This document shows, piece by piece, positions 1 to 64,000 of a stretch of 64,000 bases of DNA; positions within the stretch are counted from its first letter, which is position 1, and each line of letters opens with the position of its first letter. Made by a program: the position numbers and the translations under genes. Origin of the DNA: Acidobacteriaceae bacterium (GTDB lineage Bacteria; Acidobacteriota; Terriglobia; Bryobacterales; Bryobacteraceae); NCBI GenBank assembly GCA_019240405.1, contig JAFAYL010000048.1, forward strand, positions 1 to 64,000. Direction: 5' to 3'. The notes below the pieces were generated by a model, which did no database searches, had not been told where the DNA came from, and was given only the letters and a program-made list of their open reading frames with translations.

Positions 1-49
1 CCCGGCTGTAGAATTATCATTTATCATTTAAAGATTTGCGGAGTGATGT

Positions 50-2679
50 TTGACTGTCCAGCGCTGGCGACAGATCGAGGAGCTGTACCATGCCGCTCTT
101 GAGAGCGGCGAATCAGTTCTGGCCGGCGCAGAGCCTGAGATTCGCGACGAAGTTGAAACTCTTTTGAAGCAGGATACCGGCGCGGGCGCAAAGCTGCTCG
201 ACCAGCGCGCTGCGGACCTGATCAGAGGCCTCGCTCCCCCGCAGGTGACAGTTGGTTCCCATCTGGGCCCCTATAAGATAGATTCGCTGCTGGGCCGGGG
301 CGGGATGGGGCAAGTGTTCCGCGCGACCGATACCCGCTTGGGCCGGGCGGTTGCCATCAAAATCTCGAACGAAGAATTCGTCGGGCGCTTTGAACACGAA
401 TCGAGAGCCATCGCCGCACTGAACCATCCCAACATTTGCACCCTGCACGATGTCGGTCCCAACTATCTCGTCATGGAGCTGGTTGAGGGCGAAACGCTTG
501 CCGCGCGCCTGAAGCGCGGAACACTGTCTATCGAGCGGACCGTCCGATTCGGAATTCAGATTGCGGAAGCACTGGCAGCCGCGCACGCCAAAGGCATCAT
601 TCATCGGGATCTGAAGCCCGCGAACATCATGCTTACGAAATCCGGCCTGAAGGTGCTGGATTTCGGACTGGCCAAATCGGTTGTGGATCCGGCCTTGACG
701 GGCGCGAGCGCCGTAATGGGGACGCCCGCGTATATGGCCCCGGAGCAAGTGGAAGGCAAAAGGGCTGACACGCGAACGGATATCTACGCGGTGGGAATGA
801 TCCTGCGCGAGATGGTGACGGGCAGGCGTTCGGATAGGATCGCCGTGCCGCCGCCTCTCGATCGCATCGTCAAAAGATGTCTGGAAGATGATCCGGACGA
901 GCGCTGGCAGTGCGCGCGAGACCTGAAGTGGGAGTTGCAGTCGTGCGGAACCGTGCCCGTGCCCGCCACTTCGCGATCCTGGAACAGGCTGCTAGCTGCC
1001 GCGCTGGGTCTCCTTACGTTGCTACTCGCGGCACTCGCGCTCGTGCGCTTTCGCGAAGAAGCTCCGCGAGGTCAAATCCTTCGCACGAATGTGCTACTTC
1101 CTGCAGACTCGCGCGTCCTCTCGCTTGCGGTTTCTCCCGATGGCCGCGCCATTGCCATGGCTCTGGTCAGGCAAGGAAAGTAGCAGCTCTGGGTTCGTTC
1201 GCTCGACGCGCTCGAGCCCGTTCCGTTAGCCGGCACCGACAACGCCGCGGGGCCGTTCTGGTCGCCGGACAGCCGTTTCATCGCTTTTTTGCCAATGACA
1301 AGCTGAAAAAGATCGACCGTTCCGGCGGGCCAGTGGAAACCGTCTGTGACGCGCACGCGGTAGCGGGCGGCACGTGGAATCGCAAGGGCGACATCGTGCT
1401 CGGCGGGTTATTCAGAGTTCAAAGGGTTGCAGATACGGGTGGAGCAGTGACGGATCTTCCCGGCCCTCAGGCCCTCTGGCCCGTGTTCCTGCCCGATGGA
1501 GAGCATTACCTGGCCACGCGCGACGCGGTATGGCTGCGTTCGATGAAAGGACCGGAGGCGCGGCGGATTCTGTTGGATGTTTCAAATGCGGAAGTGATGG
1601 AACACTTACCGGGTCGCAACGTGGGCGCGGTGCTGTTCACTCGCGCCGGCACGCTCATGGCGCTTCCTTTCGATCTGAAGCGGCTCGAGCCGGTCAGCGA
1701 CGCGTTCACTGTAGCGAGGGGGATTGCAGCGACAAATTCCAGATGGCTCGCTTCCATCTCCAGCCAGGGAGTCCTGGCGTATGTCCCTGGACAAGCAGGA
1801 GCGGACCTGATGCGCCATAGTGGCCAATGGCATTACGTGTGGCGGGACCGCAAGGGCGCATATCTCGGCGCCTTTGGCGAAGCAGGCGGCGTGGCCATGA
1901 TTTCTCCGAATGGACGACAGCTCGCCCAGGATTGGAATTCGGAGATATCGGTTTTGGATTTCGCAAGTGGAGTTGCGACCCAATTGACATTTCCGCCGTC
2001 ATGGGCCCAGAATCCCATCTGGTCATCGGACGGCCAATACGTCGCGTATAACACAAGCAGGGGCATTTTCGAGCGGCGAGCCAGTGGAGGCGGAGCCGAC
2101 GAGTTGCTGGTGAAGAGCGATACTCTGGCAGTTCCTAAGAGTTGGTCGCCGGATGGACGGTTTATGTTGTATGTCCAGGTCAATGCCGCCACCGGGACGG
2201 ACCTGCTCGCGATTCCGTTACAGGGAGATCGAAAGCCGTTCGTGTTGGCGCAGACTCGGACGACCGAGGATCAAGGGCAGTTTTCTCCCGACGGACACTG
2301 GGTCGCTTACACTTCGAACGAGTCCGGCCTGAGCGAAATTTATGTGATTCCGTTCCCGCCCTCTTCGAGTGGCGGCAAATGGCTTGTCTCCCGAGGCGGG
2401 GGCGTACAGGCGCGCTGGGCGCGGAATGGTAGAGAGCTGTTTTATATTGCGCCCGACAACACCATGATGGAGGTCGACATCAACACCCGGCCCACCTTCC
2501 AAGCCGGTACCCCGCGGCCTCTGTTCCAGACCGAAATGGTGGATACGGGAATTCGCAGTGGCCCGAATAGCTGGGACCTCGCGCCCGATGGCAAACGGTT
2601 CCTGATCATCAGTCCGAAATCTCAGTACACCGCGTCCATAACGCTGGTTCTGAACTGGCGAAACGAAGAACAGAGATAA
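50..2679 (+). pseudogene. Ser/Thr protein kinase with C-terminal TolB-like propeller, interrupted
   Basis: A Hanks-type kinase followed by one membrane helix and a WD40/TolB-like propeller, an architecture common in Acidobacteriota. The first part (TTG at 50, GGAG about 6 bases upstream) has an N-terminal helical segment, glycine loop GRGGMG near residue 82, ATP lysine K104 (VAIK), catalytic HRDLKPAN at 185-192, DFG at 204-206, APE near 230 and a hydrophobic helix at about 312-333. An in-frame TAG at 1181-1183 stops it. The same frame continues with typical propeller sequence (LWVRSLDALEPVPLAG, FWSPDSRFIAF) and then needs one extra T in the T6 run at 1285-1290 to enter the frame that runs to 2679 (FANDKLKKIDRSGGPV onward). 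Two lesions in one gene suggest a pseudogene, or a membrane-anchored kinase stump that could still be made from the first ORF. Assembly error is possible for the homopolymer but less likely for the TAG. Confidence 0.8.
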
Positions 2680-2758
2680 CGTCTTCAGCGAGACAAGAGG
2701 ACCAGCTGGACCGTTACCCGGCGGCGAAGGACGCATAAGCAGCAAGCGCCGAAGGTCA

Positions 2759-3196
2759 TTACTTACCGGCTCCGGGAGCAGTTTGCTGAAGAATGGCCGC
2801 ACATGCTCCTTTAACCGCGCTGCTCAGAATCCGGGTCGAGTTGCTATAGATCAGGTCCTCGTCTTTATCGAAGACGGCGACCTTGTTCCCGTGCACGAAA
2901 GGCGTGGTTGGATTGATCGCCTCGTGATCCAACTGCACAAGATACTCCGCTTTCTCGCGATTCGCCGTAACAAGCACGGCGGGACAGTATCGTGCGAACG
3001 CCTTCATCACTTCGACATTTTGCGGGCTTGTTCCGCCCGTAAACACCAACGAGCCCTTCGCATCACCCACGGACGCATCGCCTGATGCTTGGGGAGCGTT
3101 GGTCTCGGTAACGAATACGCGAGTTTTTTGGGCGGGCGTTGCGCAAACGGACATGGCGATAATTAACACGGCTGAGCAGGCTGATTTGGTTTTCAT
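2759..3196 (-). CDS. Small secreted protein of unknown function
   Basis: A 145-residue protein starting MKTKSACSAVLIIAMSVCATPAQ, a clear signal peptide. I chose this ATG because GAGGAG lies about 6 bases upstream on the minus strand; the longer reading frame to 3292 adds an unlikely basic extension. The mature part contains a segment (AFARYCPAVLVTANREKAEYLVQLDHE) that looks like an alpha/beta region found in acidobacterial proteins predicted to report 'pure' metabolite or lipid-like values, but I do not recognise a named family. It lies alone between the kinase relic and another secreted hypothetical gene on the same strand. Confidence 0.7.
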   Translation of the reverse strand: MKTKSACSAVLIIAMSVCATPAQKTRVFVTETNAPQASGDASVGDAKGSLVFTGGTSPQNVEVMKAFARYCPAVLVTANREKAEYLVQLDHEAINPTTPFVHGNKVAVFDKDEDLIYSNSTRILSSAVKGACAAILQQTAPGAGK

Positions 3197-3433
3197 ATTC
3201 TCCTCGCGAATCGACGTGGGGCGGACGCGTTTGTTAGACGCGCCAAGCTGCCGAGACTTTCCGCTTCGTGAGACGGCAATGGCAATCCACAAGTTACGGG
3301 CGCGGCGCTTGGAGCGGGAGACCTCGGTTTTTTACGTCAGCTCCTATCCGCCGGCTGTTCTCTGCCTCTGAGAGCTGGACATTTGCATCACGGCAACACA
3401 GTTCCAGAGTATTCCTTGCCTAACGGCGACCTT

Positions 3434-3922
3434 CTAGATCACTTGGATCTGTTGCTTAGAGTTCCCGTCAGCGTTAGCCAGATCTCCGATGGCGCAAAAC
3501 GGGGCTGCCACAATCCCCCAGGCAATAGTCGCGGGAACGGCTGCAATACCGAGCGGCGCCGCCGGCGAGAAGATCCAACCCGTTTCCTGTTTCAACGCGC
3601 CGCGCATGCTCCGTCCGAGCGATGTCAACCGGCTCTCTTCAGCGCCATGCTGCATCTCGATGCGCGACAGCGCGGTTCTCGCAATCTTGACCACTCCTTG
3701 CTTTGTGGTCGAGAGCTGAATTTCGTCAATATCCACCTTAAGGCAATAGCCCTCAGCAGTCTTGCCGTCCGCCGTCGTAATTGTTAGCTCGTTGCCTGCT
3801 GCTGCACGACAGACATCGCTCCAATGGACCTTTATCACAGTGGACGCTCGCGCCGGTAATACCCAGGCGAATAGTGCGATCGGCGCTATTAAAAGAAGTT
3901 TGTGAAATTGAGTGTGTTTCAT
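3434..3922 (-). CDS. Secreted hypothetical protein
   Basis: A 162-residue protein with an N-terminal signal peptide (MKHTQFHKLLLIAPIALFAWVLPARAS). The middle (TVIKVHWSDVCRAAAGNELT and following) has short alternating strands reminiscent of an Sm-like or small beta-barrel segment: a sentence such as ITTADGKTAEGYCLKVDIDEIQL is the kind of pattern seen in such barrels. The C-terminal part has one hydrophobic stretch (GIAAVPATIAWGIVAAPFCAIG) that could insert in or lie against a membrane. No family assigned. It sits 54 bases downstream of the kinase-TPR gene on the same strand and may be cotranscribed with it. Confidence 0.65.
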   Translation of the reverse strand: MKHTQFHKLLLIAPIALFAWVLPARASTVIKVHWSDVCRAAAGNELTITTADGKTAEGYCLKVDIDEIQLSTTKQGVVKIARTALSRIEMQHGAEESRLTSLGRSMRGALKQETGWIFSPAAPLGIAAVPATIAWGIVAAPFCAIGDLANADGNSKQQIQVI

Positions 3923-3976
3923 AGCCAGACCAGAATAGGCGCTTTGCGCTCCTAGCGGGCGATGAATAGGTCACTT

Positions 3977-6187
3977 TTACTGAGTGTCACAAGACCGGAA
4001 GGACAAGCGCGCTGCTTGATCCGGAAGATTCATCATCTTCGCCAGCGCGGGCCAGCGCGCGCTTTCGCGCAATTCTTTCGCATATGGAAGCCGCAGCAAA
4101 CTGAGGAGCGCCTGATCACGTTGCTCGATTGCCTTCTCGGCCCAATCCGCGGCCGAGTCGATCTCCGAACAGAGAAGATAGTAGGTAACGAGACCGAGCG
4201 GAGCGCCGTAAGCCTGGCCGTCTCCGAGTTTCTGAAGAATGGTCCGCGCGGCGCTGGCATCTCCGGTGCGCATGAGCATCGCCGCTAGAGTCGCGACTAC
4301 TACGGAATACCAGGGTGCCAAAGAATACGCCTTTCGAGCGGTTTGAACCGCTTCCTCCAGCTCGCCTCGCCGCGCGTGGATAATACTCAGGAGAAAGTAA
4401 GCCCAATATTCGCTTTCGTAGAGTTCCAGGATGCGGCGACTCTCCTCGGCCGCGTCCGCCTCACGGCCTGCTCCTAGCAAGCAGCACGCTAGCGACCGGC
4501 GGTAAGCTACGTTGAGCGGATCGCGTTCGAGCGCGCGCTCGATCTCCTCTACGGCCTCCTTGGACCGGCCAATCGAAAACAGATAATGACCTGAGTACCA
4601 ATGCACTTTGGGTGTGACCGGATGGGACGCGATGGCCAATCGGAACAGCCGGTCGGCTTCTTTCCAGTTGTAGTCGTAAAGCGCCACGATCCAACCCAGG
4701 CCGACGAGCGCTTCCGGCAGCGTGGGATCAATGTAAAGCGCCTTCTGAAGCGCTGCGCGTGCTAGCGGCGTGGCTTCGTGGGCCGGCATCATGCCGAGCA
4801 CCGCCAGGGAAATGAAATAGCTACCGAGCGCGCTGTGAGCTGGCGCATAGCCCGGATCAAGCGCGGTGGCCTGTTCGAGACATTGCCGGGCTCGCGGCAT
4901 CGATTCGGGCGTGTACTTGGAGTGGTGGTGCCAAGCCCTGAGTAGAGCGTCGTACGAAGCAAGGTTGGGCGTGTATTGCCGGACCGCGGCAGGCGGTACC
5001 GCAAGCTTGATCCGCAGAGCCGCCGCGATCGCGGCCGCGATCTCATCCTGCAGCGCAAAGACATCGGCCATCTCGCGGTCGTAACGTGCGGACCAGAGAT
5101 GCGATCCGTCTGCTGAGCTGATCAACTGAGCGGTGACCCGGATTCGATTCTCTGCCCGCCGCACGCTGCCTTCCAGAATGTTGCGTACACCGAGCGCCTG
5201 GGCAGTTTTTCGGATGTCTTGCTCCTTCCCCCGAAACGCGAACGCCGAAGTGCGGGCGATCACCTTCAGCCCGGGGATCTGCGCCAGTACGTTGATGATC
5301 TCTTCCGCCAGCCCGTCGCTGAAGTATTCGTCGTTCTCGCGGCTCATATTAACGAATGGGAGTACGGCTATCGAGGGCTGGGCTTCCCGCGCTTTCGCGG
5401 CGGACGCGGATTCGAGCGCAGCCCGGAGTTCAAGGGCGGACTGGAAGCGGTCGGCACGGGACTTGCGCAGGCAGCGCGTGACGATGTCCCGCACCTCAGG
5501 CGGAACCTCGACCCCTAGTGGAGCGGGTTCCTGGTTGAGGATTGCAGCTAAGATTGCGATGGCGGAATCGCCCTGAAATGCGCGGCGGCCAGTCAGCATT
5601 TCGTAGAGCACCAGGCCGAAGGAAAAGACGTCGGAACGCGCATCGACAGGCTTGGCGTCGGCTTGCTCGGGCGACATGTAGGCGGCGGTGCCAACGATGG
5701 TTCCCGCTTGGGTAAGGCTTAGGGGCTGAGTGCAATCTTCGCCGGACTGTGCCGCCGTTCCAACCTGGGCGACTCCGAAGTCAAGAAGCTTCAGCCCGTT
5801 CGCGGTAACAAGAATGTTGGCGGGCTTCAGGTCCCGATGCGTGATGCCCTTCTTGTGCGCAGCATCGAGTGCATCGCAAATCTGAGAGGCGTATTTCAGC
5901 GCTCGGTCGATAGGTAAAGGTCCTTTGAGAGGCGTGCCCTCGATGTACTCCATGACCAGATAGTTCGGACCGACGTCGTAAAGCTGGCAGATGTTGGAAT
6001 GGTTCAACGCGGCCACGGCGCGGGCTTCGCGTTCGAAGCGCCCCGAGAACTGTTCGTTTGAAACCTTCACTGCGACCATGCGATCGAGCCGTGTGTCGCG
6101 TGCTTTGTAAACCTCGCCCATGCCGCCTGCGCCGATCGGCGCAAGAATTTCGTATGGGCCCAACCGGGCTCCAGCAGCCAAGGGCAT
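3977..6187 (-). CDS. Ser/Thr protein kinase with FlgO/adenylate-cyclase-type middle domain and TPR repeats
   Basis: A 736-residue soluble kinase. The N-terminal kinase domain (about 8-265) has GAGGMG at 19-24, lysine K41, HRDLKPAN at 117-124 and DFG at 136-138, with an activation-segment APE equivalent (YMSPEQ). It is followed by the segment beginning PSIAVLPFVNMS with the motif FSDGLAEEI, which is found in many kinase-TPR and cyclase-TPR proteins of Proteobacteria and Acidobacteria, and then by TPR helices (about 420-710). No transmembrane helix was seen, unlike the other two kinases here. No Shine-Dalgarno is visible; a TACAAT hexamer lies 13 bases upstream of the ATG, so the leader may be very short. 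The upstream flank is a truncated rhodanese relic. Confidence 0.9.
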   Translation of the reverse strand: MPLAAGARLGPYEILAPIGAGGMGEVYKARDTRLDRMVAVKVSNEQFSGRFEREARAVAALNHSNICQLYDVGPNYLVMEYIEGTPLKGPLPIDRALKYASQICDALDAAHKKGITHRDLKPANILVTANGLKLLDFGVAQVGTAAQSGEDCTQPLSLTQAGTIVGTAAYMSPEQADAKPVDARSDVFSFGLVLYEMLTGRRAFQGDSAIAILAAILNQEPAPLGVEVPPEVRDIVTRCLRKSRADRFQSALELRAALESASAAKAREAQPSIAVLPFVNMSRENDEYFSDGLAEEIINVLAQIPGLKVIARTSAFAFRGKEQDIRKTAQALGVRNILEGSVRRAENRIRVTAQLISSADGSHLWSARYDREMADVFALQDEIAAAIAAALRIKLAVPPAAVRQYTPNLASYDALLRAWHHHSKYTPESMPRARQCLEQATALDPGYAPAHSALGSYFISLAVLGMMPAHEATPLARAALQKALYIDPTLPEALVGLGWIVALYDYNWKEADRLFRLAIASHPVTPKVHWYSGHYLFSIGRSKEAVEEIERALERDPLNVAYRRSLACCLLGAGREADAAEESRRILELYESEYWAYFLLSIIHARRGELEEAVQTARKAYSLAPWYSVVVATLAAMLMRTGDASAARTILQKLGDGQAYGAPLGLVTYYLLCSEIDSAADWAEKAIEQRDQALLSLLRLPYAKELRESARWPALAKMMNLPDQAARLSFRSCDTQ

Positions 6188-6207
6188 AGATTTTCGAACG
6201 ATTGTAC

Positions 6208-6291
6208 CGAACAGTTACTCTTTTTCCAGCGGCAGCCCGCAGGTTTCAATCGCACGCCAGCCGCGGTCGAGAGAGATTACGTTCATGTAGC
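6208..6291 (-). pseudogene. Rhodanese gene 3'-end fragment (copy 1)
   Basis: The minus strand encodes the last residues of a rhodanese (GWRAIETCGLPLEKE then stop), matching the end of the intact gene at 9871-10257 (GWRAIEASGLPIEKE). Identity continues seven bases past the stop (CGAACAG on the plus strand) and then ends abruptly. The other boundary lies seven bases from the stop codon of the ADOP permease. No start codon or catalytic cysteine region remains, so this is a fragment, not a gene. It is closer in sequence to copy 2 (both read LPLEKE) than to the intact gene. Confidence 0.85.
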
Positions 6292-6297
6292 GGGGAG

Positions 6298-8730
6298 CTA
6301 TTCGTAACGCAAGGCCACCATCGCATCTACCTTCGCGGCCCGGTGCGCAGGAATATAGCAGGCGATGAGCGCTACCGTTGAAAACAGTGCGATGACGCCG
6401 CAATAAATCGACGGGTCCATGGCCTTGACGCCATACAGAAAAGACTGGAGTGCGCGCGACAAAGCAAGTGAAGCAAGCAAACCGGCTGCAATCCCCATTC
6501 CAGCCAATTTCATGCCGTGGCCTGCAACGGATTGGAAAATGTCGGAGGAATTCGCTCCCAGTGCAATGCGCACTCCGATCTCTTGGGTGCGTTGCCTCAC
6601 TAGATAGGCCAGGACTCCGTAAATACCTACGCAAGCGAGAATCAGAGCCAGTGCTGCCAATGCGCTAAGCAGCAACATTTGCAAGCGGCGATCGGTGACT
6701 TCCTGATCCAGTAGATCGTCCAAAGTCATCACATTGTCGACCGGCTGATCGCGATCGATAGACCAAACCGCATTTCGCACGGCGCCGGCCAGCCGCATCG
6801 GATCACCGCTGGTTCGAACCACCAGGCCGGACAGCCACATCCAATTGTCTCTTGATTGCCAGTAAGGGAAATACATCTCCTGCCGTGGCGGACTGTCGAG
6901 CCCCATCTGGCGCACGTCGTGAACCACGCCAACAATGCGCACCCAGGGCCCCTGATCCTGGGGATCTCCCCGTTTGAATCGCCTTCCAATTGGGTCCTGA
7001 TTGCCCCAGAACTTCTTCGCCATGACTTCATTAATGATCGCAACCGGCTGCGTGCGTTCGCCGTCGCGATCGTCGAAGAAACGCCCGCGTATAAGCGGGG
7101 TCTGCATGGTCTCGAAGTAACCTGGCGTAATCACGCGATTGTTGGCGTCGTAGGTAACTCGCGGGTCGAGTGGCATGCCCTCTGGCGTGAAGCTATTCGT
7201 TCCACCGCGCCAGGTGAGCGGTAAAGCGCTTGTGAATCCGGCGAGTTTGACACCCGGCAGAGCTCTTATGCGCTGTAATAGCTCTTCAAAAAAAGCCGAG
7301 CGCTTGCCGAAGTCACGATATTTTGTGCCCGGAACCTGAATCATCGCGTAAAGGACGTGGTCTGCGCGAAATCCCGGGTCCAACCCGCGCAACTTGACAA
7401 AGCTTTCGAGCAATAGCCCTGATGGAACTAGCAACATCAGCGAAAGCGCTACCTCCCCCGCCACCAGTAGATTGCGAAACGCTCTTTTCTGGCCGCCTAC
7501 ACTGCCGCGCGCACCCTCTTTCAAAACGTCGTTCAAATCGACTCTCGAAACCTGCAGCGCCGGCACTAGCCCGAAGAGAAAAATGCTGAGCAGCGAGATG
7601 AGCAGCGCGAATGCGAGCACGGGCAAGTCCAGCGAAAGCGATACCGTTCGGGAGAGGTCCGCCGGAACCAGGTTTTTGAGAAAGGCGAAGCACCATTCCG
7701 CAATCAAGAGGCCGAGTAGCCCGCCGCCGATGGCGAGCAACGCACTTTCATTCAATAATTGACGGACGATGCGGCTCTGAGCTGCGCCCAGCGCGCTTCG
7801 GACTGCAATTTCGCGCTGCCGTCCGACGGCACGCGAAAGCAGCAGGTTAGCAATATTGGCACAGGCGATCAGCAGAATAAGCGCCACGGCGCTCATCAGC
7901 AAGATCAGCCCGCGTTGCACGTCGCGTGTAAATGTATCCCGCAGCGGCTCGGCGAAAAAGCGTTGAATTCCGGCATTAGTGTCTGGAAATTGCTTCGCGA
8001 GCCGTCTGGCAAGAGCTTGCAGATCGGCATTTGCCCGCGCGAGTGTCACGCCAGGGCGCAAGCGCGCCACAACTTCATTCAAATAATGCTCGTCGCGGCT
8101 GGCTAACTGCTGTGGCGTCAGGCCGAGCGGTACCCAAAAATCCATGTCTTTCGCGGGAAATGCGAATCCCGGCGGCATGATGCCCACAACCATGTATTTT
8201 TCGTTATTCAGCCATATGTCACGGCCAATCACTTTAGGGTCGCCGCCGAACCGCCCTTTCCACAGCCTGTAGCTGATGATTGCAACGCGGTCAGATCCCG
8301 GATGGTCTTCTTGGGGAAGAAAAGTGCGGCCGAGCAGCGGCCTTGCACCCAAGATGGAGAAGAAATTCTGAGAAACGCCTCCGCCTTGGAGTCTCTGCGG
8401 CTCACCCGAAGAGCCGGTCAGGTTGTAAGAGCGGCCATCGACTGCGGCGACACTTTCGAAAATTTGCGTCTGCTTCGTCCAATCCGAATAGTTGCCGGGC
8501 GCAGGCGTATTGCGTGGGAAGCCGATACTACTCTCGTCCTCCCAAACGGAAACTAGTCGCGTGGGATCGCGGTAAGGCAGCGAGCGCAAAAGCACAGCGT
8601 GCACCACGCTGAAAATTGCAGTTGTCGCGCCAATTCCTAACGTGAGGGTCAGAGTCGCAACGGCTGCAAACCCAGGGCTCTTGCGCAGCGCCCTGACGCC
8701 GTAACGCAGATCCTGCAAGAATGTCCCCAT
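6298..8730 (-). CDS. ADOP-type (MacB-like) ABC transporter permease
   Basis: An 810-residue inner-membrane permease of the acidobacterial duplicated orphan permease type. It opens with the characteristic DLRYGVRALRKSPGFAAVA and a first membrane helix, followed by a MacB-like periplasmic domain (about 50-280), three helices with an FtsX fold (about 285-430), a second periplasmic domain and a final FtsX-type helix set (about 690-805). The duplicated two-halves layout is typical of the roughly 800-residue family. No ATPase gene is adjacent, as is usual for this family; the partner is presumably encoded elsewhere. A good minus-strand promoter lies about 106 bases upstream of the ATG. The stop codon abuts rhodanese fragment copy 1. 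The substrate cannot be inferred. Confidence 0.93.
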   Translation of the reverse strand: MGTFLQDLRYGVRALRKSPGFAAVATLTLTLGIGATTAIFSVVHAVLLRSLPYRDPTRLVSVWEDESSIGFPRNTPAPGNYSDWTKQTQIFESVAAVDGRSYNLTGSSGEPQRLQGGGVSQNFFSILGARPLLGRTFLPQEDHPGSDRVAIISYRLWKGRFGGDPKVIGRDIWLNNEKYMVVGIMPPGFAFPAKDMDFWVPLGLTPQQLASRDEHYLNEVVARLRPGVTLARANADLQALARRLAKQFPDTNAGIQRFFAEPLRDTFTRDVQRGLILLMSAVALILLIACANIANLLLSRAVGRQREIAVRSALGAAQSRIVRQLLNESALLAIGGGLLGLLIAEWCFAFLKNLVPADLSRTVSLSLDLPVLAFALLISLLSIFLFGLVPALQVSRVDLNDVLKEGARGSVGGQKRAFRNLLVAGEVALSLMLLVPSGLLLESFVKLRGLDPGFRADHVLYAMIQVPGTKYRDFGKRSAFFEELLQRIRALPGVKLAGFTSALPLTWRGGTNSFTPEGMPLDPRVTYDANNRVITPGYFETMQTPLIRGRFFDDRDGERTQPVAIINEVMAKKFWGNQDPIGRRFKRGDPQDQGPWVRIVGVVHDVRQMGLDSPPRQEMYFPYWQSRDNWMWLSGLVVRTSGDPMRLAGAVRNAVWSIDRDQPVDNVMTLDDLLDQEVTDRRLQMLLLSALAALALILACVGIYGVLAYLVRQRTQEIGVRIALGANSSDIFQSVAGHGMKLAGMGIAAGLLASLALSRALQSFLYGVKAMDPSIYCGVIALFSTVALIACYIPAHRAAKVDAMVALRYE

Positions 8731-8835
8731 TTCAGCTCATTGCCGCACGTTTCCTGCCATTTCCATCGCCGAAGAGAATCAACTGAAGGTCGGAAGCATT
8801 GTAATTGATGATCGGAAATGGGATTAGTCTGTGCA

Positions 8836-8864
8836 ATATCAACAATGGCTCGAGTTCGTGTCAA
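8836..8864 (-). promoter_or_regulatory. Sigma-70-type promoter for the ADOP permease
   Basis: On the minus strand a perfect TTGACA (plus 8859-8864) is followed, after exactly 17 bases, by TGATAT (plus 8836-8841). The predicted start would leave a leader of about 100 bases before the permease ATG at 8730. It lies in the short gap between the permease and rhodanese fragment copy 2. Confidence 0.55.
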
Positions 8865-8884
8865 GTCAGTGAAGGCGAATGCAA

Positions 8885-9038
8885 CGAACAGTTACTCTTT
8901 TTCCAGCGGCAGCCCGGAGGCTTCAATCGCCCGCCAGCCGCTGTCGAGCGAAATCACGTTTGTGTAGCCCATCTTCTGCAAGTTGTCGGTAGCAAGCGCG
9001 GAGCGATATCCGCCGCCGCAGTACAGCACGAGTTTCGC
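8885..9038 (-). pseudogene. Rhodanese gene 3'-end fragment (copy 2)
   Basis: About 154 bases match the last third of the intact rhodanese gene, from just before the active-site loop (LVLYCGGGYRSALATDNLQK region, in plus-strand reverse complement) to the stop and seven bases beyond (CGAACAG). The 5' part of the gene is missing; the boundary lies two to three bases from the stop codon of the ABM-like gene at 9041. It cannot be translated as a complete protein. Confidence 0.88.
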
Positions 9039-9040
9039 CG

Positions 9041-9409
9041 CTAAGAGAAACGGCGGATTCCATACTCAAGCGTGAAATAGGTTGGAGCTAAAGGGGACAA
9101 GCGCTCAGTGAGTTTGGATAACTCTTCGGCTACGCCATGAACTTCAAGCCGCGTGAGCTGAGAGAGCTGAAGGGCTTGGTTCAGCAGGGCTTCCACATTA
9201 GTGAGATGTACGAGGAGCGCCTCTGCGTCTTCATATGCCTCACGGCAATGCACGTTGTTTTCACTAAAACTAAAGCCGTAATATAGGCACTTTGGTTCCT
9301 GCGCAGTTACAGATACGAATTGCTCACATAAGCTCTTGAACTCATCCATTTTTCCATCGAAGACCCGCAAGTACGGGTGAATAGACACGACTCGATCTTG
9401 TGTTGGCAT
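9041..9409 (-). CDS. ABM-like (dimeric alpha-beta barrel) small protein
   Basis: A 122-residue protein without signal peptide. The pattern of an N-terminal strand (VVSIHPYLRVFDGKMDEFKS), a long helix with a phenylalanine-rich face and SVTAQEPKCLYYGFSFSENN followed by REAYEDAEALLVHL is that of antibiotic-biosynthesis-monooxygenase-like dimeric barrels, where the E-P-G/K-C-L-x-Y motif is common. The family includes heme-degrading and quinol-oxidising members as well as many of unknown role, so no reaction is assigned. The ATG lies 3 bases after the stop of the upstream lipocalin-like gene, so the two are probably translated from one mRNA. Confidence 0.7.
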   Translation of the reverse strand: MPTQDRVVSIHPYLRVFDGKMDEFKSLCEQFVSVTAQEPKCLYYGFSFSENNVHCREAYEDAEALLVHLTNVEALLNQALQLSQLTRLEVHGVAEELSKLTERLSPLAPTYFTLEYGIRRFS

Positions 9410-9412
9410 CGT

Positions 9413-9829
9413 TTAATCCAGCCGCTTGTAGGTCTCTTTGATCTGCGTAGTTCCAGCCATGCCCTCTTGTGTCAGGGTATCGCCATCCACCTTCACCGTG
9501 AATTTCGCGTCTGTTCCAATCATGCCTTCTGCGCCCCCGACATCAAAAAACTCGATATGCTCAACGTACGAGTCGCCATTGACTGTGTACGTGCCCGACC
9601 CTGCTCCCTGCGTCTTCAGAGTCTTCGGATCGTATATGATCCACAAGAAATGGTGAGCGGAAATCATCTTGATATGCTTCCCGGTTACGGGTTGTCCATT
9701 GATCTCTCCCGAAACCAGCTCCCACGTCCCGACAATGTGTTTCGGGGCGGCGGACACGGGCCGGGGAACCCAGCATAATCCCACCAAAATCAAAGCTGCG
9801 GCTGAAATGGAAATGATGAATCGCTGCAT
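9413..9829 (-). CDS. Secreted lipocalin-like domain protein
   Basis: A 138-residue protein with signal peptide MQRFIISISAAALILVGLCW. The mature part (HIVGTWELVSGEINGQP ... GSGTYTVNGDSYVEHIEF ... KFTVKVDGDTLTQEG) has the GTWxL opening and strand pattern of lipocalin-like/DUF4488-type beta-barrels, often predicted to bind small hydrophobic molecules in the periplasm. I chose the ATG at 9829 because GGAGG sits 5 bases upstream; the frame extends to 9856 without a ribosome site. It follows the intact rhodanese gene by 41 bases. Confidence 0.75.
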   Translation of the reverse strand: MQRFIISISAAALILVGLCWVPRPVSAAPKHIVGTWELVSGEINGQPVTGKHIKMISAHHFLWIIYDPKTLKTQGAGSGTYTVNGDSYVEHIEFFDVGGAEGMIGTDAKFTVKVDGDTLTQEGMAGTTQIKETYKRLD

Positions 9830-9870
9830 ACTGCCTCCAGTGCAGCAGAATATCAAAAAGAAGCGAACAG

Positions 9871-10257
9871 CTACTCTTTCTCGATTGGCAGTCCAGAGGC
9901 TTCAATCGCACGCCAGCCGCCGTCGAGCGAAATCACGTTGGTGTAGCCCATTTTTTGCAAGTTGTCGGTGGCAAGTGCCGAGCGATATCCGCCGCCGCAG
10001 TACAGCACGAGCTTGGCATTTTTATCCGGGATGGTTTTCTCGATGTCGCGCTCAATGACACCTTTGCTCAGATGAATCGCGCCGGAAGCGTGTGCCTTCT
10101 GCCATTCGCTGTCTTCACGGACATCGATGAGTTGCCCTGCGTCTCCTGCTTCGCGCAGGCGTTTGTATTCCTCAATGTCGATTTCGCGGATGCGTGTCTT
10201 GGCCTCGCTCACGAGCGCGACGAAACCTGGACTATGATGCTTTACCGGCGTGGTCAT
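9871..10257 (-). CDS. Rhodanese-like sulfurtransferase
   Basis: A 128-residue single-domain rhodanese. It has the entry motif LIDVREDSEW (about 43-52) and the active-site loop with cysteine C87 in YCGGGYRSA, ending in the usual GYTNVISLDGGW. Such proteins carry sulfur as a persulfide; the physiological partner is unknown. Its ATG overlaps the murA stop codon by four bases (ATGA), implying translational coupling with murA. Two truncated copies of its 3' end lie downstream at 8885 and 6208. Confidence 0.92.
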   Translation of the reverse strand: MTTPVKHHSPGFVALVSEAKTRIREIDIEEYKRLREAGDAGQLIDVREDSEWQKAHASGAIHLSKGVIERDIEKTIPDKNAKLVLYCGGGYRSALATDNLQKMGYTNVISLDGGWRAIEASGLPIEKE

Positions 10258-11513
10258 GATCGCACTCTTTGAATATTCGCGCCTAGCGCAGCCAGCTTGC
10301 GCTCCATTCGCTCATATCCACGATCCATGTGATAGACGCGATCGATCGTGGATTCCCCGCGCGCGGCAAGAGCAGCGAGGATCAGCGAAGCACTACCCCG
10401 CAGATCGGACGCGATCACTTGGGCTCCAGTGAGCTCATTTTCGCCGGTAACAATTGCCTGGCGTCCTTCAATGCGAATGTTTGCGCCCATACGCGTCAGT
10501 TCCTGTGCGTGCATAAACCGGTTTTCAAAGATGGTTTCCGTGACTACGCAGGTTCCTTCCGCGAGTGTCATGGCCGCCATGTACTGGGCTTGAAGATCTG
10601 TCGCGAAGCCTGGATATTCCTCAGTGGTGACGCCCGTTGCCTTTAACCGCTTGCGGAAGCGCACTCGCATAGTATCTGCACCGATCTCATCTACCTCGGC
10701 GCCGGCCTGGCGCAGTTTGAAAGTCAGCGCCGCGATGTGGTCAGGTACGCATCCAGTTACCGACAGATCGCCCTTCGAAATTACGCCGGCCAACACGAAG
10801 GTCCCTGCCTCGATGCGATCAGGGATTATGGTGTGCTCGGCTCCGTGCAGCCGCTCCACACCTTGCACTTTGATGATGGATGTTCCAGCACCTTCGATTC
10901 TTGCGCCCATTTTGGTGAGTAGGTCTGCCAAATCCTTCACCTCGGGTTCGCGAGCCGCATTTCGGATCTGAGTCTCGCCGCGCGCGAGAACTGCAGCCAT
11001 CAGGACGTCTTCAGTCCCGGTCACAGTGATCCGGTCGAAGTGAATATTTGCTGCGAGCAATCCCTCTGGAGCGCGAGCTTCGACGTATCCGTGCGTCTGC
11101 TCGATTGTGGCGCCCAACTCCTCGAGCGCCGAGACGTGGAGATTAATCGGCCGCGCGCCAATGGCGCAGCCGCCCGGCATGGAAACTCTCGCGCACCCTG
11201 TCCGCGCGACGAGCGGTCCCAGGACGAGGCTCGATGCGCGCATCGTTTTTACTACCTCGTATGGAGCTTCCGGGCGGTCTAACGATCGTGCATCGACATG
11301 CACGCGGCCGTCTTTATTACAAACACGAGCGCCCGTATGGCTGAGGAGTTTTTTCATCGTGAGAATGTCTTTTACTTCCGGAATACGGCGCAGGGTTACG
11401 GGCTCATCCGTAAGAAGGCAGGCAGCGAGTGCGGGGAGTGCTGAGTTCTTGGAACCGCTGACGTGAGCTTCGCCGCTCAGAGGCGTTCCGCCGACAATCT
11501 TGAATTTGTCCAT
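10254..11513 (-). CDS. murA: UDP-N-acetylglucosamine 1-carboxyvinyltransferase MurA
   Basis: MurA makes the first committed step of peptidoglycan synthesis, transferring enolpyruvate from PEP to UDP-GlcNAc in the cytoplasm. The 419-residue length equals the E. coli enzyme. The conserved lysine (SGSKNSALP, K22) and the catalytic cysteine C116 in MPGGCAIGARP are present, so the enzyme should be sensitive to fosfomycin in the usual way. It follows murQ by 36 bases on the same strand, which pairs synthesis with recycling of muramic acid. Confidence 0.98.
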   Translation of the reverse strand: MDKFKIVGGTPLSGEAHVSGSKNSALPALAACLLTDEPVTLRRIPEVKDILTMKKLLSHTGARVCNKDGRVHVDARSLDRPEAPYEVVKTMRASSLVLGPLVARTGCARVSMPGGCAIGARPINLHVSALEELGATIEQTHGYVEARAPEGLLAANIHFDRITVTGTEDVLMAAVLARGETQIRNAAREPEVKDLADLLTKMGARIEGAGTSIIKVQGVERLHGAEHTIIPDRIEAGTFVLAGVISKGDLSVTGCVPDHIAALTFKLRQAGAEVDEIGADTMRVRFRKRLKATGVTTEEYPGFATDLQAQYMAAMTLAEGTCVVTETIFENRFMHAQELTRMGANIRIEGRQAIVTGENELTGAQVIASDLRGSASLILAALAARGESTIDRVYHMDRGYERMERKLAALGANIQRVRS

Positions 11514-11548
11514 TAACCGCTAAAGGCGTGCTCCCAATCGAATCGGAC

Positions 11549-12436
11549 TCATTCTCCAAGCGCAACGCGCAAACTGCCGTTTGCCGCAGCCAGTTGCGCC
11601 TCCGCGTCCGCGCGCGAAAGCTTGCGCTTGTGCATCAGAACAGCCGTACGCACGGCGCCTGCTTCACTCAGCAACCGCGATGCTTCATCATATGACACGC
11701 CTGCGATCGAGGAGATGATCCGCCGCGCGCGGTCAGTGAGTTTCTCGTTGCTCGGCTGCACGTTCACCATGAGGTTGCCGTATACGTATCCCAAACGAAT
11801 CATCACACCGGTGCTCAGCAGATTCAGCACTAATTTGGTCGCCGTCCCGGCGCGCATTCTTGTGGAACCCGCAATGATTTCAGGGCCGGTAATTGGAGTG
11901 ATTGGGATGTCTGCGGCTTGCGCGAGTTCAGAGTTCGACGTGCAACTCAGCCCGATGGTTAAAGCTCCCACAGAGCGAGCAAATTCGAGACCGCCCAGGA
12001 CGTACGGAGTACGACCGCTGGCTGCGATCCCGACGAGTGTGTCTTGGCCGCTGAAGTCGTTTTCCTGCAAGTCTCTTTTTCCTTGCTCTGGATCGTCCTC
12101 CGCTTTCTCAATCGAATGACGCAAGGCGCGATCCCCACCCGCGATGAGCGCCTGAATCAGTTCGGGAGGCGTGTTGAAGGTCGGCGGGCATTCCGACGCG
12201 TCCAGCACTCCGAGACGGCCAGACGTCCCGGCCCCCATGTAGAACAGGCGTCCTCCCTGTTTGATCCGCTCCACTGTCGCGTCAATCGCTTCTGAGATAT
12301 GAGGTATTTCACACGCTACGGCGAGCGCAACTTCCCGGTCGGCAGCACTGATGACCTGCAACATCTCTTGTGTCGTCAGGCTATCGATTGCGGCCGAAGC
12401 GGGATTTCGCGCTTCTGTAACCAAATCAGGGTCCAT
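11549..12436 (-). CDS. murQ: N-acetylmuramic acid 6-phosphate etherase MurQ
   Basis: MurQ cleaves the lactyl ether of MurNAc-6-phosphate to give GlcNAc-6-phosphate in cell-wall recycling. The 295-residue protein has the SIS-domain signature (GAGTSGRLGVLDASECPPTF near 68-87), the second SIS region (VGIAASGRTPYVLGGLEFA) and the C-terminal helical domain of the family. It lies just downstream of the terminator that ends erpA and upstream of murA. Confidence 0.97.
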   Translation of the reverse strand: MDPDLVTEARNPASAAIDSLTTQEMLQVISAADREVALAVACEIPHISEAIDATVERIKQGGRLFYMGAGTSGRLGVLDASECPPTFNTPPELIQALIAGGDRALRHSIEKAEDDPEQGKRDLQENDFSGQDTLVGIAASGRTPYVLGGLEFARSVGALTIGLSCTSNSELAQAADIPITPITGPEIIAGSTRMRAGTATKLVLNLLSTGVMIRLGYVYGNLMVNVQPSNEKLTDRARRIISSIAGVSYDEASRLLSEAGAVRTAVLMHKRKLSRADAEAQLAAANGSLRVALGE

Positions 12437-12441
12437 AAAGA

Positions 12442-12489
12442 TTGGAAAAACAGAAAGGCCGAAGGGCTAATTTTACGCCCTCCGGCCTT
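12442..12489 (-). terminator. Rho-independent terminator after erpA
   Basis: A 13-base stem (12455-12467 with 12477-12489, loop of nine bases) is fully paired on the minus strand if one G-U pair is allowed. On that strand it is followed by TTTCTGTTTTTCC. It starts 24 bases past the erpA stop and ends just before the murQ start, so it separates the two transcripts. Confidence 0.8.
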
Positions 12490-12512
12490 CCAAAAAGCTT
12501 GGCTCAGTTATG

Positions 12513-12836
12513 TTACGCGCTGAAAGAACTGCCGCAGCCGCAGGTTGATTTCACATGCGGATTGTTGAACTTAAATCCGGATCCTTCCAGAGTCTCGACG
12601 TAATCTACTTCAGCGCCGTCCAGATACAGCATGCTCGCCTGATCGATAAACACCTTCAGACTCCCAAAGTGATATGTCTTATCGAGCATATTGGGCTGGT
12701 TCTCAAAAGCCATGGAATAGCTGAACCCCGAGCACCCCCCACCTACAACGGCTATACGTAGCCCGGCCGGCTTAGGCTCCTGCATATCCAAGATTTCGTT
12801 GACCTTGTTTACGGCCGTTTCCGTTAGCTGAATCAT
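12513..12836 (-). CDS. erpA: Iron-sulfur cluster insertion protein, ErpA/IscA type
   Basis: A-type carrier that delivers Fe-S clusters to apo-proteins. The 107-residue protein has the three invariant cysteines: C35 in GGGCSGF and C99/C101 in STCGCGSSF. The A-type fold is complete and the length is standard. A strong AAGGAG ribosome site precedes the ATG. ErpA and other A-type carriers (IscA, SufA) are hard to tell apart by sequence; no isc or suf genes are nearby, which fits a stand-alone ErpA. It is divergent from the ECF sigma factor at 12977. Confidence 0.9.
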   Translation of the reverse strand: MIQLTETAVNKVNEILDMQEPKPAGLRIAVVGGGCSGFSYSMAFENQPNMLDKTYHFGSLKVFIDQASMLYLDGAEVDYVETLEGSGFKFNNPHVKSTCGCGSSFSA

Positions 12837-12976
12837 TCCAATCTCCTTAAAGCTGTGGATCTTTTCTTAGTTTACAACCAAAGACGCAGGTTGCGTGATA
12901 ATAGACACTGTTGCTGCGCATTGGGCCTGCCAATATTCTGTAACCTGTTCAAACGGCAACACGTCCGCAGGGGTAT

Positions 12977-13645
12977 ATGAGCGGGCTGAGCGCAACTCTC
13001 CCATTCCCGGCGGCCACTGGTGAGGCAACTCGAGCGAAAACCAGATTGGACCATCGAACGACGGAAGAGGCGGCGCTAGTCCGGCGGGTACAGGCCGAAG
13101 ACGAGTTAGCTTTCCGGGAAATCGTCGAGCGCTATCAGGCTAAGGTCTTCTCGATTATTTACGGCATTCTCCGGAATCGCAACGATGCGGAAGATATCGC
13201 GCAACAGGTATTCGCCAAGATTTATTTTTCGATCAAGAATTTCGACTTCCGCAGTTCACTGCTGACCTGGATTTACAAGATCACGGTCAACGAGTGCTAC
13301 GACTATTTGCGGAAAAAGCGGGTCCGGAAGCTCGTTTACGAGAGCGATTTTTCGGCTGATGAATCGCTGCGGATGGAGAATACCGAACCGGCAACGGATC
13401 TGGCCCCGGCGGTCGATCAGCGGCTCGCGCAACACGATTTGATTTTGAAGCTGCTCTCCAAGATTTCTAAGGAGGACCGAGCGCTTATTTTGTTGAAAGA
13501 GGTCGAGGGCCACTCCGTTGAGGAGTTGTCTCGAATGACCGGTATGAACGAGAATACGATTAAGGTTAAGCTCTTTCGCGCGCGGCAAAAGTTGGTGAAG
13601 GCTGCACGGAGGCTGGAGAAAGCGCCTCTTGCGCCACCGGCATAA
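12977..13645 (+). CDS. ECF-type RNA polymerase sigma factor
   Basis: A 222-residue group 4 sigma factor. Region 2 spans about 35-115 (AFREIVERYQAKVFSII, NDAEDIAQQVFAKIY, SLLTWIYKITVNECYDYLRKK) and region 4 about 150-205 (LLSKISKEDRALILLKEVEGHSV, MTGMNENTIKVKLFRARQKL). AGGGG precedes the ATG. It is followed by an anti-sigma-like membrane protein and a Spy-like protein on the same strand, the standard arrangement for an envelope-responsive sigma factor. RpoE-like by sequence; the promoters it reads are unknown. Confidence 0.93.
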   Translation: MSGLSATLPFPAATGEATRAKTRLDHRTTEEAALVRRVQAEDELAFREIVERYQAKVFSIIYGILRNRNDAEDIAQQVFAKIYFSIKNFDFRSSLLTWIYKITVNECYDYLRKKRVRKLVYESDFSADESLRMENTEPATDLAPAVDQRLAQHDLILKLLSKISKEDRALILLKEVEGHSVEELSRMTGMNENTIKVKLFRARQKLVKAARRLEKAPLAPPA

Positions 13646-13742
13646 TCATGAATAGAGTAGTTCCGGCTCGGCTTTTTTGAGATAGAGTTGATTAGAAGCG
13701 GGCATCAGATCCGCGACTTAGTTGGTCTTTTTGAGGGAAAAC

Positions 13743-14240
13743 ATGCACGCGCCCATTCGGGATCGTTTAGAAGACCTGCTTGCGGCAGCGCCGTCGCCGG
13801 CGCGATGGTCACGCGAGACTACAGAGCGTGACGGCAAGTCGATCAATGCACATCTATCGTCCTGCCCGGAGTGTTCGGCAGAATTGGAATCCATGAAAAC
13901 GCAGTCAGTACTGTTGCATTCGCTTCGCGCGCCAGAAGACGGCCCAGAACCGGCTCCAGGGTTTTATGCCCGCGTCATCCAACGCGTCGAAGAAGGAGCG
14001 AGAGATTCCGTCTGGTCCGTTTTCGTTTACTCCCCGTTCGGGAAGCGACTCGGGTTTGCTTCTCTCGCTTTGGCGACTCTGCTTAGCTCCTACGTAATTG
14101 GACTGGAAGCGAAGGATGGGCATCTGGGGGGCAGTAACCAGGGAACCGTTGTTAGCAAGGCTTCGTTTTTTGGCGATCAGGCCCAGCAGCGCGATGCAGT
14201 CCTGGTGAACTTCGTCTCCTCGCAAGGATCTCTGCCATAA
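13743..14240 (+). CDS. Putative anti-sigma factor, membrane anchored
   Basis: A 165-residue protein with a zinc-finger-like cluster in its cytoplasmic N-terminus (INAHLSSCPECSAELESM, H-x3-C-x2-C as in ZAS anti-sigma domains) and one membrane helix (LGFASLALATLLSSYVIGL, about residues 105-123), then a short extracytoplasmic tail. I chose the ATG at 13743 because GAGGG is about 5 bases upstream; the frame opens earlier at a TTG (13722). It follows the sigma gene by 97 bases and presumably holds that factor inactive. Confidence 0.82.
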   Translation: MHAPIRDRLEDLLAAAPSPARWSRETTERDGKSINAHLSSCPECSAELESMKTQSVLLHSLRAPEDGPEPAPGFYARVIQRVEEGARDSVWSVFVYSPFGKRLGFASLALATLLSSYVIGLEAKDGHLGGSNQGTVVSKASFFGDQAQQRDAVLVNFVSSQGSLP

Positions 14241-14269
14241 GCGTTTCTGCTACAACACGGGGGCCTAGA

Positions 14270-14617
14270 ATGCGGCATACCGACGCAGGATGGTCAAACC
14301 CGAAAGTTCTCGCGATCATCGCGCTGGTCTTTCTGTGCGGCGCCGCGGTCGGGTCAGCCGTGACCAGACAGTATCTGCACTCGCGATTATTTCCGGCAGA
14401 ACATGTGCGCCTTGACCGATTGAAAGCCGAACTGAACCTCACTCCGGAACAAGAGAAGGTAGTGACCAAGGAATTGGACGACTACGCAAAGTATTACCAG
14501 AACATCGAAGAACAGCGCGAAGACGTGGCCGACCTCGGCCGGGCGCGCATCCGCCAGGTCTTAAACGAAGAGCAGAAAAAGCGTTTCGACGAGCTCTTCA
14601 AGAACTGGCCGCACTGA
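14270..14617 (+). CDS. Spy/CpxP-like membrane-anchored periplasmic protein
   Basis: A 115-residue protein with one N-terminal helix (VLAIIALVFLCGAAVGSAV) and a helical periplasmic part containing the LTPEQEKVVTKELDDY motif near 56-71 and a second helix ending VLNEEQKKRFDELF, the pattern of LTxxQ/heavy-metal-resistance-like proteins. Such proteins bind unfolded proteins or sense envelope stress. As third gene of the sigma/anti-sigma operon it may be the sensor or a target. Its stop lies two bases from the stop of the opposing anti-sigma gene. Confidence 0.78.
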   Translation: MRHTDAGWSNPKVLAIIALVFLCGAAVGSAVTRQYLHSRLFPAEHVRLDRLKAELNLTPEQEKVVTKELDDYAKYYQNIEEQREDVADLGRARIRQVLNEEQKKRFDELFKNWPH

Positions 14618-14619
14618 GG

Positions 14620-14892
14620 TCAGGCATCGGCCTTTTTGACCGTTGCACACCCTTTCGCTCGCATCTTTTTCTCGAGAGCTGCCATTAGCCGAGCCTCCAC
14701 CGCGGGTGGAACCTTCTGCGGCTCCATACCTTTGAATACCTTCAGGGTCTTCTCTGTTGTATTGCAAAGAACCCAACAGTTCGGGCATTCGTTCACATGC
14801 CGCTCCAACTCCTGGCGAAGCTTAGGGTCCAGACCTTCGTCGAGGAAATCGTTCAGTTCCTGCAGAAACTCCTTACAGGTAACCAAATGCAT
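14620..14892 (-). CDS. Zinc-binding anti-sigma factor (RsrA/ZAS-like)
   Basis: A 90-residue soluble protein containing C6 and the H-x3-C-x2-C motif HVNECPNC (about 32-39), the signature of zinc-dependent anti-sigma proteins such as RsrA. No membrane helix is present, so it would act in the cytoplasm, possibly through redox of the zinc cysteines. It overlaps the 3' end of the upstream sigma gene by 20 bases, implying coupled translation with its target. Confidence 0.88.
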   Translation of the reverse strand: MHLVTCKEFLQELNDFLDEGLDPKLRQELERHVNECPNCWVLCNTTEKTLKVFKGMEPQKVPPAVEARLMAALEKKMRAKGCATVKKADA

Positions 14893-15496
14893 CGTCCCCC
14901 TTTCGTTTGAACTGCCGGGTCAGCTTCTCGCGAAGCTGCAGCCTGGCTCGTAGCAGACGGCTTTTCACCGCCGAAATAGACAGATTCAATGCCTCCGCAG
15001 TCTCCTCGATCGACAGTTCTTCGATGTCTCTCAAAACAAAAACGGTTCGATAAGCTGGCTTTAAACTTTGGACGGCTTGATCTAAGATTTCCGCCAGTTC
15101 GTCGCGAGAGTATTTCTGCTCCGGGTTCTCATCCCAAACGGCTACCTCGCGAACCATTTCGTCTTCGCCGGTGTCAATCGGCTCGTCTAAGGGAACGGTT
15201 TTGTCAGAACGCCGCTTGCGGAGCTTCATCAAGGCTTCGTTAACCGCGATCCTCACAAGCCATGTGTAAAAGCGCGAATTCCCTTGAAAATCATCAAGAT
15301 GCGAGTAGGCCTTCAGAAACGTTTCTTGAAGAACATCTTCGGCATCTTCTTCGTTTTGAGTTATCTGCTTTGCCATCCGGAACACACGGCGGTCATACTG
15401 CGTGACGAGCTCGGAGAACGCATCAGCGTCGCCTGCCTTGGCACGGGCTACTAGCGCGGCTTCATCAAAACCCGGGGATACGGTCGAGGTACTCAC
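14873..15496 (-). CDS. ECF-type RNA polymerase sigma factor
   Basis: A 207-residue ECF sigma factor with region 2 (AFSELVTQYDRRVFRMAKQ, NEEDAEDVLQETFLKAY, FYTWLVRIAVNEALMKLRKR) and region 4 (QSLKPAYRTVFVLRDIEEL, LNLSISAVKSRLLRARLQL), of the RpoE/SigR kind. The start is GTG at 15496; no clear Shine-Dalgarno is present. It overlaps the downstream anti-sigma gene by 20 bases and is divergent from thrS. A deleted second copy of this gene and of the intergenic region lies at 20258-20411. Confidence 0.94.
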   Translation of the reverse strand: MSTSTVSPGFDEAALVARAKAGDADAFSELVTQYDRRVFRMAKQITQNEEDAEDVLQETFLKAYSHLDDFQGNSRFYTWLVRIAVNEALMKLRKRRSDKTVPLDEPIDTGEDEMVREVAVWDENPEQKYSRDELAEILDQAVQSLKPAYRTVFVLRDIEELSIEETAEALNLSISAVKSRLLRARLQLREKLTRQFKRKGDDAFGYL

Positions 15497-15586
15497 GCGA
15501 AAAGCACACCTAGTCTATCAATCTCCTGTTTCTGGGCCGGGACTGGAGTTTCGATGCATCTGTTACCCTCGAATTAATCCAGAGAA

Positions 15587-17521
15587 ATGAGCGATTTAAC
15601 GGTTACTCTGCCAGACGGCAGCCGGCAAGCAGTTCCAAAAGGCACGCGACCGGCCGATATCGCTCAATCCATCAGCCCTCGTCTGGCGGCAGACGCGATC
15701 GTCGCGCGAGTGAATGGCGAGCTCTTTGACCTCACCCGGCCGCTCGATGGCGATGCCGAACTGCAGATTCTTACGACCAAGAATCCCGAAGCTCTCACGG
15801 TGTATCGTCACTCGACCTCGCACCTTTTGGCGGCGGCTGTGCTCGAGCTCTTTCCCGAAACCAAGCTGGGTATCGGCCCACCGACGGACACGGGCTTTTA
15901 CTACGATTTCCAGCGGGAGACGAAGTTCACTCCCGAAGATCTTGAAGAGATCGAGGCGCGCATGCACGAGCTGCAGGCCAAGAATCTGCCTTTCGAACGA
16001 AAACTCACGTCGAAACAGGACGGACTCGAGAAGTATCGCGATGACTGGATGAAACGCGAGCTGATTGAGGAGCGCGCGGGGGATGTGTTCACCGAGTACA
16101 CGCTCGGGCCTGATTTCATAGATTTTTGCCGGGGACCGCATGTTCCGTCGACGGAAAAGTTGAAGGTTTTCAAGCTGCTTTCCATTTCCGGCGCCTACTG
16201 GAAGGGCGATGAAAAGAATCCGCAGCTACAGCGAATCTATGGAACGGCGTTCTTTACAAAGAAGGAGCTGGATGAATATCTGCACCGGCTGGAAGAAGCT
16301 AAGAAGCGGGATCACCGAAAGCTGGGACAGGAGCTCGATTTATTCAGCATTCAGGAGCTCGCCGGCCCGGGTCTGATCTTTTTTCACCCGAAAGCCGGGG
16401 TGATCCGGAAAATCATCGAAGACTGGATGCGCGATCAGTACATGGAACGCGGCTATTCGCTGGTTTACACTCCTCACGTGGCGCGAAGCGATCTCTGGAA
16501 AACTTCGGGGCATTACAATTTCTATTCGGAAAACATGTTCAAACGGATGGAGCTGGACGATGCAGAATACCAGCTCAAACCGATGAATTGTCCGTTTCAC
16601 ATCCTGATTTACCGTGACCGGCTGCACAGTTACCGCGATCTGCCCGTGCGCTTGGGCGAGCTCGGCACGGTCTATCGGTATGAGCGCTCGGGCGTCATGC
16701 ACGGGCTGTTTCGTGTCAGAGGTTTCACGCAAGACGATGCACATATTTTCTGCACTCCGGCGCAAATTGAAGACGAGGTGGTGAATTGCCTTCAGTTTGC
16801 TGTCGATACTCTGCGGACCTTTGGGTTTGAACAATACGAAGCCGAGCTATCGACTTGGGATAACGGCGCCAGCGGCAAGTATGACGGTGCTCGGGAAGAA
16901 TGGGAGCTTGGTGAAAACGCGCTTAAGCGCGCAGCCGATCGCTTGAATCTGAGGGTGAAGATTTCGCCCGATGAGGCTGCGTTTTATGGACCTAAAATCG
17001 ACGTGAAACTGGTTGACGCGATCGGACGTTTGTGGCAGCTCTCGACAGTTCAGTTTGATTTTACGCTGCCTCGGCGTTTCGGGCTGGAATATATCGCTGA
17101 AGACGGTAAATCGCACCAGCCACTAATGGTGCATCGCGCACTCTATGGCTCCATCGAGCGTTTTTTCGGCATTTTGATTGAACATTACGCTGGCGCTTTT
17201 CCGGTATGGCTGGCCCCCGTTCAAGCAACCGTGCTGCCTATTACCGACCGGCAAATTGCTTACGCAAGACAAGTGGAAAAGAAATTATCCGGCGCAGGCA
17301 TTCGCGTCCACGTCGATGACCGGAATGAAAAGGTCAACTTCAAAATTCGGGAGGCGCAACTGCAAAAGATCCCATTTATGCTTGTCGTCGGCGACCGTGA
17401 AGCTCAGGCTGGGGAAGTCTCCGTGCGCAATCGCAAGCGCGGCGACCAGGGCGCCCAATCCATTGATGCCTTTCTGGGCAATCTTAGGAACCTGATCGAA
17501 ACCAAGGCGATCAGCGAGTGA
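15587..17521 (+). CDS. thrS: Threonine--tRNA ligase
   Basis: ThrRS charges tRNA-Thr. At 644 residues it matches the E. coli enzyme (642). Order: TGS domain (1-62), editing domain with HSTSH near 74-78 and CRGPH near 183, class II catalytic core (about 250-540) with motif 2 (VYRYERSGVMHGLFRVRGF), and anticodon-binding domain (about 545-640). The zinc ligands are kept (MNCPF, DDAHIF and VHRALYGS regions). The leader is about 90 bases and shows no T-box. It is divergent from the sigma gene. A copy with two large internal deletions sits at 20515-20705. Confidence 0.98.
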   Translation: MSDLTVTLPDGSRQAVPKGTRPADIAQSISPRLAADAIVARVNGELFDLTRPLDGDAELQILTTKNPEALTVYRHSTSHLLAAAVLELFPETKLGIGPPTDTGFYYDFQRETKFTPEDLEEIEARMHELQAKNLPFERKLTSKQDGLEKYRDDWMKRELIEERAGDVFTEYTLGPDFIDFCRGPHVPSTEKLKVFKLLSISGAYWKGDEKNPQLQRIYGTAFFTKKELDEYLHRLEEAKKRDHRKLGQELDLFSIQELAGPGLIFFHPKAGVIRKIIEDWMRDQYMERGYSLVYTPHVARSDLWKTSGHYNFYSENMFKRMELDDAEYQLKPMNCPFHILIYRDRLHSYRDLPVRLGELGTVYRYERSGVMHGLFRVRGFTQDDAHIFCTPAQIEDEVVNCLQFAVDTLRTFGFEQYEAELSTWDNGASGKYDGAREEWELGENALKRAADRLNLRVKISPDEAAFYGPKIDVKLVDAIGRLWQLSTVQFDFTLPRRFGLEYIAEDGKSHQPLMVHRALYGSIERFFGILIEHYAGAFPVWLAPVQATVLPITDRQIAYARQVEKKLSGAGIRVHVDDRNEKVNFKIREAQLQKIPFMLVVGDREAQAGEVSVRNRKRGDQGAQSIDAFLGNLRNLIETKAISE

Positions 17522-17541
17522 ACAGTCGAAGTAATCGTCAA

Positions 17542-19374
17542 CTATTCGCTCAGGCTTTGATTGGTGAAGACGGATTTCCCTCCGCTCCGCGCGAGCGGAA
17601 ACGACCGCAGGCCCTTAAGTTCTTTCGGGTTCTCTTGATCCGTCCACAGGAACACCCTACCGGGACCGTTCCACAACGCCGCTAACGTCTCCGGACTTTC
17701 GAAGATATGGGGCGCATCCGGAAACTTCGCCCCAAACCAAAGGTTGCCGCTCGGTTCATGGAAGACGTGAACCTGGACGCCAGTATAAAAATTTAGCGTC
17801 GAGGCTTCGTGATACTCGCCGTCGATGACAATCACATCGCGCGGCCGATACTGTTTTCGAATCGCCTGCGCAAGGTTGTACGAAGACAGAATCGGTGAGA
17901 ACGTGATAAAAGAAAAATGCACACACGCCAGTAACACGATCATCATTGCAGCGAGCGCAACATTGCCGGCAAACGGACGACCTCGCCGGCGGAATATCCA
18001 GTTCAGTCCGGTTCCGAGAAGCAGCCCCAGCGATACTCCCAAAAGCGGGCCGCGAAAAGCGCCCAGCGCTTGAGGCGTAAGATCCAGCACGTGCCCGAGC
18101 GAGAGATTGTACTCTTCTGGATTCTTCTTGAGCAGATCTGCCAAGTCCGCTCCGGGTGCGGGCCGCTGGGAAATAAACAAGAAAATCATCCCGGCGACAA
18201 ATGCGAGCACGCCAAACACAAAGAGGACTGTTGAAGAAATCCTCCCCGCCCGGCGATGCAATTCGTCCGCTGACGAATGGGATTCGCGCGCGAGCCAACC
18301 GCCAACCAAGAGCGCCAGAGCGGGCAATGCGGGAATTGTGTAATACTCCTGTCGCGTCGAAAAGCTGAAGAAGCCTATAATGACGAGCGCCCATAAGAAA
18401 AAGAGCAGATTCGCGACGTTTCGCCGGTCCGTCTTAATTCCTGGCTGGCGAAGTTCGTGCCATTTTGCCAAGCCATTGCGAAGAGCTTGCGGAAGGAATG
18501 CAGCCCATGGAAAAAGCCACGCCAGAGTGAGGCCCCAAAAAATTCCAAGCGGAACCGTATCAAACCCCGGCGGCACGCGCTTACCAAGAAAGCGCATCAG
18601 GTGTTCATTAATGAAGTACAACCACAGAAAACCTGGAGCCTGGCCCTGAGCCGGATTTCGCGCTGCGGCAAGGATGTGCCATGGCGCTGCGATCGCCAGG
18701 AAGACGAGCAGGCTCGAAACGATGCGCATCTTGAACAGTTGGCGCAAATTCGCCGTCAGCAACAGCGCGAGTCCGATTGCTGCCCCCGGGAATATCAGTC
18801 CGATCAAACCTTTCGTCAACACATTCAGAGCGCACGTCGCGGCGAATCCCCAGCAAAGAAAGCGCGAGGGTCGTTCTTCTTCGAGCGCCCGCAGAAAAAA
18901 ATAGTAGCCCAGGGTCAACCACAACGCGACCAGCGCTTCGGGAATCAGAAAGCGTGTGTAGACATACAACCCCAGTGAGGTGACTAGCCCTACTCCTCCA
19001 TATAGGCCGCCCATCTCTCCATAAACATGCCGTCCCAACACGTAGGTTGCTAGAACCAGTGCGAGCACACCGAGCATGAGGGGCAAACGTGTGCTCCATT
19101 GGCTAACTCCGAAAACTTTGTAGCTCGCTGCTACCGTCCAATACATTAGGGGAGCCTTTTCCAGATAACGGATGCCGTCAGTGTGGATCGTCACCCAATC
19201 ATTCCGCTGCGCCATTTCACGCGCCGCCTCAGCGTGGACCGAGTCGACGTCATCAAGTAGAGGAGGGCGCGAAAGACCGGTCATGTAGATGACGGCCCAT
19301 AAGGCTAACAGCGTCAGTACGGAAATGCGCCAATCTGAAAACAGGCGCTTCGGACCGTTCGTCACCGAGCCCAT
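17542..19374 (-). CDS. ArnT/PMT-like membrane glycosyltransferase
   Basis: A polytopic GT-C glycosyltransferase (610 residues from the chosen ATG). The first extracytoplasmic loop has the acidic motif PPLLDDVDSVHAEAAREM followed by YLEKAPLMYW, typical of GT39/GT83 enzymes such as ArnT that use polyprenyl-phosphate sugars. Ten or more hydrophobic helices follow, then a C-terminal periplasmic domain (from about residue 510). I chose the ATG at 19374 (MGSVTNGPKR); the frame opens farther upstream at 19455 but that would overlap the SMR gene. Acceptor is unknown; lipid A or protein are both possible. Confidence 0.88.
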   Translation of the reverse strand: MGSVTNGPKRLFSDWRISVLTLLALWAVIYMTGLSRPPLLDDVDSVHAEAAREMAQRNDWVTIHTDGIRYLEKAPLMYWTVAASYKVFGVSQWSTRLPLMLGVLALVLATYVLGRHVYGEMGGLYGGVGLVTSLGLYVYTRFLIPEALVALWLTLGYYFFLRALEEERPSRFLCWGFAATCALNVLTKGLIGLIFPGAAIGLALLLTANLRQLFKMRIVSSLLVFLAIAAPWHILAAARNPAQGQAPGFLWLYFINEHLMRFLGKRVPPGFDTVPLGIFWGLTLAWLFPWAAFLPQALRNGLAKWHELRQPGIKTDRRNVANLLFFLWALVIIGFFSFSTRQEYYTIPALPALALLVGGWLARESHSSADELHRRAGRISSTVLFVFGVLAFVAGMIFLFISQRPAPGADLADLLKKNPEEYNLSLGHVLDLTPQALGAFRGPLLGVSLGLLLGTGLNWIFRRRGRPFAGNVALAAMMIVLLACVHFSFITFSPILSSYNLAQAIRKQYRPRDVIVIDGEYHEASTLNFYTGVQVHVFHEPSGNLWFGAKFPDAPHIFESPETLAALWNGPGRVFLWTDQENPKELKGLRSFPLARSGGKSVFTNQSLSE

Positions 19375-19406
19375 GGGCTGGAATTGCTGCGTGATTCCCA
19401 ATAGGA

Positions 19407-19784
19407 TCAGGTGAGGAGAAGCACCCCGCAGCACACGAAAAGAATCGCGAACCAACGGCGGCGATCTACGTTTTCATGCAGGAAGAACTTGGCGGCGAAG
19501 GCGTTGGCCACAAACGTCAGCGCTGCTGTTGCCGGACCCATGAGGCTCAGGTCCGCCCAAGAGAGTCCGACGAGATTGCTGAAGAAAGCGATTGCCATGA
19601 AGGCTACGCCACCGAAGAAGACTCCGCTCGAAAGAGCCTGGGGGGTGAATGTAAATAGACGCCGATGACGGTGCACATCAGCGAGGTCGCCGATGCGGCG
19701 CATGGCGAGAGCAATCAGAACATCTCCAGCGGCAGCGCTGCAGATAGTAGTGCTGATGCAAAGCCAGACGTAGAAGGTTCTCAC
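19407..19784 (-). CDS. SMR/EamA-like membrane protein, second half of a pair
   Basis: A 125-residue protein with four predicted helices. The last two (SLMGPATAALTFVANAFAAKFF and RRRWFAILFVCCGVLLL) show the P-A-T-A/ and G-V-x-L-L pattern of small multidrug resistance and half-EamA proteins. The start is a GTG that overlaps the stop codon of the upstream partner (GTGTGA), which argues for a two-component transporter. Substrate unknown; drug, lipid-linked sugar or polyamine export are all known for this fold. It is 32 bases upstream of the ArnT-like gene, where SMR-like flippases of undecaprenyl-phosphate sugars are often found. Confidence 0.75.
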   Translation of the reverse strand: MRTFYVWLCISTTICSAAAGDVLIALAMRRIGDLADVHRHRRLFTFTPQALSSGVFFGGVAFMAIAFFSNLVGLSWADLSLMGPATAALTFVANAFAAKFFLHENVDRRRWFAILFVCCGVLLLT

Positions 19785-20170
19785 ACGTGCTCCTCTGCGG
19801 TCTCCGATTCGGAGATATGCATGGGCGGTTTCTCGGTGCGCGAGGGACCTCCGGCAACTATCCCGACACCGAGGACGATGAAACCGACTCCAGCCCAGCG
19901 GTGCAGGCTGACATGCTCGTGCAGCCAAATGATCGAAAGGAGCACCATGACCACATAGCTGCCGGCGGTGGCAGGGAGAACGTAGCTCAGGTCGGCAAAC
20001 GAGAGCGCAGTCATGTAGCTGAACATGAAAATTAGGAGCGAAAGGATTCCAAGAATAACGAAAGGATTGGCGAGCGCCGGTAACACTTTGGCGACATGAT
20101 GAACATCGACAGGCCCGACCTGCTTCATGCCGCGCGAGAGGAAAGCGTCTCCGACTGCGCCGAAGATCAC
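19781..20170 (-). CDS. SMR/EamA-like membrane protein, first half of a pair
   Basis: A 129-residue protein with four helices. The third and fourth (SFADLSYVLPATAGSYVVMVLLSII and RWAGVGFIVLGVGIVAG) carry the SYVLPATA motif of EmrE-like proteins. A short acidic tail follows. The downstream gene starts inside its stop codon. Together they probably form a heterodimer like other paired SMR systems; proximity to a GT-C glycosyltransferase suggests an undecaprenyl-phosphate-sugar flippase as an alternative to drug export. Confidence 0.78.
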   Translation of the reverse strand: MIFGAVGDAFLSRGMKQVGPVDVHHVAKVLPALANPFVILGILSLLIFMFSYMTALSFADLSYVLPATAGSYVVMVLLSIIWLHEHVSLHRWAGVGFIVLGVGIVAGGPSRTEKPPMHISESETAEEHV

Positions 20171-20257
20171 AATCCGTAGAATAACGATATACTTACGAAG
20201 GGTCAGGCGAGTTCTCCGGTTACGGAAACGTTAGAATTTATTACTCGCTTCCCGCAC

Positions 20258-20411
20258 TGCTTTGGACCGCCTGGTCCAGAATTTGGGCCAGTTCGTTTCG
20301 CGAGTATTTCTGCTCCGGATTTTCATCCCAAACGGCAACCTCGCGGACCATTTCGTCTTCGCCAGTATCAATTGGCTCATCCAAGGGAACCGTCTTGCTG
20401 GAGGTACTCAC
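20258..20411 (-). pseudogene. Deleted copy of the ECF sigma gene
   Basis: The plus-strand sequence from about 20258 to 20400 matches 15064-15205 of the intact sigma gene (including the part encoding EQKYSRDELAEILDQ and its flank). At about 20400 it jumps to sequence equivalent to 15485 onward, which includes the GTG start region. About 280 bases of the middle are missing, so region 2 is lost. Beyond the start codon the homology continues through the sigma/thrS intergenic region. Confidence 0.88.
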
Positions 20412-20514
20412 ACAGAAAACACACCCAGTCTAGCAGTGTTGGCTGTGCCTACAGCCCGGGAGTTTCGATTCATCTGTTAACCCTCGAATCAATCCATTCG
20501 AATTGAACCAGGCA

Positions 20515-20705
20515 ATGAGCGCTCTTACCATCACTCTGCCCGATAGCAGCCGACAGAGCGTTCCAGAAGGCGACCGGCCGATATTCGTGTCCCAAGTCGC
20601 TCACCGCAGTGAGAAAGTAAACTTTAAGATACGGGAGGCACAGCTACAAAGATTCCTTTTATGCTTGTCGTTGGCGATCGTGAAGCCAAAGCGGTGAGCG
20701 AGTGA
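20515..20705 (+). pseudogene. thrS relic with two internal deletions
   Basis: It begins like ThrRS (MSALTITLPDSSRQSVPEG against MSDLTVTLPDGSRQAVPKG), jumps after about 23 codons to the C-terminal anticodon domain (EKVNFKIREAQLQ identical), loses one A (frameshift) just after that, then reads IPFMLVVGDREAKAVSE and a stop, missing a further 35 or so codons present in thrS. As read, an open frame of about 60 codons remains. The stop overlaps the GTG start of the HpnI-like gene. The upstream leader retains the sequence GAGTTTCGAT-CATCTGTTA-CCCTCGAAT found before thrS. Confidence 0.92.
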
Positions 20706-21829
20706 TTTTCGTCGCTGCCGCGAGTGTTCTCCTCGCCGGGTCGATTTTCTACTGCGTTCTGGTCGTTGTGGCAGCCTTGAGAGAGGCTCGCGAGGCGCGG
20801 GTGCTCTGTGACAGTGATCCGCGCATAACCATATCCGTACTAAAGCCGCTAGCCGGATTGGACGAGGACCTGCGTGAGAATCTTGTCTCGTTCTTCGAGC
20901 AGGAGTACCGGGGTTTTGAGCTTATCTTCGCAGTGCGGCACGTGAGTGATCCCGCCGTACCCATTGTTCAATCGCTAATAGCGCGTTATCCGAATGTGCC
21001 CTGCCGTTTGCTTACCACCGGTGAGTCGCCGGACCCCAACGCGAAAGTTCACAGTCTCAGCGTGATGACTGCCGCGTCGTCTCATGAACTGCTGGTGATG
21101 AGTGATAGCGATATTCGAGTGGACCGCAAATTTCTCTCGCGAATTGCAAATGAGGCTGCGGCGAACTGGTACGATCTGGCAACTTGTCCCTACCGTGCTG
21201 TTCCGGGGCGCACGATCTGGTCGCGCCTCGAAGCCACTGGAATGAACACCGAGTTTTGGGGCGGAGCGCTCGCAGCCAAGCTTACGGAAGGTGTCCGCTT
21301 TGCCATTGGTCCCACGATTATCGCCCGCCGCGAAGTCATTGCTGCGATCCCTTGGAAAACGCTTGGCGGATATCTTGCCGAAGATTTTGTGCTCGGCCAG
21401 CGCGCTTCCGAGAAGGGTTTTCGCGTTAATCTCTCGCATTGCGTTGTGGAGCACCGCCTCAGAAGCGACACGTTGCACGATAACTTGTTACACCGCTTGA
21501 GATGGGCTCGCAGCACGCGGCGCTCAAGGCGCTGGGGCTACATCGGCCAAGTGTTCACTCATCCGCTGCCGGTGGCCTTCTTGGCCTGCTTGGGTCACTT
21601 TTCGTTTTGGCCGCTGATTTTCGTAATATGCCTACTTCGCTCGGCAGCAGCTTGGGCTGTCTCTAAAAAGGTCCTCCACACGCGGGTGGCATGGCATCTG
21701 CTTCCGTTCCAGGACCTGGCTGGTTTCGCGTTCTGGATTGCGGGCTTCTTCGGAAATTCGATCGAATGGCGCGGTCAGCAATACCTGCTGAATCGCGATG
21801 GAACTGTCGAGCAGAGCGCCGCGAGTTAG
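20702..21829 (+). CDS. HpnI-like / ceramide-glucosyltransferase-like family 2 glycosyltransferase
   Basis: A 375-residue membrane-bound GT2/GT21-type enzyme. It has an N-terminal helix, the donor-binding motif VMSDSDIRVD (about 130-139), EDFVLG near 223 and the (Q/R)xxRW-type signature LLHRLRWARSTRRSRRW near 259-275, then two or three C-terminal helices. Relatives are HpnI, which adds GlcNAc to bacteriohopanetetrol, and ceramide glucosyltransferase; no hopanoid or sphingolipid genes are in the window, so the acceptor lipid is unknown. The GTG start lies inside the stop region of the thrS relic, so its expression may depend on the old thrS promoter and leader. Confidence 0.85.
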   Translation: MIFVAAASVLLAGSIFYCVLVVVAALREAREARVLCDSDPRITISVLKPLAGLDEDLRENLVSFFEQEYRGFELIFAVRHVSDPAVPIVQSLIARYPNVPCRLLTTGESPDPNAKVHSLSVMTAASSHELLVMSDSDIRVDRKFLSRIANEAAANWYDLATCPYRAVPGRTIWSRLEATGMNTEFWGGALAAKLTEGVRFAIGPTIIARREVIAAIPWKTLGGYLAEDFVLGQRASEKGFRVNLSHCVVEHRLRSDTLHDNLLHRLRWARSTRRSRRWGYIGQVFTHPLPVAFLACLGHFSFWPLIFVICLLRSAAAWAVSKKVLHTRVAWHLLPFQDLAGFAFWIAGFFGNSIEWRGQQYLLNRDGTVEQSAAS

Positions 21830-22020
21830 TCCTTCTTCTTGCGCTCTTTGTCTACTTCCTCGCGCACTTCTTCGGGCGGCGGTGTTTCGTTAATGGCGTA
21901 GTAGCCTTCTAACGTCGCATTTGAATCGGCAGCTTCCTCCAAACTACGCGCCGTATGCTCAGCGAGATGCGGGCTCTCCACCATATTTTCGGGTTTTTCG
22001 TGTTCTTCTTGCTTTGGCAT
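21826..22020 (-). CDS. Small acidic protein of unknown function
   Basis: A 64-residue highly charged protein (MPKQEEHEKPENMVESPHL ... PPPEEVREEVDKERKKKD) without membrane helix. AAGGAAGG lies about 11 bases upstream of the ATG, at the end of the Uma2 relic. It is convergent with the HpnI-like gene, the stops overlapping by four bases. No family recognised; the composition suggests an unstructured protein. Confidence 0.5.
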   Translation of the reverse strand: MPKQEEHEKPENMVESPHLAEHTARSLEEAADSNATLEGYYAINETPPPEEVREEVDKERKKKD

Positions 22021-22029
22021 TGCTATCTG

Positions 22030-22295
22030 CTACCTTCCTTTCCTTGGCTGTGTGGAAGCACGGTCTGCGAGTCTGACCTCTACACCTAGACTTGCAGCAA
22101 TCAGCCTGCCGTCCTGGACCTCAAATGGAGGACTTTCCAACTCAAAGATCCAGGCCTTCACCCGGTATGGGTCAATCACCCAGACGCACGGCACACCCAT
22201 TTCCTGGGTAATCGCTTACTGACGCGATCACCCGGTGCCATCGATCCTCCGGCGAAAGCACTTCCACGCAGAGCAGCGGCGGCTTGCTGACCCCA
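22030..22295 (-). pseudogene. Uma2-family (DUF820) nuclease-like relic
   Basis: Two frames on the minus strand together give the typical C-terminal part of Uma2 proteins: KPPLLCVEVLSPEDRWHRVI in one frame and EMGVPCVWVIDPYRVKAWIF, then ESPPFEVQDGRLIAASLGV, in another. A frameshift near 22205 separates them, and the N-terminal half is missing or unrecognisable. The PD-(D/E)xK-like family is very common in Acidobacteriota and Cyanobacteria. From 22296 to 22625 I see no further gene. Confidence 0.75.
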
Positions 22296-22625
22296 AAAGC
22301 CGCCAAAGAGTGTGAGAATAGCTGCGCCTCCGACGATTCCACGCATCCGTGCTTTTAGTAAGCATAGAACAATTTCTCGCACCCCCTCGCGGCGATCCCG
22401 AGAAATCAGCAGTCGCTTGCCATTCTATGGTCAGAACAGCGGCTCCGCAAACACGCCTATATTCCTATCACAGACATAGACGGACGTTGCCTGACAAGCA
22501 AGTCAACCCTGACTATTATGAACTTAAAGCAAGCAGCGTTTGAGCTGGCCCAGAGACGAGTGGGCGGCGGTTCCATTCGGGCCAAACAGCCGCAAGATGC
22601 CGCGCGGTAAAGAAAGACATCAACT

Positions 22626-23336
22626 TTGTCATCAAGCACTGTAACAACGTCTCCCGCGCCTGCCAGAGAACCCATCGCCCCCTGGTGGCACACTCTGCTC
22701 GTATTGCTGCCAATCGCGATCGGTTCCGTCGCGAGTTGGTATCAGCACGGGTTGCCAAACGCTCATATACCTGGCCTCAGCTCGCGGCTCTCGAGCTTTG
22801 TGACCGTTCTGGCTGAAGAGTGGCTGGTGATCCTTGTGATCTGGCTTGGTCTCAGGCACCGAGGCATTCCGCTAAGCAGGTTAATCGGGGGACGCTGGCA
22901 GACCCGCAGGGATTTTTTCAGAGATTTGGGACTCGCGATTACTTTTTTAGTTCTGACCGTACCACTTGTGGGATTCCTGGCCCATCTCGTTGGCGGGAAT
23001 GCCGCCGGAAGTCTCGCCAACACTCCGAGGACACTCCCCGAGCTTGTGATCTTTCTTGTACTGGCTATAAGCGGCGGCTTTGGTGAAGAAGTTACCTTCC
23101 GTGGATATTTGACCAGACAGCTCACGACTTGGACTGGTAGCAGTGTGTTCGGCGTTATCGCTCAAGGAGTGCTCTTTGGCCTCGCGCACGGATACTATGG
23201 GCGAGTCATGGTGGTCATCATGCTTCATGGTTCATTCTTAGGTCTGCTTGCCCACTGGCGTAAGAGCTTGCGTCCGGGGATGATCGCCCATGGAGTCGAG
23301 GATGTGATCGGGGGCATTGCCGCGTTCTTCTCGTAA
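22626..23336 (+). CDS. CPBP-family intramembrane metalloprotease
   Basis: A 236-residue polytopic protein with the three CPBP/Rce1 motifs: GEEVTFRGYL (EExxxR, about 154-163), FGLAHGYYG (about 186-194) and HGVEDV near the C-terminus (H and D/N of motif 4). Members cut prenylated proteins or peptides within the membrane, or protect against bacteriocins. The start is TTG at 22626 with AAAGAAAG upstream; another start is possible. It stands alone. Confidence 0.85.
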   Translation: MSSSTVTTSPAPAREPIAPWWHTLLVLLPIAIGSVASWYQHGLPNAHIPGLSSRLSSFVTVLAEEWLVILVIWLGLRHRGIPLSRLIGGRWQTRRDFFRDLGLAITFLVLTVPLVGFLAHLVGGNAAGSLANTPRTLPELVIFLVLAISGGFGEEVTFRGYLTRQLTTWTGSSVFGVIAQGVLFGLAHGYYGRVMVVIMLHGSFLGLLAHWRKSLRPGMIAHGVEDVIGGIAAFFS

Positions 23337-23429
23337 AGTTGGGATGATTGGTCGCCGATCAACCAGTTGAATAGCGCCATAGCAGATCAATATCGATGGT
23401 GGGCTTTGTAAGCGAAAATCGGCATTCAC

Positions 23430-23505
23430 TTGTCCGTGTACCGCGCCAAAGATAGAAGCGACAGCCGCGGGCTTGGCATCGGTGCAAAGCTACTCGCACA
23501 GGCCG
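23430..23505 (+). pseudogene. Possible GNAT acetyltransferase fragment
   Basis: One plus-strand frame reads VYRAKDRSDSRGLGIGAKLL then AQAESE and a stop, which resembles the acetyl-CoA-binding motif A of GNAT enzymes (R/Q-x-x-G-x-G/A). Nothing else of the enzyme is present. The call rests on a short match and is weak. Confidence 0.35.
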
Positions 23506-23658
23506 AATCTGAATAAGCAGTCGCGGACACCGGACATTTCGTCTTCGGGTGGTCAAGTCGAATATTCGGGCCCTTCAATTCCATAAAAGTCAGGGCTGGA
23601 AGTTCAGCATGAGTTTCCGCATGAAGAATTCGGCCATGCAATGTTTGAAATGAATATC

Positions 23659-23751
23659 TGCAGCAGCTTCGGCTCGCTAAAAGGCGGGTGATGAGTTGCA
23701 ATCCGACCAGCAGGCCGCCCACTGTGCTTCCGACGGCATTGATAGTGCTGG
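23659..23751 (-). pseudogene. Amidase gene 3' fragment
   Basis: About 93 bases match 37966-38060 of the intact amidase, encoding the segment GLPVGLQLISAPFSEPKLLQ (here GLLVGLQLITRLLASRSCCRY in a shifted frame, with a small indel). The last dozen codons and the whole catalytic part are missing. No other feature is recognised between 23337 and 24087 apart from this and the possible GNAT fragment. Confidence 0.8.
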
Positions 23752-24087
23752 CGCGTGCGGGCACCAGAAGAATGCTGAGCGATTGAGGCATCGGGCTGCC
23801 GATTGACGGCGGTAAGGTCGCCGTTGATAGCCAGCTGAGTACAGTGATTTTCTGGATCGAAGCTAAAACGCAGACAAGTTCCGATTTGCCCGTAAGCCTG
23901 GCACAACTCGGAAACTGAAACTTCAGGATTCGTAAACGCTTCACGACTAACGCGGATCTGTCCCTCTGTCCGAGACTCGGGCAGGACGTTTCCTGTGGTT
24001 CTCTAGGGCAGTCCTTATTGCCGTTGCGCTAAATGAGACGATGTTGGTTTCACTTCGATTCGAAAACGCCAACCTCGGAGGAAGCGC

Positions 24088-24810
24088 ATGCCGAGCCCCG
24101 ATCTAAGAGAGACGTCGTTTATGTATTTGCCCGTTCTGACCGGTCTTTTCACAGCGACTCTGCTGACCGCGAACGTTCTTAATTGCAAGATCATTCGCGT
24201 TGGGCTGCTGCCGATGACCGGCGGCTTGATTGTGTTCCCTCTGGTGCCTTTGCTCGGAGACGTTGTTACCGAAGTCTACGGTTATGCCAAGTCACGGCAA
24301 GTGATCTGGACTGCTTTGGCATCCTTAATTTTATTAGTAGTGATGATCTCGGTATGCGGTGCCCTGCCGGCCGACCCTTTGTGGCGCAATCAGGCCGCCT
24401 ATGCCGCAATTCTAGGGACTGTTCCGCGCATTGGGTTTGCGTCACTTACGTCGTATTTTGTTGGCGAGTTCTTACATTCGTTTGTACTGGCGAAGTATAA
24501 GGTCCGGACCGCGGGGAAGTTGATGTCCGTGCGATTCGCCGTCTCAACCGCGTGTGGTCAGGCGGCCGACAGCGTCACATTTGTGGCGCTGGCATTTGCG
24601 GGAACGTTGCCTTGGCGTCAGATGCTCGAGGTCTCATTTTCTGGATGGGCGATTATTTTCATCTGCCAGATCGCGGCCCTGCCGTTGAGCGTTCGCGCGG
24701 CGAGGGCGTTGAAGCGAATCGAAGGCATTGATTACTTCGATGTGGATACAGACTTCAATCCGCTCCACTTTCTGTCGGGCAGCCAGTTACGCGGGAAGAC
24801 TCGGAAATAG
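24088..24810 (+). CDS. yhhQ: Queuosine precursor transporter, YhhQ family
   Basis: A 240-residue membrane protein of the VUT/QPTR family, which imports the queuosine precursor preQ0 or preQ1. Family features seen: TLLTANVLNCKII near 26-38, GLIVFPLVPLLGDVVTEVYGYAKSRQVIW in the second and third helices, and FLHSFVLAKYK with RFAVSTACGQAADSVTF. An excellent GGAGGAAG ribosome site precedes the ATG. No queuosine synthesis genes are visible in the window. Confidence 0.92.
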   Translation: MPSPDLRETSFMYLPVLTGLFTATLLTANVLNCKIIRVGLLPMTGGLIVFPLVPLLGDVVTEVYGYAKSRQVIWTALASLILLVVMISVCGALPADPLWRNQAAYAAILGTVPRIGFASLTSYFVGEFLHSFVLAKYKVRTAGKLMSVRFAVSTACGQAADSVTFVALAFAGTLPWRQMLEVSFSGWAIIFICQIAALPLSVRAARALKRIEGIDYFDVDTDFNPLHFLSGSQLRGKTRK

Positions 24811-25701
24811 CGATCGGACCTTCGCTGAAGCAAATTCCTTAAAAATCCGAACGGGTCGTGGGGTATAACGATTTCCCAAGTGAACCAGTGAGAGATGAAA
24901 AATTGGGAAATGCCACTTCGGCATGATTTCGACGAGTCGGCCGGATCGAATCAGCTCCGGCTGAACGATGGGAGGAAAGTCACAAATGCCAGCGCCAGAG
25001 AGCAGTGCCGTGGCTAGACCGTTGTATTCGTTGATTGATAGAAATGGTTTGAAGGTGATTGTTGTTGTGTCGCGTCGATTGATGTGGGTGAATTTCCAAG
25101 TGTTCTCAGGCTTCCAGAAGGAGAATGCCAGGAGCCGGTGATTCAGCAATTCCTGCGGGGTTTTCGGCATGTCAAACTTTTTGACATATGCAGGGGCGGC
25201 AACGAGTAAGTGCCGGTAGGTTAGTATTTTTATTGCCACTAAAGAAGAATCGTGAAGGGTTTCATCAACTCTGAAAGCGAGGTCGATACCTTCAGCGATT
25301 TGGTCGACAATCCGTTCCGTGACAAAAGCCTGAATTCGTACATTCGGGTAAGTTTCTTGGAACGCAACGACAACCGGCGCTAGTAGCGAATCTGAGATAC
25401 TCGGCGGAGCCGAAATTCGCAAAGTCCCGGAAACGTTCGACAGATGATTGGAAGCAATATTTGCTATGGCATCGTTGATCTCGGCGCTGCGCCGTGCATG
25501 TTCGAGAACTTCTGAACCGACGCCGGTCACTCTCAGGCTGCGCGTGGATCTCTCGAGCAGGCGAACACCGAGTTCGCGTTCAAGCTCCGCAACACGACGG
25601 CTGACCGTCGATGTCGGCATTTTTAAGAGTCTTGCAGCTTTCGAAAAGCTGCTTGACTCAATCACTTGAGCAAAGATGATCAGCGAATTCAGATCTGGCA
25701 T
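24787..25701 (-). CDS. LysR-family transcriptional regulator
   Basis: A 304-residue LTTR from MPDLNSLIIF. The N-terminal helix-turn-helix (FAQVIESSSFSKAARLLKMPTSTVSRRVAELE) is clear, followed by the substrate-binding domain. I chose this ATG because LysR proteins start a few residues before that helix; the frame stays open to a TTG at 25803 that overlaps the stop of the TMEM175 gene (TTGA), so a longer form cannot be excluded. Its 3' end overlaps yhhQ by 24 bases on the opposite strand. Of the CrgA/DsdC-like subgroup by sequence; probably controls the neighbouring minus-strand genes. Confidence 0.9.
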   Translation of the reverse strand: MPDLNSLIIFAQVIESSSFSKAARLLKMPTSTVSRRVAELERELGVRLLERSTRSLRVTGVGSEVLEHARRSAEINDAIANIASNHLSNVSGTLRISAPPSISDSLLAPVVVAFQETYPNVRIQAFVTERIVDQIAEGIDLAFRVDETLHDSSLVAIKILTYRHLLVAAPAYVKKFDMPKTPQELLNHRLLAFSFWKPENTWKFTHINRRDTTTITFKPFLSINEYNGLATALLSGAGICDFPPIVQPELIRSGRLVEIMPKWHFPIFHLSLVHLGNRYTPRPVRIFKEFASAKVRSLFPSLPA

Positions 25702-25799
25702 TGGATTTTGCGGCCCCAAAGACACCATTTTCAGGCACGCGGAAGCTCCCCTTCGATAGGCTAAACCGGCCCGTAGCTTGCTTGCGGGCGCCGTCGATT

Positions 25800-26390
25800 T
25801 CAATCGGGCCTATTGCCAGGGACTAGAGTCTGTTCGATGCGGCGATCGGGCAGCAGCCACATGATGGGCACGATCACCAAACAGGCTATCGCGCCCCAAG
25901 GTTGCACGAATGCGAGAGCGACAGAAATGACATAGAAAAGCAACGACACCGCGCCTTTGTGATCACTCCCTATAGAAGAGGCGAGCAGCGAGTCTTTACC
26001 GTGGTGGGCGATCAGCGCGCGAGTCAGAACGAAGTAGGCGATGGCGGCGAACAGCATATCGCCGGCGTACAAAGCGAGCGGCCAAGGAGCGAGCGGCGCC
26101 GCTCCCACCCAAGCCGTCGTAAATGGGATTAACGAGAGCCAGAAGAGTAGATTCAAGTTCGCCCATAGGATGCCGCCTGCGACATGTTGGGTTGCTTGCA
26201 GCAGATGATGATGGTTGTTCCAATAGATCCCTATGTAGACGTAACTCAGCAGATAGCTGAGAAAGACAGTTGCCAAAGGGCGCAGGGATGAAAGATCGGA
26301 ACCATGCGGGACGGGAAGCTGCAGGACCATGATCGTGATGATGATGGCCAAAACGCCATCACTGAACGCTTCAAGTCGTCCCTTTGACAT
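25800..26390 (-). CDS. TMEM175-family potassium channel-like protein
   Basis: A 196-residue protein with six predicted helices. The first helix carries RLEAFSDGVLAIIITIMV, the RxxxFSD signature of TMEM175 proteins, whose bacterial members are tetrameric potassium-selective channels. Its start overlaps the DUF5996 gene by 20 bases. Function in the cluster is not evident; it may set potential or be carried along. Confidence 0.88.
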   Translation of the reverse strand: MSKGRLEAFSDGVLAIIITIMVLQLPVPHGSDLSSLRPLATVFLSYLLSYVYIGIYWNNHHHLLQATQHVAGGILWANLNLLFWLSLIPFTTAWVGAAPLAPWPLALYAGDMLFAAIAYFVLTRALIAHHGKDSLLASSIGSDHKGAVSLLFYVISVALAFVQPWGAIACLVIVPIMWLLPDRRIEQTLVPGNRPD

Positions 26391-27393
26391 CGTCGTGGTT
26401 TACAGTCGCGTGTCGCTGCGAATTGTTCAAACGAATTTCGCGGGCAATTTCATCGTCACGATCAAGACTCGCGCGCTCCCATTTCGCAAGATCCGCGGCC
26501 GCCGAATAGGTTTCCTGCAGAAACTCAAGAACGCTATCGGCGGGATCGGCAGCCTTCCGGGCGTCGTCATAATCCAAAATAAATTCGCCCATCTTTACAT
26601 CGAACCTGCCCAAACCGCGCAAGGTGGTTTTATCAAGCCCCGCAGGCACGGGAGCAGCATAGGAGTAAAACGCGGCGCGGCCATATCCTCCGTTTCCGGG
26701 CCAAAAGCCAGCACTAATTACCTCATGCGAGTAGGCTTCGCCCTGAATGCGATCCGCCCCAACGCGCGCTGGCGCCCTTTTCCCGTTGAAACGGGTCACC
26801 GCCATGTCGAACGACCCCCAGAAAAAATGTACAGGGCTGATCTTGCCTAAGAAGTTGGTGGAAAAACGCTTAAGCAGGGTATCGGATATTCTAAGCACAT
26901 TCCAAAAGCGCCCTGCCGCGTCGGCGTCATAGCGATGGTGCATGGTGTCGCGATCGCAACGAATCGGATTTGAGACTTCAACGGGAGTCGGATTGATTTT
27001 TGCCGAGATCCCCAATGAAGCGAGTGCTTGAGTGAACTCAGCAAAGAACGTCGCGACCGCCACAGACCGGAGTGGAATGCGGCGAATTTCGCCCCGGCTA
27101 GTGCGGCATACGACTTCATGCGAGATGAAATCGAACTCGACATCCAGCACGATGCCGTTGTCGGCGGGCATCGCTGAGGTTGTGAGCCCCCGCGCTGTCA
27201 AGTAAAAGGTCGTGTTCCACCAGTGATTTTGCGTCGGCGTCAGCGCGAGTCGTGTTTTTCCCACGATCTGGGTACACATGTGGAGCGTTTCAGCAGTTTC
27301 CTTCCACTGCTCCCAGTCGAGTTCCGGCCATTCTCCCAAATCCGGTACGGTATTCACGACTCCTCCTGACTTGTCGTTTTGAAGTGTTGTCAC
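26371..27393 (-). CDS. DUF5996 family protein
   Basis: A 340-residue cytoplasmic protein beginning (GTG) VPDLGEWPELDWEQWKET. The opening, the motif NHWWNTTFYLTARGLTTS and HFFWGSFDMAVTRFNGK followed by YSHEVISAGFWPG and AFYSYAAP are those of the DUF5996 family, widespread but uncharacterised; the conserved histidines and tryptophans suggest an enzyme or metal site. It begins one base after the stop of the oxidoreductase gene and overlaps the TMEM175 gene. Confidence 0.88.
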   Translation of the reverse strand: MTTLQNDKSGGVVNTVPDLGEWPELDWEQWKETAETLHMCTQIVGKTRLALTPTQNHWWNTTFYLTARGLTTSAMPADNGIVLDVEFDFISHEVVCRTSRGEIRRIPLRSVAVATFFAEFTQALASLGISAKINPTPVEVSNPIRCDRDTMHHRYDADAAGRFWNVLRISDTLLKRFSTNFLGKISPVHFFWGSFDMAVTRFNGKRAPARVGADRIQGEAYSHEVISAGFWPGNGGYGRAAFYSYAAPVPAGLDKTTLRGLGRFDVKMGEFILDYDDARKAADPADSVLEFLQETYSAAADLAKWERASLDRDDEIAREIRLNNSQRHATVNHDDVKGTT

Positions 27394-27394
27394 T

Positions 27395-28363
27395 TTACGG
27401 AAGAACTACGATTTTCCCGCCAGCTTGGTTGGTTTCCATGGCGCGGTGTGCCTCGACGATTTCATCTAGAGGATAGACTTTGCCAATCTGCACGGGAAGT
27501 TCTCCGCTTTCGATCTGGTTGACGAGATCCTGGAACGGCATGCTCATGAAGTCGGAGACTCCGCCAGTATAGGTGGTCAGGCAAACGGCTGTGGGAATCA
27601 CTTCCATTGGTGCGAAATTCTCGAAAGACCATTTATTACCAACCATTCCAGTCATACACGCAATACCGCCTTGCCGCGCGCATTGAAGAGAATCGCCTAG
27701 CGAAGTTACACCGACCAACTCAAGAACCTTGTCCACACCATCGGGAAATTTGGTTCGGACTTCGCTTGCAAGCGCGCCCGAATCGAGGAAAACGTGCTCA
27801 ACGCCCGCGCTTCGAAGCAGTGGCTCCCGAATCTGAGTACGGGTCGTACCTGCTACGGTTGCGCCAAACCTTTTTGCGATACTTGCGGCGGCTAGCCCCA
27901 CGGAGGTGGTTCCGCCGCGGACCAATAAACTTTCGCCCTTCTTCAGTGCCAACGACTTGAAGAGCGATCCCCAAGCTGTTTGGAGCATCTCTGGGATAGC
28001 TGCAAGCGTTTCCCAAGGGAGCTTGGTCCGAATCACCCGAACCTGATTGACGGGTACACACGTGTACTCGGCGTAGCTTCCGTCGAACTGGCGTCCCATG
28101 CCACCCATGACCGTGGCGACCATCTCGCCTTCGCGAAATTCCCCGCCCGGTGAGTTCTTAACTAGTCCCACGGCTTCGATGCCGAGCACGCGGGGGAACT
28201 TGACGCTGGGTGATAAACCTAAGCGCGTAAACAGTTCCGAGCGATTCAGTCCGAACCCTTTCACTCGAATGAGGACTTGGCCGGCCTGCGGAACAGGAAT
28301 TGGACGCGTTTCCAACCGCAGTGCCTCCGGTCCACCGGGAGAATGCAATACGGCAGCTTTCAT
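27395..28363 (-). CDS. MDR-superfamily zinc-type alcohol dehydrogenase/quinone oxidoreductase-like protein
   Basis: A 322-residue medium-chain dehydrogenase/reductase. It has a GroES-like N-domain ([20 protein letters not shown]) and a Rossmann domain with [23 protein letters not shown], the NADPH-binding segment (GGxxxVG-like) of quinone oxidoreductases. It lacks the zinc-ligand cysteines, so NADPH:quinone or enoyl reduction is likelier than alcohol oxidation. It lies within the run SnoaL-like, MDR, DUF5996, TMEM175 and LysR on the minus strand. Confidence 0.92.
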
Positions 28364-28440
28364 GGAATTCGTGTCGTCTCGCCTTTCGCGATTCCGGCAA
28401 GATTAACTTCGCAGTGAAGCGATTCGGCAGGGAGCACAAT

Positions 28441-28842
28441 TCACCGCTGCTTCGGAGGACTGGTCGGCGAGAAACTGTAGCGCGCGATCTTCCATGACCC
28501 CGTATCGTCCTGCTTAAAAATAAATAGCTCCTGATTCCCTTCGTGACTAACGGCACCTGTCGAGTGCTCGGTTGTAGTCCCCGCTGAGTTAGTGCGCGCA
28601 AAGGCCCATCCGGGGCTAAGTTGGATGATCTCCACAATCGTGAATTTCACGTTCAATCTGATGGTATTGAAAACTGCATCGTACGCCTGTCGAACGGCCG
28701 TAGCGCCTACGGCCGATTCACTGTACGGCGGCATGAAAACTCCGTCGTCCGCGTAGAGTTTCATCACCGCCTCGGTGCTCGAGGCATTGAGGGCGTCGTT
28801 ATAGTCTGCTAATAGCGCGGTAATTCTTTCGTTCGCAATCAT
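28441..28842 (-). CDS. SnoaL/NTF2-like protein (SgcJ/EcaC family)
   Basis: A 133-residue protein with an NTF2-like cone fold: ALLADYNDALNASSTEAVMKLYADDGVFMPP, a helix with AVRQAYDAVF and strands ending GSWKIARYSF. Family members act as small isomerases, dehydratases or oxidoreductase partners, so no substrate is assigned. I chose the ATG at 28842 because CAGGAA lies 5-8 bases upstream. It is the first gene of the minus-strand redox cluster; the TetR gene is divergent. Confidence 0.82.
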   Translation of the reverse strand: MIANERITALLADYNDALNASSTEAVMKLYADDGVFMPPYSESAVGATAVRQAYDAVFNTIRLNVKFTIVEIIQLSPGWAFARTNSAGTTTEHSTGAVSHEGNQELFIFKQDDTGSWKIARYSFSPTSPPKQR

Positions 28843-29132
28843 CGTTTTCCTGAGATTCGTCTGCCCTACTATAGACCTCGCGGTGTTGCTCAACTAGTGG
28901 CGCGAATCGGAAAACTTTGTGCAGGATTTGGGAAAATCGCCGTCTTCCCGATTCGCAGTGAACATTTGCTTGATGTTACGGCCTCACGCCACCGACCGCC
29001 GGGATTGTTGCAAATTTGGAATGCTCATTTCCGGTGTTGCCACCTAGTGCATCTGCGGCTTGTCGAATAGATTGTGTTTGACGAGCCTGCATTCGGTATT
29101 GCTCAAAGCGGAGCAATCAGGCGCTGTGAAAC

Positions 29133-29771
29133 ATGGTGAAAGACTTTCAATCTGTAGACCCACATAACAGGAAGACGGTTGACCATTCTGCGATATTGCA
29201 CAAGGCAACGCGCGTCTTCTTTGCGAAAGGCCTGGATGAAACATCGATCGGCGACTTAGCACGAGCGGCGGGCGTAAGCACAAGCACCCTGTATAAGTGC
29301 ATTGGGACGAAGCAGGACATTTTTTGCGCGGCGGTGCAGGAAATCGCGGAGCGCGAGTTCGTACTTGCGCAAGAGCCTCTGCGGACCTCAGCAAGCGGAC
29401 GAGAGGCCATTACCGGCTTGCTTGAAGAGAACGTTCGGTTGTGCCTACATGGCCCGGCGGCTTTCAGTTGTCTATTTACGTTCAATTTACTGACTGCTTC
29501 TATGCCTTGTGCGCGATTGCACGCGATGTTGCTTGACAGGCGCCGAACGGTCATGAAGCAGGTAAGAACCAGACTCGCGCAATCAGTAAGAGAAACGGAG
29601 CTTTCAACGGAAGTCAATGTCGCGATTGTGGCGCAACTTTGCGTTGCGGTTCTAAGCGGTCTTTCCTTTCGAGCAAGAGATGGAGTGCCTGCGAGCACGT
29701 TACTTAGCTGCATTGAGCTCTTTGTTGACGGAATCGGCTTCCGCGATGATTGGCGCCCACCGAAGAAATAG
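29133..29771 (+). CDS. TetR-family transcriptional regulator
   Basis: A 212-residue regulator with the N-terminal TetR helix-turn-helix (RVFFAKGLDETSIGDLARAAGVSTSTLYKCIGTKQDIF) and a C-terminal TetR_C-like helical domain. It precedes, by 15 bases, an oxidoreductase gene on the same strand and is divergent from the SnoaL-like gene, so it is the likely local repressor of one or both. The intergenic sequence 28893-29132 shows no obvious palindrome. Confidence 0.9.
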   Translation: MVKDFQSVDPHNRKTVDHSAILHKATRVFFAKGLDETSIGDLARAAGVSTSTLYKCIGTKQDIFCAAVQEIAEREFVLAQEPLRTSASGREAITGLLEENVRLCLHGPAAFSCLFTFNLLTASMPCARLHAMLLDRRRTVMKQVRTRLAQSVRETELSTEVNVAIVAQLCVAVLSGLSFRARDGVPASTLLSCIELFVDGIGFRDDWRPPKK

Positions 29772-29786
29772 TAAGGAGCAAATTAG

Positions 29787-30695
29787 ATGAAGGCAGTTGT
29801 TATTCGCGCCTATGGCGCACCCCAGGTATTGAAATTCGAAGAGTCACCCGATCCTCGCATCGCGTCGGGCGAAGTGTTGATTCAAGTCGTCGCAACAAGC
29901 GTGAACCCATTCGACGTAAAGGTGCGCTCCGGGGAGATGAAGGATTTCGTCCCATTGACCTTCCCGGCCATTTTAGGGTTAGATGTCTCGGGCGTTGTTC
30001 AGGAGATTGGACCCGGCGTCACTAGGTTTGCTATCGGCGACAAAGTGTTTGCACACGCTTCGCAAACCTACGCCGCGCTCTGCGCCGTAAAAGCTGTCCA
30101 TTTGGCGAAGATCCCAAACGGCATAGACGTCGCGGAAGCAGCTGCGCTGCCCACCGTAACTACAACCGGTGCGCAGCTGGCAGACTTGGCTCTTACCGCC
30201 AACGCTACCGGAACTGTACTGGTAACGGGAGCCGTCGGCAACGTAGGCCGCTCTGCTGTTTATCGGGCGAAGCACCACGGCGCGTTCGTTATTGCGGGAG
30301 TGTTGAGCAGACAGATGGAAGAGGCCGAAACGCTCGGTGCAGACGACATTCTCCCCCTGGACAACGAAAACTCATTAGAGTCACTGGCATCTCTGGACGC
30401 GGTTGCGGATACGGTAGCCGGCGCAGTGGCGGACAAGCTGATTCGAAAAGTGAAAGATGGCGGTGTCTTTGCCAGCGTTTTACGGACGCCACGCACCGCA
30501 CCAGAGTTTCCGCGCGTACGTGCCGAATACATGCAAGTAAAACCGGCGCCGGAGATGCTGCTCGAGATGGCCGAGGCCGTGCGCGCTAGGAACCTAAGAA
30601 TCCCTTTAGGGCAGCGGTTTGCGCTTGGGGACGCAGATAAGGCTCACTCGGCTGTCGAGAAACATACAGCGGGTAAGACCGTATTATTGCCCTGA
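29787..30695 (+). CDS. NADP-dependent quinone oxidoreductase-like protein (MDR)
   Basis: A 302-residue MDR protein of the zeta-crystallin type. GroES-like domain at 1-120 (SVNPFDVKVRSGEMKDFVPL, ILGLDVSGVVQEIGPGV) and Rossmann domain with TVLVTGAVGNVGRSAV (VTGAxGxVG), binding NADPH. No zinc cysteines. It is cotranscribed with the TetR gene. A related MDR gene lies on the other strand at 27395-28363. Confidence 0.92.
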   Translation: MKAVVIRAYGAPQVLKFEESPDPRIASGEVLIQVVATSVNPFDVKVRSGEMKDFVPLTFPAILGLDVSGVVQEIGPGVTRFAIGDKVFAHASQTYAALCAVKAVHLAKIPNGIDVAEAAALPTVTTTGAQLADLALTANATGTVLVTGAVGNVGRSAVYRAKHHGAFVIAGVLSRQMEEAETLGADDILPLDNENSLESLASLDAVADTVAGAVADKLIRKVKDGGVFASVLRTPRTAPEFPRVRAEYMQVKPAPEMLLEMAEAVRARNLRIPLGQRFALGDADKAHSAVEKHTAGKTVLLP

Positions 30696-30748
30696 CGGCA
30701 TAAACAATCAAAATTCAGCTCATTGTCACAAACAAAAGGAGAGTTTAA

Positions 30749-31765
30749 GTGCGTAATTTATTACATGCCGTGTGCATAGCTGCCGTCTTCAGCGTCGGCA
30801 GTCTTGCCCAATCCACGCAGACATCGGAAGGACTTAAGCAATACGTGCCGGTCTTGCCGTCTGTTCGTAAGGGCTTCTGGGATGTTGATCCTAAGTTGGG
30901 GTACGCGATGAAACCTGTCGGAGGCGGCATGTACGTCATTACTGACGATATGTGGCAATCGGCTTTCCTCGTCACAGAAGACGGCGTCATTGTTTTCGAT
31001 GCGCCCGAAACGTTCGGAGCGAAGATCCCGAAGGCCGTGGCGAGCGTTACCAATCAGCCGATTAAATATCTCATCTACTCACACATACATCGAGATCATA
31101 TCGGCGGGGCTACTGTATTCAGAAACCTCAAGGGGGTAAAGATCGTCGCTTTGCAGGCCGTTAGTGAGTTTCTCAAAACGCAGAACGATTTGGAGCGCCC
31201 GGTCCCCGATGAGACATTCACGGCGGATCGCACCATCAAACTTGGCGGAAAAACAGTTCAGTTGTCGCGACATTTCTACCATTCGAATGAAGGCGATCTG
31301 TTTATCTATGTGCCCGAGGCTGAATTCATGATGGCGGTGGATTGCGTGACGCCGGGTTACATACCCTTCTCCGGGTTTGATATCACGACCAACTTCGATC
31401 AATACCTGAAGGTATTCGATGAGCTAATGGCGTATGACTTCACAACGTTCGTCGGCGGGCATTTGACTCAGATCGGCGGCAAACAGGACGTGCAGGACAC
31501 CAAGGACTTCACCATGGATGTTTACCAGACCGTTAAGCGCATTCACAATGGCGTGGATCAGCAGGCCGTTGTCGCCGAAGCGGCCAAGACGATAGGCTAC
31601 GACAATAAATTTCTACTCTTCCGGGTCATACTCGATAAGGTGACCGACGAAGCTGTGGCGGAATTGAAGCCCCGTTGGATTAACCGGCTGGCCGGCGTAG
31701 ATGTCTGGCTGGAGACCCAGGTGCGCTCCGCCCTCATTTACGTGCGTTGGGACGATAAAAAGTAA
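30749..31765 (+). CDS. Secreted MBL-fold metallo-hydrolase
   Basis: A 338-residue metallo-beta-lactamase-fold protein with signal peptide (MRNLLHAVCIAAVFSVGSLAQ). The metal motif HxHxDH is intact (SHIHRDHIGG, H112, H114, D116, H117), with later ligands probably H181-region (HFYHSNEGDLF), D190-region and HLTQIGG. GTG start at 30749 with AAAGGAGAG upstream. Substrate not clear; related secreted acidobacterial proteins are annotated as MBL hydrolases. Confidence 0.85.
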   Translation: MRNLLHAVCIAAVFSVGSLAQSTQTSEGLKQYVPVLPSVRKGFWDVDPKLGYAMKPVGGGMYVITDDMWQSAFLVTEDGVIVFDAPETFGAKIPKAVASVTNQPIKYLIYSHIHRDHIGGATVFRNLKGVKIVALQAVSEFLKTQNDLERPVPDETFTADRTIKLGGKTVQLSRHFYHSNEGDLFIYVPEAEFMMAVDCVTPGYIPFSGFDITTNFDQYLKVFDELMAYDFTTFVGGHLTQIGGKQDVQDTKDFTMDVYQTVKRIHNGVDQQAVVAEAAKTIGYDNKFLLFRVILDKVTDEAVAELKPRWINRLAGVDVWLETQVRSALIYVRWDDKK

Positions 31766-31811
31766 TTGCCGGACGAAATACGTCTCAGAGAAGCGGTCAT
31801 GAGGAGGATAA

Positions 31812-32165
31812 ATGCAAAGTAGCCAGCGTGGAATTGATCCGACGACGAAACCGAATAGTACTGGGTGTGTGGAGTGTTTGGCCTCCGGGGGATGGTGGTT
31901 TCATCTCCGGAGATGTGCAATGTGCGGGCATATCGGATGTTGCGATAGCTCTCCTCACCAGCACGCCTCGAATCACGCGAGAGAAACGGGGCACCCCATC
32001 ATAACGAGCTTCGAGCCCGGGGAAGATTGGTTTTACGACTACGAACAGGAACAAGAGGTAGAGGGGGTTGAATTGCCACCGCCTCATTCCCATCCTTCAA
32101 ATCAGCCCGCACCCGGACCGGCGGGCAAAGTACCGCGAAACTGGATGTCTTTGCTGAATACATGA
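31812..32165 (+). CDS. UBP-type zinc-finger protein
   Basis: A 117-residue protein whose body is a UBP zinc finger, the ubiquitin-C-terminus-binding domain of eukaryotic deubiquitinases and HDAC6. Ligands in order: C19-x2-C22, C35-x2-C38, C43/C44, H49/H51, H55 and H61 (GHIGCCDSSPHQHASNH). A GGAT-W-FHLR segment before it is typical. The bacterial role is unknown, since ubiquitin is absent; one idea is that such domains bind free C-terminal glycines of other proteins. It follows the MBL gene by 46 bases and may be in the same operon. Confidence 0.88.
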   Translation: MQSSQRGIDPTTKPNSTGCVECLASGGWWFHLRRCAMCGHIGCCDSSPHQHASNHARETGHPIITSFEPGEDWFYDYEQEQEVEGVELPPPHSHPSNQPAPGPAGKVPRNWMSLLNT

Positions 32166-32530
32166 GCTTTAGCGGGAGAGGAGAAGTCGTACTCGAGCAA
32201 TTCCTGTAAGACTTCATCAAAAGCGAGGAACTGCAGGTCTGCGCCGCAGCCGGACTTTGCTCCTGCCTTCATCTAAGAACGGCAAATGCCGCACCTTCTG
32301 AGCGCTCGCTTGTTTTCGCGCGGGTTGCAGGTCGGTTCCGGATGGCTTCTGTGTATGACGTATACGAATGTCGAGAGCTGGGTCCGAATAGATCCGCCCT
32401 GACGGCCCAGTGTTTAGTTTCCGAGTTGATCCTGGGTCGTCGGCAACTCGTCAATTGGGGCCGCCACAGGTCCGAGCCCCAACTTCCTGTTTGCCCGTGA
32501 CGCAGCCAACTGCCCGGAGCCCATCACTGA
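32166..32530. other. Intergenic stretch without recognised feature
   Basis: About 365 bases with no ORF, repeat or RNA that I can support. Reading frames here are short. If the LprI-like gene has a frameshift (see next entry), its original 3' end would extend into the right-hand 100 bases of this stretch. Confidence 0.4.
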
Positions 32531-33013
32531 TCAGTGAGGCATGCCCGCAGTTTTCGTGCAGCAGGATGTTGTAGATTTTGTCCACCACACGCATTGGGTT
32601 CGAATAAGTTCGATTCGGGTTGCTGCTGCAGACCCTGATTTGTCGGCTGGGTTGTCAACCATGTCCGCCCTCACTTGCGCCTGCTCCGCGCAGTAATCGT
32701 CCCAGGCTCGCTCAGACAGTTCGAAGTGTCTAAGCGACTGCGGGCCGAACAGGTCCTGCCTGGCTTCGATGCTTCTTCTAATCGCAGCGCGAAAGGCCTC
32801 GAGATGAGTCTCGGATAGAGCCATCACTGCTTCATAACACTCGTCCACAGCCACGGAAGTTTCCGCGTTCGGGCAGTCGCCCTTGGCGGCGCGATCCATC
32901 TCTGCGGTAAACGCCCTTTTCGCCTCGGCGCGAATCGGTGCAAGAGAAGGACGAATTGATTGCTGGCCTGCCGCGCCTTCGCACAATGACACTGAGAGCA
33001 CAGCAACAAACAA
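32531..33013 (-). CDS. LprI/DUF1311-like secreted protein, probable 3' frameshift
   Basis: A 160-residue protein whose middle carries the lysozyme-inhibitor LprI N-terminal pattern (DCPNAETSVAVDECYEAVMALSE ... AWDDYCAEQA, with paired cysteines). The N-terminus is a truncated-looking signal peptide (FVAVLSVSLCEGAAGQ) from a TTG at 33013; the codons just upstream contain a TAG. Near 32602 the sequence TGCGTGTGGTGG looks like TGC-GTG-GTG-GAC with two extra bases: after skipping them the frame reads VDKIYNILLHENCGHASL. The 3' end and possibly the start seem damaged, so this may be a decaying gene. Confidence 0.55.
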   Translation of the reverse strand: MFVAVLSVSLCEGAAGQQSIRPSLAPIRAEAKRAFTAEMDRAAKGDCPNAETSVAVDECYEAVMALSETHLEAFRAAIRRSIEARQDLFGPQSLRHFELSERAWDDYCAEQAQVRADMVDNPADKSGSAAATRIELIRTQCVWWTKSTTSCCTKTAGMPH

Positions 33014-33168
33014 AGAAAGCTTGATACCCTACCCAAAGGATCTCACCGTAAAGCAATACATCGGGCATCGCGTAGTTCTAGTGAGTTCCACACCATGGTC
33101 GGCAATCCAGGAGCAATCCGGACAGAGCACATCTCCGAGATGCCGACTATACGCCCGCGTGAAATCTG

Positions 33169-33705
33169 GTGGCGGCATTTCGCAGTTGCGGGGCTTCCGG
33201 AGCTGTGGAGTTCGGTATCTACGCCCGAATTATCCGACCCAGATATCGTGCACCATGGACCCTCAATGCGGGCCGAAAGACTTTCGCTTTAGCTGCAGTG
33301 GCATTCGTGGTTGCTTTCGCCATTCTGACCTGCAGCGTCCATTTCGCGAGTCTTACCGTTGGTCGCCAGCTCGCCCCCACAGCCTCTCCACTCTTGCACC
33401 GCCAGCTCTCATTTGGAGAGTGGCCTAGCCTCGCGCTGTGCGCGGACTTGCTGGCTTGGGACTTCTTTCTGGGAATGTCGCTGATGATGGCTGCACAGGT
33501 TTTTAAAAGCGCAGGACTGAAAGACGGTGTCCGCTGGAGCATGATCCTGGCGGGGACGCTCTGTCTGGCCGGCACTCGCGGTCCTGCGACCGGCCAGCTT
33601 CATATCCAATATTTCGGGATTGCGGGTTACAGCTGCGCTCTCCCGGTTGTTTGTACTCTGCTAGCGATTCTCTTTCGAGCAGAGCGGGACTCTCAGCCGA
33701 ACTAA
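33169..33705 (+). CDS. Membrane protein of unknown function, possibly 5'-truncated
   Basis: The frame holds four hydrophobic helices (AVAFVVAFAILTCSVHFASLTV; CADLLAWDFFLGMSLMMAAQVF; MILAGTLCLAGT; IAGYSCALPVVCTLLAILF). The pattern SVHFASLTVGRQ ... EWPSLALCADLLAWD ... GIAGYSCALPVV is typical of a group of uncharacterised four- to five-helix proteins in soil bacteria. The region before residue 33 does not look like coding sequence of that family, so the gene may have lost its 5' end, or start within it. Confidence 0.5.
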   Translation: MAAFRSCGASGAVEFGIYARIIRPRYRAPWTLNAGRKTFALAAVAFVVAFAILTCSVHFASLTVGRQLAPTASPLLHRQLSFGEWPSLALCADLLAWDFFLGMSLMMAAQVFKSAGLKDGVRWSMILAGTLCLAGTRGPATGQLHIQYFGIAGYSCALPVVCTLLAILFRAERDSQPN

Positions 33706-34012
33706 TTGCCTGGTTTCTGAACAGGCCATTGGCGCGGATTGGATGACCGAACAGCGCTTGACGGCTCGTTGGTATGCCCGTTAAATTTGTGCAATCCGGG
33801 AGTCGAGACATCGAGTTGACGAAAAACGCACTTACAGCCAAGTTGGCGCGCGGAGCACCGGGGACACTCTAATCGGCCTAGGTCGTGGAGCGCCTACGTC
33901 GTATGGACCGAAAATTGGAAGGCGATCGAAATCAGAGGCAGTTTCGTTTACGCGGGTTGAGTGGCGACATGAAGTAGCGAGATGCCCAAAGCAGAATTCG
34001 CGACAACACGAG
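33706..34012. other. Intergenic stretch without recognised feature
   Basis: About 300 bases between a membrane protein gene and the convergent ADOP permease gene. I see no gene, hairpin with a T-run or repeat. Confidence 0.4.
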
Positions 34013-36508
34013 CTATTCGATTCGTAAGGTCATTATGGGATCGACACGGGTGGCGCGACGCGCCGGAATGTAGCAGGCCGCAAGCGCCACGATTACGAGC
34101 ATTGCAGCGGCCATTCCGAGGGCCAGTGGATCGGTTGACCTCACGCCAAAGAGCAAGCTGGCCATAAACCGGGTAAGCGCTAGCGCGGCAACCAGTCCGA
34201 GTGTCAGACCGAGCGCGGCGAGGCGGCCGCCTTCGATGAACACTTGTTTAAAGACATCTTCAGGCAACGCTCCGAGCGCCAGGCGAATACCGAATTCACG
34301 CGTGCGCTGAGTCACGGCATAGGCCATCACCCCATACACACCAACCGCTGATAGCAACAGTGCCAGGGTCGCAAACGCAACCAGAAGGAAGAGATTCAAC
34401 CGGGGCTGGGCGACGGAGCTCGAAACAAGCTGATCCATGGTGGCGACGTTGTAGAGCGGGAGTTCCTTATCGAGTGCCGAGACCTGCTCGCGGATGGCGC
34501 TGGTCATGCTGGCCGGGTCGAGCGAAGTGCGCACAGCGAGGGTCATATCGCGAGGCGAATAGACCCCGTATAGCGGCTGCCCGTGGGGACAGTAGAGCTG
34601 CTCCCGCCCTTCGCGGTCCAACCCATAGTGCTTCACGTGCCCCACCACGCCCACAATCGTGCGCCAGCGGGGCGCCAATGGCTGAACGTTGGGTATAACA
34701 TCGAGCGCCACGTGCTTGCCGATGGCATCTCCATGAGGCCAGAAGCGCTGCGCGAAATTTTCATCCACCACGACAACAAGTGGCGCACGCGCGTCGTCAC
34801 TTTCATTCAGCAACCTGCCCCGAACGAGCGGAATCTGCAGGGTCTGAAAGTAGCCAGCCGTGGTCGCGCGCTGATCAATCTCCATGTACGGCAAATTGCG
34901 CAATGCTGGAAGTCTTTGGATATCTGGAATTGAGGTGTTTTCAAAGAATACCGAGCCGGAATTATACGAGTCCGTGAGCGGCATTTGTGAAATGGCGCCG
35001 GCCGACTGGATTCCGGGGAGGCTGCCTATGCGGGCCATCAGCTCCGTGTAGAAGTGCCGAACCGGCGGCCCGTCCGGATAGGTCTTTTCGGGCAGCGAAA
35101 GCTCCAATGTGAGCAAGCGTTTTGTCTGGAAACCCGGAGAAACGTCAAGCAATCGGTTAAAGCTTCGAATCAAGAGGCCCGCGCCAACTAGCAGCAGCAC
35201 TGCCATAGCAAGCTCTGAAACGACAAGCAGCGCGCGCACACGTCGGCTTCCTTCCGAGGCCGACATACCGCGGCCTGCTTCGTTGAGCGTTTCGCGCAAA
35301 TCGGTGCGTGCCATGTGCCAGACTGGCGCCAGACCGAAGAACAGACCTGTGAGCAGGGAAATACCGAACGTGAACGCAAGCACCTGAGGGTCGATAGATA
35401 CTTCGTCCATACGCGGTATATTCGACGGAACAATCGTGAGGATCGCTTTGATACCACAAAAAGCGAGCACCAGTCCCAGCAGGCCACCCGACACAGCCAG
35501 AATCAAACTCTCGGTCAGCAATTGCCGCGCGAGCCGGCCGCGCCCGGCGCCGAGCGCAGCACGGAGGGCAAGCTCCTTCCCTCGTGAAGAAGCATTGGCG
35601 AGCAGAAGGTTTGCAACGTTAACGCAGGCAATGAGAAGCACGAATGCGACGGCCCCCAGGAGCACATACAGGGCCGGACGAAGCCGAGCCACTATTTGCT
35701 GTTTCACCGGTACCATGTACATGCCGAAATTCTTCTCGTCCCGTCCGTAATTACTGGGATACGCCCGCCGAAGATCGCTGGCGATGTCGCGGAGCGCTGT
35801 CGCGGCCTGCAAGAAGTTCACGCCCGGCTTCAAACGCGCGATGACCTGCAGGTAATGCGAGCCACGGTCTTGCGGTCTCATGCGATCGAGCCCAAGCGGA
35901 AGCCACAGATCCTGTTTGGCGCCGAATGAAAACTGCTTTGGCAGAACGCCCGCCACTAAGTACTTCTCGCCATCGAGGCGAATCGATTTGCCTACAACAC
36001 TCGGATCAGCCCCAAATTGCGCTTGCCAAAGCGCGTAGCTCAGGAGCACAAAATGGGAGTTGCCGGGCTGGTCCTCGTCGGCCCTGAAGCTGCGGCCAAG
36101 GACGGGCGCAACGCCAAGCAGCGGAAGTACGCTCGCCGTGACGCTGGCTGACTTAACCCGTACAGGTCGTGCATTCGCTAACGTAAGGTTCGCTGTGCCC
36201 CCAAAACTACATGCCGCAATCTGAGAGAACACTTCGTTGTGATTGAGTAAGTCCCAGTATTCGGGTTCGGAGATCCAGTTCTGCGGGATGCCGTCCTTCT
36301 CGAACTTGCCCCAAATATCGACGAGCGAATTAGAATCTTGGTACGCAAGTGGGCGCAGAAGGACCGCGTTGACTACACTGAAAATAGCCGTGTTAGCGCC
36401 GATCCCCAGCCCTAGCGTGAGCACCGCGACCGCCGTGAAAGCCGGCGCCTTCGCGAGCATTCGTAGCCCCCATCGAAAGTCCTGCCATAGCGTTTGCATA
36501 ATTTGCAT
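34013..36508 (-). CDS. ADOP-type (MacB-like) ABC transporter permease
   Basis: An 831-residue permease starting MQIMQTLWQDFRWGLRMLAKAPAF. I chose this ATG because GAGG lies about 8 bases upstream and the family starts here; the frame is open to 36904 but the extension does not resemble any domain. Layout as in the other ADOP: first helix with LGLGIGANTAIFSVVNAVLL, MacB periplasmic domain, three FtsX helices (about 285-425), second periplasmic domain and final FtsX helices. No ATPase gene is adjacent. It is divergent from the alpha/beta hydrolase gene. Confidence 0.93.
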   Translation of the reverse strand: MQIMQTLWQDFRWGLRMLAKAPAFTAVAVLTLGLGIGANTAIFSVVNAVLLRPLAYQDSNSLVDIWGKFEKDGIPQNWISEPEYWDLLNHNEVFSQIAACSFGGTANLTLANARPVRVKSASVTASVLPLLGVAPVLGRSFRADEDQPGNSHFVLLSYALWQAQFGADPSVVGKSIRLDGEKYLVAGVLPKQFSFGAKQDLWLPLGLDRMRPQDRGSHYLQVIARLKPGVNFLQAATALRDIASDLRRAYPSNYGRDEKNFGMYMVPVKQQIVARLRPALYVLLGAVAFVLLIACVNVANLLLANASSRGKELALRAALGAGRGRLARQLLTESLILAVSGGLLGLVLAFCGIKAILTIVPSNIPRMDEVSIDPQVLAFTFGISLLTGLFFGLAPVWHMARTDLRETLNEAGRGMSASEGSRRVRALLVVSELAMAVLLLVGAGLLIRSFNRLLDVSPGFQTKRLLTLELSLPEKTYPDGPPVRHFYTELMARIGSLPGIQSAGAISQMPLTDSYNSGSVFFENTSIPDIQRLPALRNLPYMEIDQRATTAGYFQTLQIPLVRGRLLNESDDARAPLVVVVDENFAQRFWPHGDAIGKHVALDVIPNVQPLAPRWRTIVGVVGHVKHYGLDREGREQLYCPHGQPLYGVYSPRDMTLAVRTSLDPASMTSAIREQVSALDKELPLYNVATMDQLVSSSVAQPRLNLFLLVAFATLALLLSAVGVYGVMAYAVTQRTREFGIRLALGALPEDVFKQVFIEGGRLAALGLTLGLVAALALTRFMASLLFGVRSTDPLALGMAAAMLVIVALAACYIPARRATRVDPIMTLRIE

Positions 36509-36752
36509 AATAAGACCTCGAAGGCGCCACCAAGTGCAGATGTCGTTCCAAACTCGGTTAGGCAGCAGTCTCTGTAGATATGTCCGCAAGTCAATCAGTC
36601 GGCCGCAGGTGTCTCGGAATCGTCCGGTTGCGGAAAAAATCGTCCCGCAATCGGACAACGGGCGGCGCATAGAGCCTTGAGCACCGTTTGTTCTGTCATA
36701 CCGATGTCGAAAGAGCGCTTGGCCCCTCGGTTGCCTGCTGAAGTCAATCAGG

Positions 36753-37799
36753 ATGCGAGTTCCTGTCTGTTTCACCGCCGCCGTGGTATTCGGTGTGTGC
36801 GCCGGTTGCTCCCGTTCCGCTTCCCAAGCGGCGGTACAACAGGAACCAGTAACATTCTCCAGCGGCGACGCGACACTCGCGGGCACACTCTTTCTTCCCG
36901 GCACGCCAGGAAAACATCCCGCGGTCGTCCTCTTTCATGGATCCGGTCCGCAAGCGCGCGACTCGGCCAGAGCGGAATGGTTCGCCGGTTGGGGCGTAGC
37001 AGCTCTGGCATACGATAAGCGTGGCGTGGGCGAATCGACGGGTGACTTCCGAACGATTCCGTTTCAGGATCTGGTTGACGATGGCATAGCCGGAATCGAT
37101 TTTCTCAAATCGCGGACTGACATCGATGCCCTGCATATTGGCGTCTGGGGCCTAAGCCAAGGCGGATGGCTTGGGCCGCTGGCCGCTTCTCGATGCAGGG
37201 ATGTCGCTTTTGTAATCGCGGTCTCCGGTCCGGGGGTGACTCCGGGCGAGCAGATGGTCTTCTACTACGAGAACGAACTTCGTGCGAGGGGATTCTCGGA
37301 CCGCGAGATTGAAGAGGCGAGCGCGTTACGAAGAAAGGTATGGAACTACCTGGCTACCGGCTTAGGCTACGACCAGGCCAAGTCCGCGATCCGGCGCGCG
37401 AGGGCCAAGCGTTGGTATGCCAGCTTGATTGCCCAGCGTGACCACTTGATCGCGAGCTTCGACCACGCTGAAGCAGCCAAGGATGACGATTGGTATAAGA
37501 CCGAAATGAACTACGATCCGGTTGCCGCCTTGCGCAAACTCAAAGTGCCGGCGCTTTTCCTGTTCGGCAGTGACGATGAGCTCGTGCCGGTACCCAAAAG
37601 CGTGGAGATCATCCGCCGAACACTGACGGCGACCGGCCACTCCGATTTCACAATCAAGATCTTCCCCGGCGCCGACCATGGACTGTACCTGCGGGCTGCC
37701 ACAGGATCGATCCGATTGGCACCCGGCTATGAGGAAACGATGAAAGAGTGGGTGTTGAAGCGCGTACAGTCGACGGACGTCTCGTCGGGTCTCTATTGA
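36753..37799 (+). CDS. Exported alpha/beta hydrolase, likely lipoprotein
   Basis: A 348-residue hydrolase. The N-terminus MRVPVCFTAAVVFGVCAGCS has a lipobox (VCAGC), so it is probably anchored in the membrane. The catalytic serine lies in WGLSQGGWLG, the acid in LFGSDDELVPVP and the histidine in PGADHGLYL. The oxyanion-loop motif LFHGSGPQAR is typical of dienelactone-hydrolase/acyl-peptide-hydrolase-like enzymes. Substrate unknown. Confidence 0.9.
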   Translation: MRVPVCFTAAVVFGVCAGCSRSASQAAVQQEPVTFSSGDATLAGTLFLPGTPGKHPAVVLFHGSGPQARDSARAEWFAGWGVAALAYDKRGVGESTGDFRTIPFQDLVDDGIAGIDFLKSRTDIDALHIGVWGLSQGGWLGPLAASRCRDVAFVIAVSGPGVTPGEQMVFYYENELRARGFSDREIEEASALRRKVWNYLATGLGYDQAKSAIRRARAKRWYASLIAQRDHLIASFDHAEAAKDDDWYKTEMNYDPVAALRKLKVPALFLFGSDDELVPVPKSVEIIRRTLTATGHSDFTIKIFPGADHGLYLRAATGSIRLAPGYEETMKEWVLKRVQSTDVSSGLY

Positions 37800-37935
37800 G
37801 AGGTGAAATACCTTCTCTACTCTGTGACACTAGTCCGGGCAGCCTCTGCGGCTTTCGGACGAGTAACGCGCGTTTCGTCGAGGTGACTTGTTCCGGGCGG
37901 TTGGTCGGCCATCCGGAAACAAATTTTATCGCACC

Positions 37936-39291
37936 CTACGCCAACGCCGCTTCCAACGTCCGCGCAGCCTGCAGCAGCTTCGGCTCGCTAAAAGGCGCGC
38001 TGATGAGCTGCAATCCAACCGGCAGACCGCTCGGTGTCCTTCCGCATGGCATCGATAGTGCCGGTTCCCCCAAGAAGTTCAACCCTCTCACAAGACGCGT
38101 CGATGCAATCCGCGTATCCTCCGGCTCCTGCCCAATCCGCACCGAGTTCTCGGTGAGCAGCGGCGCAGTTATGGGCGTCGTTGGTGTGACCAGCACATCG
38201 ATCTCCTTCCAGAGCGCATCGAAATCACGCCGGAACAGTGTTCGGATGCGCTGCGCATTCACGTACTCGTGCCCCGCGATCAGTTTGCCTTGCTGAATCA
38301 GATTCCAGACATCTTCCCCGAACAAAGCCGGATCGCTGTGGTGTGCGTACAACGCAGTCGCTTCGGAAAGCTGAATAATGCGCGCCGCTGTGTTGACCTC
38401 ATGCATGTCGGGAATGCGCAGCTCAGATAACGCAGCCCCCTGCCGCTTCATTTCCGAAATGCTGGACTGAACCGCGCGAGCTATCTCCTCATCCACTCGC
38501 TCAAAATAGAAATTTTTCGGAATCCCAACTCGCACTCCCTTGAGATTGCCCAACGCCGGAAGATTGAAATCGGGAACCGGAACCTTCGCCGAACTCGGAT
38601 CGAACGGATCATGACCGGCAATCTCGTTCATCGCCAGAGCGCAATCTTCCACACACGATGCAAGCGGCCCGACATGATCGAGGCCAAAAGCAAGCGGCAG
38701 GACACCATAACGGCTCACGCGTCCGTACGTCGGCTTCAAACCGGTCACGCCGCAAAACGAAGCGGGAATCCGAATGGATCCGCCTGTATCCGTCCCGAGA
38801 GCCACTGGCAAAAAACCTGCCGCAATGAGCACCGCAGATCCGCCACTCGAGCCGCCTGCGATCCGGCTCGTGTCGCGCGGATTCAGCACAAAACCATAAT
38901 GTGGATTCTTTGAGGTCGTCCCGTAAGCGAGCTCGTGCAGATTCGCTTTGCCGATCGAAATCGCGCCCGCAGCCTTTAGCCTCTCAACCACCGTCGCATC
39001 GTACTTTGGAATGAAATCACGAAAGACAAGCGAGCCTCCGGTCGTCCGAATCCCGCGCGTATAGAAAAGATCTTTATGCGCCGTGGGAATCCCGTGAAAT
39101 GGCCCGCGATCAATCCCGGCCGCCAGCTCCTCGTCGCGTTCCCGCGCTTCTTTGAGAGCGTCTTCCTCAGTAAACGTGATGAGCGCGCGCAGCTCCTCGC
39201 GGCTCTTGACATTCGCGACCGTCTTCTGCACCAGCTCCACACACGAGAGTTTTCTTGCGCGAAGCAGCCAGCCAATTTCTCTGACCGTCAT
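37936..39291 (-). CDS. Amidase-signature-family enzyme (GatA/AtzE-like)
   Basis: A 451-residue amidase-signature protein with the Ser-cisSer-Lys triad: K73 (THKDLF-type, here AHKDLFYTRG), S148 in GGSSGGSA and S172 in GTDTGGSIRIPAS. The C-terminal part is intact (LPVGLQLISAPFSEPKLLQ). Length and helix content match GatA, AtzE and other single-domain amidases. A 58-codon gene overlaps its start by four bases; small GatC-like or AtzG-like partners occupy that position in amidotransferase and AtzE systems. A GatB gene is not present nearby, so tRNA amidation is less likely than hydrolysis of a small amide. A 3' fragment of this gene recurs at 23659. Confidence 0.92.
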   Translation of the reverse strand: MTVREIGWLLRARKLSCVELVQKTVANVKSREELRALITFTEEDALKEARERDEELAAGIDRGPFHGIPTAHKDLFYTRGIRTTGGSLVFRDFIPKYDATVVERLKAAGAISIGKANLHELAYGTTSKNPHYGFVLNPRDTSRIAGGSSGGSAVLIAAGFLPVALGTDTGGSIRIPASFCGVTGLKPTYGRVSRYGVLPLAFGLDHVGPLASCVEDCALAMNEIAGHDPFDPSSAKVPVPDFNLPALGNLKGVRVGIPKNFYFERVDEEIARAVQSSISEMKRQGAALSELRIPDMHEVNTAARIIQLSEATALYAHHSDPALFGEDVWNLIQQGKLIAGHEYVNAQRIRTLFRRDFDALWKEIDVLVTPTTPITAPLLTENSVRIGQEPEDTRIASTRLVRGLNFLGEPALSMPCGRTPSGLPVGLQLISAPFSEPKLLQAARTLEAALA

Positions 39292-39464
39292 TCCGAATGT
39301 TCCGCTCTGCCTGAATCGGAGCTGCCCGTATCAAGCAAATACATGTCCGCCGGCTGCACGTCCGGCGTAAGCCGCTCCGCAAGCGTCGCAAATCTCTCGC
39401 GGAGAGCTCTGACGATTTCTCGATTTTCTGGACTGCTCGCCGGAACCTGCTCAGAATCGTTCAT
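39288..39464 (-). CDS. Small GatC/AtzG-like candidate partner of the amidase
   Basis: A 58-residue protein, MNDSEQVPASSPENREIVRALRERFATLAERLTPDVQPADMYLLDTGSSDSGRAEHSE in translation (described as a helix RALRERFATLAERL, then a conserved-looking PDVQPADMYLLD). Its TGA overlaps the amidase ATG in ATGA, which implies coupled translation. Short helix-plus-tail proteins that wrap an amidase (GatC, AtzG) have the same size and position. No sequence family was recognised, so the partner role is inferred from context. It is divergent from the S9 peptidase gene, whose start is 61 bases away. Confidence 0.62.
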   Translation of the reverse strand: MNDSEQVPASSPENREIVRALRERFATLAERLTPDVQPADMYLLDTGSSDSGRAEHSE

Positions 39465-39525
39465 CGCCGTGAATCGTGAGCGGAATCGCGAATTGCGTTA
39501 TCATGAGGCGATTCTCAAAACTTGT

Positions 39526-42186
39526 ATGCGACCCTTTGTTCGATCTGCCCTTGCGTTCATTCTATGCGCCAGCCTGAAGGCAGCGCTGCCGCCACTGATC
39601 GATCGAGATCTCTTCTTTGGAGAGATCGAAATCAGCGGAGCTCAAATCTCCCCCGACGGCCAGTACATCTCCTTTCTCAAGCCGTACAAAGGCACTCGGA
39701 ACATCTGGGTGAAGAAAGCCAGTGAGCCGTTCTCGGCCGCCAAGCCCATGACCAACGAGACCAAGCGGCCGATTCGCGCCTACTTCTGGAGCCGGGATGC
39801 TCGATTTCTGCTGTATGCGCAGGATCAAGGCGGTGACGAAAACTTCAATATTTTTGTAGTCGATCCGAAGGCTTCCCCAAGTGCGGGAGCTGATGTTCCG
39901 CCCGCCCGCAACATCACCGAAGCAAAAGGCGCGCGCGCGTTTATCTACGATCTCCCGAAAAACGATCCCGACACAATCTACGCCGGCCTGAACGATCGCG
40001 ATAAAGCGTGGCCTGATTTATACAAACTCAAGATCTCAAACGGCGAGCGCACGCTCTTGCGGAAGAACACGGATCGCATCGCAAGCTGGACATTCGATAA
40101 CAAAGGCGTGTTACGGCTCGCTGAGCGCACAACCGACAAGGGCGACACCGAAATCCTCCGCGTCGATGCCGATAAGTTCACCACAATCTATTCGTGCGAT
40201 GTTTTCGAAACATGTGATCCCGTTCACTTCGATGCGGCGAATACCAAGACTTACTTAATAACGAACAAGGGGCCTGATCTCGACCTTGCTGAGTTGGGCA
40301 TTCTGGATCCCGCAAGCGGCGCCGTAACGGCTGTCGAGAGTGATCCACTAAAGCGCGTGGACATTCAAGAGGCGATTTTTTCCGATCTGTCCGATCGCCT
40401 TGTCGGAACCATCTACGTAGATGACCGCCCGCGCATCTACTGGAAAGACTCCACGTTCGAAGCCGATTACACTTGGGTTCGCAGCAAGCTGCCGGGCAGG
40501 GAAGTCGCTTTCGGTTCGCACAGCAAAGATGAAAAGCTATGGATCATTGCGGCGCACAGTGACACCGAACCAGGCGAGACGTATCTCTACGATCGCCGAG
40601 CCAAAACTCTGGCTCTGCAGTTTCGCATTCGCGAAAAGTTACCCCGCGAGTCGCTCGCATCCATGCAGAGCATCCGCTACAAGTCTTCCGACGGTCTCGA
40701 AATTCCCGCTTACCTCACCATTCCGAAGGGAGTCGAAGCGAAAAATCTGCCCTTGATCGTCTTTCCGCACGGCGGCCCGTGGGCGCGAGATGCATGGGGA
40801 TACGATACCTTCCCTCAATTCTTGGCCAATCGTGGATATGCAGTGCTGCAGCCGAATTTCCGCGGCTCGACCGGATACGGCAAGAAATTCCTCAATGGAG
40901 GAAACGGTGAGTGGGGACGCAAGATGCAGGACGACCTAACCTGGGGTGTGAAATATTTGGTTGCGCAAGGCACCGTCAACCCCAAGCGCGTCGGCATCGC
41001 TGGCGGTTCCTATGGCGGTTACGCAACGCTGGCCGGAGTCGCTTTCACACCGGACGTGTACGCAGCCGCCGTCTCAATCGTCGGCCCTTCCAATCTAATC
41101 ACGCTGCTCGGCTCCATTCCGCCATACTGGGAAGCCGGACGAAAAATGATGTACTCGCGCATGGCTGATCCCGATACGCCCCAAGGGAAAAAATTGCTCG
41201 AAGAGGAATCGCCGCTTAGTTCAGCCGCAAAAATCAAAACGCCATTGATGGTCGTCCAAGGCGCGAACGACCCACGTGTGAACAAGCGCGAGTCGGATCA
41301 GATCGTCGTCGCCTTGCGGGATCGAGGCATCTCGGTCGTGTACCTGGTTGCGCCCGACGAGGGACACGGGTTCGCCAGACCGATTAACAATCTCGCGATG
41401 GTCACCGAGATGGAGCGCTTTCTTGCGCAACACCTCGATGCTAGGTTCCAGGAATCCGCTCCGCCGGACGTTGCGGCGCGTCTCAAAGAGATCACCGTGG
41501 ATCCGAAGACCGTCACCCTCTCTGCCAAACTCGATCCCTCCAAGGTGGGCGCGCCGGCTCCCGCTCAGGATCTGACACCCGGAGTGAGCAAATATAAAGC
41601 GACTATCGATGCGAATGGTCAATCCGTTCCTTTGGAGCTCACCAGCGAAGTCAAAGACGATTCAGGATCGTGGTCTGCCACGGATGCGATGCAGACCCCA
41701 ATGGGACTCATCAGCGATACCGTTACGCTCGAGAAACGCACTCTTGTTCCGCGGCACCGTCACGTCACCCAGGGGCCGATAACCATAGACGTGGATTACG
41801 CGGCAGGCAAGGCAAGCGGAACCATGACCATGAACGGCCAGCCAAAGCCGATACAAGCCGACCTCGGTGGTCCGCTGTTCGCCGACTCCGCAGGGTCAAT
41901 GGAGTCCATCGCCAGCCTCCCGCTCGCAGACGGGTATCACACAACCTTTCGTAATTTCGATTTGCAGAGCCAAAAACCGAAGGTGATGGAACTAACCGTA
42001 TCCGACAGCGAAAGCGTGACCGTTCCGGCTGGTACTTTCCAGGCCTATAAAGTCGATATCACCTCGACCGATGGCGGCGAGAAGATGACTATGTGGGTCG
42101 CGAAGGCGCCGAAGAAAACCGTTAAGTATCAGGCGGTGATGCCCGAAATGGGCGGCGCAACCCTCACGGCGGAGCTGCTGCCGTAA
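39526..42186 (+). CDS. Secreted S9-family peptidase with an extra C-terminal beta domain
   Basis: An 886-residue peptidase. A signal peptide (MRPFVRSALAFILCASLKAAL) leads to a beta-propeller (about 30-380) and an alpha/beta hydrolase domain (about 385-640) with S495 in AGGSYGGYA, D582 in GANDPRV and H614 in EGHGFA. Prolyl-oligopeptidase-like enzymes end near residue 660; here about 225 residues follow, beta-rich and with a DUF3108-like character (LTPGVSKYKATIDANGQ; GYHTTFRNFDLQS; VTVPAGTFQAYKVDIT). I chose the ATG at 39526 because the signal peptide starts there; the frame stays open to 39076. Confidence 0.9.
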   Translation: MRPFVRSALAFILCASLKAALPPLIDRDLFFGEIEISGAQISPDGQYISFLKPYKGTRNIWVKKASEPFSAAKPMTNETKRPIRAYFWSRDARFLLYAQDQGGDENFNIFVVDPKASPSAGADVPPARNITEAKGARAFIYDLPKNDPDTIYAGLNDRDKAWPDLYKLKISNGERTLLRKNTDRIASWTFDNKGVLRLAERTTDKGDTEILRVDADKFTTIYSCDVFETCDPVHFDAANTKTYLITNKGPDLDLAELGILDPASGAVTAVESDPLKRVDIQEAIFSDLSDRLVGTIYVDDRPRIYWKDSTFEADYTWVRSKLPGREVAFGSHSKDEKLWIIAAHSDTEPGETYLYDRRAKTLALQFRIREKLPRESLASMQSIRYKSSDGLEIPAYLTIPKGVEAKNLPLIVFPHGGPWARDAWGYDTFPQFLANRGYAVLQPNFRGSTGYGKKFLNGGNGEWGRKMQDDLTWGVKYLVAQGTVNPKRVGIAGGSYGGYATLAGVAFTPDVYAAAVSIVGPSNLITLLGSIPPYWEAGRKMMYSRMADPDTPQGKKLLEEESPLSSAAKIKTPLMVVQGANDPRVNKRESDQIVVALRDRGISVVYLVAPDEGHGFARPINNLAMVTEMERFLAQHLDARFQESAPPDVAARLKEITVDPKTVTLSAKLDPSKVGAPAPAQDLTPGVSKYKATIDANGQSVPLELTSEVKDDSGSWSATDAMQTPMGLISDTVTLEKRTLVPRHRHVTQGPITIDVDYAAGKASGTMTMNGQPKPIQADLGGPLFADSAGSMESIASLPLADGYHTTFRNFDLQSQKPKVMELTVSDSESVTVPAGTFQAYKVDITSTDGGEKMTMWVAKAPKKTVKYQAVMPEMGGATLTAELLP

Positions 42187-42224
42187 CGCGCTCTCAGCGA
42201 AGCGAAGGCACGACGCGCCAGATT

Positions 42225-43244
42225 CTACTTCCCGAATAGTGACTTGAAATCGGGAAGAAAAAGCAGGCCGTGAGGCCCATTCACATCGGTTATGAACGGT
42301 GTCACAGTTCCAGTGTCCAAGTCGACGTTTCCGACGGTGTTGAGACTTCCGACGGAAGCATAGAGCGAGGACGGAAGAAGGTTCGATACTTCAATCTTTA
42401 ATACCCGATTGTTGTTGGTGTCGGAAAGGAAAAACGTCCCCTTGGGCGTGAGCGTCCAGACCGCATCATCCAATCCTGACACCGCAGCGCCGGTCGAATC
42501 GATGAGCTGGAGAAAACTTACGGACTGCGCGGGTGTTCCGGGCGCTTGTACAAAAATTAATTGTCCGTCGTCGCCGCTCGTGAGCATAAGTCCGAATGGG
42601 GTTGTGCTCAGAGAGTCTGGATCGTTTTGAGTTGTCGCCTGTTTGGCGACTCCGGTCGCGAGATTAAACCCAAGCGCGCCCTTCTGCAGAACGCAGGAAA
42701 GGCGCAGCGGCGAATCAAGATTGTCGAGCCTTTGAATTGTGTCGTCGCCTGGGCCCGTCGGATTCGTGTAGCTTAAATAAATCTTTCCATTCAAGAAGGC
42801 TACATCGTCATATCCGCGGGTCGAGCTCTTCACCGCGTAGGACAACGGAGACCCTGAAATAATCCCCGTTTCCGGGTCAATCAGCGTGAGCGTCGAGTTC
42901 CCATCCTGATTCTGCAACGCCCAAATAATGCCCGTTTCAGGATCGAATTTCAAGCCGTCCACGTTCCCGCGGATGGAGAAAGTTTTCAACACCTTCCCTG
43001 TTCGGTCATATTTCACAACTGTGCTGCTCCCCTTAAGCCCGGTCGAATCGGCTCCGTTTCCGTAGCTCACCCATATCGATCCATTCGCGATGGTGATCGA
43101 ATCCGGCGCCGTCGCGTTTATCGCTTTGCCCGATGCGAAGACCGATACTTTGTCCACCGTCGCTGAGCTCGCTAAGGCGATTGTCAGCAACGGCAAACCG
43201 AGCACGGAAATGAAGGTTCCTAGCCTTGGGGTCCTGATTTTCAT
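42225..43244 (-). CDS. Secreted NHL/SMP-30-like beta-propeller protein
   Basis: A 339-residue protein with signal peptide (MKIRTPRLGTFISVLGLPLLTIALASS). The rest is a beta-propeller: repeated blocks such as DSITIANGSIWVSYG, VDGLKFDPETGIIWAL, YDDVAFLNGKIYLSY, LDDAVWTLTPKGTFFLSDT, NGPHGLLFLPD. I chose the ATG at 43244 because GGGAG is 6 bases upstream; the frame opens upstream at 43439 in a segment that overlaps the acyl-CoA dehydrogenase relic. Ligand unknown; similar proteins are predicted to bind sugars or gluconolactone-like compounds. Confidence 0.8.
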   Translation of the reverse strand: MKIRTPRLGTFISVLGLPLLTIALASSATVDKVSVFASGKAINATAPDSITIANGSIWVSYGNGADSTGLKGSSTVVKYDRTGKVLKTFSIRGNVDGLKFDPETGIIWALQNQDGNSTLTLIDPETGIISGSPLSYAVKSSTRGYDDVAFLNGKIYLSYTNPTGPGDDTIQRLDNLDSPLRLSCVLQKGALGFNLATGVAKQATTQNDPDSLSTTPFGLMLTSGDDGQLIFVQAPGTPAQSVSFLQLIDSTGAAVSGLDDAVWTLTPKGTFFLSDTNNNRVLKIEVSNLLPSSLYASVGSLNTVGNVDLDTGTVTPFITDVNGPHGLLFLPDFKSLFGK

Positions 43245-43359
43245 ATATCTCCCTTTCGCCCTGGAGGGCACCTCGAAGCTAACACCGGCACGTGACACCA
43301 AGATGACAGAATCGCTAAAGCTGGTTTCCTTCACGCGGAAAACGGTCGAGCAGCATATT

Positions 43360-43475
43360 CGCGCCCGAGCTATTATGGTCGCGTTATGGCGCAAATCGCG
43401 GAACACGCTCGTAACCAACGCCGTCGAGCGCTGGGCCACTCCCGATCAGAAGCGAAGGTATCTTGGGCAGCTTGC
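43360..43475 (+). pseudogene. Acyl-CoA dehydrogenase 5' relic with internal deletion
   Basis: The sequence GAGCTATTATGGTCGCGTTA followed by TGGCGCAAATCGCGGAAC matches the start region of the acyl-CoA dehydrogenase gene (46692-46731), then jumps at a shared GAAC to sequence equivalent to 47017-47080 (encoding NTLVTNAIERWANTDQKRKYLGQLAT). About 285 bases are missing between. It ends abruptly after about 115 bases. Confidence 0.9.
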
Positions 43476-43646
43476 AACGAACAGCAGCGGAATGGGCCGC
43501 CCGAGGCGCCTGCGATTTGTTGACCGAACCCCGCACTCATCTCATGGGCCTTTGCGCCGTTCTTGCGTAGGCCGGGCTGATCCAAAATCTGTAAGAAGGG
43601 TTTGATATTTTTGGGCTTAATTTTAGAATTGGAGCATCTGTTAGAA

Positions 43647-44459
43647 GTGGCTAATAGTAGGAAAGATTCCTTTCAAATTGTGACCCCGCGCAGAAACCGC
43701 GGCGTCATCCCAAGTCTGATTGCATTTCTCTTGGTTGGTTCATTCGCGCCTCTCGCCTGTGCTCAGGACAAACAGGTCATAACCATTGTCTCGGAACAAG
43801 GCTCGAAGCAGTACTTCACGAGCAAATCGGCCATGGCCATGCAATACACCGGCCCGGGATTGGGAGCCGTCGATGCTTGCGACTTGAACGCGGATGGACG
43901 GGTCGACGTAACTGACGTACAACTGGGCGTGAACCAGGGGCTGAAGATTGCAGCGTGTACCGATGCGGATTTGCATCTGAACAACACGTGTACGGTGCTG
44001 GACGTTCAGGTGATAGTGACCGATGTCGAAACGGGCACTTGCCTTGTTCCTGACTGCAAATCGCCGCTGACCTATCCCAACTCGGATCAATTCCCCTCAG
44101 TTGCCCCGGCTTGTCCTCCCTCGCTTCCGGCAAATCCCAACCCCGTCGGGTGGACGGGCCAGGACGACGGCCCGATTCATCCCTGCATGTATGTCCATGA
44201 CGGAGTACGATTCCAAGCCATCTTAGTCACTGGTGTGTCTGGCTCTGAGTCGCTCAACGCAGATCTCTACGAGGGGACCACTTGTGATCCCAACAAACTT
44301 GTCGATCAGGTTTTCGGCGGTGAGCAGGTGCCTTTCTGGGGAACCTCCTTGTATTGGCTCACTCACTTTTGGGATCAGCCTGGCACGTCAGCCGTCTGGA
44401 CCGTAGGCAATACCACGACTCCTTGCATCGATTACAGCAAGGCCCCCGACTGCGACTAG
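43647..44459 (+). CDS. Secreted protein with dockerin-like module
   Basis: About 270 residues with a signal peptide (GVIPSLIAFLLVGSFAPLACAQ). Near residues 75-125 it has a dockerin-like pair of EF-hand-type loops, the first canonical (DACDLNADGRVDVTDVQL) and the second degenerate (CTDADLHLNNTCTVLDVQ, followed by IVTDVETGTC). The C-terminal half is rich in cysteine, proline and aromatic residues (about 130-270) and not recognised. The start (GTG 43647) is uncertain; upstream TTG codons at 43602 and 43629 are also open. It is convergent with the cohesin-like gene; the two stops share the CTAG at 44456-44459. Confidence 0.72.
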   Translation: MANSRKDSFQIVTPRRNRGVIPSLIAFLLVGSFAPLACAQDKQVITIVSEQGSKQYFTSKSAMAMQYTGPGLGAVDACDLNADGRVDVTDVQLGVNQGLKIAACTDADLHLNNTCTVLDVQVIVTDVETGTCLVPDCKSPLTYPNSDQFPSVAPACPPSLPANPNPVGWTGQDDGPIHPCMYVHDGVRFQAILVTGVSGSESLNADLYEGTTCDPNKLVDQVFGGEQVPFWGTSLYWLTHFWDQPGTSAVWTVGNTTTPCIDYSKAPDCD

Positions 44460-46528
44460 CGAACCGTCAGCCAGACGTCTATCGATTGCGGACTCTTCAC
44501 GGCTCCGGGTGCGGTCACCGTTACCGAATCGAAATAGTTACCCGGAGCAAGTCCTTGAGCATCTACCCACATCATTAGCGTCGGTCTTGTCATCGACCCG
44601 TTGACGCCGCTCGTGGGTGTCAGATGAAGCCAGGTCGCGGTGTGTGTCGCGCTCCAATGAAGCACGCCGGCCCCGGAATTTGAGATTGAAATGCCCTCGC
44701 TTGGGGAATGCGTGTCCTGAGTCGCGACGAAAACCACGTTACTGGAGCTGAGTTCGAGTGATGGCGTCCCGGGTTCGGACCCCGAGATCACCAACTCCAC
44801 AGGAATGGTCTGCGGTGGCTCGGGCTTATAGCGACTGATTACCGTGATCGTGTCCAAATACGTGCCCGCCCGCATGCCTTGAGAGTTGACGGAGACCGTC
44901 GCCGCTGTAGGCCCGTTCCCGCCCATCGAGGGATTGAGCGTCAGCCAGTGCTCTCTGTTGCTCGCTTTCCAATTCGATGTGGCGCCGCCGGCATTTGAAA
45001 TCAGCAATGATTGCGCATTCGGATTCGGCCCACCTTCGGTGGCTGTGAAGACCAATGACGAAACGCTTGTGTCGAGCACCGCAGGTTCTACCGCGCTTCC
45101 GCCATTCGTGACCGTAATGGTGGTGTACGCGGCCGTTGAGCCGTTGATGTTTTCCGCCAATAACCGGTATTGCGTTGTCGTAGTCGGACTCACAGTTATG
45201 GATGATCCGGTCACTGCCCCAATGGAGGGTATCAGCGTCATGCTGGTTGCGCCCGTGACATCCCAGGACAAGGTACTCGAATCTCCTGAAGCAATGGTCG
45301 AAGGATTGGCTGTGAAACTGTAAATTATGGGAGGACCGCTGGAACCTGTTACGGTGACGCTCGCCGTGGCACTTACGGACCCGCTGCTGTTCGTGGCTGT
45401 GAGCGTGTAAGTCGTCGTAGCGGTTGGGCTCACAGAGACTGACGTACCGGTCACGGATCCTATGCCCGGGCTGATGCTGAGACTCGTCGCGCCCGTGACA
45501 CTCCAGGAAAGTGTGCTCGAATTCCCTGCTGTGATCGAGGAAGGGTTCGCGCTGAAACTGCTAATCGTAGGAAGAGCAGAGCTGCTCTTCACGGTCACGC
45601 TGGCATGAGCTGTAACAGACCCGCCGCTGTTCGTGGCCGTGAGCGTGTAAGTGGTCGTAGCGGTCGGGCTCACCGAGACCGATGTGCCGGTCACCTTTCC
45701 AATGCCCGGGCTGATGCTGAGGCTCGTCGCGCCCGTAACACTCCAGGAAAGCGTGCTCGAACTGCCCGCCGCAATCGATGAAGGGCTTGCGCTGAAACTG
45801 TGAATAGTTGGCGCGGGAGGCTTCACCGTTACCGTCACCTCAGCGGTTGAGGAGCCATTGCTGTTCGTTGCGGTGAGGGTGTACGTGGTTGTCGTTTGGG
45901 GGCTCACCGAAATGGACGTGCCGGTCACGGTTCCGACATTCGGGCTAATGCTGAGGCCGGTTGCGTTCGTCACCGCCCACGATAGAGTGCTGGAGCTGCC
46001 GGCAGTAATCGAACTCGGCGTGGCGACAAAACTACTGATTTCTGGAAGCGGCGAGTTAGTCCCCTGAACTTTAATCGAACCGTTAACAGGAACACCGCCA
46101 GCTACCGTTGCTCCGTCAGGCGAGCTAAACACAACACCGCTGATGGGGATGGAATAAGTGCCTGAAGCTGCTGAGCTGGGAATATTGATCTTAACGTCAG
46201 CCACAACACCCGTTGCAATGACCTGTTGATTTACACCGAAGACCATGAGCATGCCCGTCGATTTATTCGCGTTGACTGTTTTCCCGGCACCGGTAGCAGC
46301 TTGCCCCGTCGTAACCGAGGCTATGCTCCACCCCGAAGGCACACCGATAGAACACTGAAGAGCAGCCACTCCAATTGAGCTGGCCGTGAAGGTGATCGGG
46401 ATAGTTATCGAAGTCCCAGCAACTCCCGAAGCGCTCCCGGAGGCCAGAAAAGGCGAAGTCGCCGCAGCCGTCGGAGCCAGGGTTAAAAAACCAGTCATTA
46501 GGGCCGAAACCCACACGATATTTCTCAT
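44456..46528 (-). CDS. Secreted cohesin-like protein with four Ig-like and two BACON-like domains
   Basis: A 690-residue protein with signal peptide. Residues 26-155 form a cohesin-like domain: VAGTSITIPITF, a GVAALQCSIG segment, then AASGTYSIPISGVVFSSPDG and VNGSIKV, as in cohesins that bind dockerins. Four Ig-like repeats follow (163-236, 242-314, 321-393, 401-474), each with FxxxPSSIxAGxSSTLSW and TTTYTLTATN. Two BACON-like domains (484-581 and 590-690) contain WLTLNPSMG and WLHLTPTSG. Likely exported and surface located. GAGGATGAA precedes the ATG. It lies convergent with the dockerin-like gene. Ligand of the other domains unknown. Confidence 0.82.
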   Translation of the reverse strand: MRNIVWVSALMTGFLTLAPTAAATSPFLASGSASGVAGTSITIPITFTASSIGVAALQCSIGVPSGWSIASVTTGQAATGAGKTVNANKSTGMLMVFGVNQQVIATGVVADVKINIPSSAASGTYSIPISGVVFSSPDGATVAGGVPVNGSIKVQGTNSPLPEISSFVATPSSITAGSSSTLSWAVTNATGLSISPNVGTVTGTSISVSPQTTTTYTLTATNSNGSSTAEVTVTVKPPAPTIHSFSASPSSIAAGSSSTLSWSVTGATSLSISPGIGKVTGTSVSVSPTATTTYTLTATNSGGSVTAHASVTVKSSSALPTISSFSANPSSITAGNSSTLSWSVTGATSLSISPGIGSVTGTSVSVSPTATTTYTLTATNSSGSVSATASVTVTGSSGPPIIYSFTANPSTIASGDSSTLSWDVTGATSMTLIPSIGAVTGSSITVSPTTTTQYRLLAENINGSTAAYTTITVTNGGSAVEPAVLDTSVSSLVFTATEGGPNPNAQSLLISNAGGATSNWKASNREHWLTLNPSMGGNGPTAATVSVNSQGMRAGTYLDTITVISRYKPEPPQTIPVELVISGSEPGTPSLELSSSNVVFVATQDTHSPSEGISISNSGAGVLHWSATHTATWLHLTPTSGVNGSMTRPTLMMWVDAQGLAPGNYFDSVTVTAPGAVKSPQSIDVWLTVR
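45107..46045 (-). repeat. Four tandem Ig-like repeats of about 240 bases
   Basis: Within the cohesin-like gene, four tandem units of 79-80 codons. Repeats 2 and 3 (about 45572-45808 and 45333-45571) are very alike at the DNA level, including long shared runs around the segments encoding SLSISPGIG and TTTYTLTATNS, so they arose recently or are kept alike by recombination. Repeats 1 and 4 are more divergent. Confidence 0.85.
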
Positions 46529-46711
46529 TTCATCCTCGGGTTTCCGCCAAAGCGAGGCTCCAACCTCGTCCTGGATTGCCCATTTACTAGTTCTTGTTGT
46601 TTATATCAGAATTCGTCTCGATAAATCGAATTTAACAGGGAATACTTGTTAACGGAACAGCAAAATGGACAACCAGCCGACCGCGCAACTTCGAGCTATC
46701 ATGGTCGCGTC

Positions 46712-47890
46712 ATGGCGCAAATCGCGGAACTTTCGCCCGTTGCTCCCCTAACCGTGCTCCAGGAAGAAGAACAACTGTTCCAGGCCTCCGTCCGGCAGTT
46801 TGCAAAAGAGCGCCTCGCGCCGCATGTGCGCGCCATGGATGAAGAAGGGAAGTTTCGGCCTGACCTTTTGCGCGAGTTGTTCGATATGGGCCTGATGGGC
46901 ATCGATGTCGACGAGGAATACGGCGGCCAAGGTGGATCGTTCTTCCAATCCGTATTGGCAATTGAAGAGCTCGCCAAAGTAGATCCGTCGGCTTCCGTCA
47001 TCGTCGATGTTCAGAACACGCTCGTAACCAACGCCATCGAGCGCTGGGCGAATACCGATCAGAAGCGAAAGTATCTTGGGCAGCTTGCAACGAAAAGCGT
47101 TGGAGCATACGCGCTTTCGGAAGCGCAATCGGGCTCTGACGCGTTTGCCCTCACCACGCGAGCCGTCGAGGACGGCGGCAGCTACAGCATCTCTGGCCGA
47201 AAGCTCTGGATCACAAACGCCGCCGAAGCGGATGTGTTTCTCGTTTTCGCAACCATTGATCCCGCCGTCGGTTACCGCGGAATCACTTGCTTCTTTGTGG
47301 AGAGAGACATGCCCGGTTTCCAGGTGGGCAAAAAAGAAGACAAGCTCGGAATTCGGGCGTCATCCACATGCGAATTGATCTTCGACGACGTCCGTCTCGC
47401 GCGCGATCAGGTGATGGGCGAGCCCGGTAAAGGCTACAAGGTCGCCATCGAAACCCTCAACGAGGGCAGAATCGGCATCGCGGCGCAGATGCTCGGCTTA
47501 GCCGAAGGGGCCTTCGAGCACGCCCTAAAATACGCGAAAGAGCGAAAGCAGTTCGGAAAACCCATCGGCGAATTTCAAGGTGTCCAGTTCGAGCTGGCCG
47601 AGATGGCAACCCGCATTGAAGCCGGACGCCTGATGGTCTACAACGCCGCTCGGCTCTGTGATGCTGACCAGCCGTTCGTCACCCAAGCAGCCATGGCCAA
47701 GTATTTCTGCTCCTCCATCGCTGAAGAGATCGCCTCAAAAGCCATCGAGGTCCTGGGCGGCGTTGGTTTTACAAAGGATTACCCGGTCGAAAAACTCTAC
47801 CGGGACGCCAAAATCGGCCGCATCTACGAGGGAACCAGCAACATGCAGCGCGTCACCATTGCTAAAGCTTTGCTCGATTCCCGCAAATAG
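46712..47890 (+). CDS. Acyl-CoA dehydrogenase (short/branched-chain type)
   Basis: A 392-residue FAD enzyme that oxidises acyl-CoA at alpha-beta. N-domain helices (5-120), beta-domain with YALSEAQSGSDAFAL and WITNAAEADVF, and C-domain with RKQFGKPIGEFQGVQF and VLGGVGFTKDYPVEKLYRDAKIG. The catalytic glutamate lies in IYEGTSNMQ near residue 374. I chose the ATG of MAQIAEL as start, as in the family; the frame opens at 46646. A broken copy of the 5' region is at 43360-43475. It lies divergent from the cohesin-like gene. Confidence 0.93.
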   Translation: MAQIAELSPVAPLTVLQEEEQLFQASVRQFAKERLAPHVRAMDEEGKFRPDLLRELFDMGLMGIDVDEEYGGQGGSFFQSVLAIEELAKVDPSASVIVDVQNTLVTNAIERWANTDQKRKYLGQLATKSVGAYALSEAQSGSDAFALTTRAVEDGGSYSISGRKLWITNAAEADVFLVFATIDPAVGYRGITCFFVERDMPGFQVGKKEDKLGIRASSTCELIFDDVRLARDQVMGEPGKGYKVAIETLNEGRIGIAAQMLGLAEGAFEHALKYAKERKQFGKPIGEFQGVQFELAEMATRIEAGRLMVYNAARLCDADQPFVTQAAMAKYFCSSIAEEIASKAIEVLGGVGFTKDYPVEKLYRDAKIGRIYEGTSNMQRVTIAKALLDSRK

Positions 47891-47941
47891 CCGTAACTTA
47901 ATCGCTCCTCGCGCGCATCAGATAAGAGAATAGTATTAACG

Positions 47942-48757
47942 ATGTTTCTACGCGGTTGCGCGGCCATTCTCTTCCTTTTCACCTCGATCCCGCTACTCCG
48001 GGCGGCTGAAACCAAAGCGGACCCCACCCCCGAACAGATTCAGAGCATCATCAACCGCTTCGTCCAAAAGGAAACCGAGTTCGCGAAGGCACGCGACAAC
48101 TACGTCTATCGGCAGACCAACAAGCTAATTGAAGTCGATCCTCCCGGTGGAACTTACGAAATGGTCGAAGAAGTTACTTTCGATAACCGCAACCGCCGGA
48201 TCGAACATGTCACGCGAGCTCCCGTTACAACGCTGCAGAACATTTTGATGACGCCCGAAGATGAGCAGGACATGCGCAACGTCATGCCGTTCGTCATGAC
48301 TAATGACACCCGCGATCAGTACATCATCAATTATGTCGGTCGGGAACAGGTCGACGAAATTCCTTGCTATGTCTTTGCGGTACGCCCGAAGGAGCTTACC
48401 AAAGATCGCAAGCGCTACTTTGAAGGTCAGATCTGGGTCGATGATCGGGATCTGCAAATCGTGAAAACCTATGGCCGCTCCACAGGCTACTTGCGCAAGC
48501 ACGAAGATCAGCAGTTTCCGAAATTCGAGACTTACCGGGAGCAAATCGACGGTAAGTACTGGTTTCCGACCTACACGTATGCGGATGACACCTTGAACTT
48601 CCAAGAGGGTCCATCGCAGCGAATCAAAGTCATCATCAAATACGATCAGTACAAGAAATTCTCGACCGAAACTACGATTACGTATGGCGATGTCAGTTCT
48701 GACAATACACCGCCCTCGATAAATTCGTCGCCTGCTCCCCCAAATCCGCCGAAATAG
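47942..48757 (+). CDS. Secreted LolA/MucB-like outer-membrane lipoprotein-sorting-type protein
   Basis: A 271-residue protein with signal peptide (MFLRGCAAILFLFTSIPLLRA). The mature part (EQIQSIINRFVQKETEFAKARDNYVYRQ ... FDNRNRRIEHVTRAP ... DEIPCYVFAVRPKEL ... GQIWVDDRDLQIVKTYGRS ... YWFPTYTYADDTLNF) has the helix-then-half-barrel pattern of LolA/RseB-like lipoprotein-binding proteins. TAGTAT lies about 6 bases before the ATG, so the transcript may be leaderless. Function inferred from fold only. Confidence 0.75.
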   Translation: MFLRGCAAILFLFTSIPLLRAAETKADPTPEQIQSIINRFVQKETEFAKARDNYVYRQTNKLIEVDPPGGTYEMVEEVTFDNRNRRIEHVTRAPVTTLQNILMTPEDEQDMRNVMPFVMTNDTRDQYIINYVGREQVDEIPCYVFAVRPKELTKDRKRYFEGQIWVDDRDLQIVKTYGRSTGYLRKHEDQQFPKFETYREQIDGKYWFPTYTYADDTLNFQEGPSQRIKVIIKYDQYKKFSTETTITYGDVSSDNTPPSINSSPAPPNPPK

Positions 48758-48766
48758 CGCGGTCTC

Positions 48767-49309
48767 ATGAAAACGTTCTCGCGGCGCTTTCTTCTTAGCT
48801 TTTGCCTTGCCGTACTCTGCTTCGCGCAATCGAAGCCGCTGCACGTCCGAAATTTCGGAGAAATCAACGATCACCTCTTCCGCGGTGCTGTCCCTTCGAA
48901 CTTGGCTCTTCAGGAACTCGCCGGAATGCACGTTTCGCTGATCGTCGATCTGCGCGAGCCTGGCGAGGGCACGGATTTCGAAAAGAACGAAGTCGCAGCT
49001 CTTGGAATGAAGTACGTCAACTTTCCGATGCGGCCGTTCTCAGCGCCCAGCCAGGAACAGATGGCCAATCTCATATCATTCCTCCTGCATAACGACTCCG
49101 AGCGCATCTTCGTCCACTGCCGCCGCGGAAAAGACCGCACCGGTACAGTCGTCGCGTGTTATCGCATGCAGCACGACGGATGGGAAAAACAGCAGGCGCT
49201 GTCAGAAGCCAAAAAATATGGCATGAGCTTCACCGAGCGCGGCATGCAATCCTTCATCCTGCACTTCACTCCCGCCGCCTCTAGGACCGTGGCACAAGTC
49301 AATCGATAG
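48767..49309 (+). CDS. Secreted dual-specificity-type protein phosphatase
   Basis: A 180-residue protein with signal peptide (MKTFSRRFLLSFCLAVLCFAQS). The PTP loop C-x5-R is intact in VHCRRGKDRTGTVVA (H117, C118, R124), with a probable general-acid aspartate at 61 (IVDLREPGEGTD). Similar to bacterial DSP/Ptp-type enzymes of the Tyr_phosphatase 3 kind. It follows the LolA-like gene by nine bases and is probably in its operon. A secreted phosphatase could act on phosphoinositides or secreted phosphoproteins; substrate unknown. Confidence 0.85.
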   Translation: MKTFSRRFLLSFCLAVLCFAQSKPLHVRNFGEINDHLFRGAVPSNLALQELAGMHVSLIVDLREPGEGTDFEKNEVAALGMKYVNFPMRPFSAPSQEQMANLISFLLHNDSERIFVHCRRGKDRTGTVVACYRMQHDGWEKQQALSEAKKYGMSFTERGMQSFILHFTPAASRTVAQVNR

Positions 49310-49322
49310 TCTGGAAAGGCGA

Positions 49323-49355
49323 GTAAACGGCGAATCACGCCGTTTACGGTATAAT
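49323..49355. promoter_or_regulatory. Palindrome overlapping a putative promoter
   Basis: A perfect 10-base inverted repeat (49323-49332 with 49338-49347, GTAAACGGCG and its complement, five-base loop) is followed after two bases by TATAAT (49350-49355). It begins 14 bases past the phosphatase stop. No T-run follows, so an operator on a promoter for the radical SAM gene (49478) is as likely as a terminator. Confidence 0.5.
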
Positions 49356-49477
49356 CAGTTAACACAGAGAGCACGTGGGAGCGTCTGTTCCGTTCAACCT
49401 TAAGTCTTCTACATTCAACCATTTATTGCCGCTCTTTGCTTCTATTCATCCGTCCCGAAACACTGCCCTGTGGTTAA

Positions 49478-50527
49478 ATGAGGAAAATTCGCCCGATGCC
49501 GCTCTGGAACCTCCGAACTGAACGGCGCCGCCGCACGCTGAATCGGCGTTTGCGTGAGCTCAGACTGCTCGCAAATGGTGCGCTCGATACCGATCACCCG
49601 ATCATGGCGCACATCATCCCAATTCGCCGTTGCAATTTATCCTGCGCGTACTGCAACGAATACGACGATCATTCGAAGCCCGTGCCTCTGGAGACAATCC
49701 TGCACCGGCTCGAGCTGTTGGGCAGGCTCAGGACAGGCGTCATCACATTGAGTGGTGGCGAACCGCTGCTTCATCCAGAGCTGGACGAAATCATCTGCGG
49801 CATTCGCCGGAATCATGCGCTCGCCGGCTTGATAACTAACGGTTATCTGCTGACTGCCGAGCGCGTGCGCCGGCTCAACGATGCCGGATTGGATTACCTG
49901 CAGATCAGCATCGACAATGTCATGCCGGACGACGTCTCGAAAAAGAGTCTCAAGGTCCTGGATAAAAAGCTCGAAATTCTCGCCGAGCTCGCCACGTTTC
50001 ACGTCAACATCAATTCAGTTTTGGGCGGCGGCATTCGCAACCCGGAAGATGCGTTGGTCGTGGGAAAACGCGCCATGGAGCTTGGATTCACCTCCACCGT
50101 TGGAATCATTCACGACGGCGACGGCCAGCTTCGTCCGCTCGCCAAGGGTGAGCGCGAGGTCTTTCTCGAAATGAAAAAATTCGAGAAAAAGCATTTTTCG
50201 CGCATCAATTACTTTCAAGAAAAAATCGCCAATGGCGAACCGAGCGACTGGCGCTGCCGGGCCGGCTCTCGCTATCTCTACATTTGCGAAAACGGGCTGG
50301 TGCATTACTGCTCGCAGCAGCGCGGCTTCCCGGCGAAGCCGCTCGAGGACTACACTATCCAAGACATCCGCCGCGAATACGTAACGCAGAAATCCTGTGC
50401 TCCCTTCTGCACGATTTCCTGCGTTCATCAAATCTCGTACTTCGATTTCTTCCGCGGCGAACAAACACTCACCGTCGAGCCGGTGCCCGAAGAGCGCCTC
50501 GTTTCCATCCAGGCCGCGGGTCGTTAG
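49478..50527 (+). CDS. Radical SAM/SPASM-like enzyme
   Basis: A 349-residue radical SAM protein with the CxxxCxxC motif in RRCNLSCAYCNEY (C52, C56, C59), a TLSGGEPLLH GGE motif near 88-97 and a C-terminal SPASM-like cysteine set (WRCRAGSRYLYICENG ... YCSQQRG ... KSCAPFCTISCVHQ). SPASM proteins usually modify peptides or proteins or carry auxiliary Fe-S clusters. The ATG at 49496 is an alternative start. It is followed with no spacing by an HDAC-like gene. Confidence 0.9.
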   Translation: MRKIRPMPLWNLRTERRRRTLNRRLRELRLLANGALDTDHPIMAHIIPIRRCNLSCAYCNEYDDHSKPVPLETILHRLELLGRLRTGVITLSGGEPLLHPELDEIICGIRRNHALAGLITNGYLLTAERVRRLNDAGLDYLQISIDNVMPDDVSKKSLKVLDKKLEILAELATFHVNINSVLGGGIRNPEDALVVGKRAMELGFTSTVGIIHDGDGQLRPLAKGEREVFLEMKKFEKKHFSRINYFQEKIANGEPSDWRCRAGSRYLYICENGLVHYCSQQRGFPAKPLEDYTIQDIRREYVTQKSCAPFCTISCVHQISYFDFFRGEQTLTVEPVPEERLVSIQAAGR

Positions 50528-51454
50528 TTGATAGGCATCGCCGCCGATCCGGCGGTCATGAAACACGACCCGGGCCCCGGTCACCCGGAGCGTCCTCAGC
50601 GATACACAGCAGTCATGAACACGGCCATCATGCGCGATCTTCTGCGCCTGGATACTCATCCCCCGAATGATGACGAACTAGCTTTAGTTCACACGCGGCA
50701 ATATATCGAACTTGTGGTGCGCGAAGTCGCGCAAGGACGCCGCCAGCTCTCGACCGGCGACACCGACCTCAATGAACATTCTCTGGATGCGGCCCGCGTA
50801 GCAGCCGGTTGCGTGCTGTCGGCCGTCGATGCTGTCTTTTCCTGCACTGTGAAGAATGCGTTTTGCGCCGTTCGCCCGCCCGGACATCATGCGGGCGCGG
50901 CTCGTGGGATGGGCTTCTGCTTATTCAACAACCTTGCCATCGCCGCGAGATACGCCCAAAAGAAGCATGGCGCAGAGCGAGTTTTGATCGCCGATTGGGA
51001 CGTGCATCACGGAAACGGCACGCAGGACATTTTCTACGAGGATGGCTCGGTGCTCTTCTTCAGTACGCATCAATACCCGTGGTATCCAGGAACCGGCGCG
51101 ACCTCGGAAACAGGCGCAGGCGCCGGAGCAGGGAAGACGATCAACTGCCCGTTTCCCGCAGGCTCCGGACGCGAACAAATTTTCGGCGCCTTCGAAAGAC
51201 AGCTTTTACCCCGCGCCAAAGAATTCCGACCCGACCTGATCCTCATCTCCGCTGGTTTCGATTCCCGTCTCGGTGACCCACTCGGCCTCTTTCGTCTCAC
51301 CGACGACGACTTTCGCGATCTCACCCTGCTCATGACCAACCTCGCCGCCCAGCACTGCAACGGCCGTCTCATTTCCGTCCTCGAAGGCGGCTATAGTCTC
51401 GAAGGACTTGCTCTGGCGGTCGAAGCGCACGTGCGGGCGCTTGCCAAAAGTTAA
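50528..51454 (+). CDS. HDAC-family deacetylase (acetylpolyamine amidohydrolase-like)
   Basis: A 308-residue class II HDAC-like protein. The zinc-site residues are present: D158 and H160 in IADWDVHHGNG, D245 in SAGFDSRLGD, with the paired histidines in PPGHHAG (120-121) and tyrosine in LEGGYSLEGLA. Bacterial relatives remove acetyl groups from polyamines, acetoin-type compounds or proteins. The TTG start directly follows the TAG of the radical SAM gene, so expression is coupled to it. No UBP domain is fused here, although a separate UBP protein is at 31812. Confidence 0.92.
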   Translation: MIGIAADPAVMKHDPGPGHPERPQRYTAVMNTAIMRDLLRLDTHPPNDDELALVHTRQYIELVVREVAQGRRQLSTGDTDLNEHSLDAARVAAGCVLSAVDAVFSCTVKNAFCAVRPPGHHAGAARGMGFCLFNNLAIAARYAQKKHGAERVLIADWDVHHGNGTQDIFYEDGSVLFFSTHQYPWYPGTGATSETGAGAGAGKTINCPFPAGSGREQIFGAFERQLLPRAKEFRPDLILISAGFDSRLGDPLGLFRLTDDDFRDLTLLMTNLAAQHCNGRLISVLEGGYSLEGLALAVEAHVRALAKS

Positions 51455-51534
51455 GCTAAGAAGGACGCTCGTGACATCGTGTAAACCCCGGCCTACGACG
51501 TTAAGGCGCCCAGTATCGCGCAGGGCTTATGCTC

Positions 51535-53126
51535 TCAATTACAAGTGAAGCGTTGTAATCCGTTATGAGCAGTACATTCCGAATATGCGGCGTTGTTGCA
51601 ATCGGTGAGGCTGGTGGCCTTGCCTAAGCCCCAGCTGGAGCCATCAGCGCAGTATGCGGCGCAACTGCACGAAAACGGCGGCGGTGGAGACGGGGCCGAA
51701 ATCGTTATTTGACCCTCTTGGGTGCTTACGGTTGCCCCATTTGCGCCCACTATTCGGAGGGTTCCAGTCGCACCGTTGAGACTACTGACGCCCGCCGCAC
51801 TATTGCTGGCCGCTGTTGTTTGTACACTCCCATCAGGGAACACGACACCGTTCCCTGAGCCTTCGATCCTTACATTTCCAACTACATCCAGTTTGTAGTT
51901 CGGAGCAGTGGTTCCGATGCCCACGTTGCCGTTCGTGCTGCCAACCAGAATGACGTGTCCGTCGTAGCGAATGTAGAACGGTGATCCGATTCCCGCCCCG
52001 TTGGCGGAATATTGCTGGATTTCAAAAAAGTTGGTGGCAATATCATGCCCGATCTGGTAAGCGACGTAGGAAGGGTTGTAGATCGCTCCCGTGGAAACGT
52101 TTCTGTTGAATCCAATGAACGAGCCGGCCGAACTGAGGCTTAGGCTTCGCGAGATCTGCGCGTTGCCAGATACATCCAGTGTCGCAGTGGGTTTCATAGT
52201 ACCAACTCCGACGTTTCCTCCTTGCTGAATTGTTAGGCTTGCACTATCTCCCCAGTGATTCCAGCCGAAGACCGACGGCCCACCGGAGTTGTACTCGAAC
52301 CACTGAAGGCCGGCCTGCCCTCCCACGGCAGCTCTTCCCCAAGCAATGCTGTTATCATTGCCGCTAGCCAAAGCCGGCTGAAAGAATCGAAACGTCCCAT
52401 CAGAGCGCGTGGCCCCGGGTTGCTCGACATCCAAAATCGCGTTTGGGCCTGTTGTCCCAACCCCGACGTTCCCACCCGCCTGAAAAAGGAGGGAGTTCCC
52501 CAGATTCGTGCTGCTCGTCCATAGCGGAATGAAATTCGTCGTTCCGGTCCCGCCTACAGTTGCGGCAATTCTTCCGCCCGGCGTGCCCGTTCCAGCGCCC
52601 GTAGCTGAAGCTGAGGAACTCGACAACGCCTGCGCTCCAGCCGAAGCTGTCGTCGCGTTGCAGCGGACGAACGCCGAAGCTGGTAAACCACCGAGCGTCT
52701 CGGCATCGCCTACCTTCAATGCGTACGGCGCGCTTACAAGCAGCGTTCTAGCTCCTTCGGGCTCACTCTCAACTTGGATTCCAAGCCAATGTGCTTGAGC
52801 GGACTGAAAGAGATCCTTCGGCATGCCTTCGGTGTTGTCGAGCCGAGCAGAACTGTGTACGCCCCGCTCTCGCCTACGTTGACCTGTTGCGTCTCACGCC
52901 ACAGCGCGGTGTTATCGCTCTCGCGCTCGTAGAGAGAGAAGGTGATATCTACAGTTCCGGCCTCGGCCTTCCCGTCCGGCTCCCGGACCGTGCCGTTGTA
53001 CTGTACGAAGCGAGGGACAGACCCACTGGGTGTTTGCGCTGGAGTGGACGATTGCAAATTCTGGCCCGTGAGATATGTCGCATAAGGCAACGTGATCGCG
53101 AATAAGAGTGTCAAGTTGTTCTTCAT
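51535..53126 (-). pseudogene. Secreted tail-fibre-like repeat protein, split by a frameshift
   Basis: Two minus-strand ORFs form one protein. The first (53126 to about 52831) has signal peptide MKNNLTLLFAITLPYATYLTG and a beta domain (QYNGTVREPDGKAEAGTVDITFSLYE, LWRETQQV, YTVLLGSTTP). The second starts in a different frame and gives MPKDLFQSAQAHWLGIQVE, then long low-complexity and GNVGVGTT-x-P-x-LDV-type repeats and a cysteine-rich end (SCSCAAYCADGSSWG). Adding one base after CC at 52830/52831 makes GSTTPEGMPKDLFQ continuous. This family is common in Acidobacteriota. Pseudogene, assembly slip or phase-variable gene are all possible. Confidence 0.75.
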
Positions 53127-53177
53127 CTTTTTGTTCCGCAGTTCTTCTATCCTTAGCGAATTCGGGGTTGTGCGGCA

Positions 53178-55184
53178 CTAAAAGGGGATGTCGCCAGCAG
53201 CACCCAATTCTTCCTGTATGACACTCCCGGGGTACTTACTCGAAATGATGTACCACACCCCCTCAGGCGGCCGCCAGACACTGAGGTCGGTCTTTCCATC
53301 ACCGTCATAATCGGCGGGAACAGGAATATCCCCCGGCAGGCCCCACTGCTGTGCGAAGGGAGTTCCGGGGCTACTGCTCAGAATGATGTACCACGTACCG
53401 CTCGAAGGCCTCCACACGGCAATGTCGGCTTTTTGATCGCCATCAAAATCGCCTGAGACGGGAAAATCGCCATACGCACCCCACTGCTGCGCGATAGGAG
53501 TCCCCGGGCTGCCGCTCGGAATGATATACCAAGTTCCATTGGCAGGGCGCCAGACCGCCAGATCCGTGATTCCGTCCCCGTCGAAATCTCCCACTACCGG
53601 GATGTCGCCAAAAGCACCCCATTGTTGTGAATATGAGGGTGTGCCATTGCTCGGGAGGATGTACCACGTGCCGATCGATGGCCGCCACACGGCGAAGTCA
53701 ATTTTGCCATCATTGTCGAAATCGCCAACGATTGGCACATCGCCAAGAGCACCCCACTGCTGTGAGTATGAGGGTGCGCCACTGCTCGGCAGAATATACC
53801 ATGTGCCATTTGCGGGTCGCCACACAGCAAAATCAGTCTTGCCGTCGCCATCGTAATCAGCCGGGACAGGCACGTCTCCCAGCGAACCCCATTGCTGCAC
53901 GATGGGCGCCACCTGACCGCTGCTGAGGAATACGTACCATACGCCATTGGACGGCCTCCAAACAGCGAAATCCTGCTTGCCGTCGCCGTCAAAATCGCCC
54001 GTGATCCGTACATCCCCCGGCTTGCCGCCATCATAATCGAGTGGCCGAAGTCCGCTAGCGCTCGTGAGCACCCATGTATCGTTAAATGGCTGATCAGACG
54101 GCGTCACACCACCAAAAACGATCATCTCGCCTGAGTTCTGATCGTACACGGCAGAGTGATTACTTCTGGCTGATGCCGGTGTCCCGCCAGTCGCGAGCTG
54201 TATCCAAGTCGGAGCTCCGCCAAGCCCGTTAGCATTTAGAAGCACTGAGACAATATTGAAGTTGTCAACGTAGTCCCCGCCGCCAAAGACGGTCATACGA
54301 TTGGAGATCTGGTCGTAAACCGCAGTGGCCGCGTTCACTTGCGGAGGCAGTATCCCCGAAGGCGACAGCTGACTCCATGCCGGCGTCCCGCCAAGTCCAT
54401 TGGCATTTGACAGCACCCATACGTCATTTGCGAGGTACTCATCGCTGACTTGGCCCGACACCGACGCCGCACCGGCAAAGATAATCATTTCGTTTGAATT
54501 GGGGTCGTAAACAGCGGTATGGCTCTCTCGGGGAGATGGCGGCGTTCCGGTTGGGGTTAGCTGCGTCCAAATTGGAGCTCCGCCCAACCCATTTGCGTTT
54601 GAAAGTACCCAAACGTCGTTGTAGAATACGCCGCCTTGAGTAAAGCAATTGTTTCCACCGAAGACAATCATTCGGTTCGAGGCCGGATCATAAACTGCAG
54701 TGTGTAAGATCCGCGGAACAGGCAGGCTTCCCGTCGGATTGAGTTGGGCCCAAGTCGGAGTTCCGTTTACGCCGTTCGCATTGATTAGCACCCATGTGTC
54801 ATTGGCGCAAGGCGCCGTATTCCCAAGACCGCCTCCAAAAATGATCATCCTGGAATTGACAGGATCGTACACTCCCGAGTGACCGCGTCGTCCCTCAGGC
54901 GGCGTCCCCGCGGGACTCAGCAGCGTCCATTGGGGGCTGGCGCCAAGCGTGAGCGACCACACGTCATTGAAACTTACTCCTCCGAAGATGATCATCTGAT
55001 TCGTTGCGGAATCGAAAACTGCAGAATGTGCCGCGCGAGCCGGAGGTGGTCCGCCTGTTGGCAGCAGTTGATTCCACGATTGTGCGCTCGCACTGTTACA
55101 TAGGACAAGCCCCAACATAGCGACGGACTGTACAAGCCACGATTTCGAAAAATTTCTAGCGAAAAGCAGGTATTGAGTGTTCAT
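53178..55184 (-). CDS. Secreted Kelch and FG-GAP/VCBS repeat protein
   Basis: A 668-residue protein with signal peptide (MNTQYLLFARNFSKSWLVQ ... NSASAQ). Residues about 35-370 hold seven Kelch-type blades (HSAVFDSATNQMIIFGGVSFNDVW and variants with W-Q-L and VYDP). The C-terminal part has six FG-GAP/VCBS repeats of about 46 residues, each with DYDGDGKTDFAVWRP and QQWG. Such domains bind calcium or polysaccharides; the first is typical of galactose-oxidase-like proteins. GGGGGAG precedes the ATG. It is the middle of three minus-strand surface-protein genes. Confidence 0.85.
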   Translation of the reverse strand: MNTQYLLFARNFSKSWLVQSVAMLGLVLCNSASAQSWNQLLPTGGPPPARAAHSAVFDSATNQMIIFGGVSFNDVWSLTLGASPQWTLLSPAGTPPEGRRGHSGVYDPVNSRMIIFGGGLGNTAPCANDTWVLINANGVNGTPTWAQLNPTGSLPVPRILHTAVYDPASNRMIVFGGNNCFTQGGVFYNDVWVLSNANGLGGAPIWTQLTPTGTPPSPRESHTAVYDPNSNEMIIFAGAASVSGQVSDEYLANDVWVLSNANGLGGTPAWSQLSPSGILPPQVNAATAVYDQISNRMTVFGGGDYVDNFNIVSVLLNANGLGGAPTWIQLATGGTPASARSNHSAVYDQNSGEMIVFGGVTPSDQPFNDTWVLTSASGLRPLDYDGGKPGDVRITGDFDGDGKQDFAVWRPSNGVWYVFLSSGQVAPIVQQWGSLGDVPVPADYDGDGKTDFAVWRPANGTWYILPSSGAPSYSQQWGALGDVPIVGDFDNDGKIDFAVWRPSIGTWYILPSNGTPSYSQQWGAFGDIPVVGDFDGDGITDLAVWRPANGTWYIIPSGSPGTPIAQQWGAYGDFPVSGDFDGDQKADIAVWRPSSGTWYIILSSSPGTPFAQQWGLPGDIPVPADYDGDGKTDLSVWRPPEGVWYIISSKYPGSVIQEELGAAGDIPF
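53196..54023 (-). repeat. Six FG-GAP repeats of about 138 bases
   Basis: The repeats encode units that start GDVPVPADYDGDGK or a variant and end QQWGAL or a variant. Units 2 to 4 are the most alike. The DNA is repetitive enough that misassembly of this stretch is possible. Confidence 0.8.
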
Positions 55185-55223
55185 CTTCAACTCCCCCAGT
55201 TCTAAAACGTGTTAGCGAGATAC

Positions 55224-55916
55224 TCATTGCTTCGCGTACAGCGGAAGCGGCTCAAACGAGAAGTTATCGAAGTACGCGATGGTGTTCGGTCTCCAATAGG
55301 GGCCGTCTATGGACAAAATGACCGTATCGAACTCATAACCGGCGACGTTGGCGGTGTATACAACCGTGCCGTCGATTGCGATGGAGACGCTCGAAACATC
55401 GTACGAAATCGAGAAGACATGCCACCCGAGTGTGCGTTTTACGTTCGTGGTCTCCGATCCGGGATATTGTCCGCAGTTCGCGTGTGGACCCTGACCATCC
55501 GAGCCGACAAACGCCTTGTAGCAGTACGCATCGTAGTCGTTAGTGCCCACTGAAGCAACATGTGACTGCACTGCGGAATCCTCCAGCGTAAGGCCTTCGT
55601 AGAGTGTCTCTTGCCCCGGCGCGTAATCGTAAAACGCGACCGAGACGGTTCCCTTTGTATGACGCGGGAACTTGTGAGTGGCGTAAATAGTTCGTTCACC
55701 CCCGGAAGCCGAAGCAAACTCTAGCGACTTTGCACCGGAATAAAACTGGTCCTTTGACAGGGTCACCGTACCGTAGTCCTGTGTCAGTGCCCAATATGGG
55801 TAAATCTGGGTACCCTCGAAACTGTCACTGAACGGCTCAACGGGCGGCGTGCTGCCCCAGGCAACGCCCGCAAGCACGACAGCCGAAATTGCGACTGAAA
55901 AACAAGTTCTCGACAT
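55224..55916 (-). CDS. Secreted concanavalin A/LamG-like protein
   Basis: A 230-residue protein. Signal peptide MSRTCFSVAISAVVLAGVAWG and a beta-sandwich body (PVEPFSDSFEGTQIYPYWALTQDYGTVTLS; GGERTIYATHKFPRHTKGTVSVAFYDYAPG; WHVFSISYDVSSVSIAIDGTVVYT; AYFDNFSFEPLP) that resembles lectin/LamG jelly rolls. GGAG lies 7 bases upstream of the ATG at 55916; the frame opens at 56033. It is first of the surface-protein set and divergent from the ECF sigma gene. Confidence 0.72.
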   Translation of the reverse strand: MSRTCFSVAISAVVLAGVAWGSTPPVEPFSDSFEGTQIYPYWALTQDYGTVTLSKDQFYSGAKSLEFASASGGERTIYATHKFPRHTKGTVSVAFYDYAPGQETLYEGLTLEDSAVQSHVASVGTNDYDAYCYKAFVGSDGQGPHANCGQYPGSETTNVKRTLGWHVFSISYDVSSVSIAIDGTVVYTANVAGYEFDTVILSIDGPYWRPNTIAYFDNFSFEPLPLYAKQ

Positions 55917-56023
55917 ATACAAATCTCCTTTTTTAGCTAGCATTCGAAAGGCGCCGGAACGGCGGCTGTCCATAACGCGACAGCGCCTCAAAAAAAGGGT
56001 CATCTCTGCCGCCGCAATAAATG

Positions 56024-56029
56024 TATAAT
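56024..56029 (+). promoter_or_regulatory. -10 element before the ECF sigma gene
   Basis: TATAAT at 56024-56029, about 28 bases before the AAGAAAGG ribosome site region and 34 before the ATG at 56064. No convincing -35 is visible. Confidence 0.45.
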
Positions 56030-56063
56030 TCACCCTAAAGATTCAGACGAAGAAAGGCTTCCC

Positions 56064-56630
56064 ATGGGCCCTAAAGATGCCGAGGTCGACCGCCTAGTGT
56101 GTCTCGCTTACAACGAGCTCAGGCGGCTTGCGGCATCATTTTTGAATCAAGAGCGGCCTGGTCATACTCTTCAACCGACCGCCCTTGTCCACGAAGCGTA
56201 TTTGCGATTACGGAGAGAGAGGAAAGCCGAGTGGCAAAGCAAGACTCAGTTCCTCGCAATTGCCGCACAATCCATGAGACGCATCCTGGTGGACCACGGC
56301 CGCAGCAGGGTGAGGCTCAAGCGCGGGGGCCCACAGCAAAAAATCTCCCTAGAGGATGTGTCGATGTTCTCGAATGAGCAATTCACCGGGCTAGTTGCTC
56401 TGGATCGTTCGTTAGCACGTTTGTCGACCATCGATCCTCGTCAGGGGCAGATCGTAGAGCTTCGAATTTTTGGCGGTCTCTCGATTGAGGAAGCTGCAGA
56501 GGTCTTAGCGATTTCGCCCAAAACCGTCAAGCGCGACTGGATCGTCGCGAAAGCCTGGCTGTACCGAGATTTGAGAGGGCAGTATGGAAGTGAAGCAGCA
56601 GGAATGGGAACAGGTCAAGAGCCTGTTTGA
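56064..56630 (+). CDS. ECF sigma factor, acidobacterial type
   Basis: A 188-residue sigma factor. Region 2 begins LVCLAYNELRRLAASFL and includes TALVHEAYLRLRR and FLAIAAQSMRRILVDHGRSR; region 4 has LSTIDPRQGQIVELRIFGGLSIEEAAEVLAISPKTVKRDW. The motif VHEAYLRL and the region-4 sequence match the ECF family common in Acidobacteria and Planctomycetes (TIGR02999-like). It overlaps by 47 bases the start of a Ser/Thr kinase and has no anti-sigma gene. Such factors are often linked to kinases, so control by phosphorylation is plausible. Confidence 0.9.
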   Translation: MGPKDAEVDRLVCLAYNELRRLAASFLNQERPGHTLQPTALVHEAYLRLRRERKAEWQSKTQFLAIAAQSMRRILVDHGRSRVRLKRGGPQQKISLEDVSMFSNEQFTGLVALDRSLARLSTIDPRQGQIVELRIFGGLSIEEAAEVLAISPKTVKRDWIVAKAWLYRDLRGQYGSEAAGMGTGQEPV

Positions 56631-59576
56631 AGCTGCACTCGAACAGGAACCGGAAATACGTTCTCGTTTTCTTAACGCCCATTGCAGCGACCCCAAAATT
56701 CGAAAAGAAGTATTGGACCTGATCGCGAATCACGAGGAAATGGGGAGCTTTCTCACTCAAAAGGCAGCTACTGTTGAGCGCGCCCGGTCTACCGCATTCA
56801 TTCCCGGCCAACTCATCGCTGATCGCTTCACTGTGACTCGCTTTGTCGCTTCTGGGGGCATGGGCGAGGTCTACGAGGCCATGGACCTTGAGCTACAGAC
56901 GCCCGTAGCTATCAAAGCAATTCGCCCAGACCTTCTCAACACCGATTCACAGCAGCGCTTTAAGCACGAGGTCCAGCTTGCGAAGCAAGTGACTCACCCG
57001 AATGTCTGCCGAGTCTACGATCTCTTCCGGCACTCCGACGGCATCAACCCGCCGATTTTCTTCATAAGCATGGAATACCTCCGCGGAGAGACGCTTGCTG
57101 AAATGTTGCGAAACGTGCCAAGGCTTAGCACGGAGGAAGCGTTGCCCCTTGTTCTTCAGATTGCGTCAGCACTTGCTTCCGCCCACGATTTGGGAATTCT
57201 GCACCGCGACCTAAAGCCTGAAAACATAATGCTAGTCCCCGGCGAACAGGGCGTGCGCGCTGTCGTGATGGACTTTGGAGTGGCTTTACGGGCAGAAGGC
57301 CCTCTTACGGATTCACCATCGACGATGCGCACGGGAACTCCCGCGTATATGTCACCTGAGCAGCTCGAGAGCGGCAATCTCACACCGGCCTCCGACATAT
57401 ACTCCCTTGGTTTGGTGATTTATCGCATGGTAACGGGAAGGCACGCATTTAGAGATACTACGACAACTTCTGAGGTCCTTCATCGGCTCTCCGAGGTCCC
57501 AACCTCCCCCTGCGAGCTTGTCTCGGATCTCGATCGTTCGTGGGAGACCGTGATCGTTAGGTGTCTGGAACCGGAGCCTTCTCGCCGTTATCCGAACGCC
57601 CGGTACGTCGGCCAAGCGCTTGACCGACAATATCCAGCGCTTCCACTCGGGCATCGCGGGGGTTCTTACGGGCGCGCGATGACGGATGAGCCAATCTCAG
57701 ATTCCGCCGTTTCCGGCGGGATTATTAAACGGCACAAGTGGGCGGTGGTCGGGACTTCTGCAGCGGTGATTGTACTTGCAGCTGCAGCCGGCCTTTTTCT
57801 ACTACAAATTCTCCGGCGCCCGGCCAAGGTTCCCGTCGAGCTTACGCAAGAACGCCTGACATTCAACTCCAGCGATCATCCAGTCAGCAGTTTTGCACTT
57901 TCGGCGGATGCCGAATACCTCGCTTACGCGGATCTGGCGGGCATTCATGTGAAGCTGCTGTCGACGGGCGAGGAGCGGCTCATTCCAAAACCGAAACGCG
58001 CTTCTGCCAACGCCTCGTGGGAGATCGCTTCCTGGTTTCCCGATAGAAGCAGACTACTCGTCCATTTAGGCGCCCCCGTTTTAGACGAGGCGGGCGGGCC
58101 CGGCAGCACCTGGGCCGTTTCAGTGCTGGGGCGGTCTCCGCGGCAGCTTAGAGAGAGCGCATGGGGCTGGGAGGTGTCGCCGGACGGGGCGCGCATCGCT
58201 TTCAGCCCGCTCAGAGCCTCAAATGGTGATGCTCGCGAAATCTGGGTGATGGACAACCAAGGCTCCAACCCGCGAAGGGTGCTCGCTGCGGAAGGGAATG
58301 AGTGGCTGAACACAGTGCGCTGGTCTCCAGACGGACTGCGGCTGGCGTATCTTCGATCCCGGCGGTCCTCGAATCCCAACACAAACTCAATCGAAACATG
58401 CGACCTAAACGGGGCAAACTGCGCGGTGGTGGTCCCGCACGAAGTGGGCCATTGCATAGTGATTTTTCGTGGCTGCCGGACGGGCGGATCATCTACGCGC
58501 GCCAAGAGTCGGCTGCGAACGCTACTAGCGATCTTTGGCAGCGTAGGATCGACACCCGTTTAGGAAAACCTGTCAGCGAACCGAAACGCATCACGCACTG
58601 GGCTGGCACAGAAGCTGTGAACCTGAGCGCTAGCGCAGATGGAAAACGTTTGGCGGTCCTAGAGCAGACAAGCCAGGGACAAATAGAGCTGGGAGAGCTG
58701 ACGGCGAGCGGAACGCGCATAAAGGACCCCCAACGATTAACTAACGATGAGGCTTTCGGGTACCCGTCAGACTGGACGCCGGACAGTGCGGCCGTATTAC
58801 TCACCTACAATCACAACGGTCTAAGCAAGATTTTTAAGCAGCCAATCGCGCAGCACGCAGCAGAGCCTCTAGCGACAGGGCCGCTCGATGCCTATCTTCC
58901 GCACGTCAGCCCGGATGGCGAATGGATAATCTACATGGCTGCTCCGCGCACTTCTCCGCATACGCCTCAACGCCTGATGCGTGTTCCCGTGAAGGGCGGA
59001 GTTCCTGAGTTCGTGCTCGAGGCGAGGAATTGGATTGACCACTGGTGCGGCCACGCCCCCGCAAGCTGTGTCGTAACGGAGAGGAGCCAAGATCGAAAAT
59101 GGCGTAACATAACCGCGTTTGATCCCTTGAAAGGAAGGGGCAAACTCTTGAGGACTATACCGGAGGATGCCCCCAATGGCGATGCCGGGCCCTTCATCGG
59201 GAGTGACAAACGCCCCACAGAAGCACTGTCTGCGGATGGGTTGACGTATGCGGTTGCAAGAAATGGCGAGGACGATACTCGTATCCAGCTGCTCTCTCTG
59301 TCGAATGGCCCCGACCGAGAGATCGTCGTGAAGGGTTGGATCAACATGACGGGAATGGACTGGGCTCCTGACAGCAAAGGCCTCTATTGCGGGTCTGCGT
59401 CGCCACAGGGCCGGACTCTCCTGTACGTGGATCTGAAAGGAACGGCGCAGATCCTAAGGCAGTACAAGGGAGTGGGGAATGGAAACATCTGGGGGGTACC
59501 TTCGCCCGATGGCCGTTACATTGCGATACTCGGCGGCACAGTGAGCAGCAATGTATGGATGCTTGAGGGGTTTTGA
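56584..59576 (+). pseudogene. Ser/Thr protein kinase with TolB-like propeller, frameshifted
   Basis: Two overlapping ORFs, 56584-58563 and one running to 59576, form one protein of about 995 residues. The kinase part has SGGMGEVYE near 90, K111, HRDLKPEN near 200, DFG and GTPAYMSPEQ; a membrane helix (VVGTSAAVIVLAAAAGLFLLQIL) lies near 393-415; a WD40/TolB propeller follows. At about 58448-58451 (GTGGGCCATTG) one base is missing; adding it joins VVVPHEVG to PLHSDFSWLPDGRIIYARQ. Without it the propeller is cut. The first ORF keeps kinase and membrane helix. Its start lies inside the sigma gene. Confidence 0.82.
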
Positions 59577-59764
59577 AGGCCCGATACCTACCAGATTTAG
59601 ACACTTTGTGTATTCCATTCCGCAGCGAACTGATTCATCGCGCCGCGTAAGTCTAATATTTGAGCTCCGAGCTAACGTGCGCGCTCTCTGCTCATAACAC
59701 ACGACCCGATGGGACCGTGTAAGGCCGCGGCATCGCCGGCCCGCACGAACATTGAAGAAGAGCC

Positions 59765-60124
59765 TCACTTCAATCCCAAACTGATCTTCAAGGCAAGATC
59801 GACCTTTTCCATCGCGGACGCAGACAACCGGCCGCAATTCCGCACGATCCGTTGCTTGTCGATTGCACGAATCTGATCGCACATGATGATTGCATCTTTG
59901 GTAAATCCCCCATCATTGGGCGTCACCGGAACCCAGACGGGGAATGGCTTCGAGAGCGGCTTCTCAGCGGCACTCGCGGGAACTATGATCGTCCGCCTCG
60001 AGTGCTGGTTTCCGATATTGTTTTGGACCACGACGCAGCGCCGAGTTTTCTTAATCTCTGTCCCAATGGTTGGATCAAGATTGACCTCAATCACGTCGCC
60101 GCGAACGATCGAACTGGGCGACAT
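59765..60124 (-). CDS. PemK/MazF-family toxin
   Basis: A 119-residue type II toxin of the mRNA interferase type. It has the opening motif RGDVIEVNLDPTIGTEIKKTRR, the core VVQNNIGNQHSRRTIIVPA and DQIRAIDKQRI, as in PemK and MazF. Its ATG overlaps the antitoxin stop by one base (TAATG). The pair may maintain nearby DNA or act in growth control. Confidence 0.92.
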   Translation of the reverse strand: MSPSSIVRGDVIEVNLDPTIGTEIKKTRRCVVVQNNIGNQHSRRTIIVPASAAEKPLSKPFPVWVPVTPNDGGFTKDAIIMCDQIRAIDKQRIVRNCGRLSASAMEKVDLALKISLGLK

Positions 60125-60402
60125 TAGGCCAACTCGGCATCTACGTACTCAAATTCTTTATGAATCTTGTCGCCCAAAGCTGCGTGTGCAATGTATCCCT
60201 CTTCAAGTTGGCGTTCCAATCTCGATCGACGGAGTTCTTCGAGATATCGCTCCATTGCTTCGCGTACAAACACACTTGTCGTAATTCTGCGCTCAGTGAC
60301 GACCTTTGCTGTCTCCTGGTATAGCGAGTACGGTATATCAACACTGACCTTCTTGGCTCTGGTAGGGACGTGCCGGCGTTTGCTTTTATTAGAAAGCAGC
60401 AT
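60124..60402 (-). CDS. RHH-type antitoxin of the PemK/MazF pair
   Basis: A 92-residue protein with a ribbon-helix-helix (RAKKVSVDIPYSLYQETAKVVTERRITTSVFVREAMERYLEELRR) and a C-terminal acidic tail that would bind the toxin. I took the ATG at 60402 because the upstream part of the frame (to 60468) is not conserved-looking; the ribosome site is weak. The intergenic region toward 60533 is shared with the VOC gene on the other strand. Confidence 0.8.
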   Translation of the reverse strand: MLLSNKSKRRHVPTRAKKVSVDIPYSLYQETAKVVTERRITTSVFVREAMERYLEELRRSRLERQLEEGYIAHAALGDKIHKEFEYVDAELA

Positions 60403-60520
60403 CCTATTAATAATATCAATTCCCTTATGGGCGAGAATAGTAGCAGCCGTGGCGTTCTGGCATGGCAACAGCCCCTACAATCTTTGAACCAACCGTTTTC
60501 TCCATTCCATTCGAAAGTTA

Positions 60521-60526
60521 TATAAT
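60521..60526 (+). promoter_or_regulatory. -10 element giving a leaderless transcript
   Basis: TATAAT six bases upstream of the ATG at 60533. A start point 7 bases after the -10 would fall on that ATG. No Shine-Dalgarno is present. A -35 is not obvious. Confidence 0.5.
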
Positions 60527-60532
60527 CCGCAG

Positions 60533-61048
60533 ATGCAAGGAATACCCTGGAGCACAATTGCGCTCGGCTCGCTGTTGCTCATCGCCGTCCGCTCAAAAGG
60601 AGGACAGGAAGTGCAATCTCCGCAACCTGAAAAGTCAACGCCGCCCATCAAAATGGAGCAGCGCGGCCGCATCCTCGGAATCGGCGGAATCTTCTTCAAA
60701 TCCGCTAATCGTGATCAGATGCGCGAATGGTACTCGAAGCATCTTGGACTCGTTGACAAAGGCGAAGGCGTGATGCTTCCGTGGCGCGAACACGACGACC
60801 CGCAAAAGGAACACGCTACAGTTTGGACTGTTTTTCCCGCCTCCACTCACTATTTCGATCCCAGCCCTGCGCCGTTCATGATCAACTACATCGTCGACGA
60901 TCTGGATGCTTTGCTCGACCGCTTAAAACAAGAAGGGGTAAAGATTGACGCCAAGCGAATGGATGAATCCTACGGTCGCTTTGCCTGGATCTATGACCTG
61001 GATGGGAATAAGATTGAGCTCTGGCAGCCGGTGTCCGCGAAGCACTAA
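60533..61048 (+). CDS. VOC-superfamily (glyoxalase-like) protein
   Basis: A 171-residue protein with two VOC beta-alpha-beta units. From residue 48 the sequence GIGGIFFKSANRDQMREWYSKHLGL is the first, and FMINYIVDDLDALLDRLKQEGVKID with YGRFAWIYDLDGNKIELWQP the second; E in IELWQP and H/E of the first unit would bind metal. The 40-residue N-terminus (SLLLIAVRSKGGQ) may be a short export or anchor signal; a second ATG at 60653 gives the core without it. Substrate unknown. Confidence 0.85.
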   Translation: MQGIPWSTIALGSLLLIAVRSKGGQEVQSPQPEKSTPPIKMEQRGRILGIGGIFFKSANRDQMREWYSKHLGLVDKGEGVMLPWREHDDPQKEHATVWTVFPASTHYFDPSPAPFMINYIVDDLDALLDRLKQEGVKIDAKRMDESYGRFAWIYDLDGNKIELWQPVSAKH

Positions 61049-61144
61049 CGACGAATCGGCATCCCACCGTCACACTCGGCGGTGAGCTAATTACCGAGTC
61101 GCACACACTATTCGCGTCAGCCTGATATAACGGTCTGCGCGAAT

Positions 61145-62425
61145 ATGAAACACGCCATCGTCCTTTCCGCGCTCGCGATCTCTCTCTGCGCCGGTGCTGA
61201 TCTGCCGGCAGTCAAACCCCCATCCCTCGGCTTTTCCAACGACCGCCTGCAGAATCTGCGCGATCTCATTCAGCACGAGATTGATCAGAAACAGCTAGCC
61301 GGAGCCGTCACCATCCTCGCCCGGCACGGGAAGGTGCTCGAATATCGCACCTACGGCCAGCGCGATATGCAAACCCGAGAGCCGATGAGAGCAGATGTCA
61401 TCTTCCGCGCCTACTCCATGACCAAGCCGGTGACCGGAGTCGCCATGATGATCCTCTACGAGCAGGGCAGATGGCTGCCCTGGGACCCGATCTCGAAGTA
61501 CATCCCCGAATTCGCTCACCTGAAAGTCTTCAAGGGCTTCGACGGGAGCGGTAACATGATCCTCGCCGAGCCCGAGCACCTGCCTACCATCGGCGAAGTC
61601 ATGTCGCACTCGGCAGGCTTTTCGTATGGGTCCACGCACTCGCCGGTCGACGTCATGTACCACGAAAAGAAAGTGATGCAATCGGCCAACCTGCGGGAGA
61701 TGATCGAGAAGCTCGCCACGATCCCTCTCAACTATCAGCCAGGCACGGGCTGGAGGTACAGCGTTGGCTTGGACATCGAGGGTTACCTGGTCGAGAAGTT
61801 CTCCGGACAAAGCCTGCCCGACTTTATGCGTGACCACATCTTCGCCCCGCTTGGTATGAAGGACAGCGGATTCTTTGTCTCCCAAGATAAGCGCTCGCGC
61901 TTTGCCGTCAACTACGCTGCCGGACCCGCCGGACAACTCGAGCCCGTCAACTCCGGCGGCAGCACGCCTACGGACTACACTGAGCAGCCCGCGATGCCCT
62001 CAGGCGGCGGCGGCATGGTCTCAACAGCCGAAGACTACTATCATTTCGCTCAGATGCTCGCTAACGGCGGCGAATTCGAAGGTAAGCGAGTTCTTGCGCC
62101 GGCAACTGTCAAGCTGATGACTTCCAATCATCTGGCCCCCTCACTGCTGACCGGCGAGTTCGGCATCGGCCAGTCCATCATGCGGCGCGGCTTCGGCTAT
62201 GGTTATAACTGCGCCGTTGTCGTCGATCCGCTCGAGGCGGGCATGTCCGATGGCAAAGGCACCTTCTTCTGGGATGGCGCGGCCGGGACCTGGTTCTGGG
62301 TGGACCCGGCCAACGATGTTGTCTTCGTTGCCATGATCCAGCGCATGACTCATCCTGACAATCACTCGCTCGAGTACCGTAGCCACGCCGCTGTTTACAG
62401 CGCGCTAACAGATGCATCAAAATGA
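61145..62425 (+). CDS. Secreted serine hydrolase of the beta-lactamase/esterase type
   Basis: A 426-residue enzyme with signal peptide (MKHAIVLSALAISLCAG). The S-x-x-K motif is at 91-94 (SMTK), the second-element tyrosine at 205 (WRYSVG), and the family-typical HSAGFSYG near 155-162 and GGGGMVSTAEDYYHF near 290. Class C beta-lactamase fold; many members are esterases or D-aminopeptidases rather than beta-lactamases. The 3' end overlaps the next frame, whose real start lies further on. Confidence 0.9.
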   Translation: MKHAIVLSALAISLCAGADLPAVKPPSLGFSNDRLQNLRDLIQHEIDQKQLAGAVTILARHGKVLEYRTYGQRDMQTREPMRADVIFRAYSMTKPVTGVAMMILYEQGRWLPWDPISKYIPEFAHLKVFKGFDGSGNMILAEPEHLPTIGEVMSHSAGFSYGSTHSPVDVMYHEKKVMQSANLREMIEKLATIPLNYQPGTGWRYSVGLDIEGYLVEKFSGQSLPDFMRDHIFAPLGMKDSGFFVSQDKRSRFAVNYAAGPAGQLEPVNSGGSTPTDYTEQPAMPSGGGGMVSTAEDYYHFAQMLANGGEFEGKRVLAPATVKLMTSNHLAPSLLTGEFGIGQSIMRRGFGYGYNCAVVVDPLEAGMSDGKGTFFWDGAAGTWFWVDPANDVVFVAMIQRMTHPDNHSLEYRSHAAVYSALTDASK

Positions 62426-62565
62426 CCCGCAAGCCAAACGTCGCACTTAGACCACGGTCGCAGCAAACCTCACTGCGATTGTTCGTATTCTCCTCAACAA
62501 CTTACGCTGAAACGCTTCCTTCGTGCGAATCGGCCCCATGCCATCGTTCGAGCGGAAATCCGAAT

Positions 62566-63240
62566 ATGTCTACTCACGCACAAATCCATGCAAACCGCTT
62601 GAACGGCGCGCTCTCCACCGGTCCGAAAACGCCGGAAGGCAAAGCCAAATCCTCATTAAATGCTGTGAAAACCGGGCTCACCGGCCGCACTGTCCTGCTG
62701 CCTAGCGACGATGCCGCCGCCTATCAGAAGCACGTCCAGCGCTTCTTCGATCAATACAAACCCGCCGGCGATGAAGAATCCGCTCTCACGCAATCGCTCG
62801 CCGACACCGAATGGCGCTTGCTCCGCATTCCCTCGCTCGAAATGGGCATCTACGCCATCGGCCGCCTCGCGCTCGCCAAACAATTCGAGCACGAAGAAGA
62901 CCCACAGGTCCGCGCCTCGCTCATCGAAGCGCAAGTTTTTCTCACCTATCGAAGAGACCTCAACAACCTGAGCATTCAGGAAGCCCGCCTGCGCAAGCAG
63001 CGCGAGAAAGATCAAGCCGAGCTACAAAAGCTGCAACACGAGCGTAAACAACGCCGTGAGAATCAGATGACGCAAGCCTGGCAGCTTTATCATCAAGCCC
63101 AAAAAGCCAGCGAGGTGTTCGATGCCGCCGAATTTGGGTTCGAATTTTCAACTGAAGAAGTCGAGCGCCACGCTGCCGAGGTGAGCAAGAAGATGGCCAT
63201 CTATAACCATACGTATTACGACAAAAAACGCGCCGCCTAA
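62566..63240 (+). CDS. Conserved acidobacterial protein with GPKTxEGKAxSxxNAxKxGLTG motif
   Basis: A 224-residue protein from MSTHAQIHANRLNGALSTG. The motif GPKTPEGKAKSSLNAVKTGLTG near 17-38 recurs in many proteins of Acidobacteria and other soil phyla and is often present in several copies per genome. The rest is helical and charged with a coiled-coil-like segment (EARLRKQREKDQAELQKLQH) and an acidic and aromatic C-terminus. I do not know a function. A REP-like hairpin follows the stop directly. The start is chosen at MSTHAQ; the frame is open from 62422. Confidence 0.75.
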   Translation: MSTHAQIHANRLNGALSTGPKTPEGKAKSSLNAVKTGLTGRTVLLPSDDAAAYQKHVQRFFDQYKPAGDEESALTQSLADTEWRLLRIPSLEMGIYAIGRLALAKQFEHEEDPQVRASLIEAQVFLTYRRDLNNLSIQEARLRKQREKDQAELQKLQHERKQRRENQMTQAWQLYHQAQKASEVFDAAEFGFEFSTEEVERHAAEVSKKMAIYNHTYYDKKRAA

Positions 63241-63280
63241 TTGTAGGGGCGGGGCCTGCCGGGCCCGTATGCCCGGCCCG
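63241..63280. repeat. REP-like GC-rich palindrome
   Basis: Right after the stop, TTGTAGGGGCGGGG leads into the 7-base stem GCCGGGC (63258-63264) and its complement (63271-63277) with six-base loop CCGTAT, then another GCCCG. There is no T-run, so it looks like a repetitive extragenic palindrome more than a terminator. Only one copy was seen in this window. Confidence 0.5.
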
Positions 63281-63428
63281 AATGCCCTCGCCTGGCAGGC
63301 GCGCACACACTGCCGTCTTCTTGCACCTAAATTCCTCATCATTTCCTCACGTTTTTGGTTACAAGCGTGTGAAGGCGATTCCGGGCATGCGTTGCGCGGG
63401 TTAGACTGATTTTTTCAGGGTCACTCGC

Positions 63429-64000
63429 ATGTCAAAGTTCCATTTCAACGCAGTATCGTTCTGCCTTGGGCTCGCCTTGCTCTTGGGCTTAGTTTCAAAC
63501 CCCGCGCGCGCTCAGCAAGTGCTCGGAGCGATTACCGGCACTATCAAAGACTCTTCCGGCGCGTCAGTCCCCGGAGCAGCGGTGAAAGCGCGCAACACGT
63601 CGACTAATCTTCAGGTCAGCGTCGAAACGCAGTCAAACGGTTTCTATTCCATTCCGAACTTGCCGATAGGGGCCTATGAGTTAAGCTTCAGCAAATCGGG
63701 ATTCGAGACCGAAACTCACCCCGAAGTGCTTGTCCAAGGCGATCGGACGACAACCGTGGACGGCAATCTCAGAGTCGGCGCGACGACCACTACAGTCGAA
63801 GTTGTCGGGACCCCTCTGATGAATCAGGTCGATACGACAAACGGCTATGTCGTCGATCAATTGACCATTCAGGAAACGCCTCTCGGAACCGGAAGCTTCA
63901 CGCAGCTCGCGATTCTCGCTCCCGGAGTCCACGCGGATTTCCTGGCCGGCGCGGGCAGCAACGCAGGACTCGGCAATCAAGCCATCTTCGCCAACGGCCA
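63429..64000 (+). CDS. TonB-dependent-receptor-type protein with carboxypeptidase-regulatory domain (partial)
   Basis: An open frame of 190 codons running off the right edge. Signal peptide MSKFHFNAVSFCLGLALLLG, then AQQVLGAITGTIKDSSGASV, a CarboxypepD_reg domain (VPGAAVKARNTSTNLQVSV; NGFYSIPNLPIGAYELSF), a linker (TTVEVVGTPLMNQVDTTNGY) and the start of a plug-like segment (IQETPLGTGSFTQLAILAPGV). This is the layout of the large acidobacterial outer-membrane proteins resembling TonB receptors. AGGGT precedes the ATG by about 8 bases. Only the N-terminal fifth is in the window. Confidence 0.9.
   Translation, partial: MSKFHFNAVSFCLGLALLLGLVSNPARAQQVLGAITGTIKDSSGASVPGAAVKARNTSTNLQVSVETQSNGFYSIPNLPIGAYELSFSKSGFETETHPEVLVQGDRTTTVDGNLRVGATTTTVEVVGTPLMNQVDTTNGYVVDQLTIQETPLGTGSFTQLAILAPGVHADFLAGAGSNAGLGNQAIFANG

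Follow-up and report, generated by a model that had tools for sequence, protein, structure and literature searches.

A shrunken second copy of the sigE/thrS locus lies at positions 20260 to 20705 of the window, i.e., the 64,000-nucleotide stretch of contig JAFAYL010000048.1 analyzed in this study, and retains the gene order and orientation of its parent at 14873 to 17521. This remnant is probably the rest of a resident sigE-thrS allele, standing beside DNA imported from a sister species and reduced in size afterward. In a search of the genome's own contigs, the intact locus and the remnant were the only copies of sigE and thrS. The features of the region and the related gene stubs are collected in Table 1.

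Table 1. Features of the sigE/thrS region and other gene stubs in the genome
Feature	Position	Strand	Basis or remarks
r2, second stub of the rhodanese 3' end	6199..6291	-	81% over 74 bases
r1, stub of the rhodanese 3' end plus ~19 bases	8876..9038	-	88.9% over 144 bases
Intact zinc-finger gene (-), sigE (-), and thrS (+)	14620..17521	.	
ArnT-like PMT gene and two EamA half-transporters	17542..20170	-	Separate the intact locus from the remnant
sigE remnant (sigma region 2-4 linker, 45 codons, joined to first codons)	20260..20411	-	Alignment
Divergent sigE/thrS intergenic region	20412..20514	.	Alignment; -10-like elements TGCTAGACT and TGTTAACCCT
thrS remnant (three pieces: the first ~73 bases, part of the anticodon domain, and the final 20 bases including the stop; two one-base indels)	20515..20705	+	Alignment
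GT21-type glycosyltransferase, GTG start	20702..21829	+	Overlaps remnant thrS stop
Stub of amidase 3' end (parent 37939-39291)	23658..23751	-	85%
Acyl-CoA dehydrogenase stub (parent 46646-47887)	43366..43485	+	93-95%; two pieces across a ~283-base deletion
C56 stub (694 bases of the 3' end of its parent)	L216, G000:C56:251058-257589		Opposite-strand genes (5 kb) lie between the intact parent and the stub

Structure of the remnant

The best match between the remnant and the intact locus is the sigE piece, in which 20260 to 20397 aligns with 15066 to 15203 without gaps and with 84% identity (E = 3e-33). The adjoining segment, 20399 to 20435, corresponds to 15484 to 15520 and comprises the start of sigE and the bases preceding it. 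The divergent intergenic region is 103 bases long, compared with 90 bases in the intact locus. On the other side, the 5' part of thrS (20515 to 20584, its first ~73 bases) is joined to a piece with 80% identity to 17300 to 17403 (20583 to 20686), followed by the 3' tip of the gene including its stop codon (20686 to 20705, equivalent to 17502 to 17521). Compared with the intact genes, sigE has lost ~280 bases, and thrS has lost ~1,640 bases plus a further ~98 bases close to its end. The original prediction of a collapsed sigma/thrS copy with deletions of about 280 bases, 1.6 kb, and 100 bases is borne out, and the pairwise alignment that it proposed as a check has defined the junctions and yielded significant matches.

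Neither the C-terminal part of sigE nor the zinc-finger gene (14620 to 14892) has a counterpart at the left edge of the remnant. An open sigE frame of 56 amino acids extends from 20411 down to a stop codon at 20241-20243, and the thrS tail contains a one-base insertion (read by eye) and a one-base deletion. At the right edge, the four bases GTGA (20702 to 20705) hold both the remnant thrS stop codon (20703 to 20705) and the GTG start codon (20702) of the GT21 gene. With homology to an intact gene, deletions, and frame breaks, the remnant has the character of a deletion-eroded pseudogene. The in-frame joining of thrS across the large deletion was considered as a sign of selection and dropped, since an out-of-frame deletion together with a one-base insertion produces it (read by eye).

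The prediction had also held that the loss of gene middles with retention of the ends and the promoter is unusual for random decay. The collapse and the internal deletions are as described, whereas the retained ends and promoter need no special cause: an eroded locus is expected to keep its ends when it is bounded on the right by GT21, whose start codon overlaps the thrS stop codon, and on the left by an import junction. On our reading, the left edge of the remnant is such a junction.

Among the genes between the intact locus and the remnant, the ArnT protein shares 37-41% identity with full-length homologues from the genus. One EamA gene (EamA_b) has no ATG, GTG, or TTG start codon ahead of its first membrane segment, and a CTG codon after GGAG is a candidate start (by eye). 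The GC content of the ArnT-EamA-EamA stretch shows no contrast with that of its surroundings.

The retained intergenic region

The sigE-side element TGnTARACT is found in all 14 genus relatives that were read (by eye), and the remnant carries it exactly (TGCTAGACT, an extended -10-like element). The thrS-side element TGnTAnnCT occurs in 13 of the 14 (by eye; G002 is the exception), and in the remnant the corresponding -10 region (TGTTAACCCT) has one inserted base, with which the match is lost.

A possibility that is compatible with import, and to which we give somewhat less than an even chance, is that the remnant has been retained by selection and now acts, with short leader frames, as a promoter in both directions, for EamA-EamA-ArnT leftward and for GT21 rightward. 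The exact sigE-side element, the position of the remnant between divergently oriented gene sets, the open sigE frame with 43 of its 45 aligned residues kept, and the overlap of the thrS stop codon with the GT21 start codon are consistent with such a role; elsewhere, EamA-EamA adjoins a GT21 homologue at one locus (L040) and ArnT adjoins one at another (L038). On the other hand, the thrS-side element is broken by the inserted base, the leader is longer, and the thrS frame is shifted. Scans of 19900 to 21000 for promoters and terminators gave results near chance. The one consensus promoter site (0.7 expected) lies outside the remnant, at 20166-20193 on the plus strand; terminator-like sites number two (1.3 expected), each within the sigE remnant and again on the plus strand. 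The single genome in which the remnant was found provides no measure of conservation after the collapse. Given its place between EamA-EamA-ArnT and GT21, the intergenic region may reasonably be assigned a putative divergent promoter role. A known leader RNA was also considered and found no support, as Rfam gave no match (E up to 1) over 14500 to 21000, which covers both the intact locus and the remnant.

Divergence and phylogeny of the two alleles

The sigE pieces of the remnant and the intact gene differ at 3, 0, and 19 first, second, and third codon positions, respectively, so that 19 of the 22 differences are at third positions. By the Nei-Gojobori count, 20 of 28.5 synonymous sites and 2 of 106.5 nonsynonymous sites differ in the sigE piece, and the corresponding values for the thrS pieces are 22.7 of 33.5 and 11.3 of 113.5. 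Because the differences are mostly at third positions and mostly synonymous, both copies must have diverged as working genes, and the substitution pattern places the collapse late compared with the split of the two alleles. The few synonymous differences that a recent tandem duplication would leave are not what is found in this pair. Between the intact sigE and the sigE of other species, 19.5-27.5 of 28-30 synonymous sites differ, and the value for the remnant is at the low end of this range.

In a tree of 285 aligned bases, to which several relatives contributed only two of the three pieces, the remnant and the intact copy of the same genome form a clade (UFBoot 94; 85 for sigE alone). The support is 93 once two poor rows (G021 and G018, misregistered or very divergent) are removed. 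A position of the remnant outside the genus is rejected with an AU p value of 0.003, which overstates the case, since the constraint also forces monophyly of the genus. The natural reading of these sequences is that the intact locus and the remnant would be two alleles of sister species. The remnant had originally been taken for a copy of the neighboring genes, and this view is abandoned: its divergence, the trees, and the GT21 neighborhood described below point to a separately diverged allele at the ancestral place.

The closest relative of the remnant is the genome's own intact copy and not another sampled species, which would also suit an old tandem duplication in the lineage, with both sigE-thrS copies functional for a long time before one of them collapsed. 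We consider this origin unlikely. The silent divergence is as large as that of the closer species pairs, and two adjacent thrS genes would therefore have had to stay unconverted for very long. In addition, none of the 39 relatives searched has two full thrS genes of this type, although a thrS-like match was obtained in 38 of them, and the rhodanese stub r1 and the C56 stub bear the same signature as the sigE piece.

Gene order in relatives

Relatives show, whole or in part, the order murQ-iscA-rpoE-antisigma-cpxP-zf-sigE(-)-thrS(+)-GT21(+), where zf is the zinc-finger gene. Among eight loci of relatives that carry names, seven come from Acidobacteriota MAGs and one from a cyanobacterium, which suggests an acidobacterial source for the window. 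GT21 directly follows thrS in 9 of the 16 other genomes of the genus (G002, G005, G006, G007, G008, G009, G011, G014, and G015), a count in which G003, G013, and G016 are not scorable (contig ends or missing thrS). The two genes are also adjacent in G020, G021, G023, and the MAG SZAS-8; GT21 is not directly after thrS in G001, G010, and G012, nor in the 450 bases left in G004. In the window, the intact zf-sigE-thrS set is followed by ArnT, EamA, and EamA, all on the minus strand, and then by the remnant and GT21. The remnant thus stands directly before GT21, as thrS does in relatives, and its position is therefore that of the ancestral thrS. Because of this position and the overlap with the GT21 start codon, the remnant probably marks the resident locus.

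The arrangement of ArnT-EamA-EamA after thrS was found in none of the fetched loci of relatives, and none of the 16 other genus genomes carries the parent allele of the remnant, so that donor and recipient are indistinguishable by this comparison. The search for the same copy in relatives, which had been proposed at the outset, found the whole remnant in 0 of these 16 genomes. It was likewise not found as a whole in the 149 other genomes of a 150-genome family sample (at most four candidates scored per genome), in which only single pieces are matched. Two remnant-like matches in G008 (L098), in adjacent frames and 538 bases apart, look like a repeat within one gene; apart from these, the 494,945 bases searched (38 loci) contain no remnant-like match.

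The sigE-thrS locus is labile in the genus. The two genes were found side by side in 7 of the 16 other genomes, and different genes stand beside sigE or thrS in several of the remaining ones. The GT21 gene beside the remnant is itself an outlier, with 49-56% identity to nine GT21s of the genus, which share 60-75% among themselves, and with the longest branch of the genus clade (0.72; the others are 0.11-0.35, except for G011 at 0.60). Such an outlier is not predicted by a simple resident origin of the locus.

Other variation at this locus was noted among relatives. The thrS genes of G002, G005, G015, G016, and G007 (L110, L111, L088, L084, and L086/L087, respectively) are 65-93% identical to that of the window over the first ~240 residues and 42-60% identical beyond them (67-72% in a single bin of 60 residues), as though one of the two groups had exchanged the remainder of the gene. 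The sigE gene of G006 (L102, 10872-11336) lacks ~178 bases, sigma region 4 among them, and continues into the zinc-finger gene, and the sigE gene of G012 is intact, though 99% identical to this truncated gene. In G009 (L099, 8170-8670), ~500 bases with an open frame of 113 amino acids separate sigE and thrS.

Gene stubs elsewhere in the genome

Pieces of open frames lying outside same-frame open frames were scanned for in 124 kb of this contig, 700 kb sampled from other contigs of the genome, and two relatives. Six stubs (nine matches at six places) were found on this contig and one (C56) on the other contigs; there were none in the two relatives, G011 and G023, of which 180 kb apiece (360 kb in all) were covered. 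The parents of the six are rhodanese (twice), sigE/thrS, acyl-CoA dehydrogenase, amidase, and a gene at 123387 (stub at 121400), which may be a branching-enzyme end. All seven stubs are direct repeats at most 15 kb from the parent, and in all seven (six parent loci) the parent end facing the stub is kept. Six stubs were known when this rule was formed, and C56, found afterward, conforms to it; sigE/thrS was scored as one unit, missing only the far 190 bases. The layout expected of an import scar, i.e., an intact gene, new genes, a partial homologue, and the ancestral neighbor, is found at thrS/GT21.

The divergence pattern of working genes is present in the stubs of sigE/thrS, r1 (2, 0, and 14 differences by codon position; 14 of 16 at the third), r2 (3, 2, and 9), and C56 (9, 6, and 56; 56 of 71 at the third). 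The differences are even over codon positions in the acyl-CoA dehydrogenase stub and number 4, 3, and 3 in the amidase stub, for which only 40 bases are compared; these two and the stub at 121400 may be ordinary partial duplications.

The stubs r1 and r2 are stacked and have different neighbors, a MacB-like permease and a kinase, respectively. Like the intact rhodanese, they have EKE at the C terminus and CTGTTCG past the stop codon, both of which are absent from 13 of 13 genus relatives read. The three sequences also cluster in the rhodanese tree, in which G014 falls inside the cluster and groups with r1 (weak support, 54-59). A MacB-like permease (36%) adjoins the rhodanese of G014, which hints at the ancestral neighbor for r1. 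The gene beside the rhodanese 3' end is an amidase in 7 of 13 genus relatives (G001, G003, G004, G007, G008, G010, and G013; 56-72% identical); the amidase of the window is 28 kb from rhodanese.

An assembly artefact, in which pieces of a co-occurring sister species were joined into the contig, would fit a 63-contig draft with 3.84% contamination, six of seven stubs on one contig, and the clean gene tails of r1 and r2. It is very improbable, given that the internal deletions, the indels, and the overlap with the GT21 start codon in the remnant, as well as the internal deletion in the acyl-CoA dehydrogenase stub, would not result from the joining of intact contigs, and that the scanned stretches contain no Ns. 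Another candidate is site-specific insertion of elements at gene ends, as with e14 at icd, in which the element brings a new gene end and the former end becomes the far att site. This would suit r1 and r2, which are 3' ends of rhodanese that differ mostly at third positions and share bases just past the stop codon. We nevertheless give it hardly any credence and regard it as already disfavored. The genes scanned in Pfam (from the inserts of the sigE/thrS, r1, r2, and acyl-CoA dehydrogenase stubs) include no integrase domain, an identical crossover core was not found, and r1 and r2 break off at different points (144 versus 74 bases of the gene). The sigE/thrS remnant, moreover, contains two divergent genes and has its break within sigE.

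Proposed origin of the remnant

One-sided import from a sister species, the origin that we consider probable, would draw together the map of the remnant, the extensive and largely silent divergence of the two copies, their sister relation, the ancestral thrS-GT21 neighborhood, and the similar stubs on the contig. The resident sigE-thrS allele would have stood directly before GT21, and the incoming DNA would have carried zf-sigE-thrS with ArnT-EamA-EamA behind it. This DNA could have entered by homologous recombination on the left of the block and illegitimate joining on the right, inside the resident sigE; a circularized fragment entering by a single crossover would give the same map. Two working alleles would then have stood side by side, with the resident one redundant, and three deletions and small indels would have reduced the latter to the divergent promoter region and the end overlapping GT21. 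ComEC is present in the genome, which is weak evidence, as 10 of 14 control genomes have it too.

A broader proposal, which we offer as speculation and consider rather doubtful, is that the borders of the rhodanese...thrS block are a repeated landing place for sister-species DNA, each event leaving a stub. Rhodanese, r1, and r2 would then be three successive layers on the left, and the sigE/thrS remnant would be one layer on the right, which now acts as divergent promoter for a set of lipid-sugar genes; such stubs would be a general, orderable record of one-sided import in soil bacteria. A fixed stub geometry (facing end, direct orientation, and silent divergence) would allow import events, the relatedness of donors, and their order to be counted, and it would show how new genes come to adjoin essential genes such as thrS.

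Comparison with known systems

One-sided homologous import is known mainly from laboratory work. Homology-facilitated illegitimate recombination resembles the proposed event in that one end is homologous and the other illegitimate, and in that foreign DNA is put beside a conserved gene. As described in one report, it occurs in S. pneumoniae, A. baylyi, P. stutzeri, and E. coli, is most at home in naturally competent species, and is very rare in E. coli, where it was found in 4 of 60 clones; the microhomology at the illegitimate joint is mostly 3-10 bp, with none in three of the four E. coli clones (PMC3240628). According to the same report, 56 of 60 clones in one E. coli experiment were partial duplications of a gene end formed via a single crossover, a route open to a circularized and partly degraded fragment, and the duplications in 14 sequenced clones (lacZ) were 109-950 bp long (PMC3240628). 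A report on pneumococcus describes merodiploids made by transformation (PMC3784515). The known events of homology-facilitated illegitimate recombination are experimental and usually insertion-deletions, whereas here the joint would lie inside the resident homologue, a stub is left, and the event is reconstructed from its product. The single-crossover lacZ duplications share with the remnant an insert between an intact gene and a partial copy of the gene end in direct orientation, although the partial copy here appears to be a diverged allele that has since shrunk. In xenologous gene displacement, the allele of a housekeeping gene is replaced by that of a relative. The proposed import is similar in that the housekeeping allele of a relative would have taken over; it differs in that the two alleles would have stood next to each other and part of the displaced one can still be recognized.
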